From positions 1 through 64,000 of the forward strand of contig JANTGM010000017.1 of the NCBI GenBank assembly GCA_024762925.1: DNA of 64,000 nt. The letters are read 5' to 3'. The notes under the pieces were generated by a model that saw only the letters and a list, made by a program, of their open reading frames with translations, made no database searches and was not told the DNA's origin. A program made the translations under genes and the position numbers. Positions 1 to 64,000 of the stretch are shown piece after piece. This stretch comes from Kofleriaceae bacterium. Lineage in GTDB: Bacteria > Myxococcota_A > Polyangia > Haliangiales > Haliangiaceae. The stretch's first letter is position 1. Every line of letters begins with the position of its first letter.

Positions 1-257
1 CGATTGATGACATCAGTGTTTCTCGGTTTCAGGCATTTTTCCGACGGCGGCATGGGCGTTGGTTTGTCTGTGATGCGGGATCGAGCAATGGAACACGGGT
101 CGATGGCAAGAAGCTGGAACCTCGCACGGAAGCTGAAGTCGTAAGCAACACCAAGCTGCGTTTTGGGGCCATCATGTACCGCTTTCACACCGCCGACTCC
201 TTGTACGATTTGCTCGTAAACTGGCGCACAGGCGATCCTGCTCCCAATTGTGACTAG
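1..257 (+). CDS. FHA-domain protein, 3' end only
   Basis: The reading frame enters from the left edge, so only the last 84 residues are visible. They carry the core of a forkhead-associated phosphothreonine-binding domain: SRFQAFF, then W-F-V-C-D-A-GSSNGT-R-V-D-G, the usual S..H/Q and GSSNGT signatures, followed by the last beta strands and a tail of about 25 residues. The His common after SR in FHA domains is Gln here. Any N-terminal domain lies outside the window. FHA proteins bind pThr on partners of Ser/Thr kinases, and several such kinases lie in the same window. The role is inferred from the domain only. Confidence 0.85.
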   Translation, partial: IDDISVSRFQAFFRRRHGRWFVCDAGSSNGTRVDGKKLEPRTEAEVVSNTKLRFGAIMYRFHTADSLYDLLVNWRTGDPAPNCD

Positions 258-293
258 GCTCTAGATACCGCGAAGTTCACGAAAGCTCTCAGG

Positions 294-644
294 ATGGCCC
301 ACTTCGATACCGCTTCGATGGACGAAGAAGAATTCTTACACCGGCAACTGTGCCCGGATGGGTCATGCATTGGCGTTCTCGACAGTGAAGGCGTCTGCAA
401 GGAGTGCGGAATGGTTGGCAGCGAGTCCACAACCGATCCACGGCTTCGAGGCATGAAGAAGGAAGAGGTTGTGACGCCTCCACCGGGCGCGAGCGACGAA
501 ACCCGCAAAACGGCAACGGTCGAAGCCGAGAGCGCCGACGATCTGCCCGATGACTTCAAGAATCGTCGGCTTTGCCCCGATGGCGCATGCATTGGAGTTG
601 TTGGTGACGATGGCGTCTGTGGCGAGTGCGGATCCGTTGCCTAA
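294..644 (+). CDS. Small protein with two copies of a four-Cys (zinc-ribbon-like) motif
   Basis: This 116-residue acidic protein has no signal peptide or membrane segment. It contains the same module twice, at about residues 19-39 and 92-112: R-x-LCPDG-x-CIGV-x4-GVC-x-ECG, a C-x4-C-x9-C-x2-C arrangement. Four Cys per copy fits one zinc ion each, though zinc binding is inferred and not seen. The linker between copies is Pro/Glu/Thr-rich and probably disordered. It lies 37 bases after the FHA gene on the same strand, so the two may be cotranscribed. I do not recognise a function; a protein- or RNA-binding adaptor is one possibility. Confidence 0.75.
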   Translation: MAHFDTASMDEEEFLHRQLCPDGSCIGVLDSEGVCKECGMVGSESTTDPRLRGMKKEEVVTPPPGASDETRKTATVEAESADDLPDDFKNRRLCPDGACIGVVGDDGVCGECGSVA

Positions 645-683
645 GCCCGCCTCGCATCTCTTGACCGACGCCTGGTGAGGGCT

Positions 684-703
684 ATACTCCTATAGTCCAG
701 TAT
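684..703. promoter_or_regulatory. Imperfect palindrome, candidate operator of the Rrf2 regulator
   Basis: ATACT (684-688) and AGTAT (699-703) form 5-base inverted arms around CCTATAGTCC, about 30 bases before the ATG at 735. Rrf2-family operators are AT-rich dyads of similar size with an ACT..TATAGTC-like core. Autoregulation and control of the downstream cysteine genes are inferred from position. Confidence 0.4.
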
Positions 704-734
704 GGTTCACGGGAACACCGACTAGGCCTTGTGT

Positions 735-1205
735 ATGCGCCTCTCAGCTAAAACAAAGTATGGAGTCCGAGCTGTCTTTGATATCGCCTACCACTCGCAA
801 GACCATCAGGGAATCGCCATTCAAGCCAAGGATATCGCGCTTCGGGAGCACATCCCACTCCGCTACCTAGAGCAGATCTTTCAGGATTTACGGCGAGCCG
901 GCATCATTGAGAGCAAGCGGGGGCCCCGTGGCGGTTACTTGCTGAAACGCGCCCCCGAGGAGCTGAGCCTCGCCGAGATCGTTGCAGTGTTGCAGGGCCC
1001 CATCCAAGACCTCTTCACTCTTGATGAGGGTGATGGTGCCAGCGAGAAGAAACCCACATCGCACGTCGTCACCGGCGCACTGTGGGAAGACCTCGGTTCC
1101 GTTCTCACAGAGTGGTTCAACAACATCACACTTGCCGATTTGGTGGAGCGCGGCAATGCCTTGGAGGTTGCTCGCGAGCCCGCATCCACCATGTACTTCA
1201 TCTAG
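735..1205 (+). CDS. Rrf2-family transcriptional regulator, CymR-like
   Basis: The 156-residue protein starts MRLSAKTKYGVRAVFDIA, the hallmark N-terminus of the Rrf2 family. A winged helix-turn-helix follows (residues 25-65, including IPLRYLEQIF and the wing RGPRGGYLL). The C-terminal half has none of the three conserved Cys that hold the Fe-S cluster in IscR/NsrR, so it should not be a cluster sensor. Cluster-free Rrf2 proteins such as Bacillus CymR control cysteine metabolism and work with CysK, and cysK is the next gene, 26 bases downstream. I take ATG at 735; a TTG two codons upstream is in frame but adds nothing conserved. A role as cysteine-responsive repressor is therefore likely but inferred. 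Confidence 0.85.
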   Translation: MRLSAKTKYGVRAVFDIAYHSQDHQGIAIQAKDIALREHIPLRYLEQIFQDLRRAGIIESKRGPRGGYLLKRAPEELSLAEIVAVLQGPIQDLFTLDEGDGASEKKPTSHVVTGALWEDLGSVLTEWFNNITLADLVERGNALEVAREPASTMYFI

Positions 1206-1231
1206 AACACTACGAACATTTCTGATTCCTC

Positions 1232-2194
1232 ATGAAATCGACGTCCAGCACCGCAGACAATAGCCGTCTCCAAACAGTGTCCTCGTTAATCGACCTAATT
1301 GGTCGCACCCCACTCATCCGCCTAAAGCGAGTCGCCCCTGCGGGTGGTGCGGAGATTTGGGCAAAGTGCGAGCAGTACAACCCAGGCGGTTCGATAAAGG
1401 ACCGCATGGCACTGTCGCTGGTCACGCAGGCCGAGGAAGATGGCTTGCTCGTTCCTGGCAAGTCGACGATCGTGGAACCCACATCGGGAAACACAGGAAT
1501 CGGACTGGCGATTGTTTGTTCGGCCAAGGGCTATCCACTGGTACTAACGATGCCGGAGTCCATGTCACTTGAGCGGCGCGCCCTTCTTGAGAGCTATGGG
1601 GCCAAGCTCATTCTCACGCCCGCAGCTGACGCGATGAATGGAGCCGTTCGGCGGGCTCGCATGCTGGCAGCAGAGGGCGACCACTACTTCATGCCGGATC
1701 AGTTCGAGAATCCTGCGAATCCTGCGGTTCATGCTCGTACCACGGCGCCCGAAATCCTCGAACAGATGAATGGCGAGAGTATCGACGGCTTTGTGGCCGG
1801 AATTGGCACCGGCGGCACCATCACTGGGGTTGGATCCGTTCTGAAGAAAGAGGCACCAGGCTGCCTCATCTATGGGATCGAGCCAGAAGGCAGCCCGGTT
1901 CTCTCCGGTGGCAAAGCGGGCTTTCACAGGATTCAGGGAATTGGGGCGGGATTTGTCCCCGGTGTTTTGAACCGCGACGTGATTACCGAGATTCGTGCCG
2001 TTTCCGATCGCGATGCCTATGTCATGTCAAAGCGCTTGGCAAAGGAGGAAGGCCTCTTGGTGGGAATCTCAAGCGGCGCGAATGTGCACGTCGCGTCCCA
2101 GTTGGCGATGAAACTCGGCCCTGGCAAGCGTGTAGTCACCATCTTGTGCGACACCGGCGAGCGCTATTTTAGCCTCGAGGAGTACTTCAAGTAG
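1232..2194 (+). CDS. cysK: Cysteine synthase A (O-acetylserine sulfhydrylase)
   Basis: This PLP enzyme makes cysteine from O-acetylserine and sulfide in the cytoplasm. At 320 residues it has the family length. The N-terminal LIGRTPLIRLKRV is followed by NPGGSIKDR with the PLP lysine at about residue 56, the substrate loop PTSGNTGIGLA, the phosphate-binding GIGTGGTITG, and the C-terminal LCDTGERYFS whose serine contacts PLP. ATG at 1232 leaves a short leader before the conserved core. It follows the Rrf2 gene by 26 bases and precedes the CysO/CysM/Mec set, giving this organism both the free-sulfide and the carrier-bound routes in one locus. In Bacillus, CysK is also the corepressor partner of CymR. 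Confidence 0.95.
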   Translation: MKSTSSTADNSRLQTVSSLIDLIGRTPLIRLKRVAPAGGAEIWAKCEQYNPGGSIKDRMALSLVTQAEEDGLLVPGKSTIVEPTSGNTGIGLAIVCSAKGYPLVLTMPESMSLERRALLESYGAKLILTPAADAMNGAVRRARMLAAEGDHYFMPDQFENPANPAVHARTTAPEILEQMNGESIDGFVAGIGTGGTITGVGSVLKKEAPGCLIYGIEPEGSPVLSGGKAGFHRIQGIGAGFVPGVLNRDVITEIRAVSDRDAYVMSKRLAKEEGLLVGISSGANVHVASQLAMKLGPGKRVVTILCDTGERYFSLEEYFK

Positions 2195-2240
2195 CGTGTA
2201 GTCTGCTTCGCAGTTGTGATTCAGTAGTAAAGTAGTCGCT

Positions 2241-2519
2241 ATGGCAACCGTTCGAATCCCAACCCCACTTCGCAAGCATACCGATGGCAAAGAGGAAGTC
2301 AGCGCTGCGGGCTCCACGATCGACGAACTCATTACCGATCTCGAAAAGAACTACCCGGGCATCAAAGCTCGTATCTGTGATGAGTCTGGAGCCGTCCGAA
2401 AGTTCGTGAATATCTTTGCGAACGAAGAGGACATTCGCTACCTCGACAACCTTCAGACGCCTGTGAACGACAGCGATGAGGTCTCAATTATTCCGGCAAT
2501 CGCTGGAGGCGTGGCCTGA
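2241..2519 (+). CDS. cysO: CysO-like sulfur-carrier protein (ubiquitin-like, MoaD/ThiS fold)
   Basis: The 92-residue beta-grasp protein resembles mycobacterial CysO along its length: TVRIPTPLRKHTDGK, DLEKNYPGIKARI, a central FVNIF-N-EDIRY and a C-terminal SIIPAIAGG. In the CysO route the terminal Gly is turned into a thiocarboxylate that donates sulfur to O-phosphoserine on CysM. Here two residues, Val-Ala, follow the Gly-Gly, so the protein as encoded cannot be thiocarboxylated until they are removed. The JAMM protease encoded two genes on is the natural candidate. The gene lies 46 bases after cysK and overlaps the next gene through a CTGA junction. Assignment to CysO rather than MoaD rests on similarity and on the adjacent cysM and mec. 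Confidence 0.88.
   Translation: MATVRIPTPLRKHTDGKEEVSAAGSTIDELITDLEKNYPGIKARICDESGAVRKFVNIFANEEDIRYLDNLQTPVNDSDEVSIIPAIAGGVA
2505..2518 (+). promoter_or_regulatory. Shine-Dalgarno and CTG start codon of cysM
   Basis: GGAGG at 2505-2509 sits six bases before CTG at 2516-2518, and that CTG overlaps the TGA of cysO (2517-2519). No ATG, GTG or TTG occurs in this frame between the in-frame stop at 2477-2479 and GTG at 2594, which is too late because it would remove the conserved VELIGNTPLIRL. Confidence 0.65.
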
Positions 2520-3466
2520 GCCTTCACAGCAACCAGCGCGTCAATTCGCCGGTCGAACTCATCGGCAACACGCCGCTAATCCGACTACGCTCTGTGGAGA
2601 AGCGCGCAGGTGGCGCCCGCGAGGTGTGGGCCAAGTGTGAGTTTGAAAACCCCGGTGGCTCCGTCAAAGATCGAGCTGCCCGGCAAATGGTGCTCGATGC
2701 CATCGAGCGTGGCTTCCTAAAACCGAACGATCCAAACGGGAAACGCCTCATCGATTCGACAAGCGGCAATACCGGCGTTGCGTACTCGATGATCGGTGCC
2801 GTGTTGGGTGTGCCCATCACGCTGGTGATGCCATCAAACGTCTCGCTAGCGCGCAAGAACATCATCAGTGCCTATGGCACGGAGATTATCTACTCAAGCG
2901 AACTAGAGGGCTCCGACGGTGCCATCGTGGTCGCCAAAGATCTCGCTAAGAAAAACCCTGAGCGCTATTTCTACCCCGATCAGTACGCAAACGAGAGCAA
3001 CCCAAAGGCGCACTACCTAACTACGGGACCAGAGATTTCCGCCATATTGGGCGATCGCATAACGCACTTTTGCGCAGGCGTTGGAACCACTGGCACCGTC
3101 ATGGGCACAGGACGCTTCTTCAAAGAATCGCATCCTGACGTCGCTGTGGTCGCGATCGAGCCTGATGATTCGTTTCACGGCCTCGAAGGTCTCAAACACC
3201 TCGACACCTCGATCGTGCCGCCAATTTGGAACCCCGAAGGCATTGTCGATCGACGCCTTCCCGTTGGTACGGAAGAAGGCTGGGATGCCTCCGAGCGCCT
3301 TGTGAACGATGAGGGCATCTTCGTGGGTCACTCAGCTGGAGCGAACGTTGCGGGTGCCTGTGCGCTGGCCAAGGAAGCTGGCCCGGGTTCTTGTGTGGTC
3401 ACCATCTTGCCCGACCGCGGCGATCGCTACTTCAAACCAATGGCCTGGGAGAAGGACTATGCCTAA
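2516..3466 (+). CDS. cysM: Cysteine synthase CysM, carrier-dependent type
   Basis: This PLP enzyme of the CysK/CysM family has 316 residues when read from CTG 2516. The N-terminus then contains PVELIGNTPLIRL, the PLP-lysine motif NPGGSVKDR (Lys about 51), STSGNTGVAYSMIG, the phosphate loop GVGTTGTVMG and the C-terminal PDRGDRYFKP. The segment GLKHLDTSIVPPIW is typical of CysM and CBS-like members. In mycobacteria CysM uses O-phosphoserine and CysO thiocarboxylate; the flanking cysO and mec genes support the same use here. The start is unusual: starting at the first standard codon (GTG 2594) would delete the first strand and conserved motif. It overlaps cysO by 4 bases and mec by 8, so translational coupling is likely. 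Confidence 0.9.
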   Translation: MSLHSNQRVNSPVELIGNTPLIRLRSVEKRAGGAREVWAKCEFENPGGSVKDRAARQMVLDAIERGFLKPNDPNGKRLIDSTSGNTGVAYSMIGAVLGVPITLVMPSNVSLARKNIISAYGTEIIYSSELEGSDGAIVVAKDLAKKNPERYFYPDQYANESNPKAHYLTTGPEISAILGDRITHFCAGVGTTGTVMGTGRFFKESHPDVAVVAIEPDDSFHGLEGLKHLDTSIVPPIWNPEGIVDRRLPVGTEEGWDASERLVNDEGIFVGHSAGANVAGACALAKEAGPGSCVVTILPDRGDRYFKPMAWEKDYA

Positions 3467-3944
3467 GCCCAAGCCCATCTCCTTTTCCCGAGAAGTGCTC
3501 GAGAGCGTCTACCGAGAAGCCCGATCGAGCTACCCTGCGGAGTGTTGCGGCTGGCTAGCCGGTCCCAAATCGCAAGACGTAGCGACGCGACTTCGGACTT
3601 GTACGAACGCTCAGGCCAGTGGAGATCACCCAACCCAGGCGGATCGCACCGTGGACACCGCGTATGTCATTGGCGGCGCTGACCTTCTCGCCCTCAACCG
3701 AGAACTCAATGGAGAGGAACCCGCGAAACTCATCTATCACTCGCATTACAATGGCCGTGCCTACTTTTCCGAGACCGACCATCAAGTGGCCACGAGCCCT
3801 TGGGGCGATGGCCCGGTCTACCCTGTTCAGCAACTCGTGGTAGGGATTGGCCCGAGACGTGTCGAAGAAGCCGTGCTATTTGCCTGGTCTGATGAGGATG
3901 AGGGGTTTATCGAGATTGCGCGCTTTGAAGGCGCAGAAATCTAG
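3459..3944 (+). CDS. mec: Mec-like JAMM/MPN+ zinc metalloprotease
   Basis: The 161-residue protein has a complete JAMM site: Glu28 in PAECCGWL, then His94-Ser-His96, seven residues, Ser104-x2-Asp107. In Mycobacterium, Mec hydrolyses the CysO-cysteine adduct made by CysM and frees cysteine. Here it could also trim the Val-Ala tail of the carrier. I start it at ATG 3459, inside the end of cysM (8-base overlap), because GGAGAAGG just upstream is a good ribosome site and MPKPKPISFSREVLE leads straight into the fold; upstream in-frame sequence is the cysM shadow. It is soluble and cytoplasmic, with no signal peptide. larE follows after about 20 bases. Confidence 0.9.
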   Translation: MPKPKPISFSREVLESVYREARSSYPAECCGWLAGPKSQDVATRLRTCTNAQASGDHPTQADRTVDTAYVIGGADLLALNRELNGEEPAKLIYHSHYNGRAYFSETDHQVATSPWGDGPVYPVQQLVVGIGPRRVEEAVLFAWSDEDEGFIEIARFEGAEI

Positions 3945-3965
3945 TCTAGATACGTGCCTGTGGCG

Positions 3966-4796
3966 ATGAACAAGCTCGAAACACTACAGACGATCCTTCG
4001 CGGCTACGAGCGCGTGTTGGTGGCGTTCTCGGGTGGGGTCGACTCAACCTTTCTGGCCAAGGTGGCTGTCGACACTCTTGGCGATCAATGCCACGCCATC
4101 ACCTGTGTGTCGGTCACCATGGCGCAAAGCGAAATCGATGATGCGCGCTCGTTGGGGCAAGAACTTGGATTTGCCGAGCGACACCACCTCATCGACTCCG
4201 ATGAGCTTGCCCAGCCGGGGTATGCCGCCAATCCAACCAATCGCTGTGCCCTTTGCAAGACCGAACTGATGGATCATGCAGCCCCCCTCGCCGCTAAGCT
4301 CGGCGGACTACGAATTCTTCTGGGCACCAATACTGATGACCTGGGCGACTATCGACCTGGAATCGCGGCTGCGGCCAAGCGCGGGTCTGCGGCTCCTATG
4401 GTGGAAGCTCAAATGGACAAGAATGATGTTCGCGCGCTTTCCAAGTCTTTGGGGCTTCGAACTTGGGACAAGCCGCAACTCGCATGTCTCTCGTCCCGGT
4501 TTCCCTACGGTGTCGAAATCACCCGAGAGCGCCTCACTGCCGTCGATCGATTTGAAGACGGATTGCGCTCCTTGGGGTTCACCCAGCTGCGCGTTCGCTT
4601 CCACGAATCGATTGGGCGGGTCGAACTCATCCCCGAAGAACTACCTCGGGCTTGCCAACCGGAAATCCGCGACGCCATTGTCCAGCTGGGCAAAGAAGCG
4701 GGATTTGCCTATGTGGCGGTGGACCTCGCGGGGTTCCGCTCGGGTTCCCTCAACGAAACAACACTCGTCCAACTGGGGAGGCGCAGCGATTCGTGA
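3966..4796 (+). CDS. larE: LarE-type ATP-dependent sacrificial sulfur transferase
   Basis: This 276-residue PP-loop ATP pyrophosphatase has VAFSGGVDSTF near its N-terminus, NPTNRCALCK at residues 89-98 and LACLSSRFPYG with Cys174. That Cys matches the Lactobacillus LarE residue that gives up its sulfur. LarE activates a pyridine carboxylate with AMP and converts it to a thiocarboxylate during nickel-pincer cofactor synthesis. No larA, larB or larC is visible here; the gene sits in a cysteine operon, 21 bases after mec. It may therefore serve the CysO carrier, which is speculation based on shared chemistry. In-frame GTG codons at 3954 and 3960 are alternative starts; ATG 3966 fits the family N-terminus best. 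Confidence 0.88.
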   Translation: MNKLETLQTILRGYERVLVAFSGGVDSTFLAKVAVDTLGDQCHAITCVSVTMAQSEIDDARSLGQELGFAERHHLIDSDELAQPGYAANPTNRCALCKTELMDHAAPLAAKLGGLRILLGTNTDDLGDYRPGIAAAAKRGSAAPMVEAQMDKNDVRALSKSLGLRTWDKPQLACLSSRFPYGVEITRERLTAVDRFEDGLRSLGFTQLRVRFHESIGRVELIPEELPRACQPEIRDAIVQLGKEAGFAYVAVDLAGFRSGSLNETTLVQLGRRSDS

Positions 4797-5437
4797 GGCC
4801 CACAGCTTTGCGAGTTCTTCTTACTCTCGTTGCCACCGTCGCGATGCCGCTCGCCCATGCCCAAGCTGAGGATGCGCCACCCCTCACAAAGCGGGATGCA
4901 GCGTGGGCGGAGAAACTCGAAGCTGCAAAGACTCCTGGAACCGAGGCGGCCAAGAAGGCCTGGCGCAAGAAGCTCGCCAAACGCATCGGCAAGCGACCGG
5001 CAGCCCCAGTAAACATCTACAACAAGTGGACTCACGAATACCTTGTCTTTGATGCCGGTGACACGCGACAACCTCCTGCTGACGTGGCAAATCAATTTCT
5101 GCGTTGCCACTTCACAAACGAGCCCACACAAATGGACCAGCGCCTGGTGTCGGTGCTCTTGCAAGCCGCCAAGAAGTTTCGGGTCAAGCGCGTGGATGTT
5201 GTCTCCGGATTTCGCGATCCAAAGTACAATCTAACGCTGCGCAAAAAGGGCCGCCAAGTGGCGCGAAACAGCGAACACACCCTGGGACATGCGGTCGATT
5301 TCCGACTCCCTGGAGTTGGCGTAAAACGCTTGCATGCCTGGGCACGCACGCTTCGTTTGGGCGGCGTCGGTTTTTATAAGAGCAGCCGGTTTATTCACGT
5401 GGACGTTGGCCGAGTGCGCTACTGGAATGGCACCTAG
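4793..5437 (+). CDS. Secreted M15A/DUF882 (YcbK-like) peptidase family protein
   Basis: The predicted exported protein has 214 residues and starts at GTG 4793, which overlaps the larE stop as GTGA. A signal peptide is clear: ALRVLLTLVATVAMPLAHA then cleavage near AHA-QAED. The C-terminal half holds zinc-ligand motifs of the M15A/DUF882 family, EHTLGHAVDF (HxxGxAxD) and FIHVDVG (HxD). Such proteins are periplasmic peptidoglycan peptidases. The middle region has VVSGFRDPKYN, also family-typical. The coupling to larE is probably just operon packing. The first copy of a dispersed repeat begins at its stop codon. Confidence 0.85.
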   Translation: MRPTALRVLLTLVATVAMPLAHAQAEDAPPLTKRDAAWAEKLEAAKTPGTEAAKKAWRKKLAKRIGKRPAAPVNIYNKWTHEYLVFDAGDTRQPPADVANQFLRCHFTNEPTQMDQRLVSVLLQAAKKFRVKRVDVVSGFRDPKYNLTLRKKGRQVARNSEHTLGHAVDFRLPGVGVKRLHAWARTLRLGGVGFYKSSRFIHVDVGRVRYWNGT

Positions 5438-5603
5438 TGCGCGATCCATGGACAATGATTCGTGATCGCGAAGTCAGCTCGTTTGCTGGCGAGGGAGTTT
5501 GCTGGAGCAAGCGACCGAGGAACAACGAAGAAGAATGGCTGAGCCAGTCTCTCCAGCGGGCGAGAAGACTAGTGAGCGCGTTCGATATTCCTGGATCGCG
5601 CAC
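5437..5603 (+). repeat. Dispersed repeat family 1, copy A (MITE-like)
   Basis: This 167-bp element lies between convergent genes. Its left end is GTGCGCGATCCATGGACA and its right end, read inward on the other strand, is GTGCGCGATCCAGGAATA, giving an imperfect terminal inverted repeat of about 15 bases. Copies B (51735-51912, opposite orientation) and C (59935-60063) share most of the sequence, for example AGCTCGTTTGCTGGCGAG and TGAGCGCGTTC. Relative to B and C this copy lacks about 10 bases (GCGGGAAGAG) in the left third. It can be read as an open frame on either strand, but that is a by-product of the repeat. Confidence 0.85.
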
Positions 5604-5624
5604 CAGGCTGCTCAACCTGATGTT

Positions 5625-6803
5625 CTAGCAGCCGATGTTTGGCTCGATGTGGCATCGCAAGCACATGCGACGGCTGCGCTTCACAAGCGCCCGACACTTG
5701 CGACTGCCACGCCAATCGCGCGGATGGGGATTGGCTCTTGGGGTGCCGATTTCCGCCGAATGGCACTGCGTGCAGAAGGTCTCACGATGACATGAGGCGC
5801 ACTGTTTGATGTTGCGCTGCGCTTCGAACGAGTGATGGTTTGGCCCCCGCCCTGCCAAGCCCTGCAAGTTCCACCCCTCGGGATGATAGGCGCCGGTGCC
5901 GCGAAACTGTCCCCCCTTCTCATCGTCGGCGACTCCCATGCGACTGTGGCAGCCCTGGCAGAATGTCTGCAGTCGGTGACAGCTACTACAATCGGGAGAA
6001 TTGCGACGCGCCTCGATTGCGTGCATCCGGACATAGTCACCCGCGTGAAAATCCATGGGTTTTACAACCCCGTTGTGGCAATCGGCACAGTAGTCCTTCT
6101 TGTGGCAGGTCGCGCAGAAGTTGGCATCGTTCTGCGCTGCGTATTTGTGCGTTGTTCGAAACTCCAAATCGTGAGCCGCCCCGCGAATGCTGCCACTCGG
6201 AACAAGTTCACCAACACCAGGGAACCTGCTCTGTATGCGATCTCCTGCCTCAGCGAGGTGGCATGTGGTGCAACGATCGCTAGCGGCCTTGCCATCGTGA
6301 CAGCCCTGGCAGGTGCGCATCGTCGGTAGGTGGTTTGCGGACGCTTCCTCGACCGCGCTGAAATCACCGTGGCAACGCGCACACGGCGTCCTCCGCGCAA
6401 GGTGAGCCTTGTGGCTAAACTTGAGATTCGGAATTGGCATCTGAACCCGGGCCACACCACCCTCGCCTTCGCGATAGCCAGGGTGACATCGAATGCATGC
6501 CGCTGCAGGCCCGTGGACCACCTTCTCGGGCTGTTGCCGGTCGATTTCGTGGCAGGCTACACAGTCGGCCTCTCGTGGCAGATTGTTATCAAGGCTGGAC
6601 GCCGAGCGCGCGATTCCTGTGTGACAGGATTCGCATGTCATGCCGGCTTTCTCATGCAGAGCGTGAGAGAAACGCAAGGGGAGCTGCTGGTCTGGATAGA
6701 TGATCCGCGAGGGACGTGGCTGCGCTTTCGCCATATTCATGACAAAGCCCGCAGTAGCGATAAGGAGCATCGCCAAGAGAATTTCCCGTCGTCGAGGCAT
6801 CAA
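5625..6803 (-). CDS. 13-haem cytochrome c
   Basis: The 392-residue protein has an N-terminal export signal (EILLAMLLIATAGFVMNMAKA) and thirteen CXXCH haem-binding sites, in order CESCH, CVACH, CIRCH, CARCH, CQGCH, CTTCH, CATCH, CADCH, CSSCH, CQGCH, CASCH, CTQCH and CLRCH. Extra His residues that can act as distal ligands are frequent (FSHALHEK, FSHKAHLA). It should be periplasmic and carry electrons along a haem wire. It is encoded directly after an outer-membrane barrel gene with a 4-base overlap, the arrangement of porin-cytochrome conduits that move electrons across the outer membrane. No inner-membrane quinol oxidase lies nearby, so the electron source is unknown. Confidence 0.9.
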   Translation of the reverse strand: MMPRRREILLAMLLIATAGFVMNMAKAQPRPSRIIYPDQQLPLRFSHALHEKAGMTCESCHTGIARSASSLDNNLPREADCVACHEIDRQQPEKVVHGPAAACIRCHPGYREGEGGVARVQMPIPNLKFSHKAHLARRTPCARCHGDFSAVEEASANHLPTMRTCQGCHDGKAASDRCTTCHLAEAGDRIQSRFPGVGELVPSGSIRGAAHDLEFRTTHKYAAQNDANFCATCHKKDYCADCHNGVVKPMDFHAGDYVRMHAIEARRNSPDCSSCHRLQTFCQGCHSRMGVADDEKGGQFRGTGAYHPEGWNLQGLAGRGPNHHSFEAQRNIKQCASCHRETFCTQCHSAEIGTPRANPHPRDWRGSRKCRALVKRSRRMCLRCHIEPNIGC

Positions 6804-8458
6804 GTCTTAGGCTGGAAGGCTAAATCCACAACCGCGAATGCCGCCAGGGCAAACCGATCAAAGGCATTGGAGTTTTGCTCGATAAGCAGGCTGGCTGCAA
6901 AGCCACGGTTAATCCGGTAGCGGGTGCCGAGTTGCAAGCCCGCATTGGTTCCCGCAATTTCCCGTCGGCTATCATCACCAAATCGAATCAATGAGGCCCG
7001 TCCATGCAAGACAAGGCGGCGAGATAGGGTAATGCCTCCCGCCACAAGGCCTCCTATGCGCTGCCCGCCGTAGCCATCCTCGGCGTAGCCATCAAAGCGC
7101 AGATCGAACTTGTCCCGTTTCATTCGTACCCCGCCATGCCCCCCGCCTGCATAGTCGCTCGCATCTTGATTGCCGCCAACAGCTCGCTCCGCATCTTCAC
7201 TGTGATACCGACGCCCCCACCCACGCAGGTATCCCGACCACGGGGCATTCCTTGGCGAGAAGCGCCAGGTAACCCGTGCATCAGTGTAAGGCTCGGATGA
7301 GAATATATTGAAGATCGAATTGCCATCGAAGGTAGGTGACGAATAGAAAACTTCTGATTCGAGGCTGTGCGCGTCGCGGTGAAGCTTGGTGCCCAAGTGT
7401 GCCTCGTCAACAATTCCGTGCAAGACGCTGTATCGGACAGCAGCATAGGGAGTAAGACGGATTCGTTTGGATGGCGCAACATTGCCTCGCACGGTAAGCG
7501 CCAATCGCTCCTCGGTAACGCCGCTCTGAGCGAGTTCCCGCTCGAAAGGGTAGTAGCCAAGATCGGCTGTATCGAGCCTATCCGGCGCTCCTAGAAGGCC
7601 GGGACTCTCGGAGTGCGAGCGTCGATAACTGAGCCGGGCTGAGATGTGCTCTAGCCCCTCGGAAGCGACTGCGAAGCCCACGGTTGGCATTCGCTGCTCT
7701 CGTTGCGGACAGTATTCATCATCGCTGGTGTAGCGATTATTCTCGGGAACGGGCAGTCCATCGATCGGACGCCAACCACCGCTCACCGCTCCACTGCCCT
7801 CTACGAACTCTTCGCAAAGAGCAGCAGAGGTACCATCGGGGGCAAATGCGTCTGTTGCACCGAAGGAGTTGTCACGGACCCGCAACCCCGCAAAGGCTTC
7901 CAGCTGAGCGGCAAAGGGCATGTGTGCACGTGCCTTGACGCCATCCATGCTGAACCAGTCAAGGGTCTGCACATCCATTTGACGACCGAGATAGAGATCG
8001 AGAGCTCCGTCCCAAAGTCCCTCCGCTCCAACGAAGCCGTACAATACGTCGAGCTGCAGCGAAGAACGCTCAAGTTCGGGTATCACGTCAATGACGTCTC
8101 TGAGTCTGCCGTCGAGCAAGAGGCTGCCGACACCAAACGAGCCCTGTTCCTGATCAAGCCGAAGGTAGCTTGAAACAAAGACCCTGGGCCCCATGGGACG
8201 CTCTGGACGCCAGCGCTCGAACGCGTCACGTGTGCCTGCCAAGTCCCAAAGGTTCAGCTGGAGCGATTGGGAAATCCGACGTCGATACAAGGTGGAGGTG
8301 TTGGTGCCAAGGCCAAGAGCCCGAAGCGTGGAGCCTTGACCAATGGTTCGTGCCGAGACCTCGAACTCGTACGCAGACGACGAGCGAGTGGCAAGCAAGC
8401 ACAAGGCCGCCGCCAATACTCCTGCGCCGTGTCGCCATGGCATGCGCAATCTTCGCAC
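6800..8458 (-). CDS. Outer-membrane beta-barrel protein paired with the multihaem cytochrome
   Basis: This 552-residue protein has a signal peptide (GVLAAALCLLATRSSSA then YEFEVSAR). The mature chain is made of alternating polar/hydrophobic stretches with frequent aromatic ends, such as LRLDQEQGSFGVGSLLLDG, LRFDGYAEDG and FAVVDLAFQ, as in large outer-membrane barrels. It lacks TonB-box or POTRA signatures. Its stop overlaps the start of the 13-haem cytochrome gene by 4 bases, so the two are surely coexpressed. In known extracellular electron transfer systems a barrel sheathes a multihaem cytochrome; that role is inferred from pairing, not similarity. Met at 8443 is an alternative start. Confidence 0.75.
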   Translation of the reverse strand: MRRLRMPWRHGAGVLAAALCLLATRSSSAYEFEVSARTIGQGSTLRALGLGTNTSTLYRRRISQSLQLNLWDLAGTRDAFERWRPERPMGPRVFVSSYLRLDQEQGSFGVGSLLLDGRLRDVIDVIPELERSSLQLDVLYGFVGAEGLWDGALDLYLGRQMDVQTLDWFSMDGVKARAHMPFAAQLEAFAGLRVRDNSFGATDAFAPDGTSAALCEEFVEGSGAVSGGWRPIDGLPVPENNRYTSDDEYCPQREQRMPTVGFAVASEGLEHISARLSYRRSHSESPGLLGAPDRLDTADLGYYPFERELAQSGVTEERLALTVRGNVAPSKRIRLTPYAAVRYSVLHGIVDEAHLGTKLHRDAHSLESEVFYSSPTFDGNSIFNIFSSEPYTDARVTWRFSPRNAPWSGYLRGWGRRYHSEDAERAVGGNQDASDYAGGGHGGVRMKRDKFDLRFDGYAEDGYGGQRIGGLVAGGITLSRRLVLHGRASLIRFGDDSRREIAGTNAGLQLGTRYRINRGFAASLLIEQNSNAFDRFALAAFAVVDLAFQPKT

Positions 8459-8510
8459 AAATTGGCAATGGTGCCCCTGCCCTGCGTGGGGTCTCGGCTA
8501 TGTTTCGGCC

Positions 8511-10334
8511 ATGTCGGTTCTGAGAACGCTGTTTTCTGGTCTCGTGATTGCGTTGTTTGCGGCATGTGGTGGCTCGGGCAAGGGGCCCTCCTCACCTGCG
8601 GACAAACCCGCGCCTGGTGTCACGGCGACAATTCGCGCACAACTCACGATCCCCCCAAACGAGCAAAGCCTTGCTGTGATGCGCGATCTCGAAGGTCTAA
8701 GTGATGCCGGCAACGCTGAGGCTGCGATCCTTCACGCGCACTATCTGATGGACCTCTTCGACGACGCACGCTTCGCGGAGCGCGCCTCGAGTCGCGATGT
8801 GCTGGCCGAAATCGCGGGACGGCCCAAGGACGCCATGCGTGGCCCGGCGGCGACCCAGGCCCTGGCAGAGCTGCTCGTTCTCGATGCCGATCGCATCCTC
8901 GAACTCGATCGCAAGAGTCGTATGGGGCAAGAGCTACGAGTCTTGGCAAGCTACGACGCGGTAGGCCCAGCAAATCGTGGCGAGGTCTTTCAGGCCATGC
9001 AGGAACTCAAGCGGATTCGGGATAAGGATGGGCCATTGGCCGCAAATGCGAACCTTCGGCTCTTTGGCTATTGTCGAAGTGCCCTCTTGGATGCTCAGCG
9101 CTTTGACCGCGCTGGCCAACGCATAGCGCTTTCGCACTGCCTCTATCCGCTCTATTCTTCGGATCCCGAGCCGTACTTTGCCGAGCATTCCGAGGAGCGC
9201 CCCCCGCCCCCCGACCTGGCTCCCCTGGCAAGCAAGATGCGCGAACTTGCATCGCGCCACAGCGACACGCGCCTGGGGCAAGCGTTTGCGAGTCAGAAAG
9301 CGTGGATTGAGAACTACTCTAAAGCCCCTGGCCTGGTCTCCAAAATCGATCCTCTTGCGCTCCGCTTACCAACAGTTGCTCACGCGCGCCCGTACGACGA
9401 TGCACCGATTCTTGGTGCGGACGCGTCAAGCCTTGGTTCCGAGGTGCTTGCCGACGGTCGAGGGCAAGTGGCAATCGCGTTCGCTTCGGAGCGCCCTGCT
9501 ACCGATGTGCTCAAGGCTGCCGAGACCATCTCAGAGGCGGGTGCTGATACAGCACTTCTACTGGTTGCCACAAGTCAGCGTCTCCGAGTGCCCAAGGGCG
9601 ACTATTGGAGTCGTGACGTTGGCGATGCTCCCATTTTGCGAGCGGGACAGATTGCGTTTTCACTAGCGCGTCTAGAGAGCACAAAGGACAACCCCAAGGA
9701 GCGCTCCGCAGACACAAAGGCTGCACAGTGGAACGCCCAACACTCCGATTTAACCCTCCACCTCCTCGTCTCCCCATCGAAGTGGACGCTAGCGTCTCCG
9801 CTTGGACGCATCGCGGAATTCGCCGTAGGAGACAAAGACGCATCAGCGCCAGAGGTCCTTCAGAAGGCGCTTGTGGAGGTTCGAAAGGCCTATCCCGATG
9901 AGCAGGGAATCATCCTTGTGCCCGAACCTGGCACGAGCGTGGGAGCGTTGGCCCTTGCCGCTGAGGCTGCCCACCACCGTCCAGATGGCATGCCCCTATT
10001 CCCCCGGCTCGCGATCGCCAGCAAGGGACCGAAGGTCCGCAAGGGGAATCAACTCGCGGTACGCATCGCTCGTCGGGCATTGGCAAGCATCTCGGTCGAC
10101 CCAGAGATTCTCTCAAGCAAGGTCCCTGTTGCTATGCGCTGCTACCACGCACTTGCAAACACCAACAAGCTCAAGAGTGCAACGGTGCGATTGGAACTCC
10201 CCGAGGGCGGCAGGCTCTCAGCAACCGGGGGGAATTCCCGGCTCCAGGCTTGTGCGAAAGATGCCTTCGCACCACTGATGAAGAGCAACGCATTGCGGGC
10301 AGCTGAGGTGCAATTCAGCGCGACAGGGAAATAA
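8511..10334 (+). CDS. Lipoprotein of unknown function
   Basis: The predicted 607-residue lipoprotein begins MSVLRTLFSGLVIALFAAC with a lipobox LFAAC and a Gly/Ser-rich linker after the Cys. I start at ATG 8511 because the upstream in-frame sequence lacks coding character and would bury the signal peptide. The N-terminal half (about 60-330) is helix-rich and repeat-like (ANLRLFGYCRSALLDAQRF), compatible with TPR-type repeats; the second half is alpha/beta without a domain I can name. The start is 52 bases from the divergent barrel/cytochrome operon, so a shared regulatory region is possible. Its end overlaps the convergent Kelch-like gene by 20 bases. Confidence 0.8.
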   Translation: MSVLRTLFSGLVIALFAACGGSGKGPSSPADKPAPGVTATIRAQLTIPPNEQSLAVMRDLEGLSDAGNAEAAILHAHYLMDLFDDARFAERASSRDVLAEIAGRPKDAMRGPAATQALAELLVLDADRILELDRKSRMGQELRVLASYDAVGPANRGEVFQAMQELKRIRDKDGPLAANANLRLFGYCRSALLDAQRFDRAGQRIALSHCLYPLYSSDPEPYFAEHSEERPPPPDLAPLASKMRELASRHSDTRLGQAFASQKAWIENYSKAPGLVSKIDPLALRLPTVAHARPYDDAPILGADASSLGSEVLADGRGQVAIAFASERPATDVLKAAETISEAGADTALLLVATSQRLRVPKGDYWSRDVGDAPILRAGQIAFSLARLESTKDNPKERSADTKAAQWNAQHSDLTLHLLVSPSKWTLASPLGRIAEFAVGDKDASAPEVLQKALVEVRKAYPDEQGIILVPEPGTSVGALALAAEAAHHRPDGMPLFPRLAIASKGPKVRKGNQLAVRIARRALASISVDPEILSSKVPVAMRCYHALANTNKLKSATVRLELPEGGRLSATGGNSRLQACAKDAFAPLMKSNALRAAEVQFSATGK

Positions 10335-12279
10335 GATCGAGTCGGAGTGTGGCGACCGCCCCTGCGCCGATGCCGATGCCGATGCCGCCTGGACCGGGAG
10401 TGTCTTCAAGCGTGCATGTGAGAACCGTGTCTCCAGCAATTCGAAGCGTCACCTCGGTTCGCTGAAGGCGCAGCTCCAGTTCGTGCACACCACTCTGCGA
10501 AGAAATGGCAGCACCCGACACTACAGTCCCTTCACAGTTCCCCGTTGTATCGATGCCAATTTCCGAGACCACATCACCACGCCTTCGTCGCATCAAAGGG
10601 GCTGCATCAGGCTGGATCTCGACCTCATGGTATTCGGTTGCAGATCGCCAACCAAAGTAGAAGTGAATCGAGGCTCCTTGCGAGCCCCCAACTGCCGCTT
10701 GCACGGTAGCCGTCTGTGGTCGGGGGCCGGCAATCAGCAATACCTCAGCGTCGCCCGAACTCTGAAGCTGCAGATGCGCACCATCGTCCGTTCCGAACTC
10801 AACGGCGCCTGGATCTAGAGATGAGAGTCCCTCGCTGAGCTCTGGCGCCGAGAAGCTAGCCGTCGAGGACGCGCTCTGAGGGCCGAGCAGCGAGGGCCGA
10901 AACACAAGCGACGGAGCGGCTTCGCCATTTGAGAGGTGTCCACCGGAAATGAGAACCGTGCCATCGCTGAGCTTGAGGGAGGCATGCCCTTCCCTTCCGG
11001 CCAACTCGGGAATCTCCAGCGCGATCGTACGGCCCTCCAGTGTGCGGATTCGCTGTGCACCCCCCGCACCGACCGAGAGAATGCTTCCGTCATCCAAGGC
11101 TGTCATCACCACGCCCAAGTCAGCGAAGGCCGCCAGCAGTCCAACCGTAGCTGTGGTGCGCGAAGGGCCGAGTGCCGCAAGCGCTTGCTCTGCGCTTGCA
11201 GTTTGCCTCGAGAGGCCCGCCCAAATCGCGCCCGAAGCCGCTTGGGCAGATGCTCCCGAGAGCCCGGCAATCGTTTGCGAGGAAGCGCCCCCGAGAAACA
11301 CACGTTCAGCGATTTCTACGGGGAGACCATCGGCATCTTCACCGCCCACCAGCACCACCTGATCGGGCGCTTCAATCCACGCAACTCCGCCAATGCGCTC
11401 AATCTGCAACGTCGGCCCTTGCGTGATTTCCCCCGAAGCCAAATCAAGGATAGAACTGGTCCGCAGGAGCGAGCCCTCGACGCATGAGCGACCACTCACC
11501 TGCGAGCACCCACCGGCAACGAAGACCTGGCCGTTTGGCAAGGCAACTGCGGCGTGCCGGCCTCGGGCTTCTCGATAGAATGCGGGTGCTAAGAATTCTT
11601 CGGACTGGTGATCAAAGACCTGATAGGCGGTTGCTGCACCGCCGATAATGGCAACGTCGCCAGAGGGCAAGCTTGTCACACTCGCACCTTCAAGGCCGAG
11701 TACCGACGTATCACCATAGGTCGAGGTCGACAACACGTCAAAGCGCCCCTCCGTAGGCCGGTACATTTCCACGGCTAGCGAGGGCGCACCGCCAAGTTCG
11801 GTGCCACCAACCACGAGCACACCATCGCCTGCGCGTGCGAGCCTAGGATGGTCTCGGGCAATGGAGGCGGGCCCCGTTGCACAGACCCCTTCAAGCGGTG
11901 CCATAAAGAGCGGTATCTCGGCTTCATCCGCTAGATCATCGAGGGAAAACTCTGCGCTCCGCCCCACAGCACGGAGCGCACCGCCAAACCCGCGCACCTC
12001 AGCCTCGAGCACTTGGGTCTCGGCGGGAAATCTCTCGATGCGAAAGCGCTCCCCTTGTGACACATCGACGGACTGAGCTGTGGCCTCGCTTGCGGGGAAT
12101 TCTCCGAGGGCACGCAAGATCATCGTGCGCGCATCCTCCGGTGCTCCACAGTTTGGTGCAGCCTCGGGCGCAATTCGCACCACCGAAATTTCCTTATCCT
12201 CCGGGGCCCCACAGGCCGCCATGGCCGCAAGGCATGCAACAACCCCTAGATGACGGGGGCAACCGGAAAGCTGGGCCAT
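10315..12279 (-). CDS. Kelch/galactose-oxidase-like lipoprotein
   Basis: This 654-residue protein starts at ATG 12279 with a lipoprotein signal (GVVACLAAMAAC). The central part (about 150-480) contains repeated propeller-blade signatures ending in GG: GVLVVGGTELGG, DVAIIGGAATAY, GQVFVAGGCSQ, DQVVLVGGEDADG, TVLISGGHLSNG. These match Kelch-type beta-propellers common in secreted Myxococcota proteins. The last 180 residues form a beta-rich region that could be a concanavalin-like domain. No catalytic residues of a galactose oxidase are evident, so a binding role on the cell surface is more likely. A divergent kinase gene starts 25 bases upstream. A longer in-frame start at 12369 would read into that kinase gene and is less likely. 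Confidence 0.8.
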   Translation of the reverse strand: MAQLSGCPRHLGVVACLAAMAACGAPEDKEISVVRIAPEAAPNCGAPEDARTMILRALGEFPASEATAQSVDVSQGERFRIERFPAETQVLEAEVRGFGGALRAVGRSAEFSLDDLADEAEIPLFMAPLEGVCATGPASIARDHPRLARAGDGVLVVGGTELGGAPSLAVEMYRPTEGRFDVLSTSTYGDTSVLGLEGASVTSLPSGDVAIIGGAATAYQVFDHQSEEFLAPAFYREARGRHAAVALPNGQVFVAGGCSQVSGRSCVEGSLLRTSSILDLASGEITQGPTLQIERIGGVAWIEAPDQVVLVGGEDADGLPVEIAERVFLGGASSQTIAGLSGASAQAASGAIWAGLSRQTASAEQALAALGPSRTTATVGLLAAFADLGVVMTALDDGSILSVGAGGAQRIRTLEGRTIALEIPELAGREGHASLKLSDGTVLISGGHLSNGEAAPSLVFRPSLLGPQSASSTASFSAPELSEGLSSLDPGAVEFGTDDGAHLQLQSSGDAEVLLIAGPRPQTATVQAAVGGSQGASIHFYFGWRSATEYHEVEIQPDAAPLMRRRRGDVVSEIGIDTTGNCEGTVVSGAAISSQSGVHELELRLQRTEVTLRIAGDTVLTCTLEDTPGPGGIGIGIGAGAVATLRLDLISLSR

Positions 12280-12304
12280 AAACGCATGATACACTCGACC
12301 CGGC

Positions 12305-13996
12305 ATGAGCGAGGCGCCGTCGAGCTTCGGCAAGTACTTCTTGACCGAGAAGATTGCGACTGGTGGCATGGCCGAGATCTATCTCGCCAAGCTCGTGGGC
12401 CCAGGCGGCTTCGAGAAGTTCCTGATCATCAAAAAGATTCATCCTGAACTGTCCGGCGAGCGGCAGTTCGTCGAGATGTTCGTTGCTGAGGCCAAGACTC
12501 TTGTCAGCCTAACCCACGGCAACATTGTGCCCATCTATGAACTCGGCATGGTGGATTCCACCTATTTCATCGCGATGGAATACATAGATGGTCCCACGCT
12601 CGAGCAATTGCAGACGGCACTCAAGGGACCCGGCCGGCGGCTCTCCCCCGCGATGAGTGCGTACATCTGCGCAGAAGTTCTTAAGGGACTGGACTACGCG
12701 CATCGAAAAGGCGATGGCGTCATTCACCGTGACCTCTCCCCACGCAACGTCATGCTCTCCCGTGAAGGCGAGGTGAAGCTGGTCGACTTTGGCATTGCTG
12801 TGGGTCGTGCAACGGGCGCCAGCGAGTCGCTCTCTTCGGTGGACGCCCCGACAGGCTCCTATCCTCACATGTCGCCAGAGCAAGCGCGCGGTGAAGAACT
12901 CGATCCGAGAAGCGACCTGTTCGCGGTAGGAATTCTTCTGTGGGAACTCCTCACAGGGCAAGGTCTCTTTGCGCGCAAGTCTGACAAGGAAACGCTAGAT
13001 GCCGTACTTGCCTACCAAATTCCAGCACCGTCCAAGCATTGTCCAGGGGCTGACGCGACGCTCGACCAGATTTGCAAGAAGGCTCTCGAGCGCAACCTGA
13101 ATGACCGGTACGCGACGGCGGGAGAATTCTTACTCGCGCTAAACCGATTTCTCTATTCACAGGCGGAGACGGTGAGCCCTAGTGACATTTCCAGGGTCGT
13201 TGCTCGCAACTGTCCACCAACTCCTGCCGAGAGTGCACGCCCAAAGACCGAAGCAGGTCCACGGCGAAGTGGCACCGTGCCGATGGCGCGGCCAGGGCAA
13301 CAACGCAGCGGTACCGTGCCCATGGAGCGGCCACAAGGCAAGCCCCGCGCCGAAACGGTTCGCACATTCGCAACCCATGTGCAGTTTCAGAAGGTGCTAT
13401 CGAGTGCCACTCCGATTCATGGTGTGCCCATTGTTGCAGCCCCGGAGCCAACACCGCCTCCACCAGAAGAGCCGCCTTCTATCGCGATGGGAGTCACGCA
13501 GGAAATCCCCAAGCAACCTGCCAGCGGCAGCAATATGCCGCTGCTCATTGCAGCGCTGGTGGCACTCGGTGGCATTGGTGCAGCAGTTGCTGTTCTAAGT
13601 TCGTCCAGCCCTGCCCCGGCTCCAACACTGGCAGCCCCCGATGCCCAAGCTCCTCGCCGTGATGGTGCAACTGCCGACGCAGCATTGATTGTCACGATCG
13701 ACGCCAGCATTTCTGATGCCTCGGTTCCCGATGCGGCGAGAAAGCGTATCTCTCCACGAAAGCGCATCGATGCTCGAGTGGCTGTGAAGCTCGGAAGCGT
13801 GCGCGTGGCTGCCAACCCTTGGGCCGATGTCTTCCTCAAAGGCAAGTCACTGGGGCGCGCACCTGGACGCTTTCAGATTCCAGCGGGGAGGCATGTGCTG
13901 GAGTTGCGCAATGGTGGGAAGACCAAGCGGGTACCGGTTGTCGTTGTTGCGGGCGAACTCACGAGCCTCCCATTGATCGATTTTCTTGAGGACTAA
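12305..13996 (+). CDS. Hanks-type Ser/Thr protein kinase with C-terminal PEGA domain
   Basis: The 563-residue membrane kinase has a cytoplasmic catalytic domain at about residues 8-275: glycine loop IATGGMAEIYLA, Lys in FLIIKKIHPE, catalytic loop VIHRDLSPRN, metal motif VDFGIA, activation segment ending MSPEQARGE, then DPRSDLFAVG. A Pro/Thr-rich linker contains two similar RSGTVPM segments, possible phosphorylation sites. One transmembrane helix (MPLLIAALVALGGIGAAVAVL, about 410-435) leads to an outer PEGA domain at the C-terminus, with GSVRVAANPWADVFLKG and a GRAPGRFQIPAGRH core. PEGA domains are thought to bind surface partners. All catalytic residues are present, so it should be active. 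Its end overlaps the convergent PEGA-like gene by 4 bases. Confidence 0.93.
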   Translation: MSEAPSSFGKYFLTEKIATGGMAEIYLAKLVGPGGFEKFLIIKKIHPELSGERQFVEMFVAEAKTLVSLTHGNIVPIYELGMVDSTYFIAMEYIDGPTLEQLQTALKGPGRRLSPAMSAYICAEVLKGLDYAHRKGDGVIHRDLSPRNVMLSREGEVKLVDFGIAVGRATGASESLSSVDAPTGSYPHMSPEQARGEELDPRSDLFAVGILLWELLTGQGLFARKSDKETLDAVLAYQIPAPSKHCPGADATLDQICKKALERNLNDRYATAGEFLLALNRFLYSQAETVSPSDISRVVARNCPPTPAESARPKTEAGPRRSGTVPMARPGQQRSGTVPMERPQGKPRAETVRTFATHVQFQKVLSSATPIHGVPIVAAPEPTPPPPEEPPSIAMGVTQEIPKQPASGSNMPLLIAALVALGGIGAAVAVLSSSSPAPAPTLAAPDAQAPRRDGATADAALIVTIDASISDASVPDAARKRISPRKRIDARVAVKLGSVRVAANPWADVFLKGKSLGRAPGRFQIPAGRHVLELRNGGKTKRVPVVVVAGELTSLPLIDFLED

Positions 13997-15303
13997 CAGC
14001 CACCGAAGTCACAGGGGTTGCCCACGAACACTGACGTTCCAGCGTCGGGTTCCGCGAGCAAGTACACCGCACTTCCTGCCACTGTGGCAGCGGCGGCACC
14101 GAGCCAAAGCCACGGGTTTTTCCAGAGCGGCGTGCTCTTTCCCTTGCCCTTGCCTGTAGCTCCCGGCGCGGTTTCCGCGCTCACAACACGACTATCGGCC
14201 TGCAGCGTTGGCGGAAAGCGCAGGGGCGCCTTTTGCACCGTTCGCCAAAGCTCCGTGACCGCAACGTTGGCTCCCCCGGCCGGATAGCCAATTTCGACCA
14301 CCGCGCTGCAGTAGGCAGGCATGCCAGAACAGCGCTGGCCGAGCAGTGCCGGCTCGCCACGCCGCCACACGCTGGAGACCACAAGCAACTGTTCTGTTTG
14401 CGAGTAGAGCAGCATTGCTGTCACGGCATCGCGGGCCTGCCCTTCTGTGCGCCCGACGGAAAAGCCTGTCCGCCCCCGAAGCACTCTCTGCGCCGTGGCA
14501 TCAGGCTCAAGCGTGAGGCTTATCGGAGCAGCGCCACCTGGGCTAATCGACAAGAGCTTTGAGCGCGAAACCGAACCGGGCTCTTTGGCTTCGATCAGGT
14601 GTAGCCCTTCGCTCAGACGAACCGAGTCTCCGAAGACTTCTGAACCGTCGATCCACAGGCGCAGCCCTGGGCGCTGTGGAATGGTGCGCAGATGAACCAC
14701 CGAAGGCGCAGCCAAAGCAGCATCGTATGCTTGCACAGCTTCGGGCTTAAACTCTGCATCGGTTACCGCCCGCCCCGGCGCCAAGATGTGCGACAGGCGA
14801 AAGTCGTCGGCCGCCTCTGCACTGCGCGCTAGGTCGAGCTTAACGACGCCGAGCCGCAAAGAAATCTCTGCGACAAGTGGGCGCCCCCCTTCAAGGTGTG
14901 CAACCGCAAGCGCGAGAGTCCGCGCTTCCGCGAGACGAGCCGCGGCGAAACTTGCTCGAACTTCCAGGTAACTTCGCCACCCCTCTTCAAGCAACTCCTC
15001 AGCCTGTAGGAAAGGAGCAAGATCGCCCTCGGGAACCGCGCCCTCGAGCAGCGCGCTCTTGGCCATGGCAAACCCATCGACGAGTTCGAGGTCAGCATCA
15101 GCAAGCCCAGCGCCCAGTGCTCGTTCAAGGGCCGGTTCGGATTCGGGCCCCGCCTGGCTTGGAGGCAGCACGACAATGGTCAGAGGTTCCCCCCGTGCAA
15201 CGCCCGTCGCCGCCAGGCCGAGCGCAAGCGTCATCCCGAGCACAGCGAGACGAGAATGTCCCGATCTGCGGTATTCCTCCCTATGCACCACACCAAGCAT
15301 CAT
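13993..15303 (-). CDS. Exported PEGA-like protein, function unknown
   Basis: This 436-residue protein has a signal peptide (LAVLGMTLALGLAATGVARG) and a first domain starting LTIVVLPPSQAGPESEPALERAL, which resembles periplasmic nucleotide-free Rossmann-like openings in similar Myxococcota proteins. Residues about 90-190 are helix-rich. A PEGA-like piece follows (PQRPGLRLWIDGSEVFGDSVRLSEG), then a region with two Cys pairs. A hydrophobic stretch near the C-terminus (PWLWLGAAAATVAGSAVYLL) suggests a membrane anchor, leaving a short Cys-containing tail (NPCDFGGC). It is convergent with, and shares 4 bases with, the PEGA kinase gene. Function is unknown; a sensory or envelope role is a guess. Confidence 0.75.
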   Translation of the reverse strand: MMLGVVHREEYRRSGHSRLAVLGMTLALGLAATGVARGEPLTIVVLPPSQAGPESEPALERALGAGLADADLELVDGFAMAKSALLEGAVPEGDLAPFLQAEELLEEGWRSYLEVRASFAAARLAEARTLALAVAHLEGGRPLVAEISLRLGVVKLDLARSAEAADDFRLSHILAPGRAVTDAEFKPEAVQAYDAALAAPSVVHLRTIPQRPGLRLWIDGSEVFGDSVRLSEGLHLIEAKEPGSVSRSKLLSISPGGAAPISLTLEPDATAQRVLRGRTGFSVGRTEGQARDAVTAMLLYSQTEQLLVVSSVWRRGEPALLGQRCSGMPAYCSAVVEIGYPAGGANVAVTELWRTVQKAPLRFPPTLQADSRVVSAETAPGATGKGKGKSTPLWKNPWLWLGAAAATVAGSAVYLLAEPDAGTSVFVGNPCDFGGC

Positions 15304-15334
15304 ACTTCACGATGGCTTCTGTTATACTCGTGCC

Positions 15335-15604
15335 GTGGCATTTGAATGGATGCAAGCGACAACGGAACGACGACGCCGATCTGGCGACGGAGACTCCCGT
15401 GTATCGATGTACCGACGTGAGCTGGCCGAGAGAGCCGGACTCTATAGCCGGCTGGGCTATCCACCAAGCCGAGCGATTTCTCGGTTGCAAGCCAACGTAC
15501 AGTGGGACTTTGAGCTGGACGCTGGGCCTCGTCCCAAGGGGCTCTCCGATGACGACATTGCAGATATTGTAAAGAGCACCTATCTGCGCAGACCTTCACG
15601 CTAG
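15335..15604 (+). CDS. Small basic protein, hypothetical
   Basis: The reading frame gives 89 residues from GTG 15335 or 84 from ATG 15350. The C-terminal 60 residues look like genuine coding sequence (YRRELAERAGLYSRLGYPPS, then LSDDDIADIVKSTYLRR), with no signal peptide or membrane helix. A TATACT box at 15323-15328 lies six bases before the GTG, so transcription could start at or very near the start codon (leaderless mRNA). A kinase gene follows in the same direction after 52 bases. I do not recognise the family, and the existence of the gene is supported only by codon character and position. Confidence 0.5.
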   Translation: MAFEWMQATTERRRRSGDGDSRVSMYRRELAERAGLYSRLGYPPSRAISRLQANVQWDFELDAGPRPKGLSDDDIADIVKSTYLRRPSR

Positions 15605-15656
15605 TTGCTGTTACCCGCTGGAGGTTTGGCGAATCCTTCGTCCAAGTAGAGTCTCG

Positions 15657-16742
15657 ATGACGGTGTCTTTTCCAGAACGATTCGGACGGTACACCCTTCT
15701 ACAGCGCGTGGCCTTCGGTGGCATGGCCGAAATTCTCTTAGCCATCGAGGACACGCCCCACGCTGGCAAGCGCTTCGTCACGATCAAGCGGATTCGCAGC
15801 GAACACGCCTCCGACCCTGACTACATCGACTTCTTCATCAGTGAGGGACGAGTGTCGATGCAGTGTTCACATCCAAACCTCACAAGTTCCTTCGATCTCG
15901 ATACTGTCGACGGTACTCACTATTTGGCCATGGAGTACATCCGGGGCCACACTCTGCTCGACCTCATTCGGGCGTGCCACCGCGATCGCAAACTGCTAAG
16001 CGTTGGAGCTGTGCTGCGGATCGCAGGTGAAGTGGCCGCGGGGCTTGAGCACTTGCATGCAATGCGAGACATCAGCGGGACCCCCCTCAACGTGATTCAT
16101 AGAGATGTGACGCCGCAAAACATCATGATCGACGCCGCGGGCTCGGTAAAGCTCATCGACCTGGGGATTGCGCGCTCGGATATGCAAGTACACAAGACCG
16201 AGGTTGGCACCGTGAAAGGAAAGCTCAGCTATATCGCCCCCGAGCAACTTACGGCAAAACGCACTCTCGACAAGCGAGCCGATATCTTTGCGCTGGGCAT
16301 TGTCATGCACGAAGCGTTCACCACCCGCGGGCTCTTTCGGGGCAAAGATGACACTGACACGCTTCGGCGCGTACGCAAGATGGCAATACCCCTGGTTTCC
16401 TCGCTGCGTTCGGATGTCCCCCCCGCGGTTGACGCCATTGTAGCCAAGGCGCTAAGTCGCGATGTGGATGAGCGCTTTCAGAGTGCCTCAGAATTTCTCC
16501 GAGCCCTTGACACCTTGCCACCCTCGCATCGTCCTGGGTCCCTCACCGAACTTCGCGACGAAGTGCTGGGGTGTTGCGGCGATCCGCCCGTCCCAACCCT
16601 TGGAGGCGAGTCGTTCTCAGCTCTTCAGGCGGCCCTTCGCCCAGACTCGCAGTCTCAGAAGCCTCGAGCACCAAGGGAGGAGGAGCCATCCATTGAGTAT
16701 TTCCTCGAGCGTGGTGGAGTCGACGGCACAGAAGAAGACTAG
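15657..16742 (+). CDS. Soluble Hanks-type Ser/Thr protein kinase
   Basis: The 361-residue kinase has a catalytic domain at about residues 8-285 and a short tail, with no membrane helix. Motifs: glycine loop VAFGGMAEILLA, Lys in VTIKRI, VIHRDVTPQN with the catalytic Asp, the metal-binding motif as DLG in LIDLGIA (DFG in most kinases; Phe-to-Leu is tolerated in active kinases), and IAPEQL, DKRADIFALG. It has no PEGA, TPR or FHA partner domain. It follows the small hypothetical gene by 52 bases. A hairpin with a T-run lies 60-85 bases after its stop and may terminate transcription. The target is unknown. Confidence 0.93.
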   Translation: MTVSFPERFGRYTLLQRVAFGGMAEILLAIEDTPHAGKRFVTIKRIRSEHASDPDYIDFFISEGRVSMQCSHPNLTSSFDLDTVDGTHYLAMEYIRGHTLLDLIRACHRDRKLLSVGAVLRIAGEVAAGLEHLHAMRDISGTPLNVIHRDVTPQNIMIDAAGSVKLIDLGIARSDMQVHKTEVGTVKGKLSYIAPEQLTAKRTLDKRADIFALGIVMHEAFTTRGLFRGKDDTDTLRRVRKMAIPLVSSLRSDVPPAVDAIVAKALSRDVDERFQSASEFLRALDTLPPSHRPGSLTELRDEVLGCCGDPPVPTLGGESFSALQAALRPDSQSQKPRAPREEEPSIEYFLERGGVDGTEED

Positions 16743-16802
16743 CGCTCCAATGCGAATCGCCTCGGCAGAAATGTCCACCGAACAGCTCTTCCATCCTCAA
16801 CC

Positions 16803-16827
16803 TGCTTGTTTTTTCAAGCATTTTATT
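16803..16827 (+). terminator. Possible intrinsic terminator after the soluble kinase gene
   Basis: TGCTTG (16803-16808) pairs with CAAGCA (16815-16820) around a TTTTTT loop and is followed by TTTTATT. The stem is short and AT-rich, so the call is tentative. Confidence 0.4.
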
Positions 16828-16903
16828 CCGGTCGACTGCTTGCAACGTTGATGGGCAATGCAGCCTCTTTGCTGCGTCCCTCAACCCCCACAAGGAGTCC
16901 TTC

Positions 16904-17314
16904 ATGTTCGTTCACTCCACCGATCTGCTCATTGCAACTGTCGCTGCCATCGTCTTTGTTCCCCCTTCGGTGTATCACTTGGTCGACGATGCACGAACCC
17001 GATCGAGTCGAAGCTTCTCGCTCATTCCCCACAAAGGTCGGCACATTGCAGCGGGCGTGTTTCGTCTTACCTTGCTAGGAGGGACGGCACTGGTTTCAGG
17101 CTTGGCGGGCGAACAAGCCCTGTCATTCTTCGTGTGGATTCTTACGCTCAGCTTCCTGGCAGGAATGATGGCGGTGGGCGCCACTGCCAGACGATTGATT
17201 CAAACACTGGACTCATCATGTGGAGAAACATCAACCTACCCTGGCCCACGGGTTGGCGAACTGCGCACTTCATCGACACAGTCAAGCCGGTCTCTTTCGA
17301 ACGCAATGAAATGA
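16904..17314 (+). CDS. Small membrane protein, hypothetical
   Basis: The 136-residue frame encodes three hydrophobic stretches in its first 100 residues: DLLIATVAAIVFVPPSVYHL, LTLLGGTALVSGL and FFVWILTLSFLAGMMAVGA, so it is an inner-membrane protein of unknown role. The last 30 residues (Ser/Thr-rich, after TLDSS) look like read-through in the wrong frame: over 17218-17314 the codon pattern of the next gene is more convincing. Either the two genes overlap by 97 bases or a frameshift has extended this frame. It lies 160 bases after the kinase gene. No homologue is recognised. Confidence 0.55.
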   Translation: MFVHSTDLLIATVAAIVFVPPSVYHLVDDARTRSSRSFSLIPHKGRHIAAGVFRLTLLGGTALVSGLAGEQALSFFVWILTLSFLAGMMAVGATARRLIQTLDSSCGETSTYPGPRVGELRTSSTQSSRSLSNAMK

Positions 17315-17676
17315 AGATGAACCTTCTTGGAATCGCATCGCTGCGGAAGCACCACACTGTGAATTACAACGGTTCCATTTCCTTCTCTGGGCACTACTCG
17401 GAGAAGACACTCAGAACAATTCGCGACCAGGTCAACGCGTACTTGAGGGCGTTTAGGCGGCACGACTCAGAAGCAAGCCGGCTCACTCGGGCGAAGGTTC
17501 AAGAGGAGCTAGAGAGTGCAAGAGCCCCGAGTATCGAGCGGAGAGAGAGAAGACGGCTGTGCGCTATGAATGCTGCAGAAGCCAAGGAGCAGCGACTGCA
17601 GCGCAAGCAGCGAACTCGTGAAGCCCGCGCCGAACGTAGGCGCCAGGAGAACCTTGAGCAGAAGTTCCATACCTAG
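17218..17676 (+). CDS. Small highly basic protein, hypothetical
   Basis: From ATG 17218 the frame encodes 152 residues. The first 60 are mixed (INLPWPTGWRTAHFIDTVKP); the rest becomes very basic and helical, ending in a charged segment rich in Arg, Glu and Gln (for example QRLQRKQRTREARAERRRQE) that could form a coiled coil or bind nucleic acid. ATG 17311, which overlaps the previous frame's stop as ATGA, is an alternative start giving 121 residues. The end overlaps the convergent WGR-like gene by 4 bases. I do not recognise the family. Confidence 0.55.
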   Translation: MWRNINLPWPTGWRTAHFIDTVKPVSFERNEMKMNLLGIASLRKHHTVNYNGSISFSGHYSEKTLRTIRDQVNAYLRAFRRHDSEASRLTRAKVQEELESARAPSIERRERRRLCAMNAAEAKEQRLQRKQRTREARAERRRQENLEQKFHT

Positions 17677-18485
17677 GCGCGGGATGCTGATGATTGCATC
17701 ACACCGAGAAAGCGCTGCACGAGCAGCTCTCCGAGCCCCAAATCGACCGGCTCGTGAAGCCCTCCGTCAAACTCGTAGCAATACAAGAGGGCCCGCCCGT
17801 CTTCGTTGGTCTCCTCGGGATGCAAAAACCAATACCGATCCCAAGGGCTCTCCTCGAGGAACCAGGTGACCTCTTGCCCAGCATACGGCGTCCCCTCAAG
17901 CTCGAAGTTGGGCTCGGGTGGCTCGGCACCCGTACCAAAGTGAGCGTAGGAACTCTCATCCTCGTCGCAGTAGCACCAAATTGCCGAGAAAGGTGGATCC
18001 CCTATCGGCAGGCCATCAGAACTCTTCTTAGGAGAGGACACAAGCAGCTTGCCGCCGCCTTTGAGCTGTACAGCAAAACCTCCCGCACTAGTATCGCCAA
18101 TTTCCACAGCGAGGGAGCAAAGGTCGCGCAGATCGGCCTTCCCGCGCGGGGTACTGACAAGGCCCGCTAGATACTCATATAGTGCACCAGGAACGTCAGT
18201 TCGCGCACAAAGAGAGCGAACGGTTGCAAGGTACTTTGCATCCTCCGCAAGCTCCTGCTCGGTAGCAAGTGCAGCGGCCTTTGTCGCCTCCGACTCCTCG
18301 AACCCCTCACCACGCTTCTCTTCCACCAGTTGCTGCAGCTTCTCGGAGGCCGCAGAGTCATCAAAGAAACAAATCGTCTCTTCATGTTTCTTCCCAGTCC
18401 TCTCGCTCGTCACAAACAGCATCGTGCCAACGAGCTGAGCACTCCACCTTTCGTCCGAATTGGGTTTCACCAGAGAAATCCTCAC
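17673..18485 (-). CDS. WGR-like domain protein, hypothetical
   Basis: The 270-residue cytoplasmic protein starts at GTG 18485 (MRISLVKPNSDERWSAQL); longer in-frame starts only add low-complexity sequence. The first 60 residues fit a WGR-like pattern: W-S-A-Q-L-V-G-T-M-L-F-V then a strand, FFDDSAASEKLQQLVEEK and a GEGFEE end. WGR domains bind nucleic acid ends or act as small sensor modules, usually with a second domain. The rest is acidic and Trp-rich (WFLEESPWDRYWFLHPEE), of a kind seen in cell-contact or immunity families, but I cannot assign it. Convergent with the preceding basic-protein gene. Confidence 0.65.
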   Translation of the reverse strand: MRISLVKPNSDERWSAQLVGTMLFVTSERTGKKHEETICFFDDSAASEKLQQLVEEKRGEGFEESEATKAAALATEQELAEDAKYLATVRSLCARTDVPGALYEYLAGLVSTPRGKADLRDLCSLAVEIGDTSAGGFAVQLKGGGKLLVSSPKKSSDGLPIGDPPFSAIWCYCDEDESSYAHFGTGAEPPEPNFELEGTPYAGQEVTWFLEESPWDRYWFLHPEETNEDGRALLYCYEFDGGLHEPVDLGLGELLVQRFLGVMQSSASRA

Positions 18486-18553
18486 GGCTGTGAGCTTAGT
18501 ACAGCCTAGTGGGGCAAGGGAGGCGCTGCGCAACGCAGAGCCAAAGGCGTCCG

Positions 18554-18595
18554 GAGGGCGAAGAGGGCGAGCAAGAGTTTTGAATCCGATACTGG
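18554..18595 (+). repeat. Dispersed repeat family 2, copy 1
   Basis: GAGGGCGAAGA followed by GCGAGCAAGA and TTTTGAATC with a CTGG end. The same blocks, in the same order, occur at 56014-56064. This copy lies in the 204-base divergent intergenic region 18486-18689, which otherwise shows only a small CTGCG/CGCAG hairpin near 18530. Confidence 0.6.
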
Positions 18596-18689
18596 CACGC
18601 CGGAGCGTTGGCGAACTGTGGTGCTTGCGTGCAAGTCGCGCTCGCTGCAACGTTGCCCCGACTCAAATGCGTAGGAGATACTCTGTGAC

Positions 18690-19094
18690 ATGGACATTTC
18701 CAAGATCAGAGAAACAATCACAACCATTTCCGTTGCAGGCATTTTGGCGCTTCTCCTTGCAAGCGGATGTGGAAGCGATCCGCTCTCAGAGGTCTGCACA
18801 ACGGGCGCCTGTGCCCAAGAGTGTCCTGACGGCGACTGCAGCCTCGACTGTCAGGAGGGGGCAGACTGCAATGGCAACTGCGCTGGTGGTGGATGCAGCT
18901 ATAGCTGCACCCAGGAGAGCGATTGCAACATCAACTGCAGCGGGGGGGATTGCGAACTCACCTGCAGCGGCACTGCGGACTGCTCAATGAATTGCGCTGG
19001 CGGTGGATGCACATTCACCTGCCAAGAAGGCGCTGATTGCCAAGGCAGCTGCCCTGATGGGAACTGCTCGGGCAATGGCTTTGAGCCTCAGTAG
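18690..19094 (+). CDS. Cysteine-rich repeat lipoprotein
   Basis: The 134-residue protein has a lipoprotein signal (SVAGILALLLASGC). The mature chain has 20 further Cys in about 108 residues with regular spacing: C-x3-C-x5-C-x3-C-x4 repeated, in units such as CQEGADCNGNC and CAGGGC. Asp/Gly/Asn fill the gaps and there are almost no hydrophobic core residues, so folding must rely on disulfides or bound metal. It would be displayed on the periplasmic or outer surface. Similar Cys-repeat lipoproteins occur in Myxococcota, usually unassigned. It is flanked by the WGR-like gene (divergent) and a PilZ gene downstream by 110 bases. Confidence 0.75.
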   Translation: MDISKIRETITTISVAGILALLLASGCGSDPLSEVCTTGACAQECPDGDCSLDCQEGADCNGNCAGGGCSYSCTQESDCNINCSGGDCELTCSGTADCSMNCAGGGCTFTCQEGADCQGSCPDGNCSGNGFEPQ

Positions 19095-19203
19095 TGCGAA
19101 CTTCACTGGCGCGCTTGGTCGTGATACCTAGAGCGGCCGAGCTCGCCAAAACAGGCCCCAGTTGGTACCTGGACCCCACATATCTGCGCTACGCTAGCGC
19201 AGG

Positions 19204-19767
19204 ATGCTGACACGCAATTCGCAAACGTCGAGAGATGCCTTTGCTCTCTCGCTCGTGAAGGACCACGGTCTTACTCTCCGCAATTTGCAGATCGCCCTCG
19301 AAAGAAGTGCGGCAGCAAAGCTCGATCTCGACCTTGTACTCGTCGAACTGAAACTACTGCCAAATGCCGCCATCGCGAAGGCAGCCGAAACAGCCAATTT
19401 CGTAATGACGGCGGAGCAACCCGGACAGGTACAAGCTCCCAAAGACGAGACTCGGGCCTTCGCGCGCCATGGCACGAACTTGGCGGTGAAGTTTCAAGAC
19501 TGGGAGAACGTTCGCATCGCCTACGCTAACAACATCTCTCGTGGCGGCCTAGGTATTACTCTGCCGCTCTCATGTGAGGCTCCCAGCGTAGATTCGGTGG
19601 TGCGCCTTGTGATCTCGCTTCCAAATGGAAAGACGCTCGAAGTGCGAGGGCAAGTCTGCTATCGCCGTGATAGCGCAGAACATCGCCACCTTGGCGTGCA
19701 GCTGCATCACACCCACACCGAAGAGCTTCTCGTGATCGACAAGCTTGTGAAGTCGCTGGCCCGATAG
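19204..19767 (+). CDS. PilZ-domain c-di-GMP receptor protein
   Basis: This 187-residue cytoplasmic protein carries a C-terminal PilZ domain (about 82-187) with both ligand motifs intact: RxxxR as RAFAR in TRAFARHG and N-x-S-x2-G in NNISRGGLGI. Strands such as VRLVISLPNGKTLEVRGQV and HLGVQLHHTH complete the barrel. The N-terminal 80 residues are helical (LTLRNLQIALERSAAAKLDL, then LLPNAAIAKAAETANF) and resemble the N-terminal region of type II secretion/pilus ATPases, which would suit a role in motility or pilus control. c-di-GMP binding is well supported by the motifs; the output is unknown. Confidence 0.88.
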   Translation: MLTRNSQTSRDAFALSLVKDHGLTLRNLQIALERSAAAKLDLDLVLVELKLLPNAAIAKAAETANFVMTAEQPGQVQAPKDETRAFARHGTNLAVKFQDWENVRIAYANNISRGGLGITLPLSCEAPSVDSVVRLVISLPNGKTLEVRGQVCYRRDSAEHRHLGVQLHHTHTEELLVIDKLVKSLAR

Positions 19768-19779
19768 ACCAGAAACTCG

Positions 19780-19983
19780 CTAGCTACCTTTTCGCGGGCG
19801 TGCAAGGGCATAGGTATCCAAGCGGCTTCTCTTCCTTCGAAGACCAAGACCACTTGCAAGAGCTACCAAGAAACAGAACCAGGGCCAGGCAATGGGAGAC
19901 ACGGACCGGGCGACTGTACAACGACAGGGGCCCACACCTCGCACCGGTACGCATCCACTTCCCTCTACTAAGAGTCCATCCAC
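19780..19983 (-). pseudogene. Possible remnant of a MYXO-CTERM-like protein tail
   Basis: A 67-codon frame antisense to the 274-base gap 19768-20041 ends with a Cys-containing segment, a hydrophobic stretch (IAWPWFCFLVALASGLGL) and a basic cluster RRKRSR, the order of a MYXO-CTERM sorting tail. The upstream part has no recognisable gene. It may be decayed or chance; the rest of this gap shows nothing else. Confidence 0.22.
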
Positions 19984-20041
19984 ATGCTCGTTTCCTCAGA
20001 ACGTCGCCCAAGAATCATCCAGGCTAGGCTAGGATACGCCA

Positions 20042-21409
20042 ATGGTGCGCTTCCCCATGATGAGTCTTCTATTGCTGGGGGTGAGCGGAGTCTCGTGCTC
20101 CACACCCCTCGACGAATTCGTGTGCAGCGCTTCCGAGGACTGCGCCTCCAATGGCGATCGCGGAATTTGTGAAGCAAATGGGTTCTGCAGCTTTTCCGAT
20201 CCTGCATGCCCAAGCGGTCAACGCTATGGATCCGCTTCTGGCCACGATAGCAACCAGTGTGTCGGGCTAGCGGCGGATGCAGGAGGCGGAGACGCGCGAG
20301 TGCCAACCACAGATGGCGGATTTGAGGGTGCCTGCGATGCTTTGGGTTTCGCCATTCTCAACGTGCCCAATTGCCATGAGCTACCCTTCGAAGGTGACAT
20401 CACGCTCACCGAGGCGGGCACCTATCAACTTGATACCGACACACGCACGCTGAGCTATCCGAACGGTTCGGCGTTTGTTTCGGACGCCGTTGTGCTTGGT
20501 CAAGACGAGGGCCCTGAGCTTTTGGTCATGACCGCGGTCAACGTTACGATTGCGGGCGGCTCTGAGGTCTTGGTGCGAGGTTCTCGCCCTCTTGTAGTTC
20601 TCGCCTCTGGCACAATGCAGATTGACGGTAGCATCCTCGTCACCGGAGATGGCTCCGTTTCGGGCGCCGGGGGGAATCTTCCAGGAGACTGTGGTGAGGG
20701 CCGCGGATCCGACGGTGAGGTGCAAGTTCCCGGCGGGGCTCCAGGGGGAAGCGGCGGTGGAGGCGGAGGGTTTGGAAGCTCTGGCGGGAGTGGCGCACCC
20801 GTAGTTGATTCCGGCGGCGAACCCTCACCAGGCGGAGGCGTGAGTGGTGCTGCCACGCTGGTGCCATTGCGAGGTGGCTGCTCTGGTGGCAAGGGCGGCG
20901 GCAATGGCTCTCTAGAGGCTGAAGGAGGCGCGGGTGGTGGCGCGGGTGGTGCAATCCAGCTTGTTGCCAACAGACTCAATCTAGCTGGAATCGTTTCGGC
21001 AAGTGGCGGTGGCGGAGGGGGTGTTTCATCCGAGCGCAGCGGAGGTGGAGGAGGAGGTAGCGGAGGAGCCGTACTCTTGCAAGCAAACCGTGTTTCACTC
21101 TTTCCTGAGGGAATCTTGACCGCCAACGGCGGTGGAGGAGGCGAAGGCGCCGATCAGACAAACGGCAACACCACCGAACGGGGCAGCGATGGCTCTCGCA
21201 ATTCGGACCTGCCAGCAGCGGGCGGATCTGGTTCTTCGGGCGGTGGCAGGGGCGGCAGCGGGGCCACGCCAGCGGAGCAAGCGCGCGACGGCCGGGAGGC
21301 CAGTCCCCAGAGCCTCGTAGGGGGTGGCGGCGGCGGCGGTGGCGGTGGCGTGGGAGTAATTCGAATCATTTCTCATGACGACCCCGATGCCCCTGCCCCC
21401 TCGCAATAG
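20042..21409 (+). CDS. Glycine-rich surface lipoprotein, hypothetical
   Basis: The 455-residue protein has a lipobox (LLLLGVSGVSC). Residues 25-75 contain Cys-rich EGF-like spacing (CSASEDCASNGDRGICEANG), then a beta-rich region (about 100-215). From residue 220 on, long poly-glycine and Gly/Ser runs alternate with conserved short strands such as GAIQLVANRLNLAGIVSASG and GAVLLQANRVSL, a pattern of right-handed beta-helix turns with glycine loops. DNA of this region is GGC/GGT-rich. It would be an exposed, possibly adhesive surface protein; Myxococcota carry many such proteins without known function. The dacB gene follows after a 190-base gap with nothing else visible. Confidence 0.75.
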   Translation: MVRFPMMSLLLLGVSGVSCSTPLDEFVCSASEDCASNGDRGICEANGFCSFSDPACPSGQRYGSASGHDSNQCVGLAADAGGGDARVPTTDGGFEGACDALGFAILNVPNCHELPFEGDITLTEAGTYQLDTDTRTLSYPNGSAFVSDAVVLGQDEGPELLVMTAVNVTIAGGSEVLVRGSRPLVVLASGTMQIDGSILVTGDGSVSGAGGNLPGDCGEGRGSDGEVQVPGGAPGGSGGGGGGFGSSGGSGAPVVDSGGEPSPGGGVSGAATLVPLRGGCSGGKGGGNGSLEAEGGAGGGAGGAIQLVANRLNLAGIVSASGGGGGGVSSERSGGGGGGSGGAVLLQANRVSLFPEGILTANGGGGGEGADQTNGNTTERGSDGSRNSDLPAAGGSGSSGGGRGGSGATPAEQARDGREASPQSLVGGGGGGGGGGVGVIRIISHDDPDAPAPSQ

Positions 21410-21599
21410 CAGCAACAGCGAACTCGGCCGTTCCCGGTATTCGCACATTCCGACGCGCTGCGGCAACATGAGGAGACGAACGCTGCAACGGCGGAAAACG
21501 CCAAGGTAGCTGGCGCGAGCGTGGGCCGTGGCACAGATCGGCCTATCCGCATTTCGGAAAGTTCTTCGCCCAAACACCCGCATACCGATAGAATGCTAG

Positions 21600-23240
21600 A
21601 TGGTGCATGCGGTTTTTGAAATTCGGGGTTGTAGACGTTTTCTCACTGGCCTGAGCATAGTCGCGGCGTTGGCGACCGGAGCAACAGCAAGCGCCGACGA
21701 CACTGCTACCGCGCCAGCCTCAGGAAATCAGAACTTTACTGAAGTCGAGGCAAGAACGAATCCCGTTCGCGAGAAAGCCATCGCCGATCTTCGTCGCGGT
21801 TTGCAGACCATCTGGGCTGGTTCCAACCTCAGGCTCGGCACAACAGCGGTCTACGTGGTGGATGCTGAAACCGGCGAGCCGCTCTACAAACAGCATGACT
21901 CCGACGGACTTAACCCCGCATCCAATGTGAAACTCATCTCCACAGGCACTGTCCTCTCGACCCTCGGGCCCGATTGGCGCTATCAAACCCATGTGCTTGG
22001 CTCTGCCCCCGACGAAAACGGCACCATTGATGGCGGCATCTACTTGCACGGCAATTACGATCCGACTCTGGGGCCTCAGGCGCTTGAGGAATTGGCACTG
22101 AATCTGCGTTCCCAAGGCGTCACGAGAATCACGGGAGATATCCTGCTCGATGAGTCAACAACTCGCGACACCTTGGCCCTATCCAAGATTCGCATCACCG
22201 TCCGCGGGGGGGCACCTGGCAAGGCGGCCCTTGTCGAGACCTGGCCCGCCAGCAACTTCGTCACCATTGCCTCCAACCGAGTCCGAAGCAAAAAGGCGGG
22301 GAGAAGCAGGGTCCGAGTTTCGAGCGCGCTTGTGGAGACCGAGGGAGAACCAACTCGCATTGACGTGAGCATTCGCGGCACCATTCGCAAAGGCCACACC
22401 CGTGTCTTGTACGTGCCCATTCGACGGCGTTCTACGTTCACTGGCAGCGCGCTACAACGCGCCCTTCAAGACGCAGGCATCGTCGTAGATGGTGTTGTTC
22501 GTCTTGCGAGTTTCTCTGAGTTTAACGAAGAGCAAGGCCGTGCTGGCCTGATTCCGTTCCCACTGGCGACCCATGAGAGCCGCGATATCGCATCACTGGT
22601 CAAGCGTGTGAACAAACGCAGCCTCAACCATCTATCTGACCGACTTGTCATGAGTGCCGCTCGCCATATCTATGGTGGCCCCCTGGAGATGAGTTCTGCC
22701 GTTGCGCTCATGAAGAGCTGGCTGACCACGATCGGCGTGGACGCCGATAGCGTAGTTCTCGATACAGGCTCGGGGCTCTCGTATCAGACTCAGCTCAGTG
22801 CAAAGCAGATTGTCACGGTGTTGCGGGCGGCAGGCGGCTACGCTCCCGGTGCAACCAGTAATCCACGCGCGATTGAAAGCTTCCGCGAATCTCTGGCACT
22901 CGGCGGTGTCGATGGCACCCTTCGAAGCCGATTCAGGGTACCTGGTTCAAAGGTGCACAGCCGTGTGCAGGGCAAAACAGGAACACTCACGCGTGTCATT
23001 GCCCTGTCGGGATTCATCACTCGCCAGGATGGCCGCGCACTGTGTTTCTCGATTGTGACCAACGGGCATCACAACCACAGGAAGCGTGCGGTTCGCCTTG
23101 AGCACGAGCACATGGTTGCTGAGCTCGACGCCTTCCTCGAGGATGCCCCTGACGCCATCGCCCCAACCCTGGGCCCGGTACTCAATCCAGCGATCACAAG
23201 TGTGGCTGAAGGCCCGGGCGCACCCACTCCGGCGCCCTAG
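21600..23240 (+). CDS. dacB: D-alanyl-D-alanine carboxypeptidase / endopeptidase, PBP4 type (S13)
   Basis: The 546-residue exported penicillin-binding protein of class C has a signal peptide (RRFLTGLSIVAALATGATASA). The three active-site motifs of the SxxK family are present: NPASNVKL with the nucleophile Ser108 and Lys111, an SxN motif in KRSLNHLSD, and GKTGTLTRVIALSG near the C-terminus. Between the first two motifs lies the extra domain typical of DacB/PBP4. It trims or cleaves peptide crosslinks of peptidoglycan in the periplasm. It is transcribed alone after the Gly-rich lipoprotein gene and converges with acs (24-base gap). Confidence 0.93.
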   Translation: MVHAVFEIRGCRRFLTGLSIVAALATGATASADDTATAPASGNQNFTEVEARTNPVREKAIADLRRGLQTIWAGSNLRLGTTAVYVVDAETGEPLYKQHDSDGLNPASNVKLISTGTVLSTLGPDWRYQTHVLGSAPDENGTIDGGIYLHGNYDPTLGPQALEELALNLRSQGVTRITGDILLDESTTRDTLALSKIRITVRGGAPGKAALVETWPASNFVTIASNRVRSKKAGRSRVRVSSALVETEGEPTRIDVSIRGTIRKGHTRVLYVPIRRRSTFTGSALQRALQDAGIVVDGVVRLASFSEFNEEQGRAGLIPFPLATHESRDIASLVKRVNKRSLNHLSDRLVMSAARHIYGGPLEMSSAVALMKSWLTTIGVDADSVVLDTGSGLSYQTQLSAKQIVTVLRAAGGYAPGATSNPRAIESFRESLALGGVDGTLRSRFRVPGSKVHSRVQGKTGTLTRVIALSGFITRQDGRALCFSIVTNGHHNHRKRAVRLEHEHMVAELDAFLEDAPDAIAPTLGPVLNPAITSVAEGPGAPTPAP

Positions 23241-23263
23241 CCTGCACGTCCTACGAGTTCTTC

Positions 23264-25210
23264 CTAGTCTTCGTCATACGCAGCGGCCAGCGTCGCCAGA
23301 ATGGAAGGATCTTCGAGGGTCGTAACATCGCCATGCGCTGCTTTGCCCGACGCCAGGTCCCGCAGGAGCCTTCGCATGATCTTGCCAGAGCGTGTCTTTG
23401 GCAGCCCCTCAGCGAAGTGCACCTCTTCCGGGCGCGCCAGGGCCCCAATTTGCGTGGCAACGTACGCTCGCAATTCATCGCGAAGCTCGGGGCCTCCAGT
23501 TGTGCCTTTCATAGGCGTCACGAAGGCGACGATTGCCTGGCCCTTGAGATCGTGAGGCTTTGCAACGACTGCAGCCTCGGCCACCTTCTCGTGTGAAACC
23601 AGGGCGCTTTCCACCTCCATTGTTGAGAGTCGATGCCCAGAGACGTTGATAACGTCATCGACGCGACCCATAACCCAGAAGTAGCCATCATCGTCACAGC
23701 GCGCCCCATCTCCGGCAAAGTAGGTATCCTTAACCTCTCCGAAGTAGGTTTTCACAAAGCGCTCGTGATCCCCGTAGAGAGTGCGCAGCATGGATGGCCA
23801 GGGCTTGTCCAACACGAGAAAGCCCCCGTGATTTGGAGCGCACTCGTTGCCCTCTTCATCGACAACCTTTGCCGACACTCCTGGCAGAGGCTTGGTGCAC
23901 GAGCCGGGCTTGGTCGCAATAGCGCCTGGCAAAGGGCTCAACATGATCGATCCAGTCTCGGTTTGCCACCAAGTGTCTACGATTGGGCAGCGGTTGCCAC
24001 CGATCACTTCCCGATACCACATCCATGCCGCGGGATTGATTGGCTCCCCTACCGTTCCCAGCAGTCGGAGGCTTGAAAGGTCGTGTTTCTCGGGCCACTC
24101 ATCGCCCCAGCGCATGAATGCTCGAATCGCTGTCGGTGCGGTGTAGAGAATCGTCGCTTTGTGCTTCGCTATCAATTGCCAGAACCTATCGGGCTCAGGG
24201 TGGTTGGGGGCGCCCTCGTACATCAGCGTTGTTGTGCCGTTGAGAAGTGCGCCATACACCACGTAGGTGTGGCCAGTAATCCAGCCAACGTCGGCTGTGC
24301 ACCAGAAGATATCGTCATCCTTGATGTCGAAAACGAGCTTTGTCGATTGGTAGGCGCCAACCATGTATCCGCCAGTCGTGTGCAGAATGCCCTTTGGTTT
24401 GCCCGTTGTTCCGCTTGTGTAGAGAATGAAGAGCGGGTGCTCTGCATCCAAGGCAGGAGCTACGTGTTTTTCTGAGGCCTTGGCCATGAGATCATGCCAC
24501 CAGTGGTCGCGACCCTCTTGCCACGCCACCTCGTTGTCGCAGCGTTTGAGCACTATGACGTTCTTGACGGGAGCGGTCTTTAGTGCCTCATCGACATTTC
24601 CTTTGAGCGCCAAGACGCTGCCACGACGCCAACTGCCATCTGCGGTGATGACGATATCAATGCCAGCGTCCGTGATGCGGTCCGATAGCGATGCGGACGA
24701 GAAGCCTCCGAAGATTACTGAGTGCACGGCACCGATGCGTGCACATGCCAGCATGGCAACGGCCGCCTCGGGCACCATCGGCATGTAGATTGCCACTCGG
24801 TCTCCTGGCGTGACCCCAAGCCCCAACAAGACATTGGAAAACTGGCAGACATCGCGATGAAGCTCGGCAAAACTCACCTTGCGAACGTCGCCGGGCTCGC
24901 CCTCAAAGAGGATTGCGGTCTTCTCCCCTAGGCCCCTATCAATCTGATAATCGAGGCAGTTATAAGCGAGGTTGGTTTGCGCACCGAGAAACCACTTTGC
25001 ATCGGGCACCTTCCACTCTAGGACGGAGTCCCATCGCTTGTGCCAGTGTAGCTCGCTCGCAACATCGCCCCAGTAGCCCTCAGGATCTTCGTCAGCGCGT
25101 TTGTATAGCGCCTCATAGTCCGCAAGGCTCTTGACGTGTGCCGCGTTGGAAAAGGCCTCTGGGGCCTCAAAGGTGCGGTCTTCAGTAAGGACAGATTCGA
25201 TATCAGACAT
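23264..25210 (-). CDS. acs: Acetyl-CoA synthetase (AMP-forming)
   Basis: This 648-residue enzyme of the family's usual length makes acetyl-CoA from acetate, ATP and CoA through acetyl-AMP. It has the N-terminal [16 protein letters not shown], the ATP-binding loop [46 protein letters not shown], and a C-terminal [15 protein letters not shown] whose lysine is the acetylation-regulated catalytic residue. It is the last gene of a close run ridA - TIG lipoprotein - acs on the minus strand, 30 bases after the lipoprotein gene. Confidence 0.96.
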
Positions 25211-25240
25211 AGGTGACTCCTGGTTGAGAACGATTCAAGA

Positions 25241-26659
25241 CTAGGGGGCGAGACTAACGGGAATTGCGGTAGCAGACGGAGGCTTGGCTTCGCCAATCCG
25301 AAGCTCATCCTTGGTGCCGCCTTCGAGAGATGCAGAGATCAAACGCAGGCCTTCTGCGGACCATGCTGCGGCATAGGCCCACGTCTGATCGTGAGAAACT
25401 AGACCGCGCGAGAGTCCCTCGGCATCCTCAACAAGAGCAACCGCTTTGCCATCCAGATCAATCCGAAACAGCGCGCTGGTCTCCTCTTCGGCACTGCTCA
25501 GCAAGAGCGTCGCTTTCTTGGCGGTAGAGCGAATTGTGGCGGCTGCCATGACAGCCTCACGCTGGCTCGCGGTCAAGTGCTGAGGCCTGGTTGCCGCTCC
25601 GATTGTGGCGCTGCCAACTCGTGAGAGCGAAATGCCGTGTACCGCCACACGGTGCAGAATCGTTGGACGAGTGCCCGCTACCAAGGACTCAGAAGAATTC
25701 CCAGAAATTACCCAAATCTCATCTCCTGCGGGCGAGTAGACTAGGTCCTGAAGCAGCGGCACCGTCTCGTTCTCGAGGATCGGCACCGTCGCAACGACTC
25801 TGCGGGTCTTGATGGAAACGAGCAGCAGAGCGTTGCCATCTTTGGTAAGCACCGCAAGAGATTCGCCGTCAGGACTCAGCACTGCGGCGACGGACTCCTG
25901 GGGAAGGTCAATTGAGGCGAGTTCTGATAACGCTGTTGAGACCCGCGCGTCGTACAGCAAGACGGACTTGCGTTTTAGTGCGGCGACGACTGGAACACCA
26001 GAGCGGCATGCCAGCTGGACAAACTCGCCCGCACCCATTCGATATTTTCTCGGTAGAAGCGCGGGCCCACCTTTGGCAGCAACCGCGACGGTTTGCAGGG
26101 ATTTCTCCTTGGGCAGCGCCAGATAAAGAGCCTGGCCATCATCCCCAAAGCACAAGTCTGTCGCACCAGCCACGCTGAGACTTGCCTCCAGCGCGAGCGT
26201 GCCGTCCGCTTGGGTAATGGCAAACTGCACGCCTTTTGGCGTTGCCACAGCCAGAAATCGCTTCACTGCAATCGTCTTAGCGTTGCGCCCTTCTGGGTGC
26301 GAGACCTCAACCGCGATGGGTCCAGACGCCACCTCTGTCGGGATGCGAGTGACGATGCCACCAGACTTTGTGCGAGCCAGACTCTTGGCAGGTTTCCCCC
26401 CGATCGTAATGGTAGGTAATTTCCCGAAGTCATCGCCTTCGATCAGCACCAGTTCCCCAACAACGAAGTCGCCATCGGAGGCCGCGGTGGACAGATTCCC
26501 CTTTGCAGGAAGGCTTGATAGGTCACCAAGATCGACAATTCTCGCAATGTCGGGCGCCCCGCTGCTCGCCGCCACATGCCGAGGTCCAACGATGTTGCGA
26601 TCGCCAGACGAGCAAGCAGCTAGGCCGATTGCTAGGAGCGCCCAAGCCATTCGGTTCAT
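25241..26659 (-). CDS. Lipoprotein with TIG domain and beta-propeller
   Basis: The 472-residue protein has a lipobox (ALLAIGLAAC). After a linker, residues about 65-130 look like an IPT/TIG immunoglobulin-like domain (GELVLIEGDDFGKLPTITIGGKP, the G-x-x-F and IGG turns). The remainder has repeated strand-turn-strand units of propeller type (AVLSPDGESLAVLTKDG, VYSPAGDEIWVISG, ALFRIDLDGKAVAL). It should be anchored in the envelope and bind a protein or polymer; no catalytic motif is seen. Its start overlaps the ridA stop as ATGA, so they are cotranscribed, without an obvious functional link. Confidence 0.75.
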   Translation of the reverse strand: MNRMAWALLAIGLAACSSGDRNIVGPRHVAASSGAPDIARIVDLGDLSSLPAKGNLSTAASDGDFVVGELVLIEGDDFGKLPTITIGGKPAKSLARTKSGGIVTRIPTEVASGPIAVEVSHPEGRNAKTIAVKRFLAVATPKGVQFAITQADGTLALEASLSVAGATDLCFGDDGQALYLALPKEKSLQTVAVAAKGGPALLPRKYRMGAGEFVQLACRSGVPVVAALKRKSVLLYDARVSTALSELASIDLPQESVAAVLSPDGESLAVLTKDGNALLLVSIKTRRVVATVPILENETVPLLQDLVYSPAGDEIWVISGNSSESLVAGTRPTILHRVAVHGISLSRVGSATIGAATRPQHLTASQREAVMAAATIRSTAKKATLLLSSAEEETSALFRIDLDGKAVALVEDAEGLSRGLVSHDQTWAYAAAWSAEGLRLISASLEGGTKDELRIGEAKPPSATAIPVSLAP

Positions 26660-27054
26660 GATTCTTGCCCGTTCTGCAGAGCGATGGCATCAATCTCGAC
26701 GCGAACATCAAGCGGCAGCCGGCTCACCTGAACTGTGGCGCGAGCGGGTCGGCTCTCTCCAAACGCCTCGGCGTAGATCGCGTTCACCTTGGCAAAATCG
26801 TCCATATCCGCTAAGAAGATCGTGGTCTTCACGACCGTTTCAAAACTCGCGCCCCCAGCCTTCAACACCGCCGCGAGGTTCTTGAGAACTTGCTTGGTTT
26901 GCTCTTCAACACCACCTTCGATGAGCGACCCCGTCGCCGGGTCCAGGGCGACCTGGCCAGAGCAAAACACCATGCCACCAGCAGCCATTGCTTGCGAGTA
27001 TGGGCCGATGGCCGCAGGGGCTTCCGAAGTGCTAACAACAGCTCGTTTGCGCAT
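26656..27054 (-). CDS. ridA: RidA family 2-iminobutanoate/2-iminopropanoate deaminase
   Basis: The 132-residue protein matches the RidA/YjgF/YER057c family: SEAPAAIGPYSQAMAAGGMVFCSGQ at the N-terminus, KTTIFLADMDDF in the middle and SRPARATVQVSRLPLDVRVEIDAIA with the substrate-binding Arg. It hydrolyses reactive imines released by PLP enzymes. The window has many PLP enzymes, so a housekeeping role fits. It overlaps the TIG lipoprotein gene by 4 bases and diverges from a small membrane protein gene. Confidence 0.93.
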   Translation of the reverse strand: MRKRAVVSTSEAPAAIGPYSQAMAAGGMVFCSGQVALDPATGSLIEGGVEEQTKQVLKNLAAVLKAGGASFETVVKTTIFLADMDDFAKVNAIYAEAFGESRPARATVQVSRLPLDVRVEIDAIALQNGQES

Positions 27055-27090
27055 GGCGTGATGCTAACGCCCCCATGCTAGCCTGCGCGC

Positions 27091-27303
27091 GTGCCCAAGG
27101 CAGAAAACATCGAGCAAGACTCGGGGCCAAACTCGTCCCCCTTTCGCAGCCCGTTCGCCAAGCTGATCATCGGCGGCATCGTGCTGAGCTTCTCCATCGG
27201 CGTTGTGTTCTTCGTGACCATCGCCCAGCAGCGAAGTGGTGTACCAATCCCCGTTGATGCGGCCCCAAACTACTACATTCACGACGCTGGAGTCCCGAGT
27301 TGA
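27091..27303 (+). CDS. Small single-span membrane protein, hypothetical
   Basis: From GTG 27091 the frame gives 70 residues: a charged N-terminus, one transmembrane segment (LIIGGIVLSFSIGVVFFVTIA) and a short outside tail rich in Pro, Asp and Tyr. It is divergent from ridA and precedes the tRNA gene. Codon use looks normal, but no family is recognised. Confidence 0.5.
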   Translation: MPKAENIEQDSGPNSSPFRSPFAKLIIGGIVLSFSIGVVFFVTIAQQRSGVPIPVDAAPNYYIHDAGVPS

Positions 27304-27337
27304 CAGCCGATCGGCAAGGGGCTAAAAGACGCGCATT

Positions 27338-27412
27338 GCGAGCGTAGCTCAGCGGGAGAGCGCCGCCTTCACACGGCGGATGTCGCAAGTTCAATCCTTG
27401 CCGCTCGCACCA
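27338..27412 (+). tRNA. tRNA-Val (anticodon CAC)
   Basis: The cloverleaf folds fully: acceptor GCGAGCG with CGCTCGC, D stem GCTC/GAGC, anticodon stem CCGCC/GGCGG with loop TTCACAC (anticodon CAC), variable loop ATGTC, T stem GCAAG/CTTGC with TTCAATC, discriminator A and encoded CCA. It reads GUG codons. Confidence 0.95.
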
Positions 27413-27415
27413 CCA

Positions 27416-27447
27416 AGGGCCACTCCAACGGGGGTGGCCCTCTCTAT
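27416..27447 (+). terminator. Terminator hairpin after tRNA-Val
   Basis: AGGGCCACTCC pairs with GGGGTGGCCCT (one G.T pair) around an AACG tetraloop, followed by TCTCTAT. An 11-bp stem this strong after a tRNA should stop or process the transcript, although the tail is only moderately T-rich. Confidence 0.7.
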
Positions 27448-27513
27448 CGATCCCAACGGGAGTCCTTCACACGGCGGATGTCGCAAGTTCAATCCTTGCC
27501 GCTCGCACCACCA

Positions 27514-27545
27514 AGGGCCACTCCAACGGGGGTGGCCCTCTCTAT
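27514..27545 (+). terminator. Second copy of the tRNA-Val terminator hairpin
   Basis: An exact 98-base-shifted copy of the previous hairpin, with the same 11-bp stem and AACG loop, after the half-tRNA copy. Confidence 0.65.
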
Positions 27546-27559
27546 CAATCCCAACGGGA

Positions 27560-27715
27560 GTCGTCGCGAACGACGCCATCGTGCGAAACCGCTGCCAAGA
27601 CGACATCAACACTCCTGGTAACGTCTACGTTGTTCCGTTTGAGGACCGTGGTGTGTCAAGCGAGAAGCTCGACAAAGCGCTTCAGAAGCGCGTCATCGAT
27701 GGCCCCAGGTCCTGA
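27560..27715 (+). pseudogene. 3' end of a broken gene next to the duplicated tRNA half
   Basis: From about 27560 to a TGA at 27715 one frame has clear coding character, ending QDDINTPGNVYVVPFEDRG and then SSEKLDKALQKRV. It has no start of its own: upstream the frame runs into the tRNA duplication. It looks like the C-terminal 50 residues of a protein cut off where the duplication ends. I do not recognise the family. Confidence 0.45.
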
Positions 27716-27735
27716 TCAAAGGGCTGCCTTTGATC
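27714..27735. terminator. Perfect inverted repeat after the gene remnant
   Basis: GATCAAAGG (27714-27722) and CCTTTGATC (27727-27735) are 9-base inverted arms around four bases, directly at the remnant's stop codon. There is no T-run; it could be a factor-independent hairpin or a recombination footprint. The rest of 27736-27816 shows nothing further. Confidence 0.4.
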
Positions 27736-27816
27736 GAAATAAGAATACCTCTTACTCCAACGTCACGAAGGCACGCCGTGCACCACGATTGCCCAATCGC
27801 ATCGAAGCTGTCGGCG

Positions 27817-28635
27817 TTATGCGATGAGATCCACCAGCATGCCCGCGGACAAGCCCGCTTCGCGCTTTGATGCGCGATTCGCGACTTCCCCCTGAGTTCG
27901 GCTGAGGGCAAGTTCTGAGGATTCTCGCGCAATGTTGGCGTCTTGAATTCGAGAGGCGGCGGCGGCGATGTTCTCGATGGTGACGGCGTTCGACTCAAGC
28001 GCGCCCTCCAATCGACTTCGGGTTGCGCCCATGCTCGCACGACGTTGCGAGAGCGCTTCGGTGGCAGCGTCAAAGGCCTCAAGGGCATCGCGGGCATTGG
28101 CCGCCGAACTCAGGTCCACTGCATCGAGCCCAAGGGCAGCAATACCTGAGTCCGGCGTTTCCACGGCGAGTCGATCCTCTGCGCCGCTTCCAGTGCCCAC
28201 TTGAAGTTCTGTCGTGCCACCCCTGAGCAGCGCATTCCCGTTGAACTCGGTTGTGTCCGCGATGCGCCCCACCTCTTCTTGCAGCTGCGCAAACTCCATT
28301 TGAATTGCGCTGCGGTCAGCTTCGCTCAATGTATCGTTCCCAGACTGAAGGGCAAGTTCGCGCATTCGGGAAACGATCTGATGCTGTTGCTGCACCGCCC
28401 CATCCGCAATATCTACCTGCGCGACTCCATAGTCGATATTGCGGCTCGCTGACTGCGCTGAGCTAAGCTCTGCCTGCAGTTGCTTTGCGATCGCGAGACC
28501 TGCAGCGTCATCGGATGCGCGCTGTATCCTCTTGCCAGAGCCGAGGCGCTCAAGCTGGCTTGCCTGCTGTTTGCCAGCGCGGGAGACGTGACGAGCGTGG
28601 GAGGGCGAAGAGGCGCCCCCAATTGAAATGGCCAT
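27817..28635 (-). CDS. Flagellin, short form
   Basis: The 272-residue protein has the flagellin D0/D1 ends and almost no variable middle. The N-terminal part includes LERLGSGKRIQRASDDAAGLAIAKQLQAEL and GVAQVDIADGAVQQQHQIV; the C-terminal part includes ATRSRLEGALESNAVTIENI and a coiled end with RIQDANIARES. I start at ATG 28635 with AGGAGCAC just upstream. The first residues (SIGGASSPSHARHVSR) differ from the common flagellin opening. No other flagellar gene is visible within the window, so it is an isolated flagellin locus next to a tRNA and repeat region. Export and assembly would need flagellar genes elsewhere. Confidence 0.85.
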   Translation of the reverse strand: MAISIGGASSPSHARHVSRAGKQQASQLERLGSGKRIQRASDDAAGLAIAKQLQAELSSAQSASRNIDYGVAQVDIADGAVQQQHQIVSRMRELALQSGNDTLSEADRSAIQMEFAQLQEEVGRIADTTEFNGNALLRGGTTELQVGTGSGAEDRLAVETPDSGIAALGLDAVDLSSAANARDALEAFDAATEALSQRRASMGATRSRLEGALESNAVTIENIAAAASRIQDANIARESSELALSRTQGEVANRASKREAGLSAGMLVDLIA

Positions 28636-28841
28636 ACGTGTGCTCCTAGCCAAGCCCCCTTTGGAGTTTGGCAATCAGCAGACAGTCAGCTCGACGTGCG
28701 GGTAGCAAACCCTTGACCATCCATTCTTTGCAAGACCAACTTTGCCATTCCTGTGAATCCTCGTCAATCAGAAAGCGCCGTTTATCCGGCAGAGCACCAC
28801 CCAGCGATGCGACCGTAGCGAACTGTGCGATGCTTGCTGCC

Positions 28842-29240
28842 ATGTCGCGAATCGTAATCCTGGCTCTTCTGCTTGCGTGCACTCCGTCTAAGAACACTTC
28901 TGATGGCGAGAAAAGCAACCCAGAGGAAGCGGCACGTCCAACAGATTCATCCCAGACCGCCACCACCGCCAAGGAGCCCAAAGCAGCTGCCCCTTTGGCG
29001 CAAACCTTTGAGGAGGGCATGCAGTTAATATGTGACAGCCTTGAGCATGTGGACGCACATTTGGACCCATCTGAGCGCCAGAAAGCCGTAGCCACTTGGA
29101 TCGGTGAAAATGTCACAAACCCACAAGTGCGCGAACTCTTTTCGATCATGGGCGAGGTGCCACCCAGCAAACGAGCGGGAATGATGAAGGCAGCTGCGAC
29201 CAAGGCAGGCATCAGCAAGTGCGCGATCGCTGAGCAATAG
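28842..29240 (+). CDS. Small lipoprotein, hypothetical
   Basis: The 132-residue protein starts at ATG 28842 with a very short lipoprotein signal, MSRIVILALLLAC. A Ser/Glu/Thr/Ala-rich linker (residues 15-55) is followed by a helical conserved-looking domain (EEGMQLICDSLEHVD, ERQKAVATWIGENV, NPQVRELFSIMGEVPPSKRA, AGISKCAIA) with two Cys that could pair. ATG 28830 is an alternative start. Divergent from the flagellin gene across a 206-base gap in which I see no convincing sigma-28 or sigma-54 promoter. I do not recognise the domain. Confidence 0.65.
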   Translation: MSRIVILALLLACTPSKNTSDGEKSNPEEAARPTDSSQTATTAKEPKAAAPLAQTFEEGMQLICDSLEHVDAHLDPSERQKAVATWIGENVTNPQVRELFSIMGEVPPSKRAGMMKAAATKAGISKCAIAEQ

Positions 29241-29273
29241 CGCGAGGCGGCGTTCCGCGATACCCTGCGCCCC

Positions 29274-29732
29274 ATGGCTCAAACACCTCTACGCGGAAGA
29301 CACCGCGCTCGCAATCTCGCCCTGCCCTTTGTTGTCACTGCAGCCGCCGCGTGCACCGTCAAGCCTGCGTCAGAGACACCCACCACAAGGCAGTCGCCAA
29401 GTGCCAATGGTCGCCCCGACGTGAAAGGCGAGGCCCCAGCATCCCACGGACACGCACACCAAAAGCAAGAAGGACAAGACGTCCACGTCATCAGCAACCC
29501 ACCAGCTCCAGTCAAACCTGCTGAGGCAACACCATCGGACAAACCCGCTCCGCCAATGACCTCAAATCCTCCACCACCGAGCACCCTGCCCGTCGCTCCG
29601 GCAACCGGTGGCAAGGTCATCACACAACAAGATGGTTCCTGCATTTGGGTTCGGAGCGTCAAATGTCCACCAAAGACCGCTTGCAATCCGCCGCCACCTA
29701 AGGCTGTGCAGTGCCCTTCTGAAGGCAAGTAG
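29274..29732 (+). CDS. Proline-rich probable lipoprotein
   Basis: The 152-residue protein has a basic N-terminus then LALPFVVTAAAAC, a plausible lipobox. The mature part is dominated by Pro, Ala, Ser, Thr and Lys, with no obvious fold until the end, where four Cys fall in IWVRSVKCPPKTACNPP and VQCPSEG. It lies between two small genes on the same strand, 2 bases before the ferritin-like gene, so all three may be cotranscribed. Function is unknown. Confidence 0.6.
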   Translation: MAQTPLRGRHRARNLALPFVVTAAAACTVKPASETPTTRQSPSANGRPDVKGEAPASHGHAHQKQEGQDVHVISNPPAPVKPAEATPSDKPAPPMTSNPPPPSTLPVAPATGGKVITQQDGSCIWVRSVKCPPKTACNPPPPKAVQCPSEGK

Positions 29733-29734
29733 CA

Positions 29735-30418
29735 GTGGAGAGCATCGCCGAAGAGTGGTTGCGCCGCGTTGAAGCGGAGTATCGCTCTGCGGCGGCAGCA
29801 CAACACTACACCCTCTGGCTCATCCAAGCCGGCGCCTCGCCCGACCTGATCGTCGACGGCATGCACATTGCCGAAGATGAGATTGGCCACGCCAGCATGA
29901 GCCATCAGGTGTTTCTGGCGGCTGACGGCAAAGGCAGCCCCACCATGGACCAAGATAGCCTTGGGCTGATGCGTCAACGAGACAGCCTAGAAGAGGACCT
30001 TCTGATCGAGGGCGTTCGCTTCTTCTGCCTGGGAGAGACGGTCGCCGTTCCACTCTTTCAGCGAATGCGTGAGCAGTGCACGGTTGAGATCGCGAGCCAG
30101 GCATTAGAAAAAATCTTAGTTGACGAAGTGCGTCATCGGGACTTCGGATGGACCCTGCTCGACTGGCTCCTCTCTGGCCCCAATGGCGATTCCCTTCGCG
30201 AAACCCTGGAGAGGGAATTGCCTTCGATGATAGCCGCCCTCGCCGGTTCCTATGGCAGCGCCCCTGAGGCATCCAAGATTTCGCAAGAGGAGCGAGAGTG
30301 GGGACTGCTTGCCGGTTCCGACTATGCAGAGATCCTCGAACGGTGTTACCAACGAGACTATCGGCCCCGATTTGCGGTGTGCAATGTGGCGATCCCGCCG
30401 AACCTCGTTCGATCTTAG
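29735..30418 (+). CDS. Ferritin-like diiron-type protein, hypothetical
   Basis: From GTG 29735 the frame gives 227 residues of helical protein. Two ExxH motifs, EDEIGHAS (about residue 49) and VDEVRHRDFGW (about residue 131), plus ERFFCLGE-like Glu in helices between them, fit the ferritin-like superfamily with a carboxylate-bridged metal pair. No signal peptide or membrane helix is present. The substrate cannot be told from sequence; related proteins act as hydroxylases or iron handlers. Spacing to the upstream lipoprotein gene is 2 bases. Confidence 0.7.
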   Translation: MESIAEEWLRRVEAEYRSAAAAQHYTLWLIQAGASPDLIVDGMHIAEDEIGHASMSHQVFLAADGKGSPTMDQDSLGLMRQRDSLEEDLLIEGVRFFCLGETVAVPLFQRMREQCTVEIASQALEKILVDEVRHRDFGWTLLDWLLSGPNGDSLRETLERELPSMIAALAGSYGSAPEASKISQEEREWGLLAGSDYAEILERCYQRDYRPRFAVCNVAIPPNLVRS

Positions 30419-30514
30419 GGGCTTGTCGCCGATTGGCGAATCGCCAACCCCTTGAGATCCCCCGAAACTTTCCTGATCCGTTCTCTAAGGCCCCGTGCTA
30501 GGGTGCGCCAAGCC

Positions 30515-32683
30515 ATGTCCCCCCCACGGCCGCGCCAAATGCCCACTACCCCTATGATGCCCCCGATCGGCCCTCGGCTCGTGAAGGCCGGTGATGCGCC
30601 CAAGGCCACACCCAAGGGTGCTGCTTTGCGCCTCCCAACAGCAGGCGAGCAGTTCGACAAGTACACCTTGTTGGCCAAGCTTGCTACTGGCGGAATGGCG
30701 GAACTCTTCGTGGCGGAACTCAGTGGAGCTGCCGGCTTCTGTAAGAAGGTCGTTATCAAACGCATCCTTCCTCATGTTGCCCACGACGAGCACTTCACTC
30801 GCATGTTCCTCGACGAGGCCAAGACCTGCGCTCAAATCAACCATCCCAATGTGTGCCAAGTTTTCGAGCTCTGCGAGACACAGGGCACTCACTTCTTGGT
30901 CCTCGAGCACCTCGAAGGCGCGACCGTTGGTGAGCTGATTCGCCGATCACTCGTTTCTGAGCAGGCGCTCAACCGTCGTTTGGCTGCTGGCATCATTGTG
31001 CAGGCTTGCGACGGATTGCATGCCGCCCATGAGCAGGTTGACGAGGAAGGTCGCAACAGCAACCTCGTGCATCGTGACGTCTCGCCAGGCAACCTCTTTG
31101 TAACCGTTGATGGCATCGTGAAGGTGCTCGACTTCGGCATCGCCAAAGCACGGTGGATGTCGCGCAAGACCAAGACAGGGACGTTGCTTGGCAAGTGTGA
31201 GTACATGTCTCCCGAGCAAGCCAGGGGCGGCGTGCCACTCGATCGTCGCTCAGACATTTTCTCACTCGGCATCATTGCCTGGGAGCTCGTCTGCGGCAAA
31301 CGGCTATTTCGTCGGGAAAGTGAGTACGAAACGCTCCGAGCGGTCCTGCGCGCCCCTATCGAGCGCCCCATATCGATTCGGCCAGCCATCTCCCCCGCGC
31401 TCGATGAAGCGATCATGCGCGCCCTGGAACGCGATCCGGGTGACCGCTATCGAACCGCCTACGAGTTTCGACAAGCCATCTCTGATGCCCTTCGAGAATC
31501 CGGTGGGCCCACTCCAATGTGCGACATTGCTCCACTCATTCGCAGCTCCTTCTGTGAGGAACTCAAGATTCAGCGAGCGGTCTTGAAGCAGGCCTCCAAA
31601 ACCGCAGACACGAGTGCGAACGCACTACCGCGCATGGGATCGATGCCTCCGATGAATGAGGGCGATGAGAATTTTGCCAATACAGACGTATTGACCGCAG
31701 AGCACCAGCGATTGCCTTCGCTGGAGGAAGAAACCGAAGACCTCGACTCGGTGGAGCTAACGTTCCGGGTCCTGCCGAAGGAGACGCCTGCCGTGGCCGC
31801 TCCGCTAACCGATCTTTCGACGTCCAGCGGCACCGTTGCAGCCAATCCCAACGTGGAGCCCGCCAAGAAGCCACGTGGTGCAAGCCGCACCAGCGCTCCT
31901 CCTCCCGTGCCGGCCTCGCGGGTGGACGCCGAAGCCAAGACGACATCGAAATCCGACTCTGCAACGTCAAAATCCGAAGCCAAGTCAAAGGCCGAAGCAG
32001 TGGACGCTGCGGTTTTTTCCGCACAAGCAGCCGCAGTTGTCGCAGCAGTGCCAGAGGCAACCACCAAGGCCCACGATGGCAGGACAACGGTGCTTTGGCT
32101 TGCGCTCACGCTTCTGTTGGGAGGTGCTGTCACCACTGGCTCACTGATGTTCTTTCGTAAGAACAATTCCAAGGCAGCACCTTCAATCACTGCCGCCAAA
32201 CCCGCTACTACAGCGCCGACCAGCTTGGCGCCACCGGCCACCCCCAAGCCTGAGAGACAGACGAAGCCAGCACTCGCGCCGGCGCCCATCGTCACGGATG
32301 CTGGCTCGGCGATTGCGACTTCGGGCATTGCGACTTCGGGCATTGCGACTTCGGGCATTGCGAATTCGGCCATTGTGAATGCTGCTGCTCAGGCGCGGCT
32401 TCTCGAAGAGAACCAGAAGGCCAAGGCTGTGGTAACGGCCCTGCCATCCACGAACAAGAGCGGTGCCGAGTTCGGCACTATTGAGATTCTGTCGAACCAC
32501 GTTGGCAAGGTCTATCTCTATCCCGAAAAGACCCTTCTTGGCACGACCCCCCTTACCCATGCCCTGCCCATCGGACGTCACAAGCTGAAGGTGGAAATTG
32601 GCCAAGAGAAGGGCCAGAAGAAATACTTTCACCTCAAGGTCGAGGCCAACAAGACTACGATCCGAAGCCTCAACCACTGGTAG
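30515..32683 (+). CDS. Hanks-type Ser/Thr protein kinase with PEGA domain
   Basis: The 722-residue membrane kinase has a catalytic domain at about residues 50-325: LATGGMAELFVAEL, Lys in VVIKRILPH, LVHRDVSPGN, LDFGIAKA, MSPEQARGG and DRRSDIFSLG. A long Ser/Thr/Ala/Pro-rich linker follows, then a transmembrane helix (VLWLALTLLLGGAVTTGSLMFF), a low-complexity outer linker with three 5-residue repeats IATSG, and a C-terminal PEGA domain (GTIEILSNHVGKVYLY, LTHALPIGRHKLKVEI). ATG 30515 is preferred over an in-frame TTG at 30452, whose extra 21 residues look non-coding. A tandem DNA repeat begins in the stop codon region. Confidence 0.92.
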   Translation: MSPPRPRQMPTTPMMPPIGPRLVKAGDAPKATPKGAALRLPTAGEQFDKYTLLAKLATGGMAELFVAELSGAAGFCKKVVIKRILPHVAHDEHFTRMFLDEAKTCAQINHPNVCQVFELCETQGTHFLVLEHLEGATVGELIRRSLVSEQALNRRLAAGIIVQACDGLHAAHEQVDEEGRNSNLVHRDVSPGNLFVTVDGIVKVLDFGIAKARWMSRKTKTGTLLGKCEYMSPEQARGGVPLDRRSDIFSLGIIAWELVCGKRLFRRESEYETLRAVLRAPIERPISIRPAISPALDEAIMRALERDPGDRYRTAYEFRQAISDALRESGGPTPMCDIAPLIRSSFCEELKIQRAVLKQASKTADTSANALPRMGSMPPMNEGDENFANTDVLTAEHQRLPSLEEETEDLDSVELTFRVLPKETPAVAAPLTDLSTSSGTVAANPNVEPAKKPRGASRTSAPPPVPASRVDAEAKTTSKSDSATSKSEAKSKAEAVDAAVFSAQAAAVVAAVPEATTKAHDGRTTVLWLALTLLLGGAVTTGSLMFFRKNNSKAAPSITAAKPATTAPTSLAPPATPKPERQTKPALAPAPIVTDAGSAIATSGIATSGIATSGIANSAIVNAAAQARLLEENQKAKAVVTALPSTNKSGAEFGTIEILSNHVGKVYLYPEKTLLGTTPLTHALPIGRHKLKVEIGQEKGQKKYFHLKVEANKTTIRSLNHW

Positions 32684-32752
32684 TACTGGCACTGGTAGTA
32701 CTGGCACTGGTAGTACTGGCACTGGTAGTACTGGCACTGGCAGTACTGGCAG
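32681..32752 (+). repeat. 15-bp tandem repeat starting in the kinase stop codon
   Basis: The unit TAGTACTGGCACTGG occurs four times in exact copies (32681-32740) and then once as a diverged copy (CAGTACTGGCAGCCT). Its first TAG is the stop codon of the PEGA kinase. It is a typical replication-slippage array and likely varies in number between strains. Confidence 0.85.
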
Positions 32753-32812
32753 CCTAAGTGGCCCACCTGGTGAGGCTCGAGACGGCTCAAGCCCTAACCA
32801 CGTGTTCTGCAT

Positions 32813-33406
32813 CTACGGCTTTTGGCCGTGGGTTGTCACCTCATCCGAGGGATCGTAGGAGTCATCCAGATCAAGGCTCGGGTCGCCGCCGACTCGGGTA
32901 TCCACATCAAACGCGGAGTCCTCAACCTCGGGCACGGGAGTTGGAGCCTTGGCCGGCATCGATGCAGAGCGAGAGGTTGCGCCGGCTCGAACCCTTGATG
33001 CCCGAGCACTTCGATTGGGTTTACGCGAGACCGAGGCCGGCTTGACATTCGTCGTTGGCGAGAGCGCCAAATTGGGCGTCCCTGCACTTGGCCCAGGGCT
33101 GGCGATGGGCGACTCAGAAGAATCCCTACCGAGACTGCGCTCAGCAGCGGCCGCCACGCATTCCCAGAGAAGGTGGGCTGGCGCGTGCTCGGCGAGTGCG
33201 TCAACACCCAGCGTATCGAGCACCAACATCGCATTCATGGCATCCGCCTCGAAGGCCGCTGTAAGAAGGCGCTCCTTGAGAGACACAGGAAGGTGGTGCG
33301 CTAGCACATCCATGGTGATGTGCCGAATGACATCTTCGGGACTCATCACCTCAAAATCCAACGCACTGGCGATGGCAGTTGAGAGAAAGCGGCGGGACTC
33401 GTTCAT
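32813..33406 (-). CDS. Hypothetical protein, paralogue of the neighbouring gene
   Basis: The 197-residue protein begins MNESRRFLSTAIASALDF and its first 85 residues align with the 101-residue product of the gene just upstream: FEVMSPEDVIRHITMDVLAHHLP against HEIFGPNEVLSHVTPEVMAHNLP, and DALAEHAPAHLLWECVAAAA against DLLAEHIPHDVLWECVAQAA. The C-terminal half is Ser/Pro/Arg-rich and ends in an acidic tail (DLDDSYDPSDE). No signal peptide or membrane segment. The spacer between the two genes is 5 bases. Function is unknown. Confidence 0.7.
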   Translation of the reverse strand: MNESRRFLSTAIASALDFEVMSPEDVIRHITMDVLAHHLPVSLKERLLTAAFEADAMNAMLVLDTLGVDALAEHAPAHLLWECVAAAAERSLGRDSSESPIASPGPSAGTPNLALSPTTNVKPASVSRKPNRSARASRVRAGATSRSASMPAKAPTPVPEVEDSAFDVDTRVGGDPSLDLDDSYDPSDEVTTHGQKP

Positions 33407-33411
33407 CACCG

Positions 33412-33717
33412 CTAGCCCTTGCCAGCCTTGGTGAGCCCCTCGCGAGATGCGGCCTGGGCAACGCACTCCCAAAGAACATCGTGCGGAATGTGTTCCGCTA
33501 GCAAGTCGGGGCTCAGAGTCTCCAGGACACGTTCGGGCGTCATCGAGCCGGCTGCGAGCGAAAGCTGAAGTACTTGGCTCATGACTTCTGGCGGGAGATT
33601 GTGCGCCATCACCTCTGGGGTCACGTGGCTCAGTACCTCGTTTGGACCAAAGATCTCATGCTCAAGACCTGACTGAATAATCTGTGAAAACCAACGCTGA
33701 CGGGCTCCGTTTGACAC
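33412..33717 (-). CDS. Small hypothetical protein, paralogue of its neighbour
   Basis: From GTG 33717 the frame gives 101 residues, helical, with the module described for the adjacent gene: E-x-F-GPNEVLSHVTPEVMAHNLP, SLAAGSMTPERVLETLSPD and EHIPHDVLWECVAQAA. It lacks the disordered tail of its neighbour. The pair arose by tandem duplication, and the shared W-E-C and P-x-x-V-x-x-H motifs hint at a conserved binding surface. The function is unknown. Confidence 0.7.
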   Translation of the reverse strand: MSNGARQRWFSQIIQSGLEHEIFGPNEVLSHVTPEVMAHNLPPEVMSQVLQLSLAAGSMTPERVLETLSPDLLAEHIPHDVLWECVAQAASREGLTKAGKG

Positions 33718-33817
33718 CTGGGCTCCTTGAAAGGGATTGTACTAACGGTAGCACCGCTCAAAACCCAGTGTCGAGCGGCTGGGCCCGAGTCCTTGGGTCA
33801 ATGACCGCAACTACATG

Positions 33818-34456
33818 TCACACTTTCGGCGCGAGTATCGGTGCGCCGGTCGCTGCCTCAAGCTCTGCCTGCGTCACCTTGGGGCCAAGCTCAACGAGCC
33901 GAAATCCGTCTTGGGCGACATCCAGAACCGCGAGGTCGGTGATGACTCTAGAAACAACGCCCTTTGCTGTGAGCGGGAAGGTGCACTCTGAGACGAGCTT
34001 TGGCTCGCCCTTCTTTGATTGATGTGTGGTGAGAGCAATCACCTGTCGACAGCCACTCGAGAGGTCCATCGCCCCACCAATCCCCATCGTCTTGCCTCCG
34101 GGAATCGACCAGTTTGCTAGATCGCCAGTCATTGAGACCTGCATAGCCCCCAAGAACGCCACGTCGATGTGACCACCGCGAATCATCGAAAAGCTCAGCG
34201 CTGAGTCGAAGCACGAGCCACCGGGAAGTATCGTCACGGTCTGTTTGCCAGCATTGATAATCTGCGGGTCTTCCTCGCCCTCGTAGGGGAATGGACCAGT
34301 CCCAAGCAGACCATTTTCGCTGTGCAACCAAACTTCCTGGTCATCACGAAGATAACTGGCGACGAGTGTTGGCAAGCCAATGCCAAGGTTCACGACACAG
34401 CCGCTAGGAATTTCTCTTGCCGCCCGCTCGGCGATTTGTTCTCTGGTGAATGCCAT
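33818..34456 (-). CDS. scoB: CoA-transferase family I, subunit B
   Basis: The 212-residue subunit B of a family I CoA transferase has the catalytic Glu in HSENGLLGTGPFPYEGEED, preceded by NLGIGLPTLVASY, and GAMQVSMTGDLANWSIPGG and VITDLAVLDVAQDGF. With subunit A it moves CoA between carboxylates, typically succinyl-CoA and a 3-oxoacid. It follows subunit A by 2 bases and ends the five-gene operon with the fusion protein. In Bacillus the yodR/yodS subunits act beside a class III aminotransferase in the beta-lysine cluster, as here. The exact acid is not readable from sequence. Confidence 0.93.
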   Translation of the reverse strand: MAFTREQIAERAAREIPSGCVVNLGIGLPTLVASYLRDDQEVWLHSENGLLGTGPFPYEGEEDPQIINAGKQTVTILPGGSCFDSALSFSMIRGGHIDVAFLGAMQVSMTGDLANWSIPGGKTMGIGGAMDLSSGCRQVIALTTHQSKKGEPKLVSECTFPLTAKGVVSRVITDLAVLDVAQDGFRLVELGPKVTQAELEAATGAPILAPKV

Positions 34457-34458
34457 CT

Positions 34459-35175
34459 CTAGTCTCGCTTTCGGCTCGTCTTGTACTCAAACGGGTCTTC
34501 GTGCTCGGCAACCACAGCCATGCGGTGAACAAAGATGCCAGGCAGATGCACGTCATCCGGGTCGATGCCGCCAAGCGGCACCAGCTCTTCTACCTCAGCA
34601 ATGGCAGTTTCTGCCGCGGTCGCCATGATGGGCATGTAGTTCTGTGCGGTCCGCCAAAAACGCAGATTCCCAAAGGAGTCTGCGCGTCGCGCCCGAAGAA
34701 GTGCGAAGTCGACCGGCAGCGCTTCTTCTAAGAGATATTCTTTGCCGTGAAACTCTTTCACTTCCTTGCCCTCTGCCACCACGGTGCCAACGCCCGTCGG
34801 CGTATAAAAGCCCGCGATACCGGCGCCGGCGGCTCGCAAGCGCTCTACAAGCGTTCCTTGTGGCACCAGGGTTACTGCGACCTCACCGCTCTTCATCATG
34901 CGCTGCAGATCTTCGTTGTTCCCAACATAGCTGCATGTCACTCGACCGACGATACCCGCCTTAAGCCATTGCGCGAGCCCTTTGCCCATATTGCCCGCAT
35001 TGTTGCTAACGATGTGCAAGTTCTTTGCTCCGCACTCGACAACGCCCCGAATCAGAGCCTCAGGGTTGCCACAGAGTCCAAAGCCCCCGACTGCAATGGT
35101 GGCGCCATCCGCCACGCCCTCAAGCGCCGCTGCGACCGAGTCCTTCACCTTGTTTGCATGTCTTCCAACGTTCAT
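34459..35175 (-). CDS. scoA: CoA-transferase family I, subunit A
   Basis: The 238-residue subunit A has the signature GGFGLCGNPEALI (glycine-rich CoA loop), HIVSNNAGNMGKGLAQ, VTCSYVGNNEDLQ, ELVPQGTLVERLRA-type strand and the substrate region FYTPTGVGT. It pairs with subunit B, 2 bases downstream. It starts 3 bases after the aminotransferase gene, so translation is closely linked. The reaction is CoA transfer to an organic acid formed in the same pathway. Confidence 0.93.
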   Translation of the reverse strand: MNVGRHANKVKDSVAAALEGVADGATIAVGGFGLCGNPEALIRGVVECGAKNLHIVSNNAGNMGKGLAQWLKAGIVGRVTCSYVGNNEDLQRMMKSGEVAVTLVPQGTLVERLRAAGAGIAGFYTPTGVGTVVAEGKEVKEFHGKEYLLEEALPVDFALLRARRADSFGNLRFWRTAQNYMPIMATAAETAIAEVEELVPLGGIDPDDVHLPGIFVHRMAVVAEHEDPFEYKTSRKRD

Positions 35176-35178
35176 CGC

Positions 35179-36390
35179 CTATCCTTTGTTTGACGCCGTG
35201 GCAATTGCGCTGCCAAAGCGCTCCAGCCCGTCGGCGAGCTGCTCTTCGGGCATGTTTAGCGCTGGTGCCAAAATTGCCGTTCCTCTGCGCTCGGAGATGT
35301 GAAGCAGAACGCGCACCTCCTTCAGGGCTGCAAGCAAGCGCTCCCAGAAGCCCGAGTCTCCTGCGATATCGACTGCAGCCAAGAGCCCTCGCCCGCGGAC
35401 ACCAGATGCCACCTCGGGATACGCCTGGCAAATCTTGGAGAGCTCTTCTTGAAGCGTGGGTTCCAAACATGCGGCACGCGAATAGAGGCCTTCCCGCTCG
35501 TAGGTGTCCAACGTAGCGAGTGCGGCAGCACAGCCGATCGGATGCGCGTAGTTTGTGAGACCCGCGTAGAGAACTTCGGTCTCAAAGTGTTTGGCCACTC
35601 GCTCGTGAACGAGTACTGCGCCCAAAGGAGCAAAGCCTCCGGTCAGTGCTTTTGCCACTGTGATCATGTCGGGCACAACGCCCTCGTGTTCAAAACCAAA
35701 GCAGCGACCTGTGCGGCCAAAGCCCGTCAGCACCTCATCCGCAACCAGCAACGTCCCGTGTGCATCACATGCTGCGCGCATCCTTGGCCAGTAGTCCTTG
35801 CGGGGAATGTGCACCCCATTTGCTCCGGGAATCGGCTCCATGAACACCGCAGCGATGCTTTCTGGCCCCTCCAACTCCATCGTGGCCTCCAAGATGGCAG
35901 GGTCTTCTCCGAGCACATGAATCACGCCGCCAAGCGCGGGCTCAAGTGGGGGGCGCCGATAGTCGCCCGTGAGCGCAAGTGCCCCGAGTGTGGCGCCGTG
36001 ATAGGAGCGGTAGCGGCTGAGAAACTTGAGGCGTCCTGTCACAAGGCGCGCAATCTTCATCGCGTTCTCATTTGCCTCTGCGCCGCCAAGCGTGAAGAAG
36101 ACCTTGCTAAAGCCCTCGGGTGCCAGTGAGAGCAGTGTGGCTGCAAGCTCGCGCTTGGCTTGGAAGTCCGCGTTTGGTGGCGCTAGGCACAGCTTCCCTG
36201 CCTGCGCCTGGATTGCCTTCACAACCTCCGGGTGGTTTTGTCCAAGGCTTGCTTGGTAGCTAAGGCTGCCCATGTCGAGCCAACGACTACCGTCTCCCAT
36301 GATGAGTTCGGCACCCTCACCGCCAACGAGCTCAGCACCTTGCGTGCCCGCCTGTGAGCTCCAAGTGTAGAAGTAGTCACGAGGCGTCAA
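35179..36390 (-). CDS. Class III aminotransferase, omega-amino-acid type
   Basis: From TTG 36390 the frame gives 403 residues; the TTG overlaps the stop of the C45 gene as TTGA. A longer open frame exists upstream but only in the shadow of that gene. Class III features: YFYTWSSQAGTQGAEL at the start, TLGGAEANENAMKIAR, SRYRSYHGAT, DEVLTGFGRTGRCFGFEHE, and the PLP lysine in TVAKALTGGFAPLGAV. It moves an amino group between an omega- or beta-amino acid and a 2-oxoacid. The neighbours (CoA transferase, GNAT fusion) resemble the YodT context of Bacillus, where the substrate would be acetyl-beta-lysine. That substrate is inference. Confidence 0.9.
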   Translation of the reverse strand: MTPRDYFYTWSSQAGTQGAELVGGEGAELIMGDGSRWLDMGSLSYQASLGQNHPEVVKAIQAQAGKLCLAPPNADFQAKRELAATLLSLAPEGFSKVFFTLGGAEANENAMKIARLVTGRLKFLSRYRSYHGATLGALALTGDYRRPPLEPALGGVIHVLGEDPAILEATMELEGPESIAAVFMEPIPGANGVHIPRKDYWPRMRAACDAHGTLLVADEVLTGFGRTGRCFGFEHEGVVPDMITVAKALTGGFAPLGAVLVHERVAKHFETEVLYAGLTNYAHPIGCAAALATLDTYEREGLYSRAACLEPTLQEELSKICQAYPEVASGVRGRGLLAAVDIAGDSGFWERLLAALKEVRVLLHISERRGTAILAPALNMPEEQLADGLERFGSAIATASNKG

Positions 36391-37475
36391 AATGAGAACT
36401 CTTCTGGTGCAACGTTGTGGGTAAAGCCGGCAACAACAAAGAGCCTTCGACGGGTTGGATCCACAGCAATACCGGCGCAGGTTGCTGCAGCGTGAGGAGC
36501 CTCTGGCGAGGCCATATTCGTGCAAATGCTTCGCGGATAGCCATCGTGGGAGCCTAGGCGTTGCCAAGCGTCTTCCAGCGATGCAATTGGCTTGTGGTCC
36601 AAGCTCTGGCGCATGGCATCTTGGCGATCTTGGGTGGTGCTAAACTCTGGGACGCGATTGCACGCAGCAATCTCCGCATCGAGGCAGTGATTGGAGTGCA
36701 CGAAGTCGTCTTTCTCTCCTGAAAAGATGACTTTGCGCCGCTGACCCGAAGTCTCAACACTCACAACCGACTTGGGGGTACAGACAAGGTAGTGATGGCC
36801 CGAACCCACCTTGCAGGCCAAGAGCATGTCGCGTGCAGCATCGGTCTCCGACACACGCAAGGCCTTGCGCACGATCGCTGACCACACAACACCAGGCACG
36901 GCATCGTTGCTCGTGAGGTTGTTGATGCCAATACTGAGCCCACTTGCGTTGAGCCCAGCCATTCCAAGGCAGCCGGTAAGAGAAAGCAAGTACGCATCCC
37001 CACCGGAGGCATCTGCGACGCGCATCAGCATCACAAAGGGCATTGCGCTGGCGTGCATGTCCCAGGTTTGGGCAAAGATTGGCCCCGAACTGGTCTTGGC
37101 CCAGAGCATGGTGCAGCCGCCATCGTAGTCTGCATCGCCGGGAAGGGCCTCTGTCGTGCCAGCATCGCCCCAAGCATCTGGCGAAAGATCACGAATATCG
37201 GTGTATTGATTGAGGACCACGAGCCCGGCAGGGCTGCATCCTGAGCCCTCAGCCAGTCCTAAGAGTTCTTCGTAGAGTTCCGAATCGAACTCGCGAAGAA
37301 TGGGCAGATGCTCCTCTGCGATGGCTAAGAGCCCTTGCTCGGTAAACCCAGAAATTTTACTCGCCAAGTAGATTCGCAGCTTGACCAGGCTTGAGATTTC
37401 TCCCGCAAACGTCTGGCCGTGCAAGAGTCCTCTCTCGCGACCCGTTGCACATGCTCGCAAGTCCAAATAGCGCAC
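36387..37475 (-). CDS. C45-family autoproteolytic acyltransferase/hydrolase
   Basis: From GTG 37475 the frame gives 362 residues of an Ntn-hydrolase related to isopenicillin N acyltransferase (peptidase family C45). The self-cleaving, then catalytic, Cys lies in DYDGGCTMLWAK, followed by QTWDMHASAMPFVML, LTGCLGMAGLNASGLSIGINNL and HSNHCLD. Members hydrolyse or transfer acyl groups on amines. The GTG overlaps the last base of the upstream fusion gene stop (TAGTG). In this operon it could remove the acyl protecting group put on by the GNAT domain of the fusion, in place of the M20 deacetylase (YodQ) of the Bacillus cluster; this is inference. Confidence 0.85.
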   Translation of the reverse strand: MRYLDLRACATGRERGLLHGQTFAGEISSLVKLRIYLASKISGFTEQGLLAIAEEHLPILREFDSELYEELLGLAEGSGCSPAGLVVLNQYTDIRDLSPDAWGDAGTTEALPGDADYDGGCTMLWAKTSSGPIFAQTWDMHASAMPFVMLMRVADASGGDAYLLSLTGCLGMAGLNASGLSIGINNLTSNDAVPGVVWSAIVRKALRVSETDAARDMLLACKVGSGHHYLVCTPKSVVSVETSGQRRKVIFSGEKDDFVHSNHCLDAEIAACNRVPEFSTTQDRQDAMRQSLDHKPIASLEDAWQRLGSHDGYPRSICTNMASPEAPHAAATCAGIAVDPTRRRLFVVAGFTHNVAPEEFSF

Positions 37476-40400
37476 TAGAGCACCTTTCCGAGGGCCGTTG
37501 CGAGTTGCTTGGCATCCGCCACTGCCGTGTCCAAGCAAGGAATGACTGCGAGATGTCCTCCGGGGAATCGCCGCAAATCAACCCCTTCGCGACCGAGCGC
37601 TTCGTGCAACTCGTCGGCTCGGGCACCAGCTTTGATCACTCGATACAGGCCGCGACCATGAACTGGCATGCCAGCATTCTGGGCCAGAGCAACGGCTTCA
37701 TCGAGACCGGCAATCGCGGGACCGAGATCGGTGGTGCGCGCTGCCCTCAGTTGATGATGCTCCCGCACCAGACTGAGTTCATCACCGTCCCACGTCGAAA
37801 CCATCGCCAGAGGCTTGCCCACCCGGAAGCGCGCCGTGGTGTGAATGTAGCCTGTGTGTGCCCCGCCCCACCAAGCGAGAATGTCGGGCACCTCGGCCCA
37901 TGCACTGCAAGCGAAGCTGCCTTGCCCCGATCGGTAGCAACCCGATGCCGTTTCAAATGCCAGCAGTGGAACGTTCAACTCGCGGCAGAGCTTGTGCAAC
38001 GCCGACCACCGCTCCGCATCAAAGCAGCGACCGGTGCGTTCTTGAACAGGCTCCACGAAGAGCCCGAGGATGTTCTCACCGCCGCCCGCCTCGCCAACGA
38101 TCTCGCGAAGGATAGCCTCCATCGCTGGAAGTCCAACGTCCTCGGGGTGCGGAAGGAGCGGCCAATCAAAGTGTTTTGGCCCCTGAACGTGAACACCGGG
38201 ATCCGAGATCGAACGCGCAGCCGCCGTGGTGTGCCCAACATAGCCACCAACCATGCCGATTGCGACCTGCGCGTCCTTGCGGTGGGTACGAACAAGTCTT
38301 AGGCATTTATCCACAAGCTCGTCACGGCACGATGTGAGATACATATGAGGCAGCTTGGGTGCCATCGCGCTCGCCCACTCAATGGCGCGAACAATGGCTG
38401 GCGTCGCGTAATTCATCACCGTCAGTTTGTTGACCGCGGGCCCATAGAGAAGCCCTGAATTCTCAGCCTCTACCAGCGACGCTGGCGGCATGGAAAACGG
38501 CGTTGAGATGCCAACCGCCATACTCCTTGCGGGCGTACTCTCAGCGGGTCGAACAGGCGACAACGGGCCCAAAGGCATTCGATAGTAAATTGCCTGGCCT
38601 TCAGGATCCTCATACTGCCCGGTGAGAACGCAGACAAGGTGCGCGCCAAACGCCCGATTCAGGTGTGCCATCGCTGCTGTATGACCAACTCGATTGCGAC
38701 CCGTAACAAAGCGATAGCGCGGACTACCATCGGCCCGTTTGCGGATCGTCGCCTCTCCAAGTTGTGCTTCTTTGAGCTTTCGCCCAATTCCGAAGCCTTG
38801 GAATTCTTCGCAGACCGTTACCGACACAGAGTACAGACTGTTGGCCTGCCCCAACATCGGATCCCTGTCGGGCCCCTCTTCGCTCTCGTGAACTGCCTCA
38901 AGCGGCTGACCTATGGCAAAGCCCACAAAGCTCCACTCTTGCCCCTCCTTAGCCTCGGCCAGGGTAATCACACTATCTGGGTCTTTGAGTGCCGCCTGAA
39001 CGTGCTCTGGAGCAGCTCGTCTCGCTGGCTCATACACGCGCAACTCGATATCCAAGATCGCCTCCAGATGGTCCATTGCTTCTTTCGAGGAAACGCTTCG
39101 GATGCGAACCTCTGGGGGCTGGCGCCGCTTCTTATGGAGTGCCGGGAGGTCTTCCCAGACTGGCGGCTTCGCACCTGGATGGGCATCGAGCCACGCGAGC
39201 GATCGTCGAACTGTGTCAAAGAGCAGCTCGATATCGCGCGCGAGGTAGCTATCGGACAATCGGTACCGCACCGTCTTGCTACCCGCCCCAAAGACCACGG
39301 CGCCTCGCCAGAACCGTTGCCCTAGGTAGGCCATCAAGTGGTCCGTGGTCGGGAGGTCAAAGGCGAATGCAAAGCCCTTTGCTCGCGGCGACCCAACGAG
39401 GTGCGGAAAGCCCTGCACAATGGTATTGAGGTGACCGCGGACGATTCTCTCCACCCGCTCTGCGGCGTGCTGTGTCGCAACCATCTCCGCATGCATGCGC
39501 CCACGAATTAGCGAAGCGGGTTGCACCGAGGTGACTTCGGGATCATCCCAGACACTCATGCAGACTCCCAGCTGCGCGCGCTTGGCGAAGACGACGGCAT
39601 CAGGAAAATCTGGCTTGCCGCGAAAGTTCACGAATTGGAACTTTGAATGCCAAGCAAACTCGCCACCGAGCCCGAACCCCGTCTGCACCTCATCTAGGAT
39701 GAGCGGCACGTTGTGATGTCGCGTGAGCAGCCTCAGGGCTCGAAAGAAACGCTGTGTGGCATAACGATCTCCGCCCTCGCTCTGCATCGGTTCAACGATG
39801 CATGCGAAAAACTCTGAGGACAGGAGGGCCTCGTGCACAGCGGAGAGACTGGCCACTTCCCTGGCGAGCAGCTCATCCTCCTGGGCATCTCCGAAGCGTG
39901 TCTTTAGTTCATCCAAGTCGCCCATGCCCACGTATGCGTAGAAGCCTGAAGGCGCATTGGGCTCGCCGTCACCGGGCGTTGTCCATACGGGGAATGGGGC
40001 GAAGTTGCCCGTGTACCCTGCGATTTCATACGGGCCTCGCTTCGCCGGATTGTAGGTGAGCGAAAGCGGCAGCAGGGTGCGCCCGTGGAAGCTTCCTTCA
40101 AACGCAAGCACTTTGGTGGATCCCGTATTTTCCGAGTGCAGTCTCGCCAATGCCAGAGCTTTGTCGTTGGCTTCCGCGCCACTGTTGGCGTAGGTGACGT
40201 GTGGCAAACCTGGCACCATCTGGCGAAGCACGGTGGCAAAATCGACAGCCGAATCTTGCACGTGCACAGCTGGGTCTTTGGTGCTCACGAGCGAATCTCC
40301 AAACTCGCCCTCTGTGTACCCACGAACTACGCGATCCTCTGCAAAGCCACCACACAGGGTTGCGGTTTGGCTCATACCATCAAGCACCGACAGCGGATCG

Positions 40401-42109
40401 TCATCGACCGAGACCAACCACGGGCCAGCAGACCGCATATGGTCAAACACCGGCGGCTTCTTTTCGCGAACCACGCGCTCGGCCGCATAGAGTCGAGATA
40501 GGAGTTCTTCTGATCTCGGCAGCTTGCCTCCGCGCGGCAAATTCATCGCCATGGGACGAGGCTGGGCGAGCAGAGTCCTTGACGCTTCCCGCGCTTCTTC
40601 CTCAGCATGCTGCGTCGCCAATCGGTCCAGTTCTGGCGGTGGCATATAGTTTAGAAGCTTGTCATGAACCACAATTCGCCCGATGACATTCTCCTGGACA
40701 GCGACCGAGGCAACGACATTGCGCGGCGCATGCGCACCTGCAGGCCGATAGTTGCCGCTCTTACCAAGGCCACCAAACGGCAGCCGAGGGCTGGCCTGAT
40801 TGGTCGATCGGTTGCGATTGAGAATGCCCGAATTGGTCTCGCGGTAAAACCGTTCGAAGCGCTCGTTTGAGAATGTGAAGATACTGTTGGCGAGCCCAAA
40901 CTCACTGGCACGCAGTGTGGCAATGGCTTCGTCGTCACTAGAAAAACTCTCAACACCAACGTCAGGACCGAAGAGCTCGACATCGGTGTACCCAGGCACT
41001 TCGTGCAAGCCCTCTGGAAGTAGATGCACAGACGCTCGAGCAAAGTTGCCACCTGCGTTTCGCCCCGGCTCCACCAGAGCCACAGCGCCACCAGCTTGGG
41101 CCGCTGCCGTTGCTACCTCAAGAGCTTCCAAGCCCGCCTTCGTTGTCAGGGGGCCAGCAAAGGAATCTGGCGATTCCGGATCTCCGAATTGCAGCGAGCG
41201 AACCATGGGCACAAGCGCCTCAAGAAGCTCTTCCCGGCGACTCTCGTGCACTAGGACTCGATCGGTGCAAGTGCACCGTTGCCCTGTCGTGAGGTAGCCG
41301 CCAACCACGATCTCATGCGCTGCCTGCCGTAGGTCGGCGTCCTCAGCAACAACCACAGTGTTCTTGCCGCCCATCTCCAGCGCGACCAAGAGTTCGGGTC
41401 GTTCGAGGGTGGCCTCCAGAATGCGTCGACCAACTCGGTACGAGCCAGTGAAGCACAGACCGCGGACGTGCGAGTGCGCAGCGAGGGCAGCCCCACTCTC
41501 ACCGCCACCCTGCACCATGTTGAAAACGCCCGCTGGCAAATCCGAATCTGCAACGGCCTGGGCATAGACCTGCGCGCACAGCGGAGTCACCTCGGAGCCC
41601 TTCACCACGACCGCGTTCCCCATGAGAAGTGCGGGGATTGTGTGGGCGTGGCACAGGTGGAGCGGGTAGTTGAACGGTCCGATAACTCCGACGACCCCCA
41701 AGGGGTGATAGCGCATCTGCTCCCCCGGGAAGCCAGCGACCTGCCCTTCCACCAGGTCGGACTCGACAACGGCTTTGACCATGTTGAATCGGCCTATGAG
41801 CGCGCCCACTTCCCCATCGGCCTCACTACGCAACTTGCCAGTCTCAAGCACAATGGCATCAGCCAGCTCACTTCGCCTTGCGGCGATGGCCTCACGAAGA
41901 GAGATCAGGACCTCAAACCGCTGTCCTCGATCCAACGCACACCATGCCTTTGAGGCCTGGTGAGCGGCATTGGCCGCATCGGCTACGTGCTCCACAGAGC
42001 AGGCGGTCTCGAATACAACCTCCTCGCTCTTGGCCGGGTTGGTCGAGGTGAGTGTCGTCCCCTTGGGAGCAACAAAACTGCCATCTATAAAATCACCAAG
42101 TGCTTGCAT
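37475..42109 (-). CDS. Four-domain fusion: ALDH - class III aminotransferase - GNAT - degenerate aminotransferase
   Basis: This 1544-residue protein is four enzymes in one chain. Domain 1 (about 1-480) is an aldehyde dehydrogenase closest to AstD: Glu245 in ALEMGGKN, Cys279 in TTGQRCTCTDR and LPFGGLGKSGNYRPAG. Domain 2 (about 540-980) is a class III aminotransferase with SGAEANDKAL, FEGSFHGRT, Asp806 in LILDEVQTGFG and PLP lysine Lys843 in VVFAKRAQLG, the motif form of lysine 6-aminotransferase. Domain 3 (about 1000-1190) is a GNAT with motif A EEFQGFGIGR. Domain 4 (about 1215-1544) is a second class III fold: VEPVQE is kept, but Asp became Glu in LLAFETASG, and the PLP lysine is missing around DILAWWGGAHTG. 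It heads the minus-strand operon and has no signal peptide. Likely an acyl-protected omega-amino-acid oxidation machine. Confidence 0.93.
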   Translation of the reverse strand: MQALGDFIDGSFVAPKGTTLTSTNPAKSEEVVFETACSVEHVADAANAAHQASKAWCALDRGQRFEVLISLREAIAARRSELADAIVLETGKLRSEADGEVGALIGRFNMVKAVVESDLVEGQVAGFPGEQMRYHPLGVVGVIGPFNYPLHLCHAHTIPALLMGNAVVVKGSEVTPLCAQVYAQAVADSDLPAGVFNMVQGGGESGAALAAHSHVRGLCFTGSYRVGRRILEATLERPELLVALEMGGKNTVVVAEDADLRQAAHEIVVGGYLTTGQRCTCTDRVLVHESRREELLEALVPMVRSLQFGDPESPDSFAGPLTTKAGLEALEVATAAAQAGGAVALVEPGRNAGGNFARASVHLLPEGLHEVPGYTDVELFGPDVGVESFSSDDEAIATLRASEFGLANSIFTFSNERFERFYRETNSGILNRNRSTNQASPRLPFGGLGKSGNYRPAGAHAPRNVVASVAVQENVIGRIVVHDKLLNYMPPPELDRLATQHAEEEAREASRTLLAQPRPMAMNLPRGGKLPRSEELLSRLYAAERVVREKKPPVFDHMRSAGPWLVSVDDDPLSVLDGMSQTATLCGGFAEDRVVRGYTEGEFGDSLVSTKDPAVHVQDSAVDFATVLRQMVPGLPHVTYANSGAEANDKALALARLHSENTGSTKVLAFEGSFHGRTLLPLSLTYNPAKRGPYEIAGYTGNFAPFPVWTTPGDGEPNAPSGFYAYVGMGDLDELKTRFGDAQEDELLAREVASLSAVHEALLSSEFFACIVEPMQSEGGDRYATQRFFRALRLLTRHHNVPLILDEVQTGFGLGGEFAWHSKFQFVNFRGKPDFPDAVVFAKRAQLGVCMSVWDDPEVTSVQPASLIRGRMHAEMVATQHAAERVERIVRGHLNTIVQGFPHLVGSPRAKGFAFAFDLPTTDHLMAYLGQRFWRGAVVFGAGSKTVRYRLSDSYLARDIELLFDTVRRSLAWLDAHPGAKPPVWEDLPALHKKRRQPPEVRIRSVSSKEAMDHLEAILDIELRVYEPARRAAPEHVQAALKDPDSVITLAEAKEGQEWSFVGFAIGQPLEAVHESEEGPDRDPMLGQANSLYSVSVTVCEEFQGFGIGRKLKEAQLGEATIRKRADGSPRYRFVTGRNRVGHTAAMAHLNRAFGAHLVCVLTGQYEDPEGQAIYYRMPLGPLSPVRPAESTPARSMAVGISTPFSMPPASLVEAENSGLLYGPAVNKLTVMNYATPAIVRAIEWASAMAPKLPHMYLTSCRDELVDKCLRLVRTHRKDAQVAIGMVGGYVGHTTAAARSISDPGVHVQGPKHFDWPLLPHPEDVGLPAMEAILREIVGEAGGGENILGLFVEPVQERTGRCFDAERWSALHKLCRELNVPLLAFETASGCYRSGQGSFACSAWAEVPDILAWWGGAHTGYIHTTARFRVGKPLAMVSTWDGDELSLVREHHQLRAARTTDLGPAIAGLDEAVALAQNAGMPVHGRGLYRVIKAGARADELHEALGREGVDLRRFPGGHLAVIPCLDTAVADAKQLATALGKVL

Positions 42110-42202
42110 GTTTCACATCCGTGTTGGTCGCTTGTAGCGCGGGCAGCTTAGCACTCTGAATCCGCCCACCCCCCTCGTCCCTGTTGTATATTCCACAGTG
42201 AT

Positions 42203-44002
42203 TTGGCTTCCCTACTCTTTCAGGCCGGCCCCAATGCTGGGCGCCGCTACAAGCTCGGCGATGGCGACTACATTATTGGTCGGCGGTCGGACTGCCAGAT
42301 CTTTGTGCCCGATATGCGCGTCTCTCGACAGCATGCTCGAGTTGTGCGGGATGGCAATGGCTGGATCATCGAAGACCTTGGTTCCAATAACGGCACCTTC
42401 GTAAACGGCAAGCAGGTGCAGTCGGGGGCCATCTCTCACAGAGACGAAATCACCATCGCGAACAACAAGATTCGCGTTGACATTCCGGAGTCCACCAAGG
42501 GGCTGCCCTCCTACGATGCGAATGTCACAATCGTCGATCTGCGCAATCCAAAGGTCTTTGTCTCAAATGAGGATAGTTCTGATAGCAGCTTCCTCAATGC
42601 CAGCTTGGCGGGGGTTCAGGACAGCCAGCGTGAGCTTCGGCTCATCGAGCGCAAACTCGACGCGCTAACTTCCGTGCTTCAGAGTGCGGCGACAACCACC
42701 GATCCGCTGGTCCTCCTCGACAAGATCGTCGAAGCACTTCTCGAAGTCTTTCCCGATGCGGCCTCGGTGGGTGTGCTGGTGCAAGACGAGTCGGGCGAAC
42801 TCAAAGTGCAAACAAAGCGGCACCGCAAAAAAAGCGCGGGCGCCGACATGCGCGTTCCCGGCACCATTATCCGCCATGTGGTCCAAGACCGACGAGGCAT
42901 TCTCCTGCAGGAAGATGACGTCGAGCCACAGACGCACACCCACGATGTGGCGATGCCGGTTGGCCTCGAACCCAGCGGTTCGCGAATGGGCGCGCCACTG
43001 CAGTCACACGGTGAGAACTACGGGGCCATCTATGTCGAGGGCCAAGGGCAAAAATTCAAACAAGAGGATGTGGATCTTCTAACGAGCATTGCCGCACAGG
43101 CCGCGCTCGTCATGCACTCCGCTCGTCAACAACAACGCGCTGCGGTCCAAGAACGGCTCGAACGCGACTTGCGCGTCGCACGGCAAATCCAACGCAGCCT
43201 TCTACCGGCTGCCGAACCCGAAGTCTTGGGCATGGAGTTTGGTGTCCACTACGAGCCGGCCTATCAGATTGGTGGCGACTTCTACGATTTCACATGGCAC
43301 GACAAAGACCACCTTGGAATGGTGATTGGAGATGTCTCGGGCAAGGCGATTAGCGCAGCACTGTACATGGCGAGTCTCACAAGCCAGCTGCGATCCCGAG
43401 CTGCGATTGCAAAGACCCCAGGGAAACTGCTTTCCAAGGTAAACGAGTCGATGCTGCAAATGGGCGACGACGGCATGTTCGCCACCCTCGCCTACCTCAT
43501 CTACGATCTCGAAACTCGCACTCTGGTCTTCACCAACGCGGGGCATATGACGCCTCTGCTCCGGCGAGATGGGCGGGTGTATCCAATTCAGGCTGAGCAA
43601 GCACACTGCACACCGATTGGCATTATGGAAGGCATGGAGTTTGGTGAAGCGCGAATCCAGCTTCACTCTGGTGACCTCATCCTCCTCACCACCGATGGCG
43701 TTCATGAAGCGCGGGATCCATCTGGCAACGAATACGGCATCAAGCGACTGAGCCGCAGGGTTCGCTCTGCCCGCGGAAATGCGAGCGAAGTGGTAAAAGC
43801 GATCCTCCAAGACCTCGATAGCTTCGTTGGCAATGGGCCGCAAACCGACGACATCACGATTGTCGCCATGGGCATTGGAAGACGTCGGGCCAGGCGTCGA
43901 ACTGAGACGATGCCAGGTCTTCCCGCCCTGGAGCCCGACATCACCACGGGGCGCCCAATCACCGAGACTGGTGAGTCCCCAGCCGTGGACGAAGGCGAAT
44001 GA
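42203..44002 (+). CDS. FHA-GAF-SpoIIE (RsbU-like) protein phosphatase
   Basis: From TTG 42203 the frame gives 599 residues. Residues 1-95 form an FHA domain (YIIGRRSDCQI, VSRQHARVV, DLGSNNGTFVNG). Residues about 150-325 form a GAF domain (DKIVEALLEVFPDAASVGVLVQDE, LTSIAAQAALVM). Residues 345-565 form a SpoIIE-type PP2C phosphatase with GGDFYDF, GDVSGKAISAALYM, TDGVHEARD and NGPQTDDITIV, all metal ligands present. It would bind a pThr partner, sense a small molecule and dephosphorylate a Ser, as RsbU does on anti-sigma antagonists. TATATT at 42187-42192 could be its -10 box. Divergent from the fusion operon. Confidence 0.9.
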   Translation: MASLLFQAGPNAGRRYKLGDGDYIIGRRSDCQIFVPDMRVSRQHARVVRDGNGWIIEDLGSNNGTFVNGKQVQSGAISHRDEITIANNKIRVDIPESTKGLPSYDANVTIVDLRNPKVFVSNEDSSDSSFLNASLAGVQDSQRELRLIERKLDALTSVLQSAATTTDPLVLLDKIVEALLEVFPDAASVGVLVQDESGELKVQTKRHRKKSAGADMRVPGTIIRHVVQDRRGILLQEDDVEPQTHTHDVAMPVGLEPSGSRMGAPLQSHGENYGAIYVEGQGQKFKQEDVDLLTSIAAQAALVMHSARQQQRAAVQERLERDLRVARQIQRSLLPAAEPEVLGMEFGVHYEPAYQIGGDFYDFTWHDKDHLGMVIGDVSGKAISAALYMASLTSQLRSRAAIAKTPGKLLSKVNESMLQMGDDGMFATLAYLIYDLETRTLVFTNAGHMTPLLRRDGRVYPIQAEQAHCTPIGIMEGMEFGEARIQLHSGDLILLTTDGVHEARDPSGNEYGIKRLSRRVRSARGNASEVVKAILQDLDSFVGNGPQTDDITIVAMGIGRRRARRRTETMPGLPALEPDITTGRPITETGESPAVDEGE

Positions 44003-44087
44003 TCTCAGCGTTCTCTTAACATTTCAGAGACTTAAGAATCGCTTTGTCTAGTGCCACAGGTTTTTCTCGCCACTGGACGACAGCGCT

Positions 44088-44148
44088 TGCCAGGGACTAG
44101 GCCCTGTGCCATATTGCGCCACCCCGCCAGCCGGTGGGGCTTTTTCTT
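44088..44148 (+). terminator. Two hairpins with T-run ahead of rpmG
   Basis: CAGGG/CCCTG (near 44090-44107) forms a weak hairpin. CCCCGCC (44122-44128) pairs with GGTGGGG (44133-44139, one G.T pair) around AGCC and is followed by CTTTTTCTT. The second is a good intrinsic terminator for the upstream phosphatase gene, 47 bases before rpmG; it could also serve as an attenuator of the ribosomal-protein genes. Confidence 0.65.
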
Positions 44149-44194
44149 AGAACGTCCGCTCTTTGCAGACACCATTTCCGTAGGTACTTCCGAC

Positions 44195-44368
44195 ATGGCA
44201 AAAAAATCCAAAGGTGGCCGAGAACTTATTCGCCTGGTATCAACCGCAGGCACCGGCTACTTCTACACCACCACCAAGAGCAAGAAACGCACTCCCGACA
44301 AGCTGGTCTTCAAAAAGTACGACCCAAAGATCCGCAAGCACGTCGAATTCAAAGAGTCGAAGATCTAA
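44195..44368 (+). CDS. rpmG: Ribosomal protein L33
   Basis: The 57-residue basic protein begins [21 protein letters not shown] and continues [29 protein letters not shown], the L33 family sequence. No Cys is present, so it is the zinc-free (C-) form of the protein. It is part of the large ribosomal subunit. The ATG at 44195 is fixed by the family N-terminus; longer in-frame starts are in the leader. It is 15 bases before rpmB. Confidence 0.96.
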
Positions 44369-44383
44369 AGGTAGGACCAGACC

Positions 44384-44620
44384 ATGTCACGTATCTGTCA
44401 AGTCACCGGCAAGCAAGCTCTTGTTGGAAACAACGTCTCCCACTCAAAGCGCCACACCAAGAAGCGCTCTGAAATCAACCTGCGCAAGAAGCGCTTCTGG
44501 CTCGAGGACGAGAAGCGCTACATCAGCCTTCGGGTCTCAGCTCGCGGCATGAAAATCATCGACAAGCGCGGTCTCGCTGTTGTCGTGAAGGAAATGCGCG
44601 CTCGCGGCGAAAAAGTCTAG
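44384..44620 (+). CDS. rpmB: Ribosomal protein L28
   Basis: The 78-residue protein reads [33 protein letters not shown], the L28 signature, with [20 protein letters not shown] near the end. One Cys remains of the zinc site, so it is probably the zinc-free form, like the L33 next to it. Large-subunit protein, cotranscribed with rpmG. Confidence 0.97.
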
Positions 44621-44720
44621 CTCTTTGAATCGCAGCTCGAAGACACGCTCCCTGGCTTGGCCTCGGAGCGTTTTCTGCGTTTCGGTTGCAACGCCTTACT
44701 CTCGGATCGCATGCCCAAGG

Positions 44721-46169
44721 TTAGTTCGCAAAGAAGACGGCGAGCCCACCACCGACAGCAATCAGCGCAAGACCAACCACGAGCCAAAGCTTCCTGGGCT
44801 TTGGGGAGGTTGCCGCAATGATGGCCTTGGTCGAAGGCCCTGGCGCTGAAAGTGATGACGCCGAGGCGCTTGGGCCCTCGGGAACAGACTGTGGTCGAAA
44901 TACGGGTGCTGGTGCCGACATTGGTGCTCGTGGCGCCAAAGCAGCCGCGTCGGCAGCGGGCTCACTTGCCAAGATGCGCAGACACTCCTGCCGAACTGCA
45001 GCGACATCGACAAAGCGATCATCGCGCATTTTCTGGAGCATCTTGAGAATCAAGGCATCCACGTCGCGAGGGAAATCCCCTCCCGGATAGGCCGTGCTCG
45101 GTGACGGTGGGACCTTCTTGAGTTGGGCTGAGATCAACATGGCTGGCCCTACTGCATTGGGGAATGGCAGCCGGCCCGTCATCAGCTCGTACGCCAGGAC
45201 ACCCAGACCGTAGATATCGCTACGACCATCGAGGTCCTTACCCATGAGCTGCTCGGGCGACATGTATTCGAGAGTTCCAAGGGTTTGCCCAGTAGCCGTG
45301 AGCTGTGGACCGTTTGTGCCTCCCAGGCCATCTCCTCGCAACATCTTGGCAATGCCAAAGTCTAGAATTTTCACAAACTCGTCGTTGCCCGAGCGCCGCT
45401 CCAGGTGCACGTTCTCTGGCTTAAGATCGCGATGAACGATTCCCATGGCATGTGCTTCGCCAAGCGACGAACACATCTCACTAAGAATTTTTAGCATGCG
45501 ACGCCAAGGCACCGGGGCTTCCTTGGCGAACACATCGTGAAGGCTGCGGCCCTCAAGTAGCTCCATGGCAATGTACAGGGTGCCATCTTCGGTTTGGTCG
45601 AAATCGTAGGTTGTGACAGTGTGAGCGTCCTTGAGACTGCAAAGCACTTGCCCCTCAAGACGAAACCTTTGCACAACGTTCTTGTCTCGGGTCATCTCTG
45701 GGTGCAAAAGCTTGAGTGCCACAACGCGGTTGCTGTGCAGTTGCACACCTTTGTAGACCGCACCAAAGCCCCCCTCTCCAAGCTTGCTCTCCACGACAAA
45801 TCGATTATTGAGCGTGGTTCCAACATACGGATCGTTTGCGGCAAAGAGGTTTGGGCTACCCTTCGCACCCCGCATCTCGGGTTTGTCCTTTGGAGCGCCA
45901 ACAGGATTCGAGTACTGCGACGCGACAGGCGGCGGGTCGGCAGAGACGAGCGTCCGGGGCATCGCTTCTACAGGCTTTGGCGTTTCAGCAGGGTTTTGTC
46001 CACTCTTTGCGCGTGGAGCTTCGGGTCTTGTTTCCGGGCGAGCATACTGTGGGCCGCCAGCTGGCAATCCCTCAGCCTTGGACTCCTCTACGGGTGCCCC
46101 GCACACCCCACAGAAGCGCGAGGATGCTTCCAAAGGCATCTGGCACTTTGGGCAGTGGCTCATGAGCAT
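44721..46169 (-). CDS. Ser/Thr protein kinase with zinc ribbon and C-terminal anchor
   Basis: The 482-residue kinase opens with a zinc ribbon (HCPKCQMPLEASSRFCGVCGAPV), a Pro/Ala-rich linker, then the kinase domain at about residues 115-375: LGEGGFGAVYKG, Lys in VVALKLLHPE, IVHRDLKPEN, LDFGIAKM, YMSPEQLMG and DGRSDIYGLG. A long disordered linker ends in a single C-terminal transmembrane helix (LWLVVGLALIAVGGGLAVFFA), so the kinase is tail-anchored with the catalytic part in the cytoplasm. All catalytic residues are present. It is the last gene of an FHA - PP2C - FHA - kinase run. Confidence 0.93.
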   Translation of the reverse strand: MLMSHCPKCQMPLEASSRFCGVCGAPVEESKAEGLPAGGPQYARPETRPEAPRAKSGQNPAETPKPVEAMPRTLVSADPPPVASQYSNPVGAPKDKPEMRGAKGSPNLFAANDPYVGTTLNNRFVVESKLGEGGFGAVYKGVQLHSNRVVALKLLHPEMTRDKNVVQRFRLEGQVLCSLKDAHTVTTYDFDQTEDGTLYIAMELLEGRSLHDVFAKEAPVPWRRMLKILSEMCSSLGEAHAMGIVHRDLKPENVHLERRSGNDEFVKILDFGIAKMLRGDGLGGTNGPQLTATGQTLGTLEYMSPEQLMGKDLDGRSDIYGLGVLAYELMTGRLPFPNAVGPAMLISAQLKKVPPSPSTAYPGGDFPRDVDALILKMLQKMRDDRFVDVAAVRQECLRILASEPAADAAALAPRAPMSAPAPVFRPQSVPEGPSASASSLSAPGPSTKAIIAATSPKPRKLWLVVGLALIAVGGGLAVFFAN

Positions 46170-46243
46170 GCACCCGCACAGCTGAGATCAAAAGCGTTCA
46201 TCTCCGTCAATGCAGTATCGCGCAATCCATCGCTGGGCGCACG

Positions 46244-46624
46244 TTACCAGCGAAGAAAGCGCCGCCACCATGACCGAGGACGCTCGGGAATCGCACTCTC
46301 CGACTCCCCCAGCCACAACCGCACGAGCGGCCCTCCACGGCCAAACTCCACCTCCACAGTCTCGCCAATCGCGATGCTGTGGGCCGCAACCTTCCGCCCC
46401 TCAATCCACGTCCCATTGGAGGAGCCCAGATCGCGTAGCTCTGCTGTGCCTTGCTCCGCGTTGTAGACAATCTCTGCATGACGAGTCGACGCATCGATGT
46501 CGTGTCGGGCGTCAAAACTCACATCGCTATCGGGGTGGCGGCCAATGGTGAGGCGTTCAAACGACTCAAAGCGATCGCGCCCTCCCCGCCGACTTCCGCG
46601 CAGATGATCCGCGAGCAAGATCAC
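46244..46624 (-). CDS. Small FHA-domain protein
   Basis: From GTG 46624 the frame gives 126 residues; the GTG overlaps the stop of the PP2C gene as GTGA. A TTG at 46681 would add an N-terminal hydrophobic stretch (LIAGLGLCAWALVILL) that could anchor it; I prefer the overlap start but cannot exclude the longer form. The FHA core is clear: LTIGRHPDSDVSF, STRHAEIVYN, DLGSSNGTWIEG. It should bind a phosphothreonine, probably on the operon's kinase or its target. Confidence 0.8.
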   Translation of the reverse strand: MILLADHLRGSRRGGRDRFESFERLTIGRHPDSDVSFDARHDIDASTRHAEIVYNAEQGTAELRDLGSSNGTWIEGRKVAAHSIAIGETVEVEFGRGGPLVRLWLGESESAIPERPRSWWRRFLRW

Positions 46625-47721
46625 AAGAGCCCAAGCGCATAGGCCAAGCCCAGCAATGAGATGCCGATGATGGCGAACCAACCGAGAAAATGCACTCGTC
46701 CTTGTGCCGCAAGGGCGCGCTGCGCTGGCCCCGCTACCTCGTCTTCTGGAATGGCTGGATGCTGCGCAGTTGCAGGGAGCCGCGCTGGCGCCGCCCCTTT
46801 GCGAATCCCCGCTCGGTGTGCGAGCCGTCGGCCGACCATGGAGGTGGAGCTGAGAGCAGATTCCCCCTCCAAGTTCGGATCCAGTTCGGTAAAGCGAACC
46901 TCATCCTCGCCCAAAACCGGAGCGCGCAAATCGCCGCCGTGCACCTCGGCCAGAAGAACACTGATATTATCCATGCCCCCCTCATCGTGAGCGAGCTTGA
47001 TGAGAGAAGCGGTCGCGTCTTGCATCGACTCCATAGCGCAGGCTTTGGCCATGGCATCGTGTTGCACAGACTCGTGCAACCCATCACTGCAAAGAACAAT
47101 GCGGTCACCATTTCGCAGCTCGGCGATTGAGAGCGAAACCTCGACGTCCGCACTCGCACCAACTGCCTGGAGAATCTGCCCGCGCTGCATTGAGTACGCC
47201 GCGCGCTCTTTGGAAAGCTGCCCCGACTGCATCAAGGCTCTGACCACACTCTGATCGCGGGTGATTTGGCTAAGAGTTTTTCCACGCAGGACATAGGCTC
47301 TAGAATCCCCAACTTGGGCCAGAACCACCGTGTTGGACACAAGAGCCGCGCAACTCACCGTTGTTCCCATGCCCCGCAGACTCTTGTCGGCTTTTGCTCT
47401 GGCAACAACTGCCTGATTGGCCAAGCGAACGGCGCGCCGCAGGTTTCTTGCGAGCACCGCCCGATCCTGGGTGGGGGGGCTCCCCTGGGTCGCCTTGTGA
47501 ATCTCAGCGCAAGCCATGCCACTGGCCACCTCACCTCCGGCCGTGCCCCCCATCCCATCACACAGGACCAAGAGTGGCCCGCGCTCTCCCTCGACAATCT
47601 GTGGCTCAGCGAGGCTTAGCACTTCGCTCGAATCGAGGTTGGCCACGAGCATCGAATCCTCGTTGCCCTGGCGCACAAGGCCCCGATCGGAGAGCCCTGC
47701 GATCTCTACACGGCAGCTCAA
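46621..47721 (-). CDS. PP2C-family protein phosphatase with C-terminal membrane helix
   Basis: The 366-residue phosphatase of the PrpC/Stp type has GLVRQGNEDSMLV, VLCDGMGGTAGGEVAS, GMGTTVSCA, QVGDSRAYVLRG, IVLCSDGLHESV and GGMDNISVLLAE, the aspartate metal ligands being present. A C-terminal transmembrane segment (WFAIIGISLLGLAYALG) tethers it, so it probably acts at the membrane on the same substrates as the tail-anchored kinase at the end of the operon. It follows the double-FHA gene by 5 bases. Confidence 0.93.
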   Translation of the reverse strand: MSCRVEIAGLSDRGLVRQGNEDSMLVANLDSSEVLSLAEPQIVEGERGPLLVLCDGMGGTAGGEVASGMACAEIHKATQGSPPTQDRAVLARNLRRAVRLANQAVVARAKADKSLRGMGTTVSCAALVSNTVVLAQVGDSRAYVLRGKTLSQITRDQSVVRALMQSGQLSKERAAYSMQRGQILQAVGASADVEVSLSIAELRNGDRIVLCSDGLHESVQHDAMAKACAMESMQDATASLIKLAHDEGGMDNISVLLAEVHGGDLRAPVLGEDEVRFTELDPNLEGESALSSTSMVGRRLAHRAGIRKGAAPARLPATAQHPAIPEDEVAGPAQRALAAQGRVHFLGWFAIIGISLLGLAYALGLL

Positions 47722-47726
47722 AACGC

Positions 47727-49067
47727 TTAATACGGTTTGTAGCGAAACATCTGGTCGCCGATGCGAAGAAAGTCACCTTCACTCAAATTGGCCGGTTCGG
47801 TGAGCCTGAGAAACGTTCCGTTTGAGCTGCCAAGATCGCAAAGCATGCACTGCTCGTTTTGCCAGCGAAAGGCCGCATGGCGCCGAGAAAGAAACTCGTC
47901 GTCTCGAAACACGACATCGCCCTCTTCTCGTCCGACCACCATTTCATCGCCGTATAGGTGGCGCACATCTCGAATGCCACCGCTGGGAAGAACTTGAGAA
48001 ATTCGCCCCCAAGCCTGTCGCATGGGCGATCCAAAGAGAGAAACACCATGCTGGGTGAGCTGGGTTGGCTTGCTCTCGGAAGAGCGGAGTTGGTTGTAGC
48101 GAAGCAGCTCACGTCCAATCAGAATGACAGCGGCGTCCGCAAGTTTCGTGTCTTGCCGAAGGCGCCGGAAGACGCCGTTGAGACCATCTAGGGGAATGAT
48201 GCGCGCGCCTCCCGTACCAAGTCGCTCGATGCGTGCGTGACAGGCGGCCAGGTAGGGGTCATCAAAGCGCAGCCCCACCGAGCCCGAGTTCCCAAGCTCG
48301 ACATAGTCGCCTGAGAGGTCGTGAACAACGCCATCGCTGCCATCGCGATTGACAGAGACCAGACAGGCCCACGGGGGCTCGGTCGACACGGGAATGCGCA
48401 CCGACTTGGGCGTTGGAGTTCGAGACTGGGGAGCTTGTGTAGATGGCGGAGGCGCGGCGGGCGAAGCTGGAGGCGCCGAGGACGGAGCTGGAAACGGCGT
48501 GCTCACCGGCGCAGAACTCGGCGCCGGAGCAAGCGGCTTGCCGCAGCGCTGACAAAAGGAGAACCCACCAGGAGTTTCCCCTCCGCACACACCACATTGT
48601 TGTATTCCACGGCCCTCAGAGCCTGTCGGCGCCCGATGTGGTTGCGAGCTTCCCGCAGGTGGTGCCCCCGGCGGAGGTGTTGGAGTTGCTGGACGCGATC
48701 GCGCTTGTGGCACATGGGCTGGGACCGCTGCCGGCGCTGAATTGCCAGGATGCGCCGGCTGTGGGCCACTTGCCGGACCAACCGCCGTGTCAGCCACGCC
48801 ACCAGTTAGTGGGGTTCCACACTGCCGACAAAAGCGCATGCTGGGAGCGTTTGACGCTCCGCATTTCACGCATGTTGTGCCTTGCATGACCGGTGTGGTG
48901 GGTGCCGATCCGATAGGCGGCAAAGGAGTAGGAGTGGCTGCCATGGGCAACCCTGCAGGGCCCTGGTGAGTCCCACCGGGGTCCAACGGCTTCTCGAGCC
49001 GACTACCACAGTTAAGACAAAAGGTTGAGCCCAAAGCCCCCTGATGACCGCAATTTGTACACTGCAT
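47727..49067 (-). CDS. Triple zinc-ribbon, double FHA protein
   Basis: The 446-residue protein has three zinc-ribbon motifs separated by Pro/Ala-rich linkers: CTNCGHQGALGSTFCLNCG, CVKCGASNAPSMRFCRQCG and CGVCGGETPGGFSFCQRCG. Two FHA-type domains follow: a weak one at about 245-335 (VELGNSGSVGLRFDDPYLAACHARIERL, lacking the GSSNGT loop) and a good one at about 370-446 (MVVGREEGDVVF, LSRRHAAFRW, DLGSSNGTFLRL). It looks like a scaffold for phosphorylated partners. It is the first gene of the PP2C/FHA/kinase operon. Confidence 0.88.
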   Translation of the reverse strand: MQCTNCGHQGALGSTFCLNCGSRLEKPLDPGGTHQGPAGLPMAATPTPLPPIGSAPTTPVMQGTTCVKCGASNAPSMRFCRQCGTPLTGGVADTAVGPASGPQPAHPGNSAPAAVPAHVPQARSRPATPTPPPGAPPAGSSQPHRAPTGSEGRGIQQCGVCGGETPGGFSFCQRCGKPLAPAPSSAPVSTPFPAPSSAPPASPAAPPPSTQAPQSRTPTPKSVRIPVSTEPPWACLVSVNRDGSDGVVHDLSGDYVELGNSGSVGLRFDDPYLAACHARIERLGTGGARIIPLDGLNGVFRRLRQDTKLADAAVILIGRELLRYNQLRSSESKPTQLTQHGVSLFGSPMRQAWGRISQVLPSGGIRDVRHLYGDEMVVGREEGDVVFRDDEFLSRRHAAFRWQNEQCMLCDLGSSNGTFLRLTEPANLSEGDFLRIGDQMFRYKPY

Positions 49068-49194
49068 GATCCTGCTTCTATTTGGCGCTGTTGTAGATCG
49101 TCCTGGCCCAATTGCAAGCAGCCCTCGGTCTTGCTAAACCCACCGCTCCTCTAGCCAAGCTATCAAACCTAAAGGAAAAAGGTCAACCTCACAC

Positions 49195-50262
49195 GTGTCC
49201 CCGCGCCCTCCAACCAAGCTCACTCTGACTGTGCTCTTCGCCATGCTGCTCGCTTGTGCCTGCAGCACAGCAGCCACTCGCACCGCACCATTTCGGGTGC
49301 GACCAGATAGCACGGAAGCTGGCAACCTGGAGGGCCCCTTCTCTGGCCAGGTCAAAGACTCGGCATCAGGTGATCCAATTCCGGGCGCACTGGTCTACGC
49401 AACGTGGACCTACGAGCGAGGCGATGGCGTTGCACAACCCACGGGATCCGCCGAAGCCATTGCCTCAACCGATGCCAATGGGCGCTACTCAATCACGCAC
49501 CCTGAAGAGACTGCCCCAGAGGGGAGGCTCACCGCGTTTCATCTCGTCGTCTACAAGAAAGGCTACGTGGCCTATCGCAGTGACCGACGATTTGCCGACC
49601 TCGGTCCGCGCTTTGACTTTGCACAGAAGCACAACGCCGTTTCGCTGGACCGATGGCACTCCGAGCATAGTCACGTGCGTCACTTGCGCTATGTCGGCGG
49701 TGGTTCGGCGCTGGCAGCGCTCACGGCCTGGGAGCGTGCCGAGGCCAGTGCCGAACTCTCCGGTGAGCGACGTGAAGCCGCAAGCCAGCTCTCTTCCGAT
49801 CTGCTAGATACGCTCTCCGACAGCCGCTTGATCGCAGCGCAACTCCTCGGGGAGTCCGAGATCAAAGACATTACCGGATATGAAGGCAGCTTCGAGAGCG
49901 GTCCTCTCAATGATGAAGCCGACACCGCAAGCTACTCGTCCCAGCACTTCAAGGCATTGGGGCAACCCGAAGTCTTTGATGTCGCAATTCGTTTGTGGCG
50001 CCTTGATGAAGAACGCGCCAAACAGCGGTTCTCGGAGCTTTCCGAAACACTCCCTGGCGTCACCGAGCGCGACGATGTCGCCGACAAGAGCCTACTCGCC
50101 ATCGAAGGAGACATTCAAGGCTATGCCTTTCTCGACACAAAGCGCTCGCTCGTCGTCCTAATCACGTGCGGCAAAGGACAGTGCAAAGAGCAATCGCAGC
50201 TCATCGCCCTGGCAAGCAAGATCTTCTCGAACATTGAAGCCGTGGTCCCACTTGGGCGCTAA
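49195..50262 (+). CDS. Lipoprotein with a carboxypeptidase-regulatory-like domain
   Basis: From GTG 49195 the frame gives 355 residues: signal LTVLFAMLLACAC, then at about residues 48-120 a transthyretin-like domain (GQVKDSASGDPIPGALVYATW, ASTDANGRYSITHPEE, VVYKKGYVAY) as in CarboxypepD_reg. The rest is helical and unassigned, with two Cys in ITCGKGQCKE near the end. An envelope-anchored protein with a structural role is likely. The phospholipase-like gene follows 24 bases downstream, on the same strand. Confidence 0.75.
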   Translation: MSPRPPTKLTLTVLFAMLLACACSTAATRTAPFRVRPDSTEAGNLEGPFSGQVKDSASGDPIPGALVYATWTYERGDGVAQPTGSAEAIASTDANGRYSITHPEETAPEGRLTAFHLVVYKKGYVAYRSDRRFADLGPRFDFAQKHNAVSLDRWHSEHSHVRHLRYVGGGSALAALTAWERAEASAELSGERREAASQLSSDLLDTLSDSRLIAAQLLGESEIKDITGYEGSFESGPLNDEADTASYSSQHFKALGQPEVFDVAIRLWRLDEERAKQRFSELSETLPGVTERDDVADKSLLAIEGDIQGYAFLDTKRSLVVLITCGKGQCKEQSQLIALASKIFSNIEAVVPLGR

Positions 50263-50286
50263 GGCCCGCAAACGTCTAGGCATCGT

Positions 50287-51735
50287 ATGAAGCGTTTTCT
50301 CACCATATTGGCTCCTTTCCTGCTCGCCGCGACCCTCAGCACGGGGGACGCATCCGCTTGGGAAGCCGCCACCACCCATGCGGGACTCACCGAGCAATCT
50401 GCTCTCTCGTCGACGCTGCACAAGCGCTTGCAAGAGCAGTTCGGAGCTTCGCAAGGCCTCTACACGATGCTCACGGTGCCAAAGAAAGACGCGCCAAAAC
50501 TCTTCGCAATCGTCGACCGCCTCAACCCGACGCACGGCTATGTTCCCGACGCAAACGGCCGCATGAGTGCCCTGTCCTGGCTTGTACTCGGCTCTGTTGT
50601 GGCCGATGTCCCTTCCGAACACGCCATGAACCACTTTTTCAACCCTCTTACTGAATCGGGGCTTACGAATTCTACTGAGAGCGGCATCGTCGAGCAGGTC
50701 CACCTTGGCGTCCTTCGCGCCGGCAACGGGCCCTCCCTCAAGGCTGGTGGCATGTCGGCGAAACTTTGGTGGAAGTCCCCAGAGAACCCCTTGGGCTACG
50801 AAGGCTTTGCCGCACAGTTTCGCAAAGCTGCTAGTGCAGAGACGCGCGCCGAGCGCGATCGACATCTCGCCGGGAGCCTGCTCGCCGCCGGAGCCATGCT
50901 CCACATCGTTCAAGACATGGGTGCACCCTCCCGTGTTCGCGACGATATTTCTGCCCACCAGCAACAAGTCGGATCCACAGATACCGATCGAGGCTCGCGC
51001 TTTGAGCGAATTGCGGCTCTCTCTTTCGGGCGACTTGGAATCCCAAAAGCCACAGCGGTGCCCGCACTGACCTCGCTCGGCGCTCACATCTCGAATCCTC
51101 AGGGAACCGGGCTTGCAGACGTTATTACCCGAAGCTTCTTCTCCGCCGGCACGCTTCCCACTTCCTTCAAGGTTACTCGCAACACGGGCAGTTCTGGGTT
51201 CCGCACCACGCTCGCGAAGCATCTCCTTCGGCCACTGCCGGCTGGTACATCTGAGGATGGCGCAACACGTTTCGATCTTGTAGCGGCCCGCAACGACGAC
51301 GGCGCTACTTGGAGAAGCAAGTCAGGCACCTGTCTCGCGGAATACCAAATCAAGAATGCCAAGGTCCGCTGGTCCATCTCCGACGCCTGCGCACTCGACC
51401 AACTTGAAGCGATTCTGCCAACGGTCGCAGGCTATGGGATTTCTTTTCTTGAATCCCTATATCCCTCGGACCTTGGAATCGCAAGCATCGACGGGAAAAC
51501 CTCGGTTACCTTCGATGCGCAACGCTACGGGCCGGGCCGAGTTCGTCTCTTTGCCGAAGCCGAGGATGGGCGCCGTTCCGAGTTTTTCTCAGCCGACACT
51601 AAGGGGGGTGAGACCACGCTGGCCATCCCACTCCCTCCAACCACGGCCACTCGAATCACCGCGTTCTTTGATGGCACCGATGCCAAAGGCGCACCACGAC
51701 TCGCCAGCGCCAGCGTGGCGTGGCCACTCCCCTAG
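50287..51735 (+). CDS. Exported zinc-dependent phospholipase C-like protein
   Basis: The 482-residue protein has a signal peptide (FLTILAPFLLAATLSTGDASA) and mature start at Trp: DASA then WEAATTHAGLT, the same N-terminal Trp-His arrangement as Bacillus phospholipase C, where Trp1 binds zinc. HAMNHFFNP and MLHIVQDMGAPSR supply further His and Asp ligands. The last 90 residues form a beta-rich domain (IASIDGKTSVTFDA, RVRLFAEAEDGRR), unassigned. It is secreted and probably acts on phospholipid or another phosphoester. Catalytic activity is inferred. The stop is at the border of repeat copy B. Confidence 0.75.
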   Translation: MKRFLTILAPFLLAATLSTGDASAWEAATTHAGLTEQSALSSTLHKRLQEQFGASQGLYTMLTVPKKDAPKLFAIVDRLNPTHGYVPDANGRMSALSWLVLGSVVADVPSEHAMNHFFNPLTESGLTNSTESGIVEQVHLGVLRAGNGPSLKAGGMSAKLWWKSPENPLGYEGFAAQFRKAASAETRAERDRHLAGSLLAAGAMLHIVQDMGAPSRVRDDISAHQQQVGSTDTDRGSRFERIAALSFGRLGIPKATAVPALTSLGAHISNPQGTGLADVITRSFFSAGTLPTSFKVTRNTGSSGFRTTLAKHLLRPLPAGTSEDGATRFDLVAARNDDGATWRSKSGTCLAEYQIKNAKVRWSISDACALDQLEAILPTVAGYGISFLESLYPSDLGIASIDGKTSVTFDAQRYGPGRVRLFAEAEDGRRSEFFSADTKGGETTLAIPLPPTTATRITAFFDGTDAKGAPRLASASVAWPLP

Positions 51736-51912
51736 TGCGCGATTCATGAATAGAGAACGCGCTCACTCGTCTTCTCGCCCACTGGACAGACTGGCTCTGC
51801 CAGTCTTCTTCGTTGTTCCTCGGTCGCTTGCCCCAGCAAACTCCCTCTTCCCGCCTCGCCAGCAAACGAGCTGATTTCACGATCACGATCAATGTCCATG
51901 GATCGCGCTCTA
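51735..51912 (-). repeat. Dispersed repeat family 1, copy B (MITE-like)
   Basis: The 178-bp element lies in the opposite orientation to copies A and C. Both borders read CTAG plus the terminal inverted repeat: GTGCGCGATTCATGAATA at one end and, on the other strand, GAGCGCGATCCATGGACA. The stop codons of both flanking convergent genes lie at these borders. It is the most complete copy: it keeps the GCGGGAAGAG block and a perfect hairpin AGACTGGC/GCCAGTCT around TCT (near 51788-51806). Confidence 0.85.
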
Positions 51913-52875
51913 GTTCTGGATTTGCGCTAGCAAGTCGATCACGTGCAGATCGCGCGGAGCAACCACCTTTGCGAGAATCAGAAGCTCCCTGGCGGTATCA
52001 GTATCTTCTGCCTCGATTCGCTCCCGTGCGGCCTCTACGTGCCTTCGGGGCAATTCCGGATCTGCCTCTAGCACCCGACTCGCCAGCGCCTCGCAACGCT
52101 CCTCTTGCCCGGCAACCTGTGCCAGTCGAGCTGCGTGCGCCAGAAAGAACGAACCGTACTCTGATTTGGCCCGGACCATCGCAGCCTGCTCAGCCTCCTC
52201 ACTCGCAACTTCATAATCTCCGAACTCTTCTGAAATCCGTGCAAGATCAAACCAAGCCCAAGGAAAGTCAGGATACGCACCAACAACATCTTCAAGGCTC
52301 TTGCGAGCAGCTGCCTTGTCACCACTGTCCATCAACGCACGCGCCAGACGCCATCTTGGCGCAACGGCCTTCGGGTCTCGCTTCAGCTGTCGTCGCGACC
52401 GTTCAGCCTCCGAGGCAGCCGAGAGCTCCCCATCGTCATTAAAGATGCCCTCCAAGAACTCCCCTTCCTTGTCGTAGAGCACCGACTCAGCGTCGACAAC
52501 ACCAGCGAGCCACCGATCAAAACGCGTGCCCTCGGGAAGCGCCTCTTCCAAGTCGCGATCGAATCGCCAGACGGTGCCACCTCGGTCGACAAAGATGTCA
52601 TCTCCCCCGCATTCGCCGACGAGAAAACGTCCCTCGGATTCTTGCAGCGCGTCTCCTGGCAAGAGCACCACGCTCTCATGAAAGAGCTCTGCTCCGTTGA
52701 ACTCCCGATAGATCGCCGCCACCGACTCTGGCAGAGTAGCGTCGAGCATCAGAGCTGGGCTGCCGAGCCTATGAATGCCCTCGCCGTACTCGGTGAGACG
52801 TTCGACAATCCACTCTGCGCGACTGGCGATGTCGCGGTCGGCATGTCCCGACCGCGCTCCGCGTTTCCGTGCCAT
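51910..52875 (-). CDS. SUKH/SMI1-like and TPR protein
   Basis: The 321-residue cytoplasmic protein has an N-terminal SMI1/KNR4 (SUKH)-like domain (LPESVAAIYREFNGAELFHESVVLLP and FLVGECGGDDIFVDRGGTVWRF) followed by helical repeats, about five TPR-type units (RWRLARALMDSGDKAAARKSL, AWFDLARISEEFGDYEVASEEA). SUKH domains are common in immunity proteins of contact-dependent toxins and in regulators, so a toxin-neutralising role is possible, but no toxin gene is adjacent. The end borders repeat copy B. Confidence 0.75.
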   Translation of the reverse strand: MARKRGARSGHADRDIASRAEWIVERLTEYGEGIHRLGSPALMLDATLPESVAAIYREFNGAELFHESVVLLPGDALQESEGRFLVGECGGDDIFVDRGGTVWRFDRDLEEALPEGTRFDRWLAGVVDAESVLYDKEGEFLEGIFNDDGELSAASEAERSRRQLKRDPKAVAPRWRLARALMDSGDKAAARKSLEDVVGAYPDFPWAWFDLARISEEFGDYEVASEEAEQAAMVRAKSEYGSFFLAHAARLAQVAGQEERCEALASRVLEADPELPRRHVEAARERIEAEDTDTARELLILAKVVAPRDLHVIDLLAQIQN

Positions 52876-52891
52876 GGCTGTGGGTTCCTCG

Positions 52892-55117
52892 CTATTGGAA
52901 AATCGAGGTATCCGCCGCTATGCCCCGCCCCCCGAGGTCCGAGTAGAAGCTTGGCACGGTACCAGAAGCAACGTACTCACCACTCTCGTCGTAGCGGAAG
53001 ATGTTCTGCGTGGCAAACCCGTCGGTCCCTGTGCCCGTTACCTCGTCGATCGAAGCGATGCGCACCTTGCCATCACCGTAACGCACCACGTGAACCACGA
53101 TATCGACGGCAGCGCTTACCATCTCTCGACGAGCCGTCGACTCCGCAGCACAGGACAACGCGGCCAATGAGGCAAGACGCCCTAGGGCAGAGAGAGCCCC
53201 CTCACCACGTATCGACGCCAAGGTGCCATCGAAGCTCGCAAGCATCGCCTGAACAAGCTCAAATGCCTCCGCGCCCCGAATGTCCCCAACCACCAGGCGG
53301 TCAGGATGCATACGCTCGGCTCCCCTCAAGAGTTCTTCAACTCCAATAGTGGGAACACCATTGCCGTCCCCCGGACGCGACTCAAGCGCTATCCAGTGAG
53401 GCCTTCCAATCTTGAGGCTGCTCACTTCCTCGATGGAAACCAGACGCTCGTTTGCTGGTACATCTGACGCGAGAGCTCCGAGAACCGAGTTTTTGCCAGA
53501 GCTAGCGGATCCACAAACTAGCATGGTCTTTCGAGAGCTAAGACAAGTTCCTAGGAAAGATGCCATTGCCCCGCTGAGAACACCGCGGGTCTCGAGAGAG
53601 CGCAAGTCCTCTCCGCGTCCACTGGGCTTGCGAAGCGTGAGGCACGGTCCCCGGCTAGAAACCGGGGGTAGAACCATAGATAGACGGGCTCCATCGCGGA
53701 GACGGGCGTTCACGATGGGCGAATGAGGGTCTATGGTCAACCCCGTAGGAGCGACGAGGCGGTCCACAACACGCCGAAATACTTCCTCGGAAGAGAAGCC
53801 CGTGTTGGCACTGCCAAGTGTTCCCGACCTCGTGATCAGAATTCGATCCGTGCCATCGACAAGGATTTCTTCAATCGTGTCATCGGCAAGGAGGTCCTCA
53901 AGAGGACCTAGACCGAGCGCCTCATTGAGCGTCTCTTTGATGAGCTGGTCTTGATCGACGCCAGCAGGCAGCGTGCCCCCAGACTCCATGGTTTCCACCA
54001 AGTCCACGATTGCGCTCTCGGCACGCTGCCAGAGTTCTTCGTCGCCAAGGCGCTCTAGGGCGAGTTCATCGAGACCAAGATCGGGCACCAGGCGTTCGAG
54101 AATCGAATCCTGGATCGAAAGCAGGGTCTTTGCTGCAGCATCCAAGCTCGGCACAGCCGCAATCGGACGACCATCCATGGCTGGACGCTTGCGGGGGGCA
54201 TTGCTGGCGCCTGCGCCCACAAGACGAGGTTTTGGGGCCGCAGCGGGCTTCGGAGCGGGTGCTGGTTCCGGGGCTAACGAAGCTGGTGCGGAGATTCCCA
54301 GCGCGGGTGGTGCCAAATCCACCGGTGCTGAGGGCACAACTGGCGCAACGGCAGGAGGGGGTGCCATCGCTGGAGGGGGTGCCATCGCAGGAGGAGGTGC
54401 CATCGCAGGAGGGGGTGCCATAGCAGAAGGTGCTGCCGTCGCAGGAGGGGGTGCCATCGCAGAAGGTGGTGCCGTCGGCCGTGGTGCTGCGGGTGGTGAT
54501 GACACAGCCTGGGGAGCTGCGGCTGCACGTGGTGGTGGCGCCATTGGAGGTGGAGCCATTGGCGGTGGAGCAGCAGGTGCTGCGGACGCGGGTGAAGGCA
54601 AAGGTGCAGGTGCTGAGGGCCGAGGTGCGGGCCGCGGAGCAGCAGTTGCTGGCCGTGGCGCTAGTGGCGGCGCGGTCGCAGCGCGAGGTGGCGAGGAGGC
54701 TGGCGCCAATGGTGGCGGCGCAGACTGATTTGCTCGTGGCGGAGCTGCTGGAGCCATTGGTGGCGAGGAAGCCGGTGGAGCCATTGGAGGTGCGGCCGGC
54801 TGGCTTACCGCACGCGCCGACCCCTGCCCGGGCTCTTCAACTCCAAGAATGAAATCGCCGATGTAGATCTTGTCCGAGTCTTTGACAACGAGCGGACTCG
54901 TGATCTTGCGACCATTCACATACGTACCGTTTGTACTCTTTAGGTCGACAATAATGAACTTGCCGTCTTTGAGAACAATGCGTGCATGCCTCTTTGAGAC
55001 ATTGCCCTTCGGCAAGACAACATCGTTGCCCTGCACGCGTCCAATCGTAATTTCAGCTTTGTCAAAATCGAGACGGCGCTGGTCGCCGCCTTTTTCCGTG
55101 AGCGTAATCGCAAACAT
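52892..55117 (-). CDS. FHA domain fused to a CpaF-type secretion ATPase with altered motifs
   Basis: The 741-residue protein starts at ATG 55117: FHA domain at residues 1-95 (ITIGRVQGNDVVL, VSKRHARIV, DLKSTNGTYVNG), a Pro/Ala-rich linker of about 220 residues with PPPAMA repeats, and a CpaF/TadA ATPase domain (about 390-741: AILVDLVETM-like N-part, GPLEDLLADDTIEEILVDG, LTIDPHSPIVNARLRDGARLS). The P-loop is GSASSGKNS, with Asn where Thr or Ser follows Lys in active members. Walker B reads VGDIRG and the conserved His of SLATIHAN is lost (TLASIRGE). It may have lost ATPase activity and serve as a regulatory subunit. The neighbours include no pilus genes. Confidence 0.85.
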   Translation of the reverse strand: MFAITLTEKGGDQRRLDFDKAEITIGRVQGNDVVLPKGNVSKRHARIVLKDGKFIIVDLKSTNGTYVNGRKITSPLVVKDSDKIYIGDFILGVEEPGQGSARAVSQPAAPPMAPPASSPPMAPAAPPRANQSAPPPLAPASSPPRAATAPPLAPRPATAAPRPAPRPSAPAPLPSPASAAPAAPPPMAPPPMAPPPRAAAAPQAVSSPPAAPRPTAPPSAMAPPPATAAPSAMAPPPAMAPPPAMAPPPAMAPPPAVAPVVPSAPVDLAPPALGISAPASLAPEPAPAPKPAAAPKPRLVGAGASNAPRKRPAMDGRPIAAVPSLDAAAKTLLSIQDSILERLVPDLGLDELALERLGDEELWQRAESAIVDLVETMESGGTLPAGVDQDQLIKETLNEALGLGPLEDLLADDTIEEILVDGTDRILITRSGTLGSANTGFSSEEVFRRVVDRLVAPTGLTIDPHSPIVNARLRDGARLSMVLPPVSSRGPCLTLRKPSGRGEDLRSLETRGVLSGAMASFLGTCLSSRKTMLVCGSASSGKNSVLGALASDVPANERLVSIEEVSSLKIGRPHWIALESRPGDGNGVPTIGVEELLRGAERMHPDRLVVGDIRGAEAFELVQAMLASFDGTLASIRGEGALSALGRLASLAALSCAAESTARREMVSAAVDIVVHVVRYGDGKVRIASIDEVTGTGTDGFATQNIFRYDESGEYVASGTVPSFYSDLGGRGIAADTSIFQ
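54351..54480 (-). repeat. 18-bp tandem repeat coding for the PPPAMA linker
   Basis: On the plus strand GGTGCCATCGC[A/T]GGAGGG recurs about seven times with variants, encoding repeated Pro-Pro-Pro-Ala-Met-Ala in the linker between the FHA and ATPase domains. Copy number probably varies. Confidence 0.7.
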
Positions 55118-55268
55118 ATTGGCCTTCCCGACGCAGCCCGAGCGCCTTAACCGCCGTAACGATAACGAATCAGAAAAATGCGGGTCAAGGAAACGGCACG
55201 TTAAGAGTGCGAATGCTGCACCTGAATCATTTCTCGCGCTCACCGTCAAAGGTAGGCAAGATCAGCCC

Positions 55269-55937
55269 ATGGATGTGCGACGTAAAACTACCTTAAACTC
55301 TAGCCCCGTCAGACTCCTGCCCATATGCATCATGGCGCTCACCATCCTGGGGGGCGCACAAGGCCCCGCCTATGCTGAGAAGGTGCCAGGACGCTACGTA
55401 TTCGTGCTCTCACGGGTAGACTTGCCCAAGGGCGCCCCGGCCGAACTCGAGGCGGTTGTTCGCAAGCAGGTCGCGGCGGCGGTTGCCAAGGAAGCCCGTC
55501 TGGATGCTGAGATTCCCAAGGGCGCACCCGCGTATGACGAAAAGGCCAAGGGCCGCTACAACAATAAGCCCTTCCATGAGTACATGGCGAAGCATCATCT
55601 TCGAGCGTTTCGCGTGACGGTGCAGGTGACCAAGTACACTCCAACCTTGATGCCAAACCCCAAGAAGTCTGGCCAGATCCTGGGAAGCTCACTCGTGCTC
55701 CGGATGTTTGGCGAGACCATTCCTGACCGAGTGATGGCGTTTTCGGGGGATGGCTCAGCAAGTGTGATGGCGGAAGTTGGCAAGAAGGTTCGCGCAAAGG
55801 ATCGGACGTGGGTTGATACGGATGCTGCCGATCTCGCGATTGAGAAAGCAATCACCATGAGCATTGTAAAGCTTGACACCAAGCCCAAGAAGAAACCAAA
55901 GCGCCGGAAGAAGCACGCAAAACGAACACCGCGATAG
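55269..55937 (+). CDS. Exported protein of unknown function
   Basis: The 222-residue protein starts at ATG 55269 with a signal peptide (LLPICIMALTILGGAQGPAYA cleaving before EKVPG). The mature part has two similar strands with EIPKGAPAYDEKAKGRYNNKP and a lysine-rich C-terminus. No lipobox, no membrane segment, no recognisable motif. It is divergent from the FHA-CpaF gene (151-base gap, no promoter identified) and convergent with lepB across the 123-base gap that holds repeat 2, copy 2. Confidence 0.6.
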   Translation: MDVRRKTTLNSSPVRLLPICIMALTILGGAQGPAYAEKVPGRYVFVLSRVDLPKGAPAELEAVVRKQVAAAVAKEARLDAEIPKGAPAYDEKAKGRYNNKPFHEYMAKHHLRAFRVTVQVTKYTPTLMPNPKKSGQILGSSLVLRMFGETIPDRVMAFSGDGSASVMAEVGKKVRAKDRTWVDTDAADLAIEKAITMSIVKLDTKPKKKPKRRKKHAKRTPR

Positions 55938-56013
55938 GCTGGATCTCATCCGCCACGAACTCCACACAGAAACCTCTCGCTCGCTTCCTTACCCTCGGGC
56001 ATGGCCCAGCGCC

Positions 56014-56064
56014 GAGGGCGAAGAACCGAGCAAGCGCGAGCAAGATTTTTGAATCTGACGCTAG
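56014..56064 (+). repeat. Dispersed repeat family 2, copy 2
   Basis: GAGGGCGAAGA, an extra 8-base block, GCGAGCAAGA, then TTTTGAATC and CTAG, matching 18554-18595 in order and orientation. The end lies on the lepB stop codon at 56061-56063. Confidence 0.6.
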
Positions 56065-57173
56065 TGAACCATTTGGCCCATGCGGTCGAGACGCAGACCA
56101 CCGGCCTCGGAAGGCTGCTTGGACCACCAGATAAAGAGGGCCTTGCCCTTAATGTTCTTCACGGGGACTGGCCCCCACACGCGCGAGTCGCTTGAGTTGG
56201 ACCGGTTGTCTCCCATGACGAAGACGTGGTCTTTGGGAACCACGAAGTGCTGGCGTAAGCCACAGATGTCGTCTGGGTCCTCGTTGGTTGTGACAATTTC
56301 CCCCGTCGCCGCGAGCCGCTCATCCAAGTCTCGCCCATCCACACCGTTTTCGCGGCACGTTGGCATGCTGTGGCTCGGGAAGTCCAACGCGCCGCTGTAT
56401 TGCGAGTAGGGGCCCTTTGGGTTGCCCGCCCGAACCTCGTCCATGTGCGGGCGGGTTTCATCGTGAACCGTCTCGTAAGAAAATCCCTCAACGGTCTCTT
56501 GATACAGGCTGCACGACCGCTCCACCCATCCTGATGCCGCAGTGTCCCAGTATGTGCACTCGGATTCATCATACTTCGCAGGCCGTTCTTTGCCATTCAC
56601 GAAGAGGGTATCGCAGCGCACCTCAACGGTATCCCCAGCAAGCGCCACAACCCTCTTGATGAAATCCTTTTCCGGATCGCAGGGGTAGATGAAGACAATC
56701 ACCTCGCCTGGCTTTGGTCCCCGGTAATCGAGGAAATGTGTTGTTGTGTAGGGGATACGTACTCCGTAGAGAAACTTATTTACGAAGATGTGATCGCCTA
56801 TCTCCATCGTGGGAATCATCGATGTCGAGGGAATCTTGAACGCTTCAATCACAAACGCCCGAAGTAGTAGCGCTATCAAAATCGCGATGCCGATAGACTC
56901 GCCATACTCGCGTCCTGTGCTCTTCCGAGTGAAGGCCAGGTTGCGATCCACAAGATCGTCGAGCAGTGCGAGTTCGTCGCGGAGTTTGCCCCGACTTGCT
57001 TCATCCTCGCCCGCCAAAGCCTTCTCAAGGTGGTTGGCGTGGGCCGCAATACGCTCCTTGGTGGAATCTGAGAGCTTATACGCGTAGGTATGCAGCCCCT
57101 TGCGGGCGTCGCGAATTAGGCCGGTGGCCTCTTTGCGAATTCGTCGCTCGTATTTGCGAGGCAGGTTGCTCAT
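56061..57173 (-). CDS. lepB: Signal peptidase I
   Basis: The 370-residue protein has an N-terminal cytoplasmic extension of about 90 charged, coiled-coil-like residues, one transmembrane helix (ESIGIAILIALLLRAFVIEAF), and the S26 active site: Ser118 in IPSTSMIPTME, Lys163 in DFIKRVVALAGD, and the C-terminal box GDNRSNSSDSRVWG. It cleaves signal peptides of exported proteins at the periplasmic face. A 120-residue insert between the Lys region and the last box contains four Cys. It is cotranscribed with lepA (9-base gap). Confidence 0.95.
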   Translation of the reverse strand: MSNLPRKYERRIRKEATGLIRDARKGLHTYAYKLSDSTKERIAAHANHLEKALAGEDEASRGKLRDELALLDDLVDRNLAFTRKSTGREYGESIGIAILIALLLRAFVIEAFKIPSTSMIPTMEIGDHIFVNKFLYGVRIPYTTTHFLDYRGPKPGEVIVFIYPCDPEKDFIKRVVALAGDTVEVRCDTLFVNGKERPAKYDESECTYWDTAASGWVERSCSLYQETVEGFSYETVHDETRPHMDEVRAGNPKGPYSQYSGALDFPSHSMPTCRENGVDGRDLDERLAATGEIVTTNEDPDDICGLRQHFVVPKDHVFVMGDNRSNSSDSRVWGPVPVKNIKGKALFIWWSKQPSEAGGLRLDRMGQMVH

Positions 57174-57182
57174 ACGCCAGGG

Positions 57183-58985
57183 TTAGTCCACTTGCAGAAT
57201 AGTTAGGAACGCTTCCTGTGGCAACTCTACCGAGCCCACGGCCTTCATGCGCTTCTTGCCTGCCTTTTGCTTCTCAAGCAGCTTTCGCTTTCGCGAGATG
57301 TCACCACCGTAGCACTTGGCAGTCACGTCTTTTCGAAGGGCCTTAACCGTTGTTCGCGAGATGATACGACTTCCAACCGCCGCCTGAATTGCCACCGCAA
57401 ACATCTGTCGGTGAATGACATCCTTCATTTTGACGCAGATCTCATGTCCACGGCGTTGCGCAACCGATTTGTGACAAACCAAACTCAGTGCATCGACCTT
57501 CTCGCTGTTGATGAGCATGTCCACACGAACCAGGTCGCTCCGCATATACTCGCCCATGTCGTATTCGAGTGAGGCATAGCCCCGCGAGAGCGTCTTGAGC
57601 CGATCGTAGAAGCCAAAGACAACTTCCGCCATGGGAAGCTTGTACTTCACCTGGACACGTCCCATGGTGCCGTAGTCGATTCCCGACTGGATCCCGCGTC
57701 GCTCCTCGCACAGTTGGACGACGGGCCCAATGTACTCCTGCGGGCAGTGCACGGTGGCATTGATCATCGGCTCCTCCATGTAGTCGTAGGCGCCAGCATC
57801 CGGCATCTTGGCCGGATTGTGAACAAAGTCCTCCTCGCCGTTCTTGAAGTGCACCTTGTAAATTACCGAAGGCGCTGTCGTGATGAGGTCCAGATCGAAT
57901 TCTCGCTCAAGGCGCTCTTGAACAATCTCCATATGCAAGAGACCGAGGAAACCACAGCGAAACCCAAACCCGAGTGCCGCTGACGTCTCGGGTTCATAGG
58001 TAACAGCTGCATCGTTGAGCACAAGTTTGGCGAGCGCATCTTTGAGCTGCTGGTAGTCCTTCGAGTCCACAGGAAAGATGCCAGCGAAGACCATCGGCTG
58101 AACGGTCTGAAACCCCTCAAGAGCTTCTTCGCATTGGCGTCCTGCCTCCGTCACCGTATCGCCAACCCGAACGTCTGCGATATCCTTGATGGACCCAGCG
58201 ATGATTCCCACCTCTCCGCAGTCGAGTGCTTTTGTTTCCCGAGGGTGCGGATCAAAGTACCCAACCTGCAGGCAGTCGTATTCCTTCTCGGTGCCCATGA
58301 AGCGCAGTTTCATGCCCTTCTTGAGAACGCCCTCTTTCACGCGCACTAGCGCGACAACTCCCTTGAACGAGTCGTACCAAGAGTCAAAGATGAGCGCGCG
58401 CAGAGGCTTGTCGGGAAAGACCGCTGGTGGCGGAATACGCTGCACCACAGCTTCCAAGACATCTTCGACACCGAGGCCGGTCTTGGCCGACACCCGCAGC
58501 GCGTCTTGCGAGTCGAGCCCGATGGCCTCTTCGATTTCGGCGATGACTTCCTCGGGGCGAGCGACTGGCAGATCGATCTTATTTAGGACCGGGACAATTT
58601 CGAGATCGTTGTCGAGTGCCAGATACACATTCGCCAACGTCTGAGCCTCAACTCCTTGCGCGGCATCCACCACTAAGAGACATCCCTCACAAGCAGCAAG
58701 GGATCGGGAGACTTCGTAGTGAAAATCAACGTGACCTGGGGTGTCGATGAGATTCAGCTGATAGACCAAGCCATCTTGCGCTTTGTACTCAAGGCGTACT
58801 GCCTGCGCTTTGATTGTGATTCCTCGCTCCCGCTCAATCTCCATTCGATCAAGCAGTTGCGCCTGTTGCTCACGTTTCGTGATGGCGCCAGTGAGGTCCA
58901 TAATTCGATCGGCGAGAGTCGTCTTGCCATGATCGATATGGGCAATAATAGAGAAGTTACGGATTCGCTCCGGTGGGACCGGCAT
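57183..58985 (-). CDS. lepA: Elongation factor 4 (LepA)
   Basis: The 600-residue GTPase has the G1 loop [14 protein letters not shown], the switch [28 protein letters not shown], and the LepA C-terminal domain with [33 protein letters not shown] and NKYKLP-type strands. It acts on the ribosome to back-translocate or assist elongation under stress. It is usually encoded with lepB, as here, lepB 9 bases downstream on the same strand. Confidence 0.97.
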
Positions 58986-59107
58986 GTGCCCGCCTATCTA
59001 GCACATTCGCCTCGGGGGCACAGCAATGCCGAGAAAATAGCGATGCTGGCACAAGAACTTGGCAACTCTGAGTGCCTCAAGCGGGGAAATCGGGCTAGGC
59101 TTTAACC

Positions 59108-59851
59108 ATGGGAAATCGTGCAATCGGGATGTGTCTGGCCGTAGGCGCCCTCTCTTTGGTGGCCTGTGGTGGCGCTAGCAAGGGCAAGGGGTCGAAGAAC
59201 GTTGCGGGCATTGACTCCAGCGACGGACTGACGGTGCCTCGTGTAGATCCATCCTTGTGTGACACAAAAGGCAAGAAGGTCACCACCTTCGACCTCAATC
59301 ACGACAACCGCCCCGACGTTTGGAAGCTTTTCGCGACAGCGGACGAAGGCGGAACAACCGTTGAGATCCTCACCTGCAAGCAGGTTGACCTCGACCATGA
59401 TGGCCGCAAGGACTACGTGCAAACCTACTCGCGCACGGGCGAGATGTTGGCCGAGGAATTTGATTTTACCTTTGAAGGGGAAATGGATGCTCGCGAGCAC
59501 TACGATAAGAAGACGGGAAAGATCTATCTCATCGAGCGCGATTCTGACCACGATAAGAAGCCCGACGTCTGGGAGAAATACGATGAAGAGGGCCGCCTTG
59601 AGAGCGTGCGCCGAGACCGCAATGCGGATGGCAAGCCCGATCTTTGGGAGCAGTACAAAAAGGGTGAGCTTCTAGCGATTCTCTACGATGATGACTTCGA
59701 CAACAAAGTGGATCGCAAAGATGAGCTAAAGACTACAGAGCCTCCAAAGGAAACGAAGCCCGAGACTGACGGCGACGAGGACAGCATTGAGAACGACACA
59801 CCTGAGGACGAAGCAGGTGGTTCCGAGGTTGATCCCGCGAGCGACGGGTAG
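59108..59851 (+). CDS. Calcium-binding-repeat lipoprotein
   Basis: The 247-residue protein has a lipobox (LAVGALSLVAC). Five DxDxDG-type loops follow in regular spacing: DLNHDNRPDVWKL, DLDHDGRKDYVQT, DSDHDKKPDVWEKY, DRNADGKPDLWEQY and DDDFDNKVDRKDE, the pattern of thrombospondin-type-3/EF-hand-like calcium repeats in Myxococcota lipoproteins. The C-terminus is acidic. The protein should sit in the envelope and bind calcium. Convergent with the His-rich lipoprotein across repeat copy C. Confidence 0.8.
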   Translation: MGNRAIGMCLAVGALSLVACGGASKGKGSKNVAGIDSSDGLTVPRVDPSLCDTKGKKVTTFDLNHDNRPDVWKLFATADEGGTTVEILTCKQVDLDHDGRKDYVQTYSRTGEMLAEEFDFTFEGEMDAREHYDKKTGKIYLIERDSDHDKKPDVWEKYDEEGRLESVRRDRNADGKPDLWEQYKKGELLAILYDDDFDNKVDRKDELKTTEPPKETKPETDGDEDSIENDTPEDEAGGSEVDPASDG

Positions 59852-59934
59852 CACGAACTCGCCTTCAGAGAGGTTCAAGACGCCCCAGAGCTTTGGGTTG
59901 GGGCGCATTGCCTGTGTTTGCGCCTTTTCCTCCA

Positions 59935-60063
59935 CTAGCAGGGCGATTCATGGACATTGATTCGTGATCGCGAAGTCAGCTCGTTTGCTGGCGAGGCGGG
60001 AAGAGGGAGTTTGCTGGGCGAGAAGACGAGTGAGCGCGTTCTATGTTCATGAATCGCGCACGA
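59935..60063 (+). repeat. Dispersed repeat family 1, copy C (internally deleted)
   Basis: The 129-bp element begins CTAGCAGGGCGATTCATGG and ends CATGAATCGCGCAC. It lacks about 54 bases of the interior (the hairpin segment of copy B), joined at a GGGC shared by both deletion edges. Left and right thirds match copies A and B closely. It sits between convergent genes, as the others do. A CGCCCC/GGGGCG hairpin near 59881-59905 precedes it. Confidence 0.85.
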
Positions 60064-60084
60064 GTCTCCTGGCCCACACGCCTG

Positions 60085-60351
60085 CTAGTGCGGATGGTGG
60101 TGGCCGTCAGCGCCCTCTAGATGTGGATGCGGGTGGTCGTGATGATGGTGATCGCTGGTCCCGTGAGGGTGAGCGTGCCCATGCTCGTGCTTGCTGTGCG
60201 GCTTATGCGAATGTTTCTTATGCTTGGGCTTGGAGGACTTGTGCTTTTGCTCTTTTTCAGGCTTGGGCTCGGGCTTTTTGGCAGGCGTAGTACTGCCTCC
60301 ACATGATGCAACTGCCACACTCAAAGCAATCGCCGTCATCATTCGGTACAT
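60085..60351 (-). CDS. Histidine-rich small lipoprotein
   Basis: The 88-residue protein has a lipobox signal (MTAIALSVAVASC) and then 21 His in about 52 residues, in stretches such as HEHGHAHPHGTSDHHHH, with Lys and Pro between. It probably binds divalent metals at the envelope (nickel, zinc or copper). Its ATG shares one base with the stop of the GT-B-like gene (TGATG), so the two are coupled; the link is unexplained. Confidence 0.75.
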   Translation of the reverse strand: MYRMMTAIALSVAVASCGGSTTPAKKPEPKPEKEQKHKSSKPKHKKHSHKPHSKHEHGHAHPHGTSDHHHHDHPHPHLEGADGHHHPH

Positions 60352-62060
60352 CAGGATCCTCGCCGTTTCCGCGCCATCTTGCGCTTAAGGGCTGCCAATT
60401 CATCATCGACGGCAGAGCCCTTCTTCTTCGCCGCCTTGGTTCTACGCTGTTTCTTTTTGGTGGAGTTCTTTGCCTTTCCAGCAGGCGCTCCTTGGGCCTC
60501 TCTGCGAAGTCGGTCAAGCTCCTCAGCCACCGATGGCCTCTTGCTGCTCGACCTGGTGGAGGTGCCAGTGCCCTGTCGAAATGAATCCGTTGCTGGAGGA
60601 ATCTCGGGTTCCGGCGCGACTGCAGCGGCTTGTGCAGCGTTCTCGAGACTCGTTTCCTCAGCCTCCAAACCCGCCATCTCTGCAAGCGCAGTGTGCATCC
60701 GGGCCCGCTCCAAATCGGCGTTGCGTTCGGCCTTTTTTGCCATCCCCACGTTGCCAAGCCGCTCCGCCTTGGAGCGCTGTGCCTCCCAGACGGCCGTCTG
60801 CTTTTGGGCATCGGTAATCGTCCGAGAGACTTGGCCTTTGCGCTCTTGGATTTCCACTTTGAGTCTGCGAAGTCGAGCAGCATCAGGTCTCTTGGGCGTT
60901 GTGGTGGAACGCGCTGGCCCACCACCCAGATCCTCTAGTGCACCTGCGGGAGTCGCGGCTTTGGCGGCCCACGCAGCGTATTGGCTCGCATCTTCGACCT
61001 CGGATTTGCGCCCGGCACTTTGGGCATCCTGACGCTCGGATATGACGTCTTGGCGCTGCATACCGATGAGGCACACCGCATCGGCAACCACAGCGGCACC
61101 ATCTAGGCCAGCCCCAGAAACCTCCCCGGACGAGCTTGCGAGCATGCGCTCAAGTGCACTTCCGACCATCAGTGCGTTGGTTGCGATGGCACCACGGCCA
61201 CGCTCTTCAAGCGCATTCGCGCGATGGGTCTCTGGGCCACGTTCTGGGCTCAGGCAAACGATCCTTGCCCCCACCGCCATCGCTCGTCCAACGGAGGCCT
61301 CTGAGGCCTGTGTAATGACAACATCGGCACTTCGCCAAAGGAGCGGGGCGTCGGCTGTGCGACCAAAGAGCTTGGCTTTCATGTCGAGAATGGGAACTTG
61401 AACGCGCAGCGCAGCTGCTGCATCGGTGTCGTCTCCCGCGTCAAAGAGATAGGTAATCTCGCCGCTCACGAGCGAAAGCTGAAGTGCGAGTTGGCCACTT
61501 TGCTCAGCTCCAAGACCCTCGACCTCGACCAGGACAACGCGATTCGATAACCCAAATCGTTTGCGCAGAGTTCGCCGCTCAAAGGTTCCAGCTTCGGCGA
61601 AGGAATACTCCCCCATGCACCCTACTGGGAGAATACGATTGCCAACCACGCCGTGATCTTCAAGGTGCACTGCTGCTTCGTCGTCGACAACGAAATATCG
61701 ATCGGCTTCGCTCTGAGACCAAGCCGCACTGGGCGCCAAGTCGTGAACGACAGCGATAACCGGAAACGGACGCGGGCTCTGGTCTCGAAGATGACAGGCG
61801 GCCTGCGCTGCCCGGGCTTCGAAGCAAACCACTGCGTCAGGACGGAATGTCTCGACCTCCTTGCTCAGCTGATGCTCAAGAACATCGCCACCAATGGCAC
61901 GCATGACCCAATCGATCGCTCCGCCTTCGCCGCCAACGTGCCCCCCATCAAAGGCTCGCAAGGTGACACCACCTGCTTGCAGAGCAGCCAGGACTGGCGT
62001 CACAACCGACGCATCTGCCCCAGCAGACGTTAGAACCAATATGGATGGAGCATTACTCAT
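60351..62060 (-). CDS. GT-B-like glycosyltransferase with helical C-terminal tail
   Basis: The 569-residue protein starts at ATG 62060. Residues 1-320 resemble a MurG/GT28-type GT-B fold: ILVLTSAGADASVVTPVLAAL, VIAVVHDLAPSAAW, RYFVVDDEAAVHL, then a second Rossmann half with VVLVEVEGLG, VPILDMKAKLFG, LLWRSADVVITQASEASVGRAMAVG and the conserved E..R near SPERGPETHRANAL. The tail (about 380-569) is a long, charged coiled-coil region ending in a Lys/Arg-rich stretch. The donor and acceptor sugars are unknown. It overlaps the hydroxyacid dehydrogenase gene as ATGA. Confidence 0.7.
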   Translation of the reverse strand: MSNAPSILVLTSAGADASVVTPVLAALQAGGVTLRAFDGGHVGGEGGAIDWVMRAIGGDVLEHQLSKEVETFRPDAVVCFEARAAQAACHLRDQSPRPFPVIAVVHDLAPSAAWSQSEADRYFVVDDEAAVHLEDHGVVGNRILPVGCMGEYSFAEAGTFERRTLRKRFGLSNRVVLVEVEGLGAEQSGQLALQLSLVSGEITYLFDAGDDTDAAAALRVQVPILDMKAKLFGRTADAPLLWRSADVVITQASEASVGRAMAVGARIVCLSPERGPETHRANALEERGRGAIATNALMVGSALERMLASSSGEVSGAGLDGAAVVADAVCLIGMQRQDVISERQDAQSAGRKSEVEDASQYAAWAAKAATPAGALEDLGGGPARSTTTPKRPDAARLRRLKVEIQERKGQVSRTITDAQKQTAVWEAQRSKAERLGNVGMAKKAERNADLERARMHTALAEMAGLEAEETSLENAAQAAAVAPEPEIPPATDSFRQGTGTSTRSSSKRPSVAEELDRLRREAQGAPAGKAKNSTKKKQRRTKAAKKKGSAVDDELAALKRKMARKRRGS

Positions 62061-63019
62061 CGCAGCACCTCTGGGTTTAGCGTGGTTGGCGCCACATCGC
62101 CGGCCAAAACGCTCCGAATCGCACCAGCACAGATCGTTGCCATGCCTTCTCTCGCTATATACGTCGCAGAACCCAGATGTGGGGCCAAAACCGCCGTCTC
62201 GCACGCTAGGAGGAAATCTGGAACTGTGGGTTCTCCATCAAAGACGTCGAGTCCCGCTCCGGCAAGCGTGCCCTCTCGCAGCGCCTTTGCAAGCGCTTCG
62301 GCATCCAGGCATCCACCGCGCGCCGTGTTGATGAGCACCGCTGATGGCTTCATTCGCGCCAGCGCCGCTGCGTCAATCAGGTGTCTCGTCGAGGCATTGA
62401 GCGGGCAGTGCAAAGAAACCGCATCGCTCACCTCTAAGAGTTCTTCTAAGTCACAGAATTGTGCCCCAAGCGCGTCAGCTGCCACAGAGCGTCTGGGCCC
62501 GCAATACCGGAGCGTCATGCCAAAGCCCTGCCCTCGCCTGAGCATTGCTTGGCCGATTCGACCGGCGCCAATCACACCGAGCGCCTGCCCGAAGACCGGT
62601 TGACCGAGCAAGAGCGTTGGCGACCAGCCGCGCCAACCTCCCGTGCGCACGAGCCGCTCGCCTTCGCCCAGTCGTCGACACACGGCCATGAGCAGGGCAA
62701 ATGCAAAGTCCGCTGTGGCCTCGGTGAGAACGTCTGGCGTGTTGGTAACGACGATGCCCCTTGCTGTTGCTGCCCCGAGGTCCACGTTGTCGTGGCCCAC
62801 GGCATAGTTTGCGATGACCTTGAGATTGGGCGCCGCATCCATGACCTCCTCGTCGACAGCGACGCTCAAGAGGCTAATCAGCCCTTGCACGTCTCCGAGT
62901 CGAGAGAGAATTTCTTCGCGTGAGAACTCTCCTGTCTCGGGCTCGATATAGCGATGACCACCCAACAAAGGGCCAACATCGATGGGCAGTTGTGCCGTTG
63001 ACAGCACAGTCGCAGTCAC
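62057..63019 (-). CDS. D-2-hydroxyacid dehydrogenase
   Basis: From GTG 63019 the frame gives 320 residues of a NAD(P)-dependent D-2-hydroxyacid dehydrogenase. Upstream in-frame codons are the shadow of the divergent deacetylase gene. Motifs: SLLSVAVDEEVMDAAPNLKVIANYAVGHDNVD, the coenzyme loop GVIGAGRIGQAMLRRGQGFG, ARGGCLDAEALAKAL, GLDVFDGEP with the catalytic Glu and LAPHLGSAT with the catalytic His. It reduces or oxidises a 2-oxo/hydroxyacid such as glyoxylate; the substrate is not readable. Cotranscribed with the GT-B-like gene. Confidence 0.9.
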   Translation of the reverse strand: MTATVLSTAQLPIDVGPLLGGHRYIEPETGEFSREEILSRLGDVQGLISLLSVAVDEEVMDAAPNLKVIANYAVGHDNVDLGAATARGIVVTNTPDVLTEATADFAFALLMAVCRRLGEGERLVRTGGWRGWSPTLLLGQPVFGQALGVIGAGRIGQAMLRRGQGFGMTLRYCGPRRSVAADALGAQFCDLEELLEVSDAVSLHCPLNASTRHLIDAAALARMKPSAVLINTARGGCLDAEALAKALREGTLAGAGLDVFDGEPTVPDFLLACETAVLAPHLGSATYIAREGMATICAGAIRSVLAGDVAPTTLNPEVLR

Positions 63020-63065
63020 AGGGTGAGGATAGCACGAGCCTGTGCCGTGGTACCGTGTTGACCAG

Positions 63066-63956
63066 ATGAGTCGCCCCGCTTTCATCGCTACTCGGATCGC
63101 CTTTGTGGCAACCTGCGCTGGCATGGTGGCTTTGGGGGCCGTAGCCGATGTGCACGCGGAGGAATCGACAGCCACGCCGTCCCCTCCCTCGGACACCGGT
63201 GCGGTCTGGGGTGGTGCGAAGGTTGTTGGGGGAAAGGAGGCGCCAGGGTATGTGGCCTTCACCTTCGACGATGGTCCCGATCTCACGTCGACCCCCGTCA
63301 TCCTTGAGACCCTGGAGCGCTACCAAGTCCCGGCAACGTTCTTTGTCGTCGGCCGCCATTTCGCCACCAAGACCGATACGGCCCGCGCCGGCGCTGAGCT
63401 GCTCAAGGACATGGAAACGCGGGGCTTCACGATTGGCAATCACACCACCAATCATCAAAACTTGCCGATGCTATCTGCGAGCGCCGCACGTGCTGCCATC
63501 GACAAAAACGCGGATGCCTTGGAGGCTGTTCTAGGCCATCCCGTCCACCTCTTCCGGCCGCCGTTTGGTGCAACCACGGCTGCGATTCGCCGGCTTCTGC
63601 GAAAACGGGGCGACACGATGGTTCGTTGGAACATCGACTCCCAAGATTTTCAGCGCACACAACGACGAGGAATGGCCGAGCGAGTCTTGGGCGACATTCT
63701 CCGCAAAGGCGGGGGCGTGGTGCTCTTTCACGACACCAAGAGGGCAACTGCCAGGATTCTGCCAGGGTTCTTGGAAGATCTTGAGCAGGCCAATTGCGAC
63801 CGCCAAAGCCAGGGCCTAGAGCCGATCTTGCCGGTTTCCTTGCACTATTTTCTGCGGGATCAGAATGGAAGCCCCCGACGGATCCCAGCGAAAGTATTGA
63901 AGGAGACTCAGAAGGCAGTGGACCGACTCACAAATCGGTGCCAAAACCGCGATTGA
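63066..63956 (+). CDS. Exported NodB-domain polysaccharide deacetylase
   Basis: From ATG 63066 the frame gives 296 residues with a signal peptide (AFVATCAGMVALGAVADVHA). The NodB domain shows all five motifs: TFDDGPD (metal Asp), NHTTNHQNL (two His), RPPFGATT, DSQDFQRT, and VLFHDTK. Such enzymes remove acetyl groups from peptidoglycan or exopolysaccharide in a zinc-dependent way. A start in the longer frame at 63042 is possible but adds only PWYRVDQ. Divergent from the hydroxyacid dehydrogenase, 46 bases apart. Confidence 0.92.
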   Translation: MSRPAFIATRIAFVATCAGMVALGAVADVHAEESTATPSPPSDTGAVWGGAKVVGGKEAPGYVAFTFDDGPDLTSTPVILETLERYQVPATFFVVGRHFATKTDTARAGAELLKDMETRGFTIGNHTTNHQNLPMLSASAARAAIDKNADALEAVLGHPVHLFRPPFGATTAAIRRLLRKRGDTMVRWNIDSQDFQRTQRRGMAERVLGDILRKGGGVVLFHDTKRATARILPGFLEDLEQANCDRQSQGLEPILPVSLHYFLRDQNGSPRRIPAKVLKETQKAVDRLTNRCQNRD

Positions 63957-64000
63957 CAAGCCCTAGCCCGCCGTCTAGCTTCCGGGCGTTTTGGTAAGGG

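Follow-up and report, generated by a model that had tools for sequence, protein, structure and literature searches.

The analyzed window, a 64,000-nucleotide stretch from a Kofleriaceae bacterium, encodes a single 1,544-residue chain in which an aldehyde dehydrogenase (ALDH), a class III aminotransferase (AT), a probable GNAT domain, and a pseudo-AT follow one another, and the residue pattern suggests that the two AT-type halves form a fused pseudo-heterodimer with one composite active site. The architecture and its conservation, the complementarity of the residues, the operon, and its co-occurrence pattern were read from sequence. We tentatively favor the reading that the chain is a trifunctional enzyme of a catabolic operon of the beta-lysine (diamino acid) type, with the AT working as a pseudo-heterodimer. 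The features considered are as follows.

37475..42109, minus strand: fusion gene, 1,544 amino acids, ALDH - AT - GNAT - pseudo-AT
40640..42109, minus strand: ALDH domain, residues 1-490; catalytic C279 (GQRC) and E245 (LEMGGKN); AstD-like subfamily
39140..40639, minus strand: active class III AT domain, residues 491-990; R677 (FHGR), E778 (QSEGGD), D806 (DEVQTG), K843 (FAKRAQ); Ser-Thr-Trp loop missing
38525..39112, minus strand: probable GNAT domain, residues ~1000-1195; acyl-CoA loop EFQGFGIG, conserved YEPARR and TGRNRVG
37478..38464, minus strand: pseudo-AT, residues 1216-1544; G1415 for Lys and F1385 for Asp; S1438-T1439-W1440-D-G1442 kept
36387..37538, minus strand: C45-family Ntn acyltransferase/hydrolase (NF040521, 161.6 bits, cut-off 85); candidate deacetylase
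35179..36567, minus strand: second class III AT (working name YodT), intact, from profile matches and related loci
34459..35175, minus strand: 3-oxoacid CoA-transferase subunit A (TIGR02429, above cut-off); pathway-specific paralogue
33818..34456, minus strand: 3-oxoacid CoA-transferase subunit B (TIGR02428, above cut-off); likely catalytic Glu in SENGLLG

In the ORF listing of the window, the fusion gene is a single intact frame with an ATG start and no internal stops, and Pfam searches of the full chain returned Aldedh at residues 13 to 462 (E 1e-102) and Aminotran_3 as two stretches. A sequencing or assembly artifact joining separate genes, which an earlier note on this DNA had named as what would overturn its proposal, is ruled out because near-full-length copies (51 to 62% identity) recur in 17 same-family genomes, with fragments in the remaining genomes of the family; the contig scan for relatives found one same-genus contig only. 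The four enzyme folds that the note had placed in one chain are supported. The pseudo-AT was present in 49 of 379 sampled genomes of the phylum (about 1 in 8). The ALDH was fused, neighboring, or absent from the locus, depending on the genome, and the core of the chain is AT-GNAT-pseudo-AT; the three states form a natural series on what fusion gains in aldehyde handling. Literature searches found no description of the ALDH-AT-GNAT-pseudo-AT architecture.

The AT domain belongs to class III, scoring 124.9 bits against PF00202 with the Lys and Asp present in all 59 chains. Lysine 6-aminotransferase is its nearest curated family, with scores below the cut-offs of both L-lysine 6-aminotransferase (TIGR03251; 110.9 bits, cut-off 520.8) and eukaryote-type 4-aminobutyrate aminotransferase (TIGR00699; 91.8 bits, cut-off 567). 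LAT (M. tuberculosis Rv3290c; PDB 2CIN) is the closest solved relative (E 7e-22) and also turned up as a relative of the pseudo-AT (E 2e-6). The Schiff-base Lys, pyridine Asp, switch Glu, and substrate Arg, a set shared with LAT and eukaryote-type GABA aminotransferase, were retained in the AT of 59 of 59 chains. The pseudo-AT passes the PF00202 profile (38 bits; Aminotran_3 E 1e-9) without the Lys and Asp, and its identification by the earlier note as a C-terminal pseudo-aminotransferase holds; left unexplained there, it is the most interesting part of the chain. The measurable parts of the chain, including the pseudo-AT, are under purifying selection, with dN/dS values against the same-genus genome G002 of ~0.09 for the pseudo-AT versus 0.06 to 0.08 for the AT and ALDH, at dS near saturation.

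In class III dimers, a Ser-Thr-Trp loop is lent by the opposite subunit to its partner's active site. This loop was absent from the AT and present in the pseudo-AT of all 59 chains, and the positions beside the Thr were deleted in 58 of 59 AT copies and intact in every pseudo-AT. In the f16 clade (four genomes), the fused AT is destroyed: in G290, the AT Lys is replaced by Gly together with a change of the pseudo-AT STW to AGW, and in G248, G267, and G429, both the AT Lys and the pseudo-AT STW are missing. This joint decay was probably one event in one clade. The complementarity in 59 of 59 chains and the loss of both elements together are the reasons for suggesting a fused pseudo-heterodimer. 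The active half would contribute Lys, Asp, Glu, and Arg and its dead counterpart the Ser-Thr-Trp phosphate clamp, giving one active site per AT/pseudo-AT pair whether the halves pair within a chain or between chains. LAT and GABA aminotransferase are homodimers with two identical sites, whereas in the chain each half keeps its own side and the GNAT lies between them. A predicted structure of residues 490 to 1544 (alignment depth 2; pLDDT 31) was discarded.

Serine palmitoyltransferase (LCB1/LCB2; SPTLC1/SPTLC2) is a pair of PLP fold-type I proteins with a single remaining active site, one of the two having no Lys. The same pattern of a Lys-less partner was seen in 59 of 59 chains, whose halves may pack in a like manner, although serine palmitoyltransferase belongs to the alpha-oxoamine synthase family and consists of separate subunits with no GNAT between them; its heterodimer is mentioned in PMC10196870. 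If the composite site is true, the chain would represent a naturally occurring class III aminotransferase pseudo-heterodimer within one polypeptide and would show a division of labor in a homodimeric enzyme after duplication. Whatever the pathway, the pseudo-AT might instead be a mere structural or regulatory remnant, with the AT homodimerizing with its copy in another chain. Pseudoenzyme domains often have regulatory roles, and 29 of 59 AT copies have a Thr or Ser close to where the loop was lost; we nevertheless consider a remnant unlikely, given the one-sided deletions beside the Thr and the paired losses of f16.

The GQRC and LE[ML]GGKN motifs were kept in every aligned relative having an ALDH domain. 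AstD is one of the two curated families nearest to the ALDH, which scored 327.9 bits against TIGR03240, below the curated cut-off of 579, and is closer to AstD than to succinic semialdehyde dehydrogenase. The three solved structures most closely related to it are all AstD, in agreement with the AstD-like assignment made earlier. Residues ~1000 to 1195 searched alone gave a sub-threshold GNAT match in Pfam (E 0.018), so the GNAT assignment rests on EFQGFGIG at residue 1102, which follows the Q/R-x-x-G-x-G/A pattern and whose loop glycines are invariant in 23 aligned relatives. No match to the GNAT was found among curated NCBI families. Nothing in the window's genome matched AblB/YodP (TIGR03827; cut-off 205 bits) at an E value of ≤0.001, and identity of the GNAT with AblB, the beta-lysine acetyltransferase family, was rejected by profile-profile comparison (E 0.0038; probability 8.7%). 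Genomes G064 and G072 each carry AblB and also the chain. Genome G070 encodes an ALDH-GNAT fusion without an AT, adjoining an osmoprotectant-type ABC transporter.

The operon runs in the order fusion-C45-AT-CtfA-CtfB, and its gene order is kept across many families. The C45 enzyme has a likely nucleophile in GG|CTML, and its gene occupies the same place in most related loci; its true start is probably downstream of the listed TTG, and that of the second AT probably lies near 36411. Both genes are missing from several loci, and no ALDH occurs at the f10 and f16 loci. The operon-type CoA-transferase A was found in 41 of 49 genomes with the pseudo-AT versus 11 of 330 others (Fisher p 1e-36, ignoring relatedness); a second, general ScoA paralogue occurs also in genomes without the chain. 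A hunt for additional conserved neighbors returned mostly antisense frames of known genes. In the f16 clade, the GNAT and the neighboring CoA-transferase are kept, and a recognizable second AT remains in three genomes. In G162, AblB is ~1 kb away from this second AT and CoA-transferase A, which also have an AstE-type deacylase nearby. Genome G045 has unrelated genes for an ALDH and a GABA-AT-like enzyme adjoining the second AT and CoA-transferase in the absence of the GNAT, an independent assembly of the same enzyme set.

During beta-lysine catabolism, a GNAT acts first and an AT and ALDH act last. Like kamA-yodPQRST of Bacillus subtilis, the operon combines a GNAT, a second class III AT, 3-oxoacid CoA-transferase subunits A and B, and a deacylase-type enzyme, a yod-type set matched by kind of enzyme and not by orthology. 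It differs in that the GNAT is not AblB/YodP by profile and is fused to the AT, pseudo-AT, and ALDH, the deacylase candidate is the Ntn C45 enzyme, and the linked lysine 2,3-aminomutase (KamA) of a yod-type operon is lacking. In B. subtilis, yodP to yodS lie between kamA and yodT. The locus tags of the latter two genes, BSU19690 and BSU19740, are close to each other (PMC6522883). By analogy, the GNAT part of the chain would acetylate beta-lysine at its 6-amine, the stand-alone second AT would remove the 3-amine to give the 3-oxo acid, the CoA-transferase would form the CoA thioester, and a thiolase encoded elsewhere would cleave it. The C45 enzyme would then strip the acetyl group to yield 4-aminobutyrate, which the chain's AT would convert to succinic semialdehyde and its ALDH to succinate. 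We infer the substrate and reaction order, along with channeling between AT and ALDH. The persistence of the GNAT and CoA-transferase after loss of the fused AT in f16 is consistent with a GNAT step immediately ahead of that of the second AT; survival of these two and, mostly, of the second AT is expected if they act consecutively. The operon is a candidate route of lysine or beta-lysine breakdown in a protein-feeding and predatory phylum whose amino acid catabolism is little known.

A lysine 2,3-aminomutase-like gene (477 bits, below the curated cut-off) lies on another contig of the window's genome. Genomes lacking the chain had KamA about as often, and it was weak in the chain-bearing G064; as proof of substrate it was rejected because it is unlinked and present almost throughout the class. 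Points for the beta-lysine reading include the conserved operon order, the co-occurrence of CoA-transferase A with the pseudo-AT, the AblB locus of G162, the G045 set, and the presence of this KamA-like gene. Points against it are the unlinked KamA, the distinctness of the GNAT from AblB, the company of AblB and the chain in G064 and G072, an ALDH nearer AstD, the probably single f16 event, and the C45 and second AT gaps.

The AstA/AstC/AstD/AstE arginine succinyltransferase pathway uses the same kinds of enzymes, with AstD nearest the chain's ALDH, but no curated Ast cut-off was reached, and the single chain comes with an additional CoA-transferase and second AT. The earlier note had proposed a one-protein version of AstA/AstC/AstD logic. 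The four folds are supported, as is a context of amino acid breakdown with a possibly de-acylating C45 enzyme, but identity with those enzymes does not: the ALDH scored 328 versus 579 bits, the AT is nearer lysine 6-/GABA aminotransferase than AstC, and the GNAT falls in no curated family. The proposed order of GNAT, AT, and ALDH is possible, although less favored than the beta-lysine order, since the f16 clade keeps the GNAT and CoA-transferase with the fused AT destroyed. Applied to beta-lysine, the GNAT would acylate the 3-amine, the fused AT would remove the 6-amine, and the ALDH would oxidize the N-acyl semialdehyde, after which the C45 enzyme would strip off the acyl group and yield 3-aminoadipate, the second AT 3-oxoadipate, and the CoA-transferase 3-oxoadipyl-CoA. 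Consecutive action of GNAT, AT, and ALDH would account best for their fusion, the operon order would match the reaction order, and the AstD-like ALDH, the ALDH-GNAT fusion of G070, the ALDH, AT, AT, and CoA-transferase of G045 without GNAT, and membership of the CoA-transferase in the PcaIJ/ScoAB family all agree with this scheme. We regard it as doubtful, however: the dead fused AT of f16 would break the route unless another AT substitutes, the ALDH is missing from f10 and f16 loci, and we know of no such pathway. It is an unlikely but wider conception that a fused class III dimer split its site into catalytic and clamp halves, with the GNAT inserted between and the ALDH gained at the N-terminal end on more than one occasion, and that the enzyme runs a new acyl-protected beta-lysine route (e.g., to 3-oxoadipyl-CoA) spread through the Myxococcota.

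An acetyl-protected alpha-lysine or 5-aminovalerate route would pass through N6-acetyl-lysine, 5-acetamidovalerate, 5-aminovalerate, glutarate semialdehyde, and glutarate before the CoA-transferase. The activity set would fit, and lysine 6-aminotransferase is the closest curated family of the AT; such a route is very improbable, as a 3-oxoacid CoA-transferase is ill-suited to glutarate and a gene for the decarboxylating step was not recognized in the loci. Ectoine and polyamine metabolism likewise combine a GNAT, a class III AT, and an ALDH, and the transporter beside the G070 gene would suit acetylation of a diamine, polyamine, or ectoine-type osmolyte unrelated to lysine. This, too, seems quite unlikely, as a 3-oxoacid CoA-transferase would have no obvious role there and the AT retains FHGR and a second substrate arginine, features to be expected if its substrates are carboxylates.

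The fusion gene and the genes downstream of it in this myxobacterial genome are as follows:

37475-42109, (-): fusion gene, a single uninterrupted frame of 1544 codons
downstream of the fusion gene, (-): C45 Ntn acyltransferase/hydrolase (profile score of 161.6 bits, above the cut-off of 85)
downstream of the fusion gene, (-): second class III aminotransferase, its own lysine present
downstream of the fusion gene, (-): 3-oxoacid CoA-transferase subunits A and B (CtfA and CtfB)

The ALDH and the first aminotransferase (AT) of the chain are assigned from sequence beyond doubt. The last 330 residues, termed the pseudo-AT, matched Aminotran_3 when searched alone against Pfam (E value of 1e-9). The segment between the AT and the pseudo-AT gave a Pfam GNAT match under the cut-off (E value of 0.018) but contains the acyl-CoA loop EFQGFGIG and is strongly conserved in alignment with its relatives; judged by motif and alignment, it is probably a divergent GNAT. 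Every same-family genome searched contained at least a piece of the fusion gene, and 17 same-family genomes carry a nearly full-length copy in an open frame (51 to 62% identity), which rules out an assembly artefact or chance join. The earlier note's proposal of four folds in one chain is supported by the intact frame, the domain matches, and the conserved relatives, and the artificial join that it had named as a concern did not materialize. The architecture, unfamiliar to that reader, was likewise absent from the reports found in a literature search and from curated families, none of which covers the whole chain. All four folds are already known, so the fusion is a variation on known kinds; its surprising part is a complementary pair of aminotransferase halves. 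An FHA-GAF-SpoIIE phosphatase gene (42203-44002, +) is divergently oriented, starts 93 bases from the fusion gene, and may be a regulatory neighbor.

The AT and pseudo-AT from 59 nonredundant chains were both aligned to the lysine 6-aminotransferase (LAT) of M. tuberculosis, whose numbering is used here. From the LAT and GABA-AT structures, we take Lys300, Asp271, and Glu243 to serve the site of their own subunit and Thr330 to extend into that of the opposite subunit. In LAT, one subunit supplies all of these residues, whereas here they are divided between AT and pseudo-AT. All 59 chains retain Glu243, Asp271, Val273, Gln274, Lys300, and Arg422 in the AT, but 58 of them have a deletion there at positions 328, 329, and 331. 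In the pseudo-AT, Lys300 and Asp271 are absent from all 59 chains, and Ser329-Thr330-Trp331-x-Gly333 is kept in every one. Position 328 of the pseudo-AT, Asn in LAT, is Val or Ile in 59/59, a hydrophobic residue that presumably recalls GABA-AT. The pseudo-AT is under purifying selection as judged from a within-genus dN/dS of ~0.09, which is approximate because dS is near saturation. These observations are most simply read as a class III dimer, duplicated and fused, that would retain one composite active site; the predicted structure (pLDDT of 31) is too low in confidence to judge AT/pseudo-AT packing.

A pseudo-AT profile (E < 1e-50) identified 49 of the 379 sampled genomes of the phylum, cleanly separated from ordinary class III aminotransferases, which begin at ~1e-20. 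Domain maps of the loci give AT-GNAT-pseudo-AT as the invariant core. Fused ALDH occurs in the window's family and in families f25, f62, f63, f68, f55, f60, and f67; in f44, f54, and f59 the ALDH is a separate gene immediately upstream; and in f10 and f16 it is missing at the locus. Because the genomes are drafts, a gene missing at any of these loci may reflect a contig end. Fusion of the ALDH probably happened more than once, since on a maximum-likelihood tree of the core the fused state must have changed at least five times along well-supported branches (a count that includes transfer and loss) and the f55 fusions are nested among relatives that mostly carry the ALDH as an adjacent gene. About 100 additional residues lie between AT and GNAT at L132, L134, and L135 (f55) and at L126, L129, and L130.

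The gene order fusion-C45-AT-CtfA-CtfB is conserved, with some families lacking C45 or the second AT. The operon CoA-transferase A is a paralogue separate from the general ScoA (410.7 versus 335.6 bits with the operon-type profile in the window's genome). It occurs in 41 of the 49 pseudo-AT genomes versus 11 of the 330 without pseudo-AT (Fisher P = 1e-36, uncorrected for relatedness). Among these 11 exceptions, G010 has a chain fragment and G248, G267, and G429 have a decayed chain. In another, G162, the second AT and CoA-transferase A have AblB (beta-lysine acetyltransferase) as a neighbor, and an AstE-type deacylase is encoded ~2 kb beyond. At this locus (L155:2401-9221), the AblB gene is frame-split, the deacylase is of the AstE/AspA type, and a 494-residue protein without a Pfam match is encoded near the second AT and CoA-transferase A. 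A search of 24 further genomes for this GNAT type returned no stand-alone protein, only four decayed chains and, in G070 (L031:8733-10790, -), a 685-residue protein that joins ALDH to GNAT and has no aminotransferase part. The G070 gene adjoins a glycine-betaine/choline-type ABC transporter, and that genome lacks the operon-type CoA-transferase.

In the f16 clade (G290, G248, G267, and G429; loci L139, L158, L156, and L157), the AT is missing its lysine or the greater part of the domain, and Ser-Thr-Trp is likewise gone from the pseudo-AT; the GNAT motifs are retained, and the CoA-transferase neighbors remain. This joint loss was probably one event, as G290 and G248, the only placeable f16 copies, group together on the core tree.

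The predicted activities (GNAT, beta-type AT, 3-oxoacid CoA-transferase, amide-cleaving enzyme, GABA/LAT-like AT, and semialdehyde dehydrogenase) are those of beta-lysine breakdown, a substrate suggested by gene content. That route passes from acetyl-beta-lysine through 3-oxo-6-acetamidohexanoate and its CoA ester to thiolysis and then from 4-acetamidobutyrate through 4-aminobutyrate and succinic semialdehyde to succinate. We tentatively favor this order of steps here, with the composite AT taking part, because, where the fused AT has died, the GNAT and CoA-transferase persist, in most cases together with the second AT, and because G162 carries AblB next to its second AT and CoA-transferase A. 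The alternative is the one-protein Ast logic of the earlier note, which here would yield 3-aminoadipate and 3-oxoadipate. Three observations speak for that logic: GNAT is joined to AT and ALDH in one chain, the ALDH resembles AstD, and G070 has its ALDH-GNAT protein. Its products would also be appropriate for a PcaIJ/ScoAB-family CoA-transferase. We consider it less likely than the beta-lysine order. An operon of unrelated origin in G045 (L163:3282-8899) lacks GNAT and C45 and encodes a P5C-dehydrogenase-like ALDH, a PRK05769-type AT, the second AT, and CoA-transferase A/B; it supports the functional set and favors neither reaction order.

A lysine 2,3-aminomutase (KamA)-like protein in the window's genome scored 477 bits, below the 525-bit cut-off; its gene sits away from the operon, beside queG and unrelated genes, and genomes that lack the chain have KamA about equally often. 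This gene (L036:7230-8474), which encodes 414 residues close to lysine 2,3-aminomutase, is one of two KamA-family radical SAM genes in the genome. The other (L037:313-1893) encodes a longer, divergent protein of 526 residues, and genes of either kind are widespread across the class.
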